A program made the position numbers and the translations under genes. From a virus, in the IMG/VR virus record IMGVR_UViG_3300023439_000006, positions 1-22,566 of that record: DNA of 22,566 nt; one strand, 5' to 3'. The notes beneath the pieces are model-generated. The model was not told the DNA's origin, made no database searches, and saw nothing but the letters and a program-made list of their open reading frames with translations. Each line of letters begins with the position of its first letter. Position 1 is the stretch's first letter. Below are positions 1 to 22,566 of this stretch, in pieces.

Positions 1-803
1 GGTTGAACTGTGGGCTTGGCTACTTCGGCATTAAGTGGTGTCTGGGTTTGGTTTTTACTTTCTACCCAGTTGAGCTTATCGGTTAACTCTTCATAAGATA
101 AAAATGATTCGGGCTTCAATAAATCACTCAACAAATATGTATTCTCATTAATATCTGCGACCGCTTCCTCTACACTATTATAAATGCTAGTAACTTCATT
201 CAAAACTTCGGATGAATCATAGTTAATCTGCTGATTTGCACCGCGCTTTGCAACAAGTCGAAATGAATTACCACGCAATGGGTTAAAAATTTCCTTTGGT
301 TTTGCACCAAGACTACGGTCCTGTTCAGAAGGGTCAACTGCATTTTGAATTTTTTCCTTCATTGCTGACGAAATTTCATACATGAAAATTTTGCCTTCAT
401 TTTCCGGGTTCTGTGGATCTTTAATAACCTTAATGTTGGTTACATATCGAATACCACGTGAATACAATTTAGCAGTTTCCTTATCCCCCGCATTCCAAAG
501 TGCTTGCCACTTTTCCTGAAATGGACATGGCATTCCAATAATACTTGGGGAATATTCTGAAACAAAACGTTTCTTACCATTAGTTGTAATAGTTGTATTA
601 ATTTTAAACATCTTCTGAATCATTGCACGCTCAGAATCCGGCAAAAAACGGATTAGTGCTGCCCCATTTCCATCCTTATCTTTTTGCAAGATATAAAACC
701 GTTCATCACGCTGATACCGTTTTGTATCTGCTGCGAACGGATCAACCCCGCCTAGTGCTTCTTTCATTGCTCCAAAATCGAATGCGCTTGCATCAAGTGT
801 CAT
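1..803 (-). CDS. gp32: gp32-type single-stranded DNA-binding protein, C-terminus cut by the window edge
   Basis: Reading leftward from an ATG at 803, the frame stays open to the window edge (267 codons seen). A GGAG ribosome site sits about 6 bases before the ATG. Order of recognisable T4 gp32 blocks: NGAALIRFLP (residues ~49-58), NIKVIKDPQNPENEGKIF, GNSFRLVAK, INYDSSEVLNE and LLKPESFLSYEELTDKLNWV. In T4 this protein coats ssDNA during replication, recombination and repair and is the scaffold for helicase loading. The usual acidic C-terminal tail lies beyond the window. Odd: T4 gp32 binds zinc through a cluster of Cys and His residues, whereas here only one Cys is left in the corresponding segment (MPCPFQEKW). 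The gene follows a long leader with a perfect late-promoter box at 952-959. Identification is strong from the block order; the absence of zinc is inference. Confidence 0.93.
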   Translation of the reverse strand, partial: MTLDASAFDFGAMKEALGGVDPFAADTKRYQRDERFYILQKDKDGNGAALIRFLPDSERAMIQKMFKINTTITTNGKKRFVSEYSPSIIGMPCPFQEKWQALWNAGDKETAKLYSRGIRYVTNIKVIKDPQNPENEGKIFMYEISSAMKEKIQNAVDPSEQDRSLGAKPKEIFNPLRGNSFRLVAKRGANQQINYDSSEVLNEVTSIYNSVEEAVADINENTYLLSDLLKPESFLSYEELTDKLNWVESKNQTQTPLNAEVAKPTVQ

Positions 804-951
804 AATTATTCTCCATATTTGAAAACCGAGTTGGTTTTCCTCGAGTTTAAAGTCACGCGGGACTATATCTAGTTTAAATGTCATTGCGGACAATCTTTAA
901 TATACTATAAAGTCGATTGATTTTTCAAAAATATATTCGATGGTACACATT

Positions 952-959
952 TATTTATA
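952..959 (-). promoter_or_regulatory. T4-type late promoter upstream of gp32
   Basis: The minus strand reads TATAAATA, a perfect match to the T4 late promoter recognised by the gp55 sigma factor with the gp45 clamp. It lies about 150 bases before the gp32 start, so transcripts would carry a long leader. T4 gp32 translation is autoregulated through its leader RNA, which makes a long leader interesting. A weaker sigma70-like TAGTAT lies at 902-907 without a good -35 box. Confidence 0.6.
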
Positions 960-1007
960 TTTTTTACAATTCTACCAGATCCACTTTAATAAAACGTTCT
1001 AATTTTG

Positions 1008-2012
1008 TTACCAAGAATCATTTAAATTTTCGGGGGGATCGCCACGCATTTCATCAGTTATTGTTAATTTAAAAGTTTTTACACCAGCATTTGCAATGCC
1101 AACAACTTTGCCATCACGCATATCTTGCATAATTTCCTTATGTTTGGCGGGCTGGCGCCCTTTAACCTCGTTTGTTTCAAGCCAAAGATTCATAAACCCA
1201 CCTTTGGAATATGATTCAAATTGAAACCCCAATGAATCCATGGACATACCAATATTATGATCATAATCTGAATAAAATATAAGACTTTCAACGGGGACAC
1301 TCCTTTTCGCCACACGCATTGTCCTATAATTTTTAATAAAATATTTTATAAGCTTTGACGAGCCACCAAGTACTTGTGAGAATCTTACCGTGCCAACCCG
1401 CAAAACCTCAATATCACCCTTTTGGCCAAAATAATTAAGACCAAATGTATAAATCATCAATAACTCACCAGACTTCATTCCATGTTTATCTTTTTTTAAG
1501 CGTAGCCCCAAGTTTAAAGACGCGCCACGTTTACCATAAAAACAATTTTTGAGCTCAAATGCGCGGGCTTCTTTTGTTTCGATAACATCCACAATGCAAT
1601 CGCGAGCATAAAACCGGTTTGGTGTTTTTCCAGCAGCATGTAAAAAATATGATTTTAATACTTCGCGTTTACGTTCGGTATTCCATTCATAATCTTTAAC
1701 CCAACATTTAAAAGAGTTATTTTCTTCCGCTGCTATGGATCGCAAATAAAAATAATCCCCTTTGACACCTTTGACACCGTTGTTCTTATGCTCCACCGGA
1801 TATAATCTGGCCGGCACATACTCAATTTCATAACCCCTTGCGCCATCTTTACATCCGGTAAATTTAAAATTCCCACCGGTTGTAGAATAATCAATATTGT
1901 GCAAATCGAGAAAATCTTTAATTTCCTGTAAATTTTTCATGTCAGAAGAATTAAAATTTTCAGTGCAAATATTATCTAACGTACGAGATTTTTCTAGTGG
2001 AATACTAACCAC
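1008..2012 (-). CDS. Hef-like homing-endonuclease homologue, probably degenerate nuclease
   Basis: This 334-residue protein has a GTG start at 2012, preceded by AAGG about 9 bases away and lying 3 bases after the gp45 stop. An in-frame ATG at 1940 lacks a ribosome site. The order of motifs is that of a common group of phage Hef-like/EDxHD-type homing endonucleases: an IKDFLDLHNI opening (31-40), DYEWNTERKREVLKS (107-121, usually EDEWN..K..I..S), RFYARDC (133-139, usually IYARKC), a 'FL..NH.QG' region here changed to FELKNCFYG (152-160), GELLMIYTFG, VLGGSSKLIKYF (214-225) and SLIFYSDYDHNIG then LGF (243-263). The stretch where such proteins carry the 'EIDIYIP...IE.NG.YWH' nuclease core is only GYEIEYVPARLYPVE, and the NH is NC. 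It may be an inactive or repurposed copy. A duplicated 9-base unit encodes VKGVKG at 79-84. Family assignment rests on motif memory. Confidence 0.6.
   Translation of the reverse strand: MVSIPLEKSRTLDNICTENFNSSDMKNLQEIKDFLDLHNIDYSTTGGNFKFTGCKDGARGYEIEYVPARLYPVEHKNNGVKGVKGDYFYLRSIAAEENNSFKCWVKDYEWNTERKREVLKSYFLHAAGKTPNRFYARDCIVDVIETKEARAFELKNCFYGKRGASLNLGLRLKKDKHGMKSGELLMIYTFGLNYFGQKGDIEVLRVGTVRFSQVLGGSSKLIKYFIKNYRTMRVAKRSVPVESLIFYSDYDHNIGMSMDSLGFQFESYSKGGFMNLWLETNEVKGRQPAKHKEIMQDMRDGKVVGIANAGVKTFKLTITDEMRGDPPENLNDSW
1761..1778. repeat. 9-bp tandem duplication (2 copies)
   Basis: TTTGACACC occurs twice in a row within the Hef-like gene and encodes VKGVKG on the minus strand. The reading frame is preserved. 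Confidence 0.85.
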
Positions 2013-2015
2013 CGA

Positions 2016-2720
2016 TTAAACCTTGACGCTTAAAATAATTTGCAGGCCCTCCAATGAATTAGAACACATGAAGATCCGATAACTATCCCGAGCTGAATTA
2101 TATTTTACATGAACGGTATAATCAGAAACAGGCAACATTTTAAAATTCTCAACTGGAATTTTTATAGTAAATTGTTTTGTTGTAATTGCCTGTTTAATAA
2201 CTGAAAATGTATTAGACTTGGCATTAAATTTATTGGTGGCGCCTAGTGAAACGGTCATATCTGAATCTTTAGATGTAAAAATTACCTCGGACAGGTCTTT
2301 GAATACACTAGTACCCGATTTAATCTTTTTAATATCAGCGGTACTTAAATTAAATTCAGCCACAGAAGGCATATTTTCCATTTTTGTGAACTGATCCGTG
2401 GTTTTATTGTATGCATCCATAAGTGCGATATTATTAACAATAAATGTCGAAGTCGTATTATCACAACTAATATTAATTGTATTTTCATCAATTGTAATTT
2501 CCCGATCTTCTGGAAATAGTTTCAATAAATTCAACAAATCACCAAGTGTATCTTTTATTCCAATATCTGGAAATGTGTCGCCATCTAATGTTGATGTTGG
2601 AATTAAAATTTGCATATCTTGTGCTTCAGAAACCGCAATAGTATTTGGATATTTCAAAATAACGGAATTAGTCATTCCATTAATTTCTTGTAGTACGTCT
2701 GTAAATGCTTTATTTAACAT
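2016..2720 (-). CDS. gp45: Sliding clamp of DNA polymerase (gp45)
   Basis: The 234-residue product is close to the 228 residues of T4 gp45. Start ATG at 2720 follows a strong AAGGAG. Matching segments are the N-terminal LQEINGMTNSVILKY (T4 has a similar 'SGIMLKSG'), a mid-region GDLLNLLKLF where T4 has GFLGILSLV, and the C-terminal block TIKIPVENFKMLPVSDYTVHV followed by LEGLQIILSVKV, which aligns with the T4 stretch 'INMANMKMQPGNYKLLLWAKG...YVVALEADS'. gp45 is a ring-shaped trimer that tethers the polymerase and, in T4-like phages, is also the mobile enhancer of late transcription together with gp33 and gp55. That fits the TATAAATA promoters in this window. It lies between the parM-like gene and the Hef-like gene, all in one direction. 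No clear promoter is visible directly upstream. Confidence 0.85.
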   Translation of the reverse strand: MLNKAFTDVLQEINGMTNSVILKYPNTIAVSEAQDMQILIPTSTLDGDTFPDIGIKDTLGDLLNLLKLFPEDREITIDENTINISCDNTTSTFIVNNIALMDAYNKTTDQFTKMENMPSVAEFNLSTADIKKIKSGTSVFKDLSEVIFTSKDSDMTVSLGATNKFNAKSNTFSVIKQAITTKQFTIKIPVENFKMLPVSDYTVHVKYNSARDSYRIFMCSNSLEGLQIILSVKV

Positions 2721-2809
2721 CTATTCTCCTTCATTTTAAATTATTTTATCATATTTCCTATGAATAAATGATGAAACCGTATTATTTTAACTAATTATCG
2801 GATGGTATA

Positions 2810-3760
2810 TTATACTCTAGTTAATCCAAACAATGCAAAACCAATGCTATTCATATATTCATGTTTGGTTTTGGGCACCCGAATAAATCCGTCATCAGAA
2901 TTTTGGAAAAATGTTGAGCCACCACCGGATAATGAAATAAAATCGCATTTATCCAAAATTTTACCATATTTGGTTTCAATTAAAGCTAAAAGCTCTTTAA
3001 GATACTGTTTCTTAACTTCGTCCACATAATCTTTAAAATTATACTGCTGACCGCGAAGTTTATAAATCCCTGTATCGAGAATTTCTCGCGCCTCTTGCAG
3101 GGTAATTTGTCGGCCATGCATTTCCTTCACTTTCTTTGCTATTAAAGTGCCAATTTTCATAACACCTTCACGTTCTATACCTTCAAACAAATTGGGGGAT
3201 GTTTTACCGTCAGTAACTAAAAAACAATCCAAGGTCTGTTGACCAATATCAATTCCGACATATGTTGTTTTTCCAGTAAATTCGGTTTGTTCATCAGGGA
3301 AACTGTTGCCATATTTATCAATACAAAGTTTTGAACCAGCACCCTGCGGCAAAATATAAACGTTATCGAATTTATGCTTAGTGCCATTAACTTCAAAATG
3401 CATCAGCCCGTCTTTAAAATGGCCTGAATTTTCAATTTGTGCTTTTGATAGTCCGGAAACAATAATGTCTGGTGTTTTGTCTATAATTTCCAAAGCATGA
3501 AATAAAAATAGTGGCGCATAATGTTCAAGATTTTTATAATCTGTTATATCCACCAAATTTTCAGAAGGTAGATGCAGCGCGCTTTCGCCAACATAATAAC
3601 TGTATCCATTAAAATCATAGATGCGGCTATCATTAATATGTTCATTGCGGCGTGTTATACCGATTACAGATGGGAATTTAAATTGTTTTACAATTTCACC
3701 ATTTTCAATAAACGTTATTTTAACAGCGCCATAACCAATATCTATACCTAAAATTTTCAT
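2810..3760 (-). CDS. parM: ParM/Alp-type actin-like filament protein
   Basis: The 316-residue product has the actin/Hsp70 ATPase fold signatures in order: phosphate-1 loop ILGIDIGYGAVKI (3-15), phosphate-2 loop YVGIDIGQQTLDCFLV (167-182, Asp171) and adenosine motif ISLSGGGSTFF (275-285). Length matches plasmid ParM (about 320 residues) and Alp proteins rather than MreB or FtsA, and there is no amphipathic membrane helix. ParM-type proteins form dynamically unstable filaments that push or pull DNA through an adaptor (ParR) bound to a centromere. The start ATG at 3760 has a strong AAGGAG. An early-type promoter lies at 3793-3822. The gene sits between gp45 and a pair of small linker proteins with a shared tail, which are candidate adaptors by position only. 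An alternative is a phage-specific role in moving DNA or replication complexes. The superfamily call is strong; the function is inferred. Confidence 0.88.
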   Translation of the reverse strand: MKILGIDIGYGAVKITFIENGEIVKQFKFPSVIGITRRNEHINDSRIYDFNGYSYYVGESALHLPSENLVDITDYKNLEHYAPLFLFHALEIIDKTPDIIVSGLSKAQIENSGHFKDGLMHFEVNGTKHKFDNVYILPQGAGSKLCIDKYGNSFPDEQTEFTGKTTYVGIDIGQQTLDCFLVTDGKTSPNLFEGIEREGVMKIGTLIAKKVKEMHGRQITLQEAREILDTGIYKLRGQQYNFKDYVDEVKKQYLKELLALIETKYGKILDKCDFISLSGGGSTFFQNSDDGFIRVPKTKHEYMNSIGFALFGLTRV

Positions 3761-3792
3761 CCATCTCTCCTTAATTATTAAGATTTTAATTT

Positions 3793-3822
3793 ATTATACA
3801 GGGGTTTTACTTAATTTTACAC
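3793..3822 (-). promoter_or_regulatory. Probable early promoter for the parM-like gene
   Basis: On the minus strand GTGTAA (3822-3817) is followed by 18 bases and a consensus TATAAT (3798-3793) with an extended TG. Spacing is identical to the four GTTTAC-N18-TAnnAT promoters elsewhere in the window, but the -35 matches only 4 of 6 positions. Confidence 0.5.
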
Positions 3823-3841
3823 TCGTTCGGTATTTAACGTA

Positions 3842-3893
3842 TTAATGTGCATTAACCACCGTTAAACACATTATGCATTATTAAAAGTGTGTT
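3842..3893. repeat. Palindrome cluster upstream of the parM-like gene
   Basis: TTAATG-TG-CATTAA (3842-3855) is a perfect 6-bp-arm palindrome. It is followed by AACACA (3865-3870) and TGTGTT (3888-3893), inverted arms enclosing ATGCAT. These lie between the parM-like gene and the preceding small gene. They could be an operator, a centromere-like site for an actin system, or a weak hairpin ending the upstream message; there is no U-run typical of an intrinsic terminator. Confidence 0.5.
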
Positions 3894-4176
3894 ATATATC
3901 TAAATTTTGTAATTCCGGCGCAACCTTTGCGGATCTAGATATATTATTTATTTTTGGCAATGCCACAATTTCTGGTGTTATTTCAACACAGTCATCCGTA
4001 TTTAAAAAATCATCACTCGGTTGTTTATTTGTTTTTGTCGAGGTATTTTTGGCACGTGGTTTTGGTGTTTGTTTTGGTGTTTGTTTTGAACTTTTTACAG
4101 TTTTTACAGTACCATCTGTAAAATTAATGGATAATTCATCTATATCTTTTGAACACGTTATGTGCAACTCAAACAA
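3892..4176 (-). CDS. Small protein with basic Lys/Thr/Pro linker and conserved C-terminal tail
   Basis: The 94-residue frame starts with TTG at 4176, since no N-terminal ATG exists. GAGAGA precedes it, and it overlaps the end of the GIY-YIG-like gene by 19 bases. The N-terminus (FELHITCSKDIDELSINF) looks like short beta strands. Residues ~23-52 are a disordered basic linker built partly from two tandem duplications, encoding TVKTVK and KQTPKQTPK. The C-terminus ends RSAKVAPELQNLDI. A neighbour at 4559-4834 has the same plan and ends RVHKSIPDEMLNLEI. No known family recognised. A folded head, flexible linker and fixed tail suggest an adaptor that presents its tail to a partner. The adjacent actin-like protein and the gp45 clamp are candidate partners by position only. 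Confidence 0.6.
   Translation of the reverse strand: MFELHITCSKDIDELSINFTDGTVKTVKSSKQTPKQTPKPRAKNTSTKTNKQPSDDFLNTDDCVEITPEIVALPKINNISRSAKVAPELQNLDI
4059..4088. repeat. 12-bp tandem repeat (2.5 copies)
   Basis: GTTTTGGTGTTT occurs twice in a row and then half again. It encodes a KQTP repeat in the linker of the overlapping small protein and keeps the frame. Confidence 0.9.
4092..4109. repeat. 9-bp tandem duplication (2 copies)
   Basis: TTTTTACAG is duplicated and encodes TVKTVK in the same small protein as the 12-bp repeat next to it. Confidence 0.85.
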
Positions 4177-4559
4177 TTTTCTCTCTCAAGTTCTTCGGCT
4201 TTAGTAATAATATCTACTATCATTTGTTTATGTTCAAGCATAAACCATTCCTTGGATAATGTGGTTGGTTCAGTATTATCATACATATAATTAAGAATTT
4301 TACGTTCAGTTTCATAGACATCTTCAAACATATCGCTTATGTACAACATTTTCGCAGTTGGATGTGGTTTATCTGAATTATATTGGCACAACCTTTTATA
4401 TAAATCACCAGTTCTCCCAACTTTAATATGGTCCGGGAATTTTGTATCATATAATACATACATATAACCCCGTCTGTCAGTATATTTTTCAAGCGGTGGT
4501 AATCGATATGATTTAAGATTAAATTCGGATAATTCGTTTGGGTTTGGTACTTCAATCAT
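4158..4559 (-). CDS. GIY-YIG-like protein of the T5orf172/MUG113 type
   Basis: The 133-residue product has the arrangement of the T5orf172/MUG113 branch of the GIY-YIG nuclease superfamily: YMYVLYD (32-38), HIKVGRTGDLYKRLCQY (44-60, with Arg56 in the expected place), DVYETERKILNYMY (80-93, acidic residues Glu83/Glu85) and EWFML (104-108). Proteins of this group are found in phages, in homing endonucleases and in Bro-like proteins; many have no proven nuclease activity. Start ATG at 4559 follows GGAG, and that ribosome site is formed by the last codons of the upstream gene, whose TAA overlaps the ATG (TAATG), so the two are probably translationally coupled. It is sandwiched between two small genes with a matching C-terminal tail. 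Confidence 0.72.
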   Translation of the reverse strand: MIEVPNPNELSEFNLKSYRLPPLEKYTDRRGYMYVLYDTKFPDHIKVGRTGDLYKRLCQYNSDKPHPTAKMLYISDMFEDVYETERKILNYMYDNTEPTTLSKEWFMLEHKQMIVDIITKAEELERENCLSCT

Positions 4560-4834
4560 TATATCTCCAGATTAAGCATTTCATCGGGAATTGATTTATG
4601 CACACGGGTAGGCTCAAAGCTTTCAGTGACCGTATCAAAATCGGGGGCAACGATATTTATATTGGGTTTAACCCCGGGGTCGAGTGTGCTAGTTTCATCA
4701 ACTATGTCACTTTCAACCCTGTCAACTGACACCGCGTCGGTTTCATCAACTGAGGATATATCAGCAAGTTCTATATCAAATTTTACCCGTTTAACATATT
4801 TATCGGTTGGAATATTCTCAATCTTAATTATCAT
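4559..4834 (-). CDS. Small acidic linker protein, apparent relative of the 3892-4176 product
   Basis: The 91-residue frame is read from an ATG at 4834. A longer frame from a TTG at 4873 is possible but overlaps the upstream gene and is less likely. The N-terminus MIIKIENIPTDKYVKRVKFD resembles the beta-rich head of the 3892-4176 protein. A long acidic, Ser/Asp/Thr-rich segment follows (SSVDETDAVSVDRVESDIVDE), and the protein ends RVHKSIPDEMLNLEI. The shared pattern with the neighbour is R-x-x-K, Pro-Glu or Pro-Asp-Glu, then N-L-[E/D]-I-stop. One linker is basic and the other acidic. The ribosome site for this gene is weak. No family recognised. It probably belongs to the same coupled chain as the genes around it. 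Confidence 0.6.
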   Translation of the reverse strand: MIIKIENIPTDKYVKRVKFDIELADISSVDETDAVSVDRVESDIVDETSTLDPGVKPNINIVAPDFDTVTESFEPTRVHKSIPDEMLNLEI

Positions 4835-4841
4835 AATTCTG

Positions 4842-5336
4842 TTACCCGTTAAATAAATTTCTGTCGCGAACAATATGTTTAAATATAGAATATGAAAAGA
4901 TTAAATTATCATATAACGCGGTGATATTATGATCGATTTCATTATATAAAACTTCATCATATGTATAACTTAATGTATGCTTTTTATATTTTTGCATTTG
5001 TATTTCTAATTCGGCAAAATTGGTTGATGGTATATTCCGCAGATTTAAATCACTTTTCAAATCTGCCAATTCGCTCAATTTTAATAAAATAAATTCATAT
5101 AAATTGGCGATTTGCGTGGTACTAATCTTATCAATTAAGCGTGGATTTTCCAAATATAACAACGCCACCTTTTTACTTTCGTCTAATAATACATCGGCTA
5201 ATTTTGAATGATGTTGCGCCGATTTAAACATATTATTATACAATACGGAAAGTTGGGAGTGTATAGAACGGGTTTTATCTAAACTCCCGGAATCCTCAAA
5301 TGTGTGTTCCTCTACTGTATCAACCTGTTCATTCAT
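4842..5336 (-). CDS. Unrecognised alpha-helical protein, 164 residues
   Basis: ATG at 5336 follows GAGG and overlaps the stop of the upstream gene (ATGA). After an acidic N-terminus (VDTVEEHTFEDSG) the sequence is almost wholly helical, with heptad-like leucines (LSVLYNNMFKSAQHHSKLADVLLDES, then YEFILLKLSELADLK) and a C-terminal half rich in Tyr and Asn. No motif identifies it. Its length happens to equal T4 gp16 (small terminase), which is missing from its normal place between gp15 and gp17, and gp16 is also a helical protein, but I see no convincing alignment. Its location in the replication module argues for a replication or recombination accessory role instead. Confidence 0.75.
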   Translation of the reverse strand: MNEQVDTVEEHTFEDSGSLDKTRSIHSQLSVLYNNMFKSAQHHSKLADVLLDESKKVALLYLENPRLIDKISTTQIANLYEFILLKLSELADLKSDLNLRNIPSTNFAELEIQMQKYKKHTLSYTYDEVLYNEIDHNITALYDNLIFSYSIFKHIVRDRNLFNG

Positions 5337-5998
5337 ATCGTAAACCTCGACGAGCTATATTTAGTTTTTCCAGCTATTTTCGGTCTAATTAAATCACCAT
5401 CTTCAAAATATGGGGTTTCTGTAAATTTAATAAGTTGATCTTTATTTCTAAATACTCGATAATTTAATTCCGCTTCAAACCGACCCGGGGATGTAAAATC
5501 ACCACGCTCTAATAAAATTTCTTCCGGCCCCAAAAACCCACGTATTGATTGGTGAGTACTAAGACAAATCCTATATTTGTTTTTATAATATTTACCAAAA
5601 TACCAAATTTTACCAGGAAATTCCTTAGATAAGGTAATACCTTCTTCCCTATTCTTTATAGTAAAAAATACGGCATAATCTGCTTTCCGTGCCATTTTTA
5701 ATGGTTCATTTTCAATAAATTTTAATAACGCCGCGGCGCCATTATCATTATCCCGCCGTAACAATAAATATTCCTCGGCTGGTCGGGCTGGATTAATTAC
5801 TTGAACCATCCATCGCTCTTGGTCCGCAGTGGCAACATCATGATTAACCATGATAGGTGGTTTTTGCATTTTAAAATACCAATTATATGGCGGTTTTATG
5901 TTTATAAAAATAAAGAAATCAATGTCATTATTTTTTAAAGCTTCTTTACTTTCTAAAAACATTTGATTATCATAATATGGATCTATTGTAATGAACAT
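5333..5998 (-). CDS. Unrecognised protein, 221 residues
   Basis: An upstream extension to 6076 exists, but that part overlaps the preceding gene in another frame, so the ATG at 5998 (MFITIDPYYD) is the better start. There is little Shine-Dalgarno sequence; instead AATAAATA lies exactly 5 bases before the ATG (see the promoter entry). Visible features: a hydrophobic strand IDFFIFINIKPP near the N-terminus, an Asn/Asp-rich turn RRDNDNGAAALLKFIEN, and several aromatic strands (KIWYFGKYYKNKYRICLS). It looks like a mixed alpha/beta soluble protein. It is chained to the next gene by an ATGA overlap. I do not recognise its family. Confidence 0.75.
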   Translation of the reverse strand: MFITIDPYYDNQMFLESKEALKNNDIDFFIFINIKPPYNWYFKMQKPPIMVNHDVATADQERWMVQVINPARPAEEYLLLRRDNDNGAAALLKFIENEPLKMARKADYAVFFTIKNREEGITLSKEFPGKIWYFGKYYKNKYRICLSTHQSIRGFLGPEEILLERGDFTSPGRFEAELNYRVFRNKDQLIKFTETPYFEDGDLIRPKIAGKTKYSSSRFTI

Positions 5999-6002
5999 AA
6001 CT

Positions 6003-6263
6003 CTATTTATTAGCGCGGTCCAAATACAAATAAAAATCTTGAATATTCGGTTTATAGGCGCTACCCAAATCCGCAACGCGACTCAAATATATTTTAAATG
6101 CATTTCGGACATTTATATCCGGGTCTGTTAACCCATGATGTAATTTATCCAATGCAAAATAGCTTTCTATCCGTAGCAAATGATATTTATGAAACATATC
6201 ATCTTTGGTAAAACCTCTACCACGGGCCTCTTTTAATTTCGTTTCATTAGTAATATAATTCAT
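6003..6263 (-). CDS. Unrecognised small protein, 86 residues
   Basis: ATG at 6263 overlaps the gp52 stop (ATGA), and its ribosome site (AAGGGAA) is supplied by the duplicated 9-base unit at the end of gp52. The protein is helical and charged (TKLKEARGRGFTKDDMFHKYHLLRIESYFALDKLHHG) with Tyr-rich C-terminus. No signal peptide, membrane segment or known motif. Its tight coupling to gp52 implies it is produced with the topoisomerase, but this does not show a functional link. Confidence 0.75.
   Translation of the reverse strand: MNYITNETKLKEARGRGFTKDDMFHKYHLLRIESYFALDKLHHGLTDPDINVRNAFKIYLSRVADLGSAYKPNIQDFYLYLDRANK
6004..6011 (-). promoter_or_regulatory. AATAAATA box 5 bases before the 5998 start codon
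   Basis: One mismatch from the late box TATAAATA. With T4 geometry (box at -13 to -6) transcription would start at the A of the ATG, giving a leaderless message. The same box and spacing occur at 11915-11922 and 20751-20758. Confidence 0.35.
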
Positions 6264-7588
6264 TTAATTCCCTTAATTCCCTTAATATCATCGATCCATA
6301 ATTCCGTAGGGGTTGATTTAAGCAATTTGTCCAATTCTATTTTCTGTTGCCGGATACTACTTTCCAATTTCTCCATGCGTTCCGCCGTTAAAGATTGTAT
6401 GCTCATATTCAACAAATAATCATATGAATTTTGAACCAAAATTATATTATCAATCGCGTTTAAATCTTCAACAATCTCAGATTTCTTCCGTTTATTAATA
6501 ACTAGTTTATCATCAACAATCATTTTAATAAACGAATAACGGCTATAATCTATTTTTATGGACTCTAGCATTTTTTCTTGCAAATGTAGTTTTCTACGCT
6601 CAATATACTTAATTTTTACACGAGTATAATGCTCAATCAATGCATATATATCGGTATGAACTACAATTTTATTATTTTCATCCAACGTTGTTAAATTTTC
6701 AGTTACAGTTTTGATTAGCTTCAATTTATTCAACAATTCATCATCTGACCATGCTTTCAATGAAATACTAGGTACAGTAATAATGAAATGAAAATTATCA
6801 TCGTCTGATTTATCAATATATGATTGAATAACCTTTTTATCTTCAAGATCGTTTAAAACATTTATATATTTTTTAAGGTCATAATGTGGAGGTATATCCG
6901 TGATCTCAACTTTATTTACACCTATTTTCTTAGCGACACCTTTAATCAACCATTGGTTAGGCTTTCCACCCATAGCAATTTTTCCCGAAAATCCCCTATA
7001 CCAGGGGAATAGCTCGGGTGTCTTTAAACCATTAAGCTTTGCTAACATATACTGTTTAACTTCTGAGGGATTCCTTGGTAAAATCTTCTGCGCAAATCCG
7101 GACGATAACCCTTCAGAACCATTGCACAAGATTACAGGTAATGCTGGGACATAAAAAACGGGTTCAATTTTCGAACCTTCAAAATGTTGTGACTCCAAAA
7201 TACTATTATCCCGTTTGTCAAATAGTTCAAAAAAGACATCGGAACCATGCGTGTAGATATATCGAGGCGCGGATGCCATGTGTTCAAACCGTGTTCCGAA
7301 ATTACCAGATTTCTGAAGCAATGGGAGATTATTGGTGCCGGCGAAATCTTGACCCAACCCCGAAATGACTTCATCTAATGAACCATGCAAGTATTCGGTT
7401 TGTTCGGCCACCTTTGAACCAAGTTGCGAAACCTTAATTTCTTTAACAATATTATTTTCTAAAATTGTATAAAGAATTTTGCGGCTTGCATTTTTTTGCC
7501 CGTCGACCAAACTACAAATTTTTCGCACATTATCATATGACGCAAAATTTACATAATCCGATTTAAAAAATTCACTTAAGTCCATCAT
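6260..7588 (-). CDS. gp52: T4-type DNA topoisomerase II, cleavage (medium) subunit
   Basis: The product is 442 residues, the same length as T4 gp52, and is the GyrA/ParC-like breakage-reunion subunit. Seen in order: a GyrA-type opening (YVNFASYDNVRKICSLVDGQKNASRKILY, around 12-40), SGNFGTRFEHMASAPRYIYTHG (94-115) with the catalytic Tyr110 after APR, LPVILCNGSEGLSSGFA (the conserved 'NG..G...G.A' of the family), ITDIPPHYD, and a long helical C-terminal coil. Tyr112 is a second nearby Tyr, but Tyr110 fits the family position. The start is the first of two ATGs, overlapping the preceding gene's TGA (ATGA). It works as a complex with the ATPase subunit at 7817-9619 to relax and decatenate replicating phage DNA. 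The C-terminus ends in the IKGIKGIK repeat. Confidence 0.95.
   Translation of the reverse strand: MMDLSEFFKSDYVNFASYDNVRKICSLVDGQKNASRKILYTILENNIVKEIKVSQLGSKVAEQTEYLHGSLDEVISGLGQDFAGTNNLPLLQKSGNFGTRFEHMASAPRYIYTHGSDVFFELFDKRDNSILESQHFEGSKIEPVFYVPALPVILCNGSEGLSSGFAQKILPRNPSEVKQYMLAKLNGLKTPELFPWYRGFSGKIAMGGKPNQWLIKGVAKKIGVNKVEITDIPPHYDLKKYINVLNDLEDKKVIQSYIDKSDDDNFHFIITVPSISLKAWSDDELLNKLKLIKTVTENLTTLDENNKIVVHTDIYALIEHYTRVKIKYIERRKLHLQEKMLESIKIDYSRYSFIKMIVDDKLVINKRKKSEIVEDLNAIDNIILVQNSYDYLLNMSIQSLTAERMEKLESSIRQQKIELDKLLKSTPTELWIDDIKGIKGIK
6264..6286. repeat. 9-bp tandem repeat (2.5 copies) at the gp52 3' end
   Basis: TTAATTCCC is repeated twice plus TTAAT. On the coding strand it encodes the IKGIKGIK terminus of gp52 and creates AAGGGAA ribosome sites for the next gene. 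Confidence 0.85.
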
Positions 7589-7788
7589 TTACCCGCAATA
7601 GATTTAAGTTCTTCTTCCAAAAACCGATTATATGCTGTGCGGTCCAAATGTTCTTGTTTATAAAAATCAGAAATATTTTGGCGATACACAAAGGCTTCAT
7701 CCAAAGTTTCAAATCCTTTGGAATCATTGGAATCATTTTTTGTAATTACATGTGGAAAAATATTTTCTACAAACCAGTTTGTTTTCAT
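7585..7788 (-). CDS. Unrecognised small protein between the two topoisomerase genes
   Basis: I choose the ATG at 7788 because an AGGAG lies 5-6 bases upstream; an in-frame GTG 6 bases earlier would overlap that ribosome site. The product is 67 residues and begins MKTNWFVENIFPHVITKNDS. It contains a duplicated NDSNDS made by a 9-bp repeat, then a helical, charged half (EAFVYRQNISDFYKQEHLDRTAYNRFLEEEL). It sits between the ATPase and cleavage subunits of topoisomerase and is coupled to gp52 by ATGA. No family recognised. Confidence 0.72.
   Translation of the reverse strand: MKTNWFVENIFPHVITKNDSNDSKGFETLDEAFVYRQNISDFYKQEHLDRTAYNRFLEEELKSIAGK
7718..7737. repeat. 9-bp tandem duplication (2 copies)
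   Basis: TTGGAATCA is repeated head to tail, encoding NDSNDS in the small gene between the topoisomerase subunits. Confidence 0.85.
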
Positions 7789-7816
7789 ACTCACTCCTTT
7801 TTTTTAAAAAATTTTC

Positions 7817-9619
7817 TTAAGCTGATGCGATGTTAAATACATTATTCAAAAGATACTTTTTCCGCGGCGCTGAATCATCACCAAGCCACTCCTCAAGAAT
7901 TTCATCAGAATCAAATCGCATGGGTTTAATCATTTTATTCAAACCTTCAGTGTGAACAATGTGTTGTAGGTCTTCTTTGGGCCATGAACCCAACCCTTTC
8001 ATATAATGGCTCTCTTCACCATGTTTTAATTTTACACCATCAAGATTATAGTGCCAATTACATAATTTTTTACCACGTTTTACACTAATAACGGGTGTTT
8101 GTAATACACAAATTTTGGATTTTAGGTCGGGCATATACTTATGAAAAAACCCAGCCAATAATCCGCGGATATGATACCCGTCGAGGTCTTGATCTGTTGC
8201 GAAAACGATATTCGTATACATTTCATTCTGTAATACGGTATACAATTCCGATAATTCTTTATTTTGTGTAAATTTTAATTGTGACGCGCTATATGCATTC
8301 AACGGTACACCGCGTAATGTAAAATATCCGCACTCTTTACGACCAAAAACGGGTAAAATACCACCCAGTGCTGACTGACCTTCAACCAATAACAAATATT
8401 TTTTAGTGCCGATACTTGGTAGATATTTATCGGAACGTATTCGCTTTGTTTTTTTCTTAAGTCCTTCTAGTTCTTTTCTACGTTTAAACTCTTCTTTGAT
8501 TCTATAAACTTCAGTTATTGGATCAATAATTTTGGAATTTTTTAGAATTTTCAATCCAATTTTATCGAATGGGATTGGCGCAATCTCATTGAAATATTTG
8601 TTAATTTCACCCGTAGAATTTGTAATTTTTTCTTTAGACTGTGAATTAAATTTGGCATTTTTCAAATTCTTCATAAACACGATAACCATCAATTTATTTT
8701 TGATATCACCGGGTTTAATGGTTTTATATTTACGAAGAAGTTTATTCCTAATAATAGATACTAATGAATTAACAATAATATCAATATGGGTGCCTCCATC
8801 TGGTATTTTCAATCCATTAACATAGCTAAACTGCCTAAAATCGTCAGATTCATTTGGCAAAATCGCAAATTTATAATCATCGGTTTCATAAATTTCAAAA
8901 GAATCCGAAAACATTTGAACGTAGCGTTTAAATGAATTTGTTCCAATCTTTTTTCCATTAAATTTAAATGTAATTTCGGGGAAAGACATACTTAAATTAA
9001 TTAAACGCTGTTTGATGATTTGTTGATGTTCTACATCAATTTCTGTAATACCAAACCGCGTAAGGTCCGGCCAAAATTTAACATGCACTCCAGACTTTAC
9101 ACTCTTCCCAAATTTCTCACTATAGGTTTCCGCATTATTTTTAAATGTAATAGTATACTTATTAATACCATCATCAGTGGTACCTATAAACTTTTTACTA
9201 AATACATTTGTCGCAAATGAACCAACACCATTCATACCAATTTGCGTTCGATTTGCATCGTCATCAAAATTAGAACCCGCTCTTGAATGACCCCAACACA
9301 ATAGCGCATATTGCTCACCAGACTCGTTTTCTTTAACAGGGATGCCTGTACCATTGTCTAGCACTTCAACGCATTCTGTGGTCATTTTAACACTAATTTG
9401 CGAGCATCCAGTGAAGTTTGTTTTAATTGCAACGTCGATAGAATTATCAATAATTTCATTAATAATTTTAATCAGTCCGGGTACATACTGTATTTCTTTA
9501 AATACAATTTTACCATTTTCATTTACATACTCATGAGATTGAGTACTGTCTACTGAGCCAATATACATTGCTGGGCGCAGTTTCAAATGTTCTATATCTG
9601 AAAGTTTTCTTATCATCAC
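7817..9619 (-). CDS. gp39: T4-type DNA topoisomerase II ATPase/TOPRIM subunit, unsplit gp39/gp60
   Basis: A 600-residue protein with the GHKL ATPase domain followed by TOPRIM. Seen: HLKLRPAMYIGS (11-22), INEIIDNSID (53-62, Glu54/Asn59 type), VLDNGTGIP (86-94), GMNGVGSFATN (128-138), the transducer region SYVNGLKIPDGGTHID (265-280), and TOPRIM motifs LLLVEGQSA (409-417, Glu413) and ATDQDLDGYHIRG (474-486, Asp476/478/480). In T4 these parts are split into gp39 and gp60; here they are one polypeptide, as in most relatives. Start: the first of two ATGs at 9619, with GAGG 7 bases upstream. It forms the topoisomerase with gp52. It is transcribed from the early promoter at 9641-9670, divergently from gp15. 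Confidence 0.96.
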   Translation of the reverse strand: MMIRKLSDIEHLKLRPAMYIGSVDSTQSHEYVNENGKIVFKEIQYVPGLIKIINEIIDNSIDVAIKTNFTGCSQISVKMTTECVEVLDNGTGIPVKENESGEQYALLCWGHSRAGSNFDDDANRTQIGMNGVGSFATNVFSKKFIGTTDDGINKYTITFKNNAETYSEKFGKSVKSGVHVKFWPDLTRFGITEIDVEHQQIIKQRLINLSMSFPEITFKFNGKKIGTNSFKRYVQMFSDSFEIYETDDYKFAILPNESDDFRQFSYVNGLKIPDGGTHIDIIVNSLVSIIRNKLLRKYKTIKPGDIKNKLMVIVFMKNLKNAKFNSQSKEKITNSTGEINKYFNEIAPIPFDKIGLKILKNSKIIDPITEVYRIKEEFKRRKELEGLKKKTKRIRSDKYLPSIGTKKYLLLVEGQSALGGILPVFGRKECGYFTLRGVPLNAYSASQLKFTQNKELSELYTVLQNEMYTNIVFATDQDLDGYHIRGLLAGFFHKYMPDLKSKICVLQTPVISVKRGKKLCNWHYNLDGVKLKHGEESHYMKGLGSWPKEDLQHIVHTEGLNKMIKPMRFDSDEILEEWLGDDSAPRKKYLLNNVFNIASA

Positions 9620-9640
9620 TGATCCTCTTTATTTTTTGTA

Positions 9641-9670
9641 ATACTATACCATATCCAACTAAAAGTAAAC
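9641..9670 (-). promoter_or_regulatory. Early promoter for the topoisomerase genes
   Basis: GTTTAC (9670-9665), 18 bases, TAGTAT (9646-9641) on the minus strand. GTTTAC is the characteristic -35 of T4 early promoters. It lies 22 bases before the gene start and overlaps the divergent gp15 promoter region by a few bases. Confidence 0.7.
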
Positions 9671-9678
9671 TATAAATA
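9671..9678 (+). promoter_or_regulatory. T4-type late promoter for gp15
   Basis: TATAAATA, a perfect late box, directly abutting the early promoter of the opposite strand. The predicted transcript begins near 9684 and includes a GGGG ribosome site before the ATG at 9716. Confidence 0.75.
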
Positions 9679-9715
9679 TTGATAAAGTGCGTTTAAACGC
9701 ATTGCGGGGACCTGT

Positions 9716-10720
9716 ATGTTTCATCATCAAACAATTCGTAAATATACGGCAGCACTTCTTGATTATTTTAATAATCTTGAGGTTCAATACACTGATTCAT
9801 CTGGTTCAACAGTAATTAAGAATGTGCCTATTACGTTTGCATCCAAAGAAAAATCACGAACCTTGAGTCATCATACAAATGAGCAGCTCATGAGTGGCAA
9901 TTATAATGTACTTCCGCGTGCGAATCTTTCTATGAGCACTATTGTTAAATCCGAACAACGCACGACAAACAAAAATATTAAAATTGCTAAAAAAACAAAT
10001 AGCACGACATATGATTATATGTTTAATGCGGTGCCATATGAGTTTACATTTGAAGTGGCAGTAATGTGCCGCGGTATGAATGAAGCCGCGCAGATTATTG
10101 AACAAATTGTGCCGCAATTCAACCCGACATTAAATCTTGATATTTGGGATGCTGAAAATTTAGATACGCCTACCCGTGTGCCGGTGCGTTTATTAGATAT
10201 TGGTCTCGAAACAAATGAATATGAAGAATTTAGTTCTAATATTGTAACCGTATCAATAGGCATTTCCATTTTAGGTAATTTATACTCCCCAATCAAATCT
10301 GTTAATAGAATAAAACAGTTTAAACTTGTTTTAAATGAGCAACAAGGTGCATCAAACCAATTTTTTTCTAGGAAAATTATTAATAATTGGGATGTTGATT
10401 ATGCTGGTATGCCAATATCACCGGGTACAAGTGTTCAGGTTCAAGATACAAAAATGGCACCAGTTATTATTGATATAATTCCAGTTTCCCCATTAATAGT
10501 TGCAACAAATAAAATAAGTGTTATATGGAATGATCCGGATAATCGCGCATCCGAAATGACGTTTACGTGGTCATTATTACAAGGCGCTGGTACATTTTTT
10601 GGAAATACGGATACTGTGGATTTAACAATAACTGCCGCGGGAACTATTGAAGTTCAAGTTAAAATAACAGATCCGTTTGGCAATTTTGCAACATTAAGCA
10701 AAATATTTACGGTGAATTGA
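9716..10720 (+). CDS. gp15: Tail sheath stabiliser/completion protein gp15 with extra C-terminal Ig/PKD-like domain
   Basis: Residues 1-~195 follow T4 gp15 block by block: RKYTAALLDYFNNLEVQY (T4 'FRRYATLMGDLFSNIQIKR'), VPITFASKE (38-45; T4 VPITYASKE), VLPRANLSM (65-73), FTFEVAVMCRGMNEAAQIIEQIVPQFNP (110-137) and GNLYSPI (187-193; T4 NGWMYPPV). In T4, gp15 forms a hexameric ring at the top of the tail that locks the sheath and joins the neck. T4 gp15 has 272 residues; this one has 334. Residues ~248-334 look like a single immunoglobulin or PKD-type beta-sandwich (APVIIDIIPVSP, VIWNDPD, TFTWSLLQGAG, then VQVKITDPFGN and a final KIFTVN strand). Such domains decorate many phage virions and may bind cell surfaces or stabilise the neck. 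A late promoter precedes it. Confidence 0.9.
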   Translation: MFHHQTIRKYTAALLDYFNNLEVQYTDSSGSTVIKNVPITFASKEKSRTLSHHTNEQLMSGNYNVLPRANLSMSTIVKSEQRTTNKNIKIAKKTNSTTYDYMFNAVPYEFTFEVAVMCRGMNEAAQIIEQIVPQFNPTLNLDIWDAENLDTPTRVPVRLLDIGLETNEYEEFSSNIVTVSIGISILGNLYSPIKSVNRIKQFKLVLNEQQGASNQFFSRKIINNWDVDYAGMPISPGTSVQVQDTKMAPVIIDIIPVSPLIVATNKISVIWNDPDNRASEMTFTWSLLQGAGTFFGNTDTVDLTITAAGTIEVQVKITDPFGNFATLSKIFTVN

Positions 10721-10781
10721 TGAATTGTTCATCCATGGTTTAAAGTATCTGGAATTATTCGAAGGGATGATATTCCCAAAA
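10721..10781. other. Convergent intergenic junction between gp15 and the minus-strand block
   Basis: The two strands' transcripts meet here. GGAAT...ATTCC arms (about 10750-10775) could form a weak hairpin, but there is no strong stem plus U-run, so no terminator is called. Confidence 0.4.
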
Positions 10782-11075
10782 TTAAATAATAATATTAGAC
10801 TCTGGCGCTAAAATTTTGGATGTTGCGTCATTATATGCTTTAAATGCAATCGGAAAATCTTCAAGATCAGCACTCCATAAAACATTCATTGGGTGGATTT
10901 GCACTGCAGCTGGCGCGGACATCATTTCATCCATCATATAAGGCATAATATTACCGTTTTTGGCAATATACGGCATTTTAACAAGAATTTGAGTAATATC
11001 ATCAGTATAAACACCTTCAGCATCACCCATAATTGTTTCATTATTTAGCAATTTTAAAACTTTTATTTTACTCAT
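10782..11075 (-). CDS. Conserved phage protein with Sm-like beginning
   Basis: The 97-residue product starts at an ATG with AAGGAT upstream. The first 35 residues (KIKVLKLLNNETIMGDAEGVYTDDITQILVKMP) have the strand pattern of Sm/Lsm proteins, with 'L.NGE.I.G' replaced by LLNNETIMG. A Met/Pro-rich segment (NIMPYMMDEMMSAP) follows, and then VQIHPMNVLWSADLEDFPIAFKAYNDA. I recall similar small proteins of this plan in T4-like cyanophages near the terminase genes; they remain uncharacterised. If the fold is truly Sm-like, RNA or host Hfq interaction would be possible. It is the most gp15-proximal gene of the minus-strand block. Confidence 0.6.
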   Translation of the reverse strand: MSKIKVLKLLNNETIMGDAEGVYTDDITQILVKMPYIAKNGNIMPYMMDEMMSAPAAVQIHPMNVLWSADLEDFPIAFKAYNDATSKILAPESNIII

Positions 11076-11114
11076 AATTATCCTTTAAATTTTATATTAA
11101 TACGCATCAAATGG

Positions 11115-11561
11115 CTACTTATAAAAATAGAAGCCATTATGTTCATCCACAAAATTATCCAATAGATATGTTCCAAATCGGTCAAAATCAAAAAATTGCA
11201 TTAATGTGTCTGACGCATTTTCAAAAAGACCGGTTTCTTCAGCATAATGTCTGGCGAATTCGCCCGCATCCACAAATTCATTAATAAAATTTTCAGGTTG
11301 CGTGCCAATAATAATGGCAGCTTCGGTAACATCTTTCCCATGCAGCTCACATAATTCAATATATTCAGCAATGTCATTAATATCTGGATGTAACCCGAAA
11401 TTTAGCATATCATCATAATCAAGAACTTGGTAAGTATCCACATCATGTTCTTCTAAAAATGTATTGATTTCTTCTTGTATCTCATCGAATGTTTTAAAGT
11501 CAAGTGAAATCCAAATCCCAGGTGTTTCCGAATTATTCATTGTTTCAATATACATTTCCAT
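11115..11561 (-). CDS. ardA: ArdA-type anti-restriction protein (DNA mimic)
   Basis: The 148-residue acidic product has the ArdA architecture: an opening with GIWISLDFKTFDEIQEEINTFL (ArdA: 'GVWID....ddIq.dI..mL'), YQVLDYDDM (ArdA 'w.IhDYEGF'), a central DIAEYIELCELHGKDVTEAAIIIG, FVDAGEFARHYAEETGLF and a final LMQFFDFDRFGTYLLDNFVDEHNGFYFYK, which matches the typical 'yfDYe.fardl...dy......vyvF'. ArdA dimers imitate bent B-form DNA and block type I restriction-modification enzymes. ATG at 11561 follows AGGGGG. The perfect early promoter at 11585-11614 fits a protein needed immediately after DNA entry. The call is confident; the range of enzymes blocked is unknown. Confidence 0.88.
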   Translation of the reverse strand: MEMYIETMNNSETPGIWISLDFKTFDEIQEEINTFLEEHDVDTYQVLDYDDMLNFGLHPDINDIAEYIELCELHGKDVTEAAIIIGTQPENFINEFVDAGEFARHYAEETGLFENASDTLMQFFDFDRFGTYLLDNFVDEHNGFYFYK

Positions 11562-11584
11562 ATTAAACCCCCTTAAACCATTAT

Positions 11585-11614
11585 ATTATACAGCATTAAC
11601 CTATGTTTGTAAAC
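11585..11614 (-). promoter_or_regulatory. Early promoter for ardA
   Basis: GTTTAC (11614-11609), 18 bases, TATAAT (11590-11585) with extended TG. This is the best match of the group. Its -35 box lies inside the 3' end of the upstream GIY-YIG-like gene. Confidence 0.78.
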
Positions 11615-11909
11615 TAAAATTATCCGAATACGGTATTGAATTATCATCAAAATATGCTTCAATTATATTTTGAACAATATATGGTGAAAAATGAACATAT
11701 TCACTCTGTACTCTGGCCACATTACGTAAAACATCCAAAATTTTAGCTTCATGAATAATGGGAATATTAGGGTATATTTTTTGAAAAAAACAATTTGGCG
11801 CAGCTGTTCTATATGTGCGCAATCGTTGTTTGGGGTTAATAGTTATACCCACCTTACATTTATTTGGTTTATCCGGATCAACCATTATATAATAATACAC
11901 GTTTTTCAT
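11601..11909 (-). CDS. Second GIY-YIG-like (T5orf172/MUG113-type) small protein
   Basis: The 102-residue product opens NVYYYIMVDPDKPNKCKVGITINPKQRLRTYRTAAP, the compact GIY-YIG pattern: YYI (6-8), KVGIT (19-23), Arg29, then IPIIHEAKILDVLRN with Glu54 and HFSPYIVQNIIEAYF. It is a relative of the protein at 4158-4559 but shorter and clearly diverged. No Shine-Dalgarno is present; AATAAATA lies exactly 5 bases before the ATG. It follows the tRNA pair. Small GIY-YIG genes next to phage tRNA genes are often mobile (seg-type in T4), so it may be a tRNA-cluster homing nuclease, but this branch often lacks proven cutting activity. Confidence 0.72.
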   Translation of the reverse strand: MKNVYYYIMVDPDKPNKCKVGITINPKQRLRTYRTAAPNCFFQKIYPNIPIIHEAKILDVLRNVARVQSEYVHFSPYIVQNIIEAYFDDNSIPYSDNFSLQT

Positions 11910-11914
11910 ACGTA

Positions 11915-11922
11915 TATTTATT
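11915..11922 (-). promoter_or_regulatory. AATAAATA box 5 bases before the 11909 start codon
   Basis: One mismatch from the late box, spaced so that T4-type initiation would fall on the start codon. It lies immediately after the tRNA-Tyr 3' end. Confidence 0.35.
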
Positions 11923-11923
11923 T

Positions 11924-12010
11924 TGGTGGGTATGGAAGGATTCGAACCTCCAACGCTTCAAAAGTCCAGATTTACAGTCTGGCGCAGTCCACCATCTCTG
12001 CAGCATACCC
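11924..12010 (-). tRNA. tRNA-Tyr (anticodon GTA), CCA encoded
   Basis: Acceptor arms GGGTATG (12010-12004) and CATACCC (11934-11928) pair perfectly, followed by discriminator A and an encoded CCA (11926-11924). The anticodon stem CCAGA/TCTGG encloses CTGTAAA, so the anticodon is GTA (11975-11973). There is a long variable arm of the class II type, normal for bacterial tRNA-Tyr, and a T arm GGAGG-TTCGAAT-CCTTC. It is read on the minus strand, 6 bases downstream of tRNA-Gln. Confidence 0.96.
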
Positions 12011-12016
12011 ATTATT

Positions 12017-12090
12017 TGGATCTCCCTCAAGGATTCGAACCTCAATTGCCTGGATCAAAACCAGGTGTCCTACCGTTAGACGAAGGGAGA
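12017..12090 (-). tRNA. tRNA-Gln (anticodon TTG), CCA encoded
   Basis: Acceptor TCTCCCT (12090-12084) pairs with AGGGAGA (12027-12021); CCA is encoded at 12019-12017. The anticodon stem CCTGG/CCAGG encloses TTTTGAT, giving anticodon TTG for CAA codons, and the T arm is TGAGG-TTCGAAT-CCTTG. Total 71 bases plus CCA. The discriminator base is U, whereas E. coli tRNA-Gln uses G there. It probably helps translate AT-rich late messages and is likely co-transcribed with the thymidylate synthase and acb1 genes. Confidence 0.95.
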
Positions 12091-12096
12091 ATTAGT

Positions 12097-12519
12097 TCAT
12101 ACCTCTAAATCTTCTATATATAATGTTTTGGTTTCAAGCTGGAATCCCATAAAAAAATTATTTAAAAATTCCCAGTCACCTATATCATAACTCAATGTAA
12201 TATGTTGGTTAAAATCTTTAAAATCCGTCGTACAACCCATGCTGATATATTTATTATGTTCTTGGACCATTTGTGGTGAACTTATCGTTAATACTAAAAT
12301 ATTTTTGTCGTGATCTTTCCAAACTTCTAATTTTTTTGTCCATGCAAAATAACTAACATTTTTAATTTCACGCGTGATCGGCACTGGTTTCTTTGAAAAT
12401 ATCAATGTACTATGAAAATTGTCGACCGGATTAGGAACCTTTAATTTTTTACATAATTTAAAAAGTTTTTTACAAGTTTTTTTATTAAATGTTACTGCTA
12501 TATATGTGCCCATTGTCAT
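12097..12519 (-). CDS. acb1: Acb1-type anti-CBASS 2H phosphodiesterase
   Basis: The 140-residue product (138 if the second ATG at 12513, MGTYIAV, is used) has the two H-x-T/S motifs of the 2H phosphoesterase fold: FHSTLIFSKKP (35-45, His36/Thr38) and QHITLSYD (105-112, His106/Thr108). The whole layout follows T4 Acb1: an MGTYI opening, a 'VTLLYTKTP' counterpart (STLIFSKKP), ILVLTISS then EHNKYISMGCTTDFKDFNQHITLSYD (T4: LVLLLDADALTARHEEMKQFGGTYDF..FLPHVTLSYD). Acb1 cleaves the cyclic di- and trinucleotide signals of CBASS, stopping host abortive infection. No strong ribosome site is seen for either ATG. It lies 1 base after the thymidylate synthase homologue's stop, so coupling by that gene is likely. 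The family call is strong; activity is inferred. Confidence 0.88.
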   Translation of the reverse strand: MTMGTYIAVTFNKKTCKKLFKLCKKLKVPNPVDNFHSTLIFSKKPVPITREIKNVSYFAWTKKLEVWKDHDKNILVLTISSPQMVQEHNKYISMGCTTDFKDFNQHITLSYDIGDWEFLNNFFMGFQLETKTLYIEDLEV

Positions 12520-12520
12520 G

Positions 12521-13441
12521 TTATTCGCCTATTTTTGCGGAATATTCTTTAAGCATTATATCAGATGGCGCAATACAGCATAACCACGCCATCACATCTA
12601 TAATTTTAAAACTATCAACCCGTTTTTTAATTACCAATTTCCGGAATTTCAAAAGTTTGTGCAATTCCCCACTTGTAGCTTTTAATATGTTTTCTTCATA
12701 TAAATGAACATCATTCAAATAATATGTAAAAATGCCCGGATTGTAACCTGTTGCTTTTGCAATCAACCCCAATAATACGACACAAGAAGAAATATTAAAA
12801 GGTGTCGTAATTAAGTCACAACTCCGTTGAATCATTGACATATGTAATACTTTATTCTTTTCATCCGGAATAAATTGATATAAACACCGAATTACTGGTG
12901 ACGACATCTCGTCAAATAATTCCGGAAACCATGCATGCATAATAATTCGCCGATTATTTGGAAAATTAATAATATCATTTATAACTTCATAAAGTTGGTC
13001 AATATTCTTATAATATATACGCGCATGTGTACTATTCGCCAAATGATGATAACCACATGATTCAAGATACTTTTTTTTATCTGTGGTTACTGTATCTTTT
13101 TTATAAACTGTTCGTGACCGCCACAGCGATCCATAAGTTTTACCAACATCATCTTTACTACGTCTATATGGAGAACTTAACCATTTTTTGTTTAGTGCTG
13201 AATCACATATTTTACATCCAAGTGCCCTAAAATCCACAGCATCTTCATACCCACGAATAAATCCGATAATTTCACCTATAACTTGGTTATAACTCGATCC
13301 TTTAGTAATAAATGGAACACACTCACGCAAATCAAATTTCATCATTGCGGATGGTATAAAAATATCAGTTTTGCCGTTGTGCTCAACACGTTCTTGTCCA
13401 TCTCTAAGAACTTCATCTATCAGATTTTGATACTGTAACAT
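12521..13441 (-). CDS. Thymidylate synthase-family enzyme with altered active site (possible dUMP hydroxymethylase)
   Basis: The 306-residue protein is a clear ThyA-fold enzyme: DLRECVPFITKGSSYNQVIGEIIGFIRG (37-64), DVGKTYGSLWR (98-108), IDQLYEVINDI..FPNNRRIIMHAW (147-171, Arg164/165 for phosphate), a catalytic Cys in IRCLYQF (Cys186), MIQRSCDLITTPFNISS (203-219) and LNDVHLY (242-248). Asn216 is kept, which in this family selects dUMP rather than dCMP. Unusual: the universal PCH around the nucleophile is IRCL, and the 'IWDEW' segment that covers the substrate is KICDSALNKKW, i.e. the first Trp is Cys. The C-terminus lacks the usual closing peptide. The phage dCMP hydroxymethylase gp42 also lacks the His after Cys. 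It could be a divergent synthase, a dUMP hydroxymethylase or an inactive copy. No Shine-Dalgarno before the ATG; an early promoter lies at 13487-13516. Confidence 0.82.
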   Translation of the reverse strand: MLQYQNLIDEVLRDGQERVEHNGKTDIFIPSAMMKFDLRECVPFITKGSSYNQVIGEIIGFIRGYEDAVDFRALGCKICDSALNKKWLSSPYRRSKDDVGKTYGSLWRSRTVYKKDTVTTDKKKYLESCGYHHLANSTHARIYYKNIDQLYEVINDIINFPNNRRIIMHAWFPELFDEMSSPVIRCLYQFIPDEKNKVLHMSMIQRSCDLITTPFNISSCVVLLGLIAKATGYNPGIFTYYLNDVHLYEENILKATSGELHKLLKFRKLVIKKRVDSFKIIDVMAWLCCIAPSDIMLKEYSAKIGE

Positions 13442-13486
13442 TACGTATATAGATAATTAGTATTTTTTATTTTCATCATCTTAAAT

Positions 13487-13516
13487 ATTCTACACTATGT
13501 TACTGTAATTGTAAAC
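13487..13516 (-). promoter_or_regulatory. Early promoter for the thymidylate synthase-acb1-tRNA unit
   Basis: GTTTAC (13516-13511), 18 bases, TAGAAT (13492-13487) with extended TG, about 46 bases before the ATG at 13441. Confidence 0.7.
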
Positions 13517-13518
13517 CT

Positions 13519-13695
13519 TTAATATGCGTCCAAGCACAATTCGCATTTATAAATTTTGTGCAGTTTACAGCGTTTTCCTTTATGCATATGCTTATCGTTT
13601 GATGCTCTACGCACACTTCCAAGTTTTGCATCAACACTCGCAATATCGGCGGCAGCTGTTTCTTCATATATATCTAAGAAATTTTTAAATGACAT
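13519..13695 (-). CDS. 58-residue protein with capsid-targeting-like N-terminus and Cys/His tail
   Basis: ATG at 13695 is preceded by AGGAG 8 bases away. The product begins MSFKNFLDIYEETAAADIAS and ends HKGKRCKLHKIYKCELCLDAY. The start resembles the N-terminal packaging peptide of T4 internal proteins (M-K-T-Y-Q-E-F-I-A-E), although the Glu comes a little later (IYEE), so a gp21-type cut is less certain than in the upstream genes. The C-terminal Cys/His cluster (C-K-L-H, C-E-L-C) could bind zinc. It is the last gene of the late operon that starts at the 18997 promoter. No family recognised; real by ribosome site, context and N-terminus. Confidence 0.72.
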   Translation of the reverse strand: MSFKNFLDIYEETAAADIASVDAKLGSVRRASNDKHMHKGKRCKLHKIYKCELCLDAY

Positions 13696-13703
13696 AAATG
13701 CTC

Positions 13704-14660
13704 CTAACGTTTAACACGAATGACTGTTTTGCCAATTCGTTTTTCATATGCGGCTAAAATTCTAAGGCCTCTAAAGCCCAATGATTTATTATTCCGTGAA
13801 CGATCTTGCCGTATTAAAAACCACACGTTATTAGTATGATTCAAATCTTTTAACGATGTTATAATTTCGCTGCAATTAATAATTAAATCCGAACCAACCA
13901 GCTCAAATGAATGCGGTGTAAATGTTTTTTGAATAATAGCGCCCTGTCCCTTGATAATATCTGAACCAAATACAACCGCTTTTTTTTCTGCAGTGGTCGC
14001 TTCAAACGCTATATTATTACTCATTTTTGTTATGCCGTTATGTTCATGCGATAATTTAATAATCCCATCGTTTTGAGCTTTAATCAACACTTTCCGGGCA
14101 ATCCCACCCATATTGCGGTCACCGGATTCCCAATATTCGGCGTTATCTTTTTTAATGGAAATCGGCACAGTTTTACTCAATGTAATTAAATCGACATCCG
14201 ACTTTTTCCCACCCGCTGTATGTGTTCCGACACCATTGGCTTTAATTACATTTTTCACTACAAATTTTTTATTTTTAGATTTAAAAATAATATTAATCGG
14301 GCCACTTGCTGTAAATTGATTAATAGTATCAATAAATACTTGCTCGTTATCTAAACCCGCAGATTTTTTATTTGTGCTACCAGACAGGCCACCAAATTCA
14401 CTAGTTTTGTAAAACGCATTTAATGATAATTCACCAGCATCGGTCTGAAATTTAAACCCTTTGATGGGTTTACCCTTGGATATATTATCAATAGCATTAA
14501 TATTATCACCAGTATTCAAAACGATTACATTACCAGTAGTTGTTTCAAACGGGGAGCCGTTCAAAACCTTTTCACGAAATGTGTACAAACGGTCTGGATT
14601 AAGCTTAAAATTGGCGACACTCAAAGATTGTTCGCACAAAAATTTTTTAAATCCCATCAT
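13704..14660 (-). CDS. Putative virion-packaged PD-(D/E)xK-type nuclease
   Basis: The frame is open much further upstream, but AAAGG and an ATGATG at 14660/14657, overlapping the end of the previous gene, give the real start: M(M)GFKKFLCEQSLS. That is a capsid-targeting-like peptide with an L-x-E cut site. The 318-residue product has, around residues 104-182, a plausible restriction-endonuclease core: Glu106 in a helix (LDNEQVFIDTINQF), THTAGGKKSDVDLITL (146-161, Asp155/Asp157), then VPISIKKDNAEYWESGDR (165-182, Lys170/171). Similar proteins with this 'KsDV...iSiKK.na.y.SGD' arrangement occur in T4-like phages without known function. If packaged, it could attack host DNA or process phage DNA on entry. 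The fold call is tentative. Confidence 0.75.
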   Translation of the reverse strand: MMGFKKFLCEQSLSVANFKLNPDRLYTFREKVLNGSPFETTTGNVIVLNTGDNINAIDNISKGKPIKGFKFQTDAGELSLNAFYKTSEFGGLSGSTNKKSAGLDNEQVFIDTINQFTASGPINIIFKSKNKKFVVKNVIKANGVGTHTAGGKKSDVDLITLSKTVPISIKKDNAEYWESGDRNMGGIARKVLIKAQNDGIIKLSHEHNGITKMSNNIAFEATTAEKKAVVFGSDIIKGQGAIIQKTFTPHSFELVGSDLIINCSEIITSLKDLNHTNNVWFLIRQDRSRNNKSLGFRGLRILAAYEKRIGKTVIRVKR

Positions 14661-16155
14661 ATGCACCTTTAATTTCTTCATACATTCCATGAATTGCTTT
14701 GGGTGTGTATTGTTTAAAATATGTTTCATTATATATATTATCAATAATTTTACTAGCTGAAATATCCGATGCTGTTCGGGGCATTTCTTTAACTGATACA
14801 CCAATACTATTTTTGAGTTGTGATTTATAGCTTTGTACTCGATCAGATCCAGCATAAATGGCATTTATATTTACTGGTGATTTTTGCATAATACGTATTA
14901 AATTACCATTTATGGAATGAATGATATGCGCATTTGGAAATGCCGTAGCAATCATTTTTTCACGAAGCGCCTTTGTATTTTTTGTATCTGGTGATGTTAC
15001 AATATCGATAATAACCTCATCATATAATATGCTCGCCCGTTTAATAAGTGCGGCATGGCCGGTAGTTAAAATTCTAAATTTCCCTATAATTAAAACATTA
15101 TTATTACCACGCATTTTTTTAATGATTAATGTTTTTACATTTAATTGAATATCATCTTTAATCATGGCTGGTGTTTTTTTAACGTGTTGGAATGACAATT
15201 TTGTGCGTTTTAATTCGTTTGAAACTTCTGCCATCAAGTCTTTTAAATCTCTTGATTTTACGGTGATGCCATTTGCTATTTCGAGTGCAGTATTTTTGAC
15301 ATTATTCCAATATTTAGTTTCATTTTCTGGGGTGTCGCGGTATTTCATTTTAATGATAAGCCGAGCATCTTGATCTATTTGATAGTCTTGCTGGAATTTT
15401 AAAATACGGTCATGCGTTGTCATTACAACGCCTTCCTCTTTCCCCCCATAATGTGATTCAATATTTAAAAATAATTGTCTAATGTCATCTAATAAAATTT
15501 TAGGGACATCCCAAGTAAATGAGTTTTTAACTGAATCAAATAATGATTTAACCACTTTATGCTTAATGCCGTGTTCAAATGAAATTGGCGAACCTAGAAT
15601 GCCATCAAACAATAATACTGGCACATCAATTTTAAGCTCTTTAGCATACGATATACGATTAGATGTATCGAATACACCCGGTGATGTTTTTAATTTACCA
15701 AATTTTACGGACCACGTACTATGCGTGCTCGCGATCAGAACCATTTTATGTAATTTGGTATAATTAGAACTTAATGTTGGTTTCCGCATTAAATATTCAA
15801 TAAACAATTCCGTACCTACTGGTATTGAATTTTTACCTAAATTCGTAAAATGTTCAATCACGCTTTTAAATTGTGACGCGCCAATTGATTCTTTTTTAAT
15901 TTTTACTTTTGGCTGATAATCATATTCGGTATTATACAGTATGTTACCTTTATATGCTATAATATAATCGTCAATGTTTCCATTATTTGATTGTTTGATA
16001 ACTGTTATTTTTACACCGTCGGTCTTTTGTTCAATAGTAACATTTGTATTTAAAAAATCGACAATTTTTTTATCAGTTGTCAAATATTTGCCAGCCGCTT
16101 GAATGCTAATATCAAGTTGATCCCTTGATTCTGACAAATACGTTTCAAAGTTCAT
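14647..16155 (-). CDS. RNA-ligase-type / NMN-adenylyltransferase-type fusion with capsid-targeting-like N-terminus
   Basis: The 502-residue protein starts MNFETYLSES (L-S-E cut-site pattern). Domain 1 (~35-275) has the ordered motifs of ATP-dependent ligases: IEQKTDGVKI (41-50; Lys44 as adenylated Lys in KTDG), GTELFIEYLM (114-123), EEGVVM (240-245, motif IV) and LIIKMKYR (266-273, motif V). Domain 2 (~345-475) is a HxGH-type nucleotidylyltransferase: VLIIGKFRILTTGHAALIKRA (354-374; TTGH in place of HxGH, as in phosphopantetheine adenylyltransferases) and DISASKI (464-470, the ISSTxxR position). Seal of RNA ends, or NAD(+)-related chemistry, would be typical of the two halves. The fusion itself is unusual. 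ATG overlaps the upstream TGA (ATGA), with GGGAA nearby. Both folds are convincing; substrates are unknown. Confidence 0.86.
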   Translation of the reverse strand: MNFETYLSESRDQLDISIQAAGKYLTTDKKIVDFLNTNVTIEQKTDGVKITVIKQSNNGNIDDYIIAYKGNILYNTEYDYQPKVKIKKESIGASQFKSVIEHFTNLGKNSIPVGTELFIEYLMRKPTLSSNYTKLHKMVLIASTHSTWSVKFGKLKTSPGVFDTSNRISYAKELKIDVPVLLFDGILGSPISFEHGIKHKVVKSLFDSVKNSFTWDVPKILLDDIRQLFLNIESHYGGKEEGVVMTTHDRILKFQQDYQIDQDARLIIKMKYRDTPENETKYWNNVKNTALEIANGITVKSRDLKDLMAEVSNELKRTKLSFQHVKKTPAMIKDDIQLNVKTLIIKKMRGNNNVLIIGKFRILTTGHAALIKRASILYDEVIIDIVTSPDTKNTKALREKMIATAFPNAHIIHSINGNLIRIMQKSPVNINAIYAGSDRVQSYKSQLKNSIGVSVKEMPRTASDISASKIIDNIYNETYFKQYTPKAIHGMYEEIKGAYDGI

Positions 16156-16430
16156 TTTAGTTTCCCAGTTTTTAGAAAATTAACTATACGATCAAACTGA
16201 TTATTTGAGCCAACACCTTTAAAAGCGCCCAAATCGTGACCTTGTATAAATGAGACAGTGCCATCATCATTAAACATAACGGAACGGTCCTCATAATTGG
16301 CAACATCTAACAAGTCAAATTTTGTTTTTGAAAATTTTACACCGGGTAAAGCTTTTTTAATACCGGCAAAAGTCTGTTTATATTGTCCGTTTGAATCCTT
16401 ACTTTCAGATAAATATTCTTTATAACGCAT
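16152..16430 (-). CDS. 92-residue protein with capsid-targeting-like N-terminus
   Basis: ATG at 16430 follows a strong AGGAG. The first residues, MRYKEYLSESKDS, are nearly the same as in the next gene (MNFETYLSESRDQ), with an L-S-E|S site. The remainder (KALPGVKFSKTKFDLLDVANYEDRSVMFNDDGTVSFIQGHDLGAF) looks like a small beta-rich, basic domain. It resembles the size and plan of T4 internal proteins (IPI-IPIII), which are loaded into the head and ejected with DNA; IPI inhibits a host restriction enzyme. No sequence relationship beyond the N-terminus is visible. Overlaps the ligase fusion gene by ATGA. Confidence 0.8.
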   Translation of the reverse strand: MRYKEYLSESKDSNGQYKQTFAGIKKALPGVKFSKTKFDLLDVANYEDRSVMFNDDGTVSFIQGHDLGAFKGVGSNNQFDRIVNFLKTGKLK

Positions 16431-16438
16431 TATTACTC

Positions 16439-16981
16439 CTATGTCTTAATTGTCATATAAAAATTTGCGATATTTTTAAAAATTTTAAAATTTTCGCGGG
16501 CCTGTTTATTTGTGCGCTCAACTTTATAATCAGGGATTAGATTTCTTTCCCCGGATGCGGCTCTGGTATTATTACGTTTTAATGCAGTTTTCAAAGGAAC
16601 ATCTACAAATACAATGGCGGTTTCAAAACCAGCATCTTTGGCCCATTTAAATTTATTTATGACACCATTGACAGATGCGCCGGTGCCCGTGTTCACAACT
16701 GACTGACCAGATTTAAATGTTTTTCGAAGATCCGCTTCGACATTTTTAATGGCTTTAGATACCAATTTCCTGGCAAGTTCAAAATCGCCACCAGATTCTC
16801 GTTTAGTATATTCATCAATGTCTATTAGTTTTAAACCCGAAAAATATAGTTCTTGCACATGCGATTTGCCAGAGGCAACCCCGCCGATAATCATTATAAA
16901 AATTTTTGGACGTTCAAGTAATTTTGATATGGATATTTCTTTTGATTCTATTAAAAAATCCTTGAATTTAATATTAAGCAT
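16439..16981 (-). CDS. P-loop kinase (zeta-toxin/polynucleotide-kinase-like) with capsid-targeting-like N-terminus
   Basis: The 180-residue product begins MLNIKFKDFLIESKE, matching the packaging pattern with an L-I-E|S site. Then IFIMIIGGVASGKS (27-40) is a Walker A P-loop (Lys39, Ser40), and LIDIDEYTKR (52-61, Asp54/Asp56) is the substrate/metal acidic pair. VNTGTGAS (~95-102) and a lid-like RNNTRAASGERNLIP with several Arg complete a small-molecule or polynucleotide kinase fold of the zeta-toxin/AAA_33 type. The substrate could be a sugar-nucleotide, as for zeta toxins, or an RNA 5' end, as for T4 Pnk. Start at 16981 has only a weak ribosome site and overlaps the upstream gene by 8 bases. 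Confidence 0.84.
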   Translation of the reverse strand: MLNIKFKDFLIESKEISISKLLERPKIFIMIIGGVASGKSHVQELYFSGLKLIDIDEYTKRESGGDFELARKLVSKAIKNVEADLRKTFKSGQSVVNTGTGASVNGVINKFKWAKDAGFETAIVFVDVPLKTALKRNNTRAASGERNLIPDYKVERTNKQARENFKIFKNIANFYMTIKT

Positions 16982-17771
16982 GCGTCATATTTTTACCAAG
17001 TAAGTTTTCCCGAGCTAACCGTTTGAGCATTTTTTTTCGCCAGATGGGGTATTCCGACCGAGACAATGACGGAATAATAGCCCGCGATAAAGAATTATCA
17101 TATTTTATCATTTCATCAAATGTCAACGAATCCCAAATTTTTTTCGGAATTGTTCGTTTCATTTGTTTAATTTGATGAACTTGTGAATCCATCTCAAAAT
17201 CGGTAGTGGCAACAGATACACCCGGTGCTACCAATGGCTGATTGAATTCATGGGCATGCTGCAAGCGGTTTAAAATATGGCTATTATGTAATGTGTCGTC
17301 CGCCCAATGATTCAATTCATGTGCAATGCTATTTTTTAGTTTATTACCCAAATAGTCATTTTTAAATTCTACCTGTTGTGATTTAGGTATTGTATCTGTG
17401 AAATAATCCACAGCCCGGTTAAATCTGCTCGTTTTTAAATTAAGCGGAGTGTATTTAATGGCATCAAAAAATCCACTCATTTTAATATAAATGTTTCCGC
17501 TTATTGGGTTATATGCATTTCCATGTCCCAGTGTTTCTATATTAATTAAAACCGGATTTAATTTATCTAATTTTTGAACTAGTTTATTTTTAGAAAATTT
17601 AGCAAGGTTTGCGCTTGTAAGTACAACCATTTTCGGTTTCTCAGGAATATCATCACTAGTTTTTGCTTGTGCGAGTTTTTTAAAAAAATCAGAGTAATAC
17701 ATTTTATATATGTAATCTACAGCAGAGTTTAAATTGTTTGTTTTTTCGTTTAAAAAGTCTACGAATTTCAT
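16974..17771 (-). CDS. HExxH zinc metalloprotease-like protein with capsid-targeting-like N-terminus
   Basis: The 265-residue product opens MKFVDFLNEKTN (L-N-E|K site), preceded by GGAG and overlapping the upstream stop (ATGA). The key motif is SIAHELNHWADD (148-159): His151-Glu152-x-x-His155, a zinc-protease active site in a helix. DFEMDSQVHQIKQ (191-203) supplies a candidate third ligand (Glu193 or Asp195). Nothing suggests secretion: no signal peptide or membrane segment. Similar peptidase-like domains occur in phage polyvalent proteins that enter the host with DNA. Function may be cutting a host defence or regulatory protein, or head maturation. The metal-binding motif is clear; the target is unknown. 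Confidence 0.82.
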   Translation of the reverse strand: MKFVDFLNEKTNNLNSAVDYIYKMYYSDFFKKLAQAKTSDDIPEKPKMVVLTSANLAKFSKNKLVQKLDKLNPVLINIETLGHGNAYNPISGNIYIKMSGFFDAIKYTPLNLKTSRFNRAVDYFTDTIPKSQQVEFKNDYLGNKLKNSIAHELNHWADDTLHNSHILNRLQHAHEFNQPLVAPGVSVATTDFEMDSQVHQIKQMKRTIPKKIWDSLTFDEMIKYDNSLSRAIIPSLSRSEYPIWRKKMLKRLARENLLGKNMTHA

Positions 17772-18973
17772 ATTGTTATATTCTCCAATAAACCACGAAA
17801 TGATTCGCGAACTTTTCTACGACGGCCATAATCTTTATAATACATTTCAACCATTTTATTGGATTTATCTGGCAGCCCTAAATATTTAATCATTTTTTGA
17901 TAAGCCGCATTTTTGATTTGAAAATCTAATTCGGCATTTCCAACTTCAAGTTCTTGGGCAATTTGGCCCTTATATGACCATAACAAATCAATAAAACGCT
18001 CATGGGTATTTTGGATTTGTTTTTTGTCCAAATATTTTTTCATGAGTTCAAGCACACCCACAAAAGAATTAAACAATCGGACATCTTGTTCATGACCGAT
18101 CAATTGTTGAAAAGCTAGTTTATAAATGTTTTCAATAACAGTCTCATATGTACTGTCTTTAGATGGTATTTCTTTATAAACTTCTTTGCCATCAACATAT
18201 ATGGGTTGCCCATTATTGTCTAGCATTGGCTCATATGCTACCCGAATCCCACGGGCCACCGAAAATTTTAACATTCTTGGTATAAGATGTATTTTAGATT
18301 TCGATAAAATAATTTTATCCGGAGTACTTTTAGTGGTGGCAATAACAATATCTTCACGAACAGATGCGCCACCAACTAATGCCCGAATGAGAAATTTATG
18401 TGCAACTGCCTTTACTCCAGCTTTGGCATCTGCAAAACTAGAGCTATGTGAAAACTTTGCCCAATCACTTGGTTTATTTTCTTCAAACGGTAAAAACTCA
18501 AAATCCACTTGGCATTTCGCACGGACGTTGCCGAAATCTACAATAAAGACGGTGTTGATTTGGTCACCAATGGCACTGGGCGACATTTTGTTCGATCCCA
18601 TATATTTAACACCTGGGATAATTTCTTTTCCTTCCAAGTTATCAAGAAAGTGCCAAACGTCAATTTTCAAGTTTTCAGGCAAGGCAATATCGAGATCACC
18701 CGCGGATGGTTTATATTTTACAACTTCTTCATCAGATAATGATGGATCCATGATAAAACTAGTCGATCCATTAAACACAAAACCATTAGAAAGTAATTTT
18801 TCATCTACCCAAATTGGCCGATTATTTTTCTTTTTGAAGTTTTTATTCAAAACTTTAAAAATTTCAACAAATTTGTTGATAAATTCTTTTCTACCAATAT
18901 CTTTTAATGGTATTTTTTCAGCACGGGTTTCCTCGCCTGTTTTTTTAATTCTGGAAGTTACATTGCCGCCCAT
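17768..18973 (-). CDS. Pol-beta-type nucleotidyltransferase
   Basis: The 401-residue product has the pol-beta NTase signature in order: FVFNGSTSFIMDP (65-77, G-S motif at 69-70), SAGDLDIALP (90-99, catalytic Asp93/Asp95) and AKCQVDFEFLPF (152-163, third Asp157). The family includes CCA-adding enzymes, poly(A) polymerases, oligonucleotide synthetases and toxin/antitoxin NTases; residues after ~165 do not show CCA-adding motifs that I recognise. It is the first gene after the perfect late promoter at 18997-19004, and is coupled (ATGA) to the packaged-protease gene. Unlike its followers it lacks the N-terminal targeting peptide, but its C-terminus has an internal SFRGLLEN, faintly similar to it. 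ATG at 18973 has only a weak GTGAG ribosome site. Confidence 0.84.
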   Translation of the reverse strand: MGGNVTSRIKKTGEETRAEKIPLKDIGRKEFINKFVEIFKVLNKNFKKKNNRPIWVDEKLLSNGFVFNGSTSFIMDPSLSDEEVVKYKPSAGDLDIALPENLKIDVWHFLDNLEGKEIIPGVKYMGSNKMSPSAIGDQINTVFIVDFGNVRAKCQVDFEFLPFEENKPSDWAKFSHSSSFADAKAGVKAVAHKFLIRALVGGASVREDIVIATTKSTPDKIILSKSKIHLIPRMLKFSVARGIRVAYEPMLDNNGQPIYVDGKEVYKEIPSKDSTYETVIENIYKLAFQQLIGHEQDVRLFNSFVGVLELMKKYLDKKQIQNTHERFIDLLWSYKGQIAQELEVGNAELDFQIKNAAYQKMIKYLGLPDKSNKMVEMYYKDYGRRRKVRESFRGLLENITI

Positions 18974-18991
18974 ATCACACTCACAATTATT

Positions 18992-19360
18992 TTATATATT
19001 TATAAATTCAAAAGTATTATTTGGTCCAGGTGTGATTATATATTTTTCATCATCAATTATAATTGCATCTCCGACTTTTAATTGAATGCGATCAATTTTA
19101 TCATTTAATCGGTTCGGTATGAAGCCGGGATTATCGGTTTCTAACCATACAAATTTCCGTATTTCGGATTGTCGATAATGCCCAAATTGACAGTTATTAA
19201 TTTCTTCATTTATTTCTTTAGCCTTATTGTAAAATTCACTAGGGTTTAATTGGTTTTGGGCAGCATACCCCAGCAAAGTACAAACGGTGCTTTTAATATT
19301 TTTTGATTTGTTATTGATTATAACTTTGTCGCCATGATATAAAATTTTATTTAATAGCAT
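18992..19360 (-). CDS. Unrecognised protein, 122 residues
   Basis: ATG at 19360 is preceded by AGAG and overlaps the end of the upstream 50-residue zinc-finger gene by 14 bases. The product begins MLLNKILYHGDKVIINNKSKNIKS, where strands resemble a small barrel, has a helical middle (PSEFYNKAKEINEEINNCQFGHYRQSEIRKFVW) and ends with QLKVGDAIIIDDEKYIITPG, again barrel-like ('vGD.iii.d..y.it'). Two copies of a 'GDkViI / GDaIiI' strand pair suggest a split beta-barrel with an inserted helical region. Family not recognised. Its 3' end contains the late promoter for the next genes. Confidence 0.75.
   Translation of the reverse strand: MLLNKILYHGDKVIINNKSKNIKSTVCTLLGYAAQNQLNPSEFYNKAKEINEEINNCQFGHYRQSEIRKFVWLETDNPGFIPNRLNDKIDRIQLKVGDAIIIDDEKYIITPGPNNTFEFINI
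18997..19004 (-). promoter_or_regulatory. T4-type late promoter for the packaged-protein operon
   Basis: Perfect TATAAATA on the minus strand, overlapping the last codons of the upstream small gene. The predicted start is near 18991, giving a short leader before the ATG at 18973. It would drive seven coupled genes down to 13519, at the time when heads are assembled. Confidence 0.72.
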
Positions 19361-19499
19361 TATAAGTCTCTATAAACTTATTTAATTGCTGTTCTGTAAA
19401 TACTACACATTTATGCTTTGGCATTAAATTTTCTCTGACAAACCGGGAACATTTTGCACATTTAATACGTTTGGTTGTGCTTAATTTTTTTGAAGTCAA
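19347..19499 (-). CDS. 50-residue zinc-finger-like microprotein (TTG start)
   Basis: No ATG exists at the right place; TTG at 19499 lies after AAAGGAATG and 6 bases after the previous gene's stop. The product has KCAKCSRFV (Cys14, Cys17) and PKHKC (His29, Cys31), a C-x2-C...H-x-C zinc-ribbon pattern, and a short helical tail (FTEQQLNKFIETYNAIK). Overlaps the next gene's start. Small zinc fingers of this kind are frequent among phage host-takeover proteins. Function unknown; start uncertain. Confidence 0.55.
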   Translation of the reverse strand: MTSKKLSTTKRIKCAKCSRFVRENLMPKHKCVVFTEQQLNKFIETYNAIK

Positions 19500-19505
19500 C
19501 TTTTA

Positions 19506-19673
19506 TCATTCCTTTTTAATTTGATCAATTAAATTGTTTGTAAGTCCATCCACAACACTGTTATCTATGCATTCAGCGCAGTATTCGCACTCTGTACTAT
19601 TACATTGTTCATTGGGATTTTTTAAAATACATTGCAATAATATTTCTTTTAAATCATCAATATAAACACACAT
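19506..19673 (-). CDS. 55-residue Cys-rich microprotein
   Basis: ATG at 19673 is preceded by GGGG about 8 bases upstream. The product begins MCVYIDDLKEILLQCILKNP and contains a tight cluster C-N-S-T-E-C-E-Y-C-A-E-C (residues 24-35, spacing C-x4-C-x2-C-x2-C), a probable metal site, then an acidic and helical end (NNLIDQIKKE). Ends TGA at 19508-19506, directly before the next small gene, so the two are probably made together. TATAAATG, one base from the late box, lies 18 bases upstream. No family recognised. Confidence 0.6.
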   Translation of the reverse strand: MCVYIDDLKEILLQCILKNPNEQCNSTECEYCAECIDNSVVDGLTNNLIDQIKKE

Positions 19674-19693
19674 AATATATACCCCATATACAT

Positions 19694-20278
19694 TTATAAT
19701 TCCGCGATATATTTTTTGATATCTTGATGCATTAATTCTTGCGGATAATAATTATTTGGTTCAAAATCCACACATACGTTTATACGCGTGTAACCATCGC
19801 TTTTCCATAAATCTGGATTTTTATTGTGTATATGTCCGTGAATAATTTTAGTGCAATTGGTTTTTTTTAATTGATTAATGAGCCAAGGCTCTCGCGATTT
19901 ATTGAACTCGGATTTGTAACATGGATAATGGCAAATAAAATAATCACCGGCAACAACATATTCTGTCACCTTTATAAACCCAGCATTTAAATAAAAATCA
20001 TTAGATTGATGGTCATGGTTGCCCTTTATTAAGATTTTTTTTCCGTTTAATGATTTAATAATATATTCAAACGCAGCTGTTCTATGCTTGAGCCCCGCAG
20101 ATAAATCGCCGACCATAAAAACATAATCGCTATTTCGCACAATTTCATTATGCCGATTAATCATAAGTTCAGCATTTTTTAAAACACAATTTTCATCATT
20201 AATATCAAATGGCCGACCGGCATATTTGATTATATTTTTATGAAAAAAATGATGATCCGACGCGGCAAAAATTTTCAT
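19694..20278 (-). CDS. Calcineurin-like metallophosphoesterase
   Basis: The 194-residue product has all five blocks of the binuclear metallophosphoesterase fold: ASDHHFFH (6-13, Asp8/His10), VGDL (56-59, Asp58), KGNHDH (85-90, Asn87/His88), CHYP (116-119, His117) and HGHIH (147-151). It is soluble, close to the size of the small bacterial YfcE/MJ0936-like or phage phosphoesterases. Substrates in this group are varied: cyclic nucleotides, nucleotides or phosphoproteins. A role in removing defence signals is possible but not shown. The ATG at 20278 overlaps the membrane protein gene's TGA (ATGA); its own ribosome site (GAAG) is weak. Confidence 0.93.
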   Translation of the reverse strand: MKIFAASDHHFFHKNIIKYAGRPFDINDENCVLKNAELMINRHNEIVRNSDYVFMVGDLSAGLKHRTAAFEYIIKSLNGKKILIKGNHDHQSNDFYLNAGFIKVTEYVVAGDYFICHYPCYKSEFNKSREPWLINQLKKTNCTKIIHGHIHNKNPDLWKSDGYTRINVCVDFEPNNYYPQELMHQDIKKYIAEL

Positions 20279-20487
20279 TTATTTTCTTCGCCGATATCCA
20301 TCCATCCAATAATACCACCAATAAAAGGAACCACCCCAATACTTCTAATAACTTCAGTTTTATATGGCGCTTCAAAGTCGGCATTTAGCAATTTTACAAT
20401 ATTTAGTACATAACCAACTACAAATAAAGCTGATAAAATTACAGCAATAACAGCCATAGGATGTGCAGGATGATTGTGAGTATTCAT
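20275..20487 (-). CDS. Small membrane protein, 70 residues
   Basis: AGGAG precedes the ATG. One clear membrane helix (MAVIAVILSALFVVGYVLNIV, roughly 11-31) is followed by a short polar loop and a second, less hydrophobic segment IGVVPFIGGIIGWMDIG (50-66). The N-terminus is His-rich (NTHNHPAH). The size and two helices would be compatible with a holin or a membrane-altering early protein, but the lysis genes are not nearby and the early promoter upstream argues for early action. No family recognised. Confidence 0.75.
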   Translation of the reverse strand: MNTHNHPAHPMAVIAVILSALFVVGYVLNIVKLLNADFEAPYKTEVIRSIGVVPFIGGIIGWMDIGEENK

Positions 20488-20490
20488 AAT

Positions 20491-20688
20491 TTATTCTCCT
20501 TTCCATTCTTTAAAATCATTAATCATATCTAATGCATTATCATTAGTATATATACCACGTTCGTGTACGCCACCATGGCCATATTCAAATAATTCGAATA
20601 AATCATTTTCAATTCGTTTAACATGCGCATTGGCACCTAAATCATATGTTTCACCTTTTTTTAATTTTAAAATCTTGTCCAAATCCAT
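20491..20688 (-). CDS. Unrecognised small protein, 65 residues
   Basis: ATG at 20688 follows AAGGAGAT, and the early promoter at 20721-20750 drives it. The product is beta-rich: LKLKKGETYDLGANAHVKRIENDLFELFEYGHGGVHERGIYTNDNALDMINDFKEW (in shortened view: strand pairs, a Gly-rich turn, then a C-terminal helix). It looks like a compact single-domain early phage protein. Function unknown. Confidence 0.78.
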   Translation of the reverse strand: MDLDKILKLKKGETYDLGANAHVKRIENDLFELFEYGHGGVHERGIYTNDNALDMINDFKEWKGE

Positions 20689-20702
20689 TTTATCTCCTTA
20701 TA

Positions 20703-20741
20703 CTACCCCAATATATGTGTATACTACACTAAATGGGGTAG
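20703..20741. repeat. 8-bp inverted repeat across the early promoter
   Basis: CTACCCCA (20703-20710) and TGGGGTAG (20734-20741) are perfect inverted copies 23 bases apart, flanking the -10 box of the leftward early promoter. They could be an operator or form a stem in the leftward RNA's first bases. Confidence 0.7.
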
Positions 20742-20750
20742 CTTGTAAAC
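20721..20750 (-). promoter_or_regulatory. Early promoter for the 20688 gene cluster
   Basis: GTTTAC (20750-20745), 18 bases, TAGTAT (20726-20721) with extended TG. It is divergent from gp17 and lies within the inverted repeat at 20703-20741. Confidence 0.7.
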
Positions 20751-20758
20751 AATAAATA
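20751..20758 (+). promoter_or_regulatory. AATAAATA box 5 bases before the gp17 start codon
   Basis: One mismatch from the late box. By T4 geometry transcription would begin at the A of the gp17 ATG. No other late box or Shine-Dalgarno is visible upstream of gp17. Confidence 0.4.
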
Positions 20759-20763
20759 ATCTT

Positions 20764-22566
20764 ATGACACAACCAACAAAAATTAGAAGTATTTTCACAG
20801 ACGATATAATTACCGCACTCAAAAATGATAAAAGCAAAATAACCATAGAATTATTGCGGGAATTACGTTCTAAGGGTAATGAGGGGAAGAATATTGCGCT
20901 TGAGATTTTGGACATGCCGAAGGATAACGAGCAATATTATTTAGACGCATATGGAAACCGGATATCGTTTAATGGTAATCGGCGATTGAAAAAGTCATTT
21001 ACTAAATTAAATTTATCGAAAATTCATCAAGATGAAATAATGCGTTGTGCTGAAGATATACATTATTTTAAAGATAATTATGTAAAAATCAAGACTCAAC
21101 GTGGGATAAATTTTCCAGATTTGCGGGAATATCAGAATGATTTTATAAACACCATTTTGCCGGATGAACACGAGAATATAGTTGGTTTACTACCGCGACA
21201 ATCGGGGAAAAGTGTAACGGTGGCGATATATTTGACGTGGATGTATAATTTTAATACTGATATGAATATGGGTATTGTTGCAAACAAGGGTCCCATGGCA
21301 CGGGAATTTTTAAGCAATGTTAAAAACATATTAATAGAGTTACCTATTTGGCTTCAACTTGGAACATCTGTGTGGAATAAAGGCTCTATTGAAAATGAAT
21401 CAAAAATGCGGGTATTGACGGATGTTCCGTCATCGGATTCATTTAGGGGTTTTACGCTTTCATGTCTCGTAGTAGATGAAACTGCATTTATTAAAACAAA
21501 CCGTTTTGAAGAATTTTCTGATTCCATTTTCCCAGCGCAGTCCGGTCTTGCTTGGAAAAAAAATATAATAATATCTACAGCGAATGGCCGGAATCATTTT
21601 TGGAAAATTGTAAAGGGTGCGCGCGCGGGTTCAAATGGTTTTACATTTTTTGAGGTTGATTGGAAAAATGTGCCAAGATATACCACCGACGGCTCTTTAT
21701 TATCTAATGAAAAATTTATGAAAAAAATAATTGATAGACATGGTATTGTTCATTTTAATCAAAATTATGGCAATCATTTTGTTGGATCATCTTACACCCT
21801 AATTTCAGCGGACAAACTTAATGAAATGCATGCAGAAACACCCGAAGAAATAAGAGACGGGAAATTAAATATATACAAATATCCAAAATCGGGTCACAAA
21901 TATGTAATCGCGGTCGATCCATCGAAAGATGGTAAAGATGCGTTTGCAGTACAAGTGATAGATATAACTAAAAACTGTTTTGAACAAGTTGCAAGCGCAA
22001 AACTTCAAATTGATTATCTTTTGATGCCGGAATTTTTAAATGAATGGGGGGAATTTTACAATTGGGCATATTTGGTTATTGAGCAAAATGAGGGGGCAGG
22101 TCAATCTATCGCTGATCAAATGTTTCAAACATTTGAATATGAAAATTTACATTTTGATAAAAATCCACTTACAAATAAGCGGAAAAAATACCCGGGCACC
22201 CGTACAACAACAAAATCTCGAAAACAAATTTTGCAGACAATGAAAATTTTTGTGGAAAATGATAAATTAAAGATTATCGACGGATCAACTATAAATGAAT
22301 TAATGCAATTCATATTAATAAAAAATAAATATCAAGCGGATGATGGTGCTTATGATGATATGGTTATGGCACTGGCTTTATCATTTACACCATTTAATGA
22401 TATTAAAAATTTCGAAGATATGCAAAAAGTTACAAATTTCTTATTTAAAAATAACCCAGAAAAAAGTAATTCCGATTTTACCGAGTTGCTAACAATTGGT
22501 AATTTTGATCAAGGTTTGGATGAAGATTACGAGGAAGATGAAATATGTACCACACTTGAAGAATTC
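20764..22566 (+). CDS. gp17: Large terminase subunit gp17, C-terminal tip cut by the window edge
   Basis: The frame from ATG 20764 is open to the window end (601 codons; T4 gp17 has 610), so only a few residues should be missing. ATPase domain: LLPRQSGKSVT (142-152, Walker A, Lys149), CLVVDETAFI (234-243, Walker B Asp238/Glu239) and IISTANG (269-274, coupling motif). RNase H-like nuclease domain: VIAVDPSKDG (381-390, Asp385), YLVIEQN (436-442, Glu440) and DDGAYDDMVMALA (526-538, Asp531/Asp532), giving the three acidic residues of gp17. It pumps and cuts concatemeric DNA into the prohead. There is no Shine-Dalgarno before the ATG. Gene 16 (small terminase), which precedes 17 in T4, is absent from its usual place. 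Confidence 0.96.
   Translation, partial: MTQPTKIRSIFTDDIITALKNDKSKITIELLRELRSKGNEGKNIALEILDMPKDNEQYYLDAYGNRISFNGNRRLKKSFTKLNLSKIHQDEIMRCAEDIHYFKDNYVKIKTQRGINFPDLREYQNDFINTILPDEHENIVGLLPRQSGKSVTVAIYLTWMYNFNTDMNMGIVANKGPMAREFLSNVKNILIELPIWLQLGTSVWNKGSIENESKMRVLTDVPSSDSFRGFTLSCLVVDETAFIKTNRFEEFSDSIFPAQSGLAWKKNIIISTANGRNHFWKIVKGARAGSNGFTFFEVDWKNVPRYTTDGSLLSNEKFMKKIIDRHGIVHFNQNYGNHFVGSSYTLISADKLNEMHAETPEEIRDGKLNIYKYPKSGHKYVIAVDPSKDGKDAFAVQVIDITKNCFEQVASAKLQIDYLLMPEFLNEWGEFYNWAYLVIEQNEGAGQSIADQMFQTFEYENLHFDKNPLTNKRKKYPGTRTTTKSRKQILQTMKIFVENDKLKIIDGSTINELMQFILIKNKYQADDGAYDDMVMALALSFTPFNDIKNFEDMQKVTNFLFKNNPEKSNSDFTELLTIGNFDQGLDEDYEEDEICTTLEEF

Follow-up and report, generated by a model that had tools for sequence, protein, structure and literature searches.

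The locus

The window, which is the whole stretch of viral DNA that was analysed (22,566 nt, IMG/VR record IMGVR_UViG_3300023439_000006), encodes an actin-like ATPase among genes of one strand (Table 1). The gp45 sliding clamp gene lies downstream of the actin gene on the same strand, separated from it by 89 nt, and the replication neighbourhood of the actin includes gp45 and topoisomerase genes. Upstream of the actin are two small genes, called partner A and partner B in the following. The GIY-YIG/T5orf172-type ORF between B and A overlaps both by a few bases and is a probable homing-endonuclease-type insertion. The intergenic region between A and the actin contains one 10-nt imperfect inverted repeat. 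Local searches for a parC-like repeat array found none in 2721-5000 and none in 3755-3900, and sigma-70-like promoter sites were no commoner than in shuffled sequences.

Table 1. Features of the actin locus in the window
Feature	Position	Strand	Remarks
HNH/homing-endonuclease-like ORF	1008-2012	-	PHROG 559, 2.5e-19; directly downstream of gp45
gp45 sliding clamp	2016-2720	-	PHROG 223, 8e-19
ParM/ALP-type actin-like ATPase	2810-3760	-	316 aa; ATG start; stop included
Intergenic region, A to actin	3761-3891		131 nt; no parC-type direct repeats
Partner A	3892-4176	-	94 aa; TTG start; candidate filament adaptor
GIY-YIG/T5orf172-type ORF	4158-4559	-	Pfam T5orf172, 6.3e-10
Partner B	4559-4834	-	91 aa; ATG at 4834; apparent paralogue of A

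Identity of the actin

The actin ORF was matched by Pfam ALP_N (5.6e-13) and MreB-like_C (2.5e-12), both above the gathering cut-off, and by PHROG 691 ("partition protein", 5.9e-38), a full-length profile match covering residues 1-312 of 316. In an alignment of 41 relatives, the residues of phosphate 1 (D7, G9, K14), phosphate 2 (D171, G173, T176, D178) and the adenosine motif (G279, G280) were all invariant. The window protein differs from well-conserved family positions only at V70, Q174, Q175, G204 and M303, with Q174 and Q175 falling in phosphate loop 2, where the family has F and N.

An AlphaFold (AF2) model of the protein (mean pLDDT 92.3) shows an actin fold and not the tubulin/FtsZ fold of PhuZ and TubZ. 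The top structural matches, determined using Foldseek and VIA-align, were Ta0583, CorM and pCBH ParM (VIA Z of 27.5, 26.9 and 26.4, respectively), and DnaK-type chains reached a Z of about 23. The two closest structures by this score, Ta0583 and CorM, are cellular actins (from an archaeon and from Anabaena) with 17-19% identity to the window actin. A sequence profile of the actin found pCBH ParM at 9e-23, as well as CorM and AlfA. The PDB entries matched by the model include the filament structures 6izr, 9rmi, 4apw and 8r2n, and, by analogy with relatives solved as filaments, the window actin would be expected to polymerise in an ATP-dependent manner.

A profile of the 41 sequences found both control phages at 1e-135 or better and nothing in T4. 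The Pfam and PHROG matches, the invariant motifs and the model confirm the ORF as a ParM/ALP-family actin with complete nucleotide-binding motifs, and its place beside gp45 and its absence from T4 are confirmed as well. An earlier note on this DNA had described three ATPase motifs at the length of plasmid ParM, in a gene beside gp45 in the replication module of a T4-like phage, with nothing like it in T4, and on all of these points it was right. It made no mention of the two conserved small upstream genes, which are the most informative feature of the locus, or of the prior annotation of the actin.

Occurrence, annotation and selection

The search in related phages that the earlier note had proposed recovered the gene widely: a tblastn search with the actin matched 36 phage records, and in a profile search IMG/VR yielded 61 loci and bacterial genomes 21. 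Identities by tblastn were about 69% for Vibrio Va1-type phages, 51% for Campylobacter CP220-type phages, 43% for Acinetobacter Ab1-TPeters, 42% for Rhizobium phages and 35-37% for Vibrio Va2/1.031/150E35-type phages, with Cobetia Carin-5 being distant. Many of these relatives are already annotated as "MreB-like ATPase", "partition protein" or "ParM-like". The actin gene is thus not new, and the window protein is a new member of the known PHROG 691 phage family, to which the actins of Campylobacter CP220, Vibrio Va1 and Rhizobium RHph also belong (42-70% identity) and for which annotation was all that was found. The main text of the CP220 and IBB_35 genome papers is silent on actin, ParM and MreB, that of the CP21 genome paper held nothing relevant to actin or ParM, and a literature search, with subscription journals mostly outside its coverage, found no study of this actin or of A and B.

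Three usable pairs gave dN/dS ratios (Nei-Gojobori) of 0.02-0.08 for the actin; a ratio of 0.21, from a pair of near-identical Campylobacter phages, is based on very few changes. Decay into a remnant, which the earlier note had considered for the relatives, was visible in a single copy among about 60 (L068:4215-5155, with a frame break near residue 184); this break could be real decay or an assembly error. Given the low dN/dS and the one broken copy, the actin gene is kept by strong purifying selection. In a tree of the actins the partner-bearing phages cluster together; long branches leave the root and the placing of the cellular rows unsure, and the tree was not taken as evidence of direction.

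In three Vibrio phage loci (L009, L011 and L012), the actin is longer at its N-terminus by about 25-30 residues and its gene shares one base with the stop of partner A, which suggests translational coupling.

Two small upstream partners

Partners A and B are built alike: a short module at the N-terminus is followed by a low-complexity linker and then by a conserved tail at the exact C-terminus. Partner A consists of the module MFELHITCSKDIDELSINFTDG, a linker with a net charge of +7 and the tail VAPELQNLDI; partner B begins MIIKIENIPTDKYVKRVKFDIEL... and has a linker with a net charge of -9 and the tail IPDEMLNLEI. In the flanks of relatives, too, the actin is directly preceded by a small ORF of this pattern (with modules such as MFELHITCSKDIDKLNIDFSDG and tails such as VAEELQNFDF), in which the tail forms the very end of the protein. 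Sequences were collected into family A3 for partner A (35 sequences) and family A6 for partner B (17 sequences). The last 36 columns of the two families align in a profile-profile comparison (E 4.9e-9), and intermediate sequences matching both profiles (L037 and L043) suggest that the N-terminal modules are homologous as well. B sits upstream of A in most T4-like relatives. The two genes usually abut, and in several relatives no ORF separates them, their ends touching or overlapping by 1-4 nt. Within the proteome of Vibrio phage SRILMA, a complete relative, the tail motif is present in A and B only.

Searches of Pfam, PHROGs, NCBIfam and PDB sequences with A, and of PHROGs and (for two members) NCBIfam with B, gave no match beyond chance, and no DNA-binding domain was detectable in either protein. 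The model of A was weak (pLDDT 72.7, pTM 0.26), too much so for a fold search. The partner families appear to be undescribed. Their architecture of module, flexible linker and exact C-terminus is, judged from sequence, of the tether type.

Neither A nor B matched or looked like a ribbon-helix-helix ParR; this negative result is a weak one, because the presumed ParRs of plasmid relatives also escape Pfam. The cellular and plasmid relatives of the actin have a small linker-type neighbour with an acidic or aromatic end (DDFNF, KGFNI, DVEYGW or QVEVAW). The N-termini of these neighbours read as ribbon-helix-helix-like, which Pfam and PDB searches did not confirm; since a profile of the ParR-like neighbours of the plasmid relatives found no solved ParR, their ribbon-helix-helix nature is a reading of the sequence only. 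The phage tails may be equivalent to these plasmid ParR-like tails, the short motif having been matched by eye. Two loci in Helicobacter genomes (L075 and L076) encode cellular actins 33-35% identical to the phage protein, each with a small upstream neighbour that resembles a ribbon-helix-helix ParR in its sequence and has DDFNF or KGFNI as its end.

Association of the partners with the actin

Neighbours were counted for the viral actin loci that had 1 kb or more of upstream sequence, 47 after dereplication. Partner A was found in cis in 41 of these, gp45 in 34 and a PHROG 21777-type gene, the next best neighbour, in 26, so that A is more constant near the actin than gp45 or any other neighbour tested. 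Adjacency to gp45, which had been reported for the window, is common but lineage-specific: in the Campylobacter, Rhizobium and Va2-type relatives, no gp45 was found in the vicinity of the actin. The association with gp45 is lineage-bound, and that with A is broader.

Six loci lack A in cis, namely L007 and L063 (CP220 and CPt10), L045 and L050 (apparently one lineage), L051 and L062. For the L045/L050 lineage, L051 and L062, no partner was found in the sequence covered. In CP220 and its kin there is no partner beside the actin; a whole-genome search located one 63 kb away, at 125.9 kb (E 1e-7 to 2e-7), which is annotated as a hypothetical protein and in which both head and tail are present (MIIEIKDFPLNVKRVVLEF...IPDIEREANVSATMQNLKL, with the tail region NVSATMQNLKL). 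This partner is kept though unlinked, so the link between actin and partner outlives gene order. A count of "A or B" in 43 of 47 loci was not adopted, as it includes two doubtful B matches in CP220-type loci (E about 0.003-0.008), which were discounted as spurious-looking.

Scans by partner alone were run with two closer sub-alignments of family A3 as queries. The actin was also present in all 41 loci examined, some of which are overlapping fetches of one contig. No partner match was found in T4, which has no actin, in a search that had no positive control of its own.

Comparison with known systems

In its fold, motifs and length the window actin is like the ParM proteins of plasmid ParMRC systems (R1, pSK41 and pCBH ParM). 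The window locus differs from these in having no detectable ribbon-helix-helix ParR and no nearby parC array, and the phage partners are usually upstream of the actin, whereas they are downstream in the plasmid relatives examined.

The arrangement resembles that of AlpC and AlpA in the Corynebacterium prophage CGP3, where a phage actin and a co-oriented small adaptor gene form one operon (PMC4446434). A is likewise next to the window actin, upstream and on the same strand; the likeness is one of gene arrangement. AlpC has a proposed role in placing phage DNA, as is proposed here for the window actin, and in that system efficient phage replication depends on both adaptor and actin (PMC4446434). 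The alpS repeats to which AlpA binds lie upstream of its operon (PMC4446434), whereas no repeats were found locally here, and the phages considered here are large T4-like ones in which the actin has up to two small partners related to each other. With the PhuZ tubulin spindle of phiKZ-like phages there is a possible shared role, a cytoskeleton positioning phage DNA, built on a tubulin fold there and on an actin fold here.

Interpretation

Organisation of the infected cell is a known role of phage tubulins and of one prophage actin, and no reported function for the actins of T4-like phages was found in the literature search. We give about even chances to the reading that the locus encodes a phage actin positioning system, in which a single ParM-type actin works with one or two small upstream adaptors (A and B). 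The actin would polymerise on ATP, and the acidic-hydrophobic C-terminal tails of A and B would bind the filament in the manner of plasmid R1, where ParM is bound by the C-terminal peptide of ParR (PDB 4a62). The cargo would be held by the N-terminal modules and linkers and would most likely be phage DNA in replication, or the complex that replicates it, and growth of the filament would position or separate that cargo inside the infected cell. Its mode of action would be that of AlpAC in prophage CGP3, except that neither a ribbon-helix-helix adaptor nor a centromere is recognisable. The gp45 and topoisomerase neighbourhood and the AlpAC precedent favour phage DNA or replication complexes as cargo, and it is plausible that the filament positions phage DNA in the way of PhuZ or AlpC. 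A more specific and more tentative proposal is that the tiny adaptors form a new class, lack a ribbon-helix-helix domain and couple a widespread phage actin through their tails not to a centromere but to another cargo, namely replisome, capsid or membrane. Were that so, T4-like phages would own a dedicated intracellular transport machine, and adaptors working without a centromere would be a new way of coupling an actin filament to cargo. The partner family tracks the actin across Vibrio, Campylobacter, Rhizobium, Acinetobacter and uncultivated phages, and offers a direct handle in the form of two or three small genes open to deletion, tagging and reconstitution.

Several other readings were weighed. 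A and B may be regulators of the filament (nucleators, cappers or bundlers) and not cargo adaptors, with the filament pushing or scaffolding alone. Their tiny, mostly disordered chains without a recognisable cargo-binding domain would suit such a role, and two similar copies with oppositely charged linkers fit a tuning of filament dynamics; this reading is nonetheless unlikely, as a conserved N-terminal module apart from the tail suggests a second binding partner and adaptor coupling is the rule in known ParM-type systems. That the filament moves capsids or membranes and not DNA, with A and B binding a head or membrane component (compare capsid transport by PhuZ), is improbable: the actin gene lies near the gp45 and topoisomerase genes of replication and outside the head module, even though A and B show no DNA-binding domain and phage cytoskeletal filaments have been tied to the placing of both DNA and particles (PhuZ, PMC4244570, PMC9067925). 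A non-polymerising actin-fold ATPase acting as a nucleotide switch in replication or chaperoning would be consistent with the occurrence of the actin/Hsp70 fold in non-filament ATPases, with the Z of the DnaK-type chains and with Q174 and Q175 in place of F and N; it is judged distinctly improbable, given that ParM-type and archaeal actins come first among the structural and profile matches and that several of these were solved as filaments.

Two further readings draw on the neighbouring genes. RB69 gp43 carries a C-terminal gp45-binding peptide, and the hydrophobic-acidic-hydrophobic ends of the A and B tails resemble it. With gp45 often adjoining the actin locus, the tails may be sliding-clamp binding peptides that tether the filament to gp45 on replicating DNA. 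This was rejected as the main reading because the tail motif is private to A and B in SRILMA, where the annotated polymerase piece has ESLDDW at its end and the motif is missing from other replication proteins; pairs of actin and A also persist where gp45 is undetected nearby, and a clamp tether is accordingly very improbable. Least credible is a standard plasmid-type ParMRC cassette supporting a plasmid-like carrier state of the phage. A ParM-type actin with adjoining small genes would fit it, but A and B are not detectable as ribbon-helix-helix ParRs, no parC-like repeats adjoin them, SRILMA has no annotated integrase, repressor or plasmid replication gene, and the CP220 relatives are described as virulent (PMC2853527). 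The plasmid-like state was the part of the earlier interpretation that found no support; an intact ParM-type actin under purifying selection, in a replication neighbourhood and absent from T4, was the part that stood.

Other features in the window

An Acb1-type anti-CBASS protein is encoded at 12097-12519 on the minus strand (Pfam PF23474, 8.1e-30), where it adjoins thymidylate synthase and the tRNA-Tyr and tRNA-Gln genes at 11924-12090. In 13704-17771 (minus strand), five consecutive ORFs, one of them an AAA_33 kinase, have [FY]xx[FY][LI]xE at the start or near a plausible start (MNFETYLSESRD, MRYKEYLSESKDS, MLNIKFKDFLIESKE, MKFVDFLNEKTN and MGFKKFLCEQSLS). These N-termini resemble the capsid-targeting sequence of T4 internal proteins, and the five ORFs might encode enzymes that are packaged in the head and injected.
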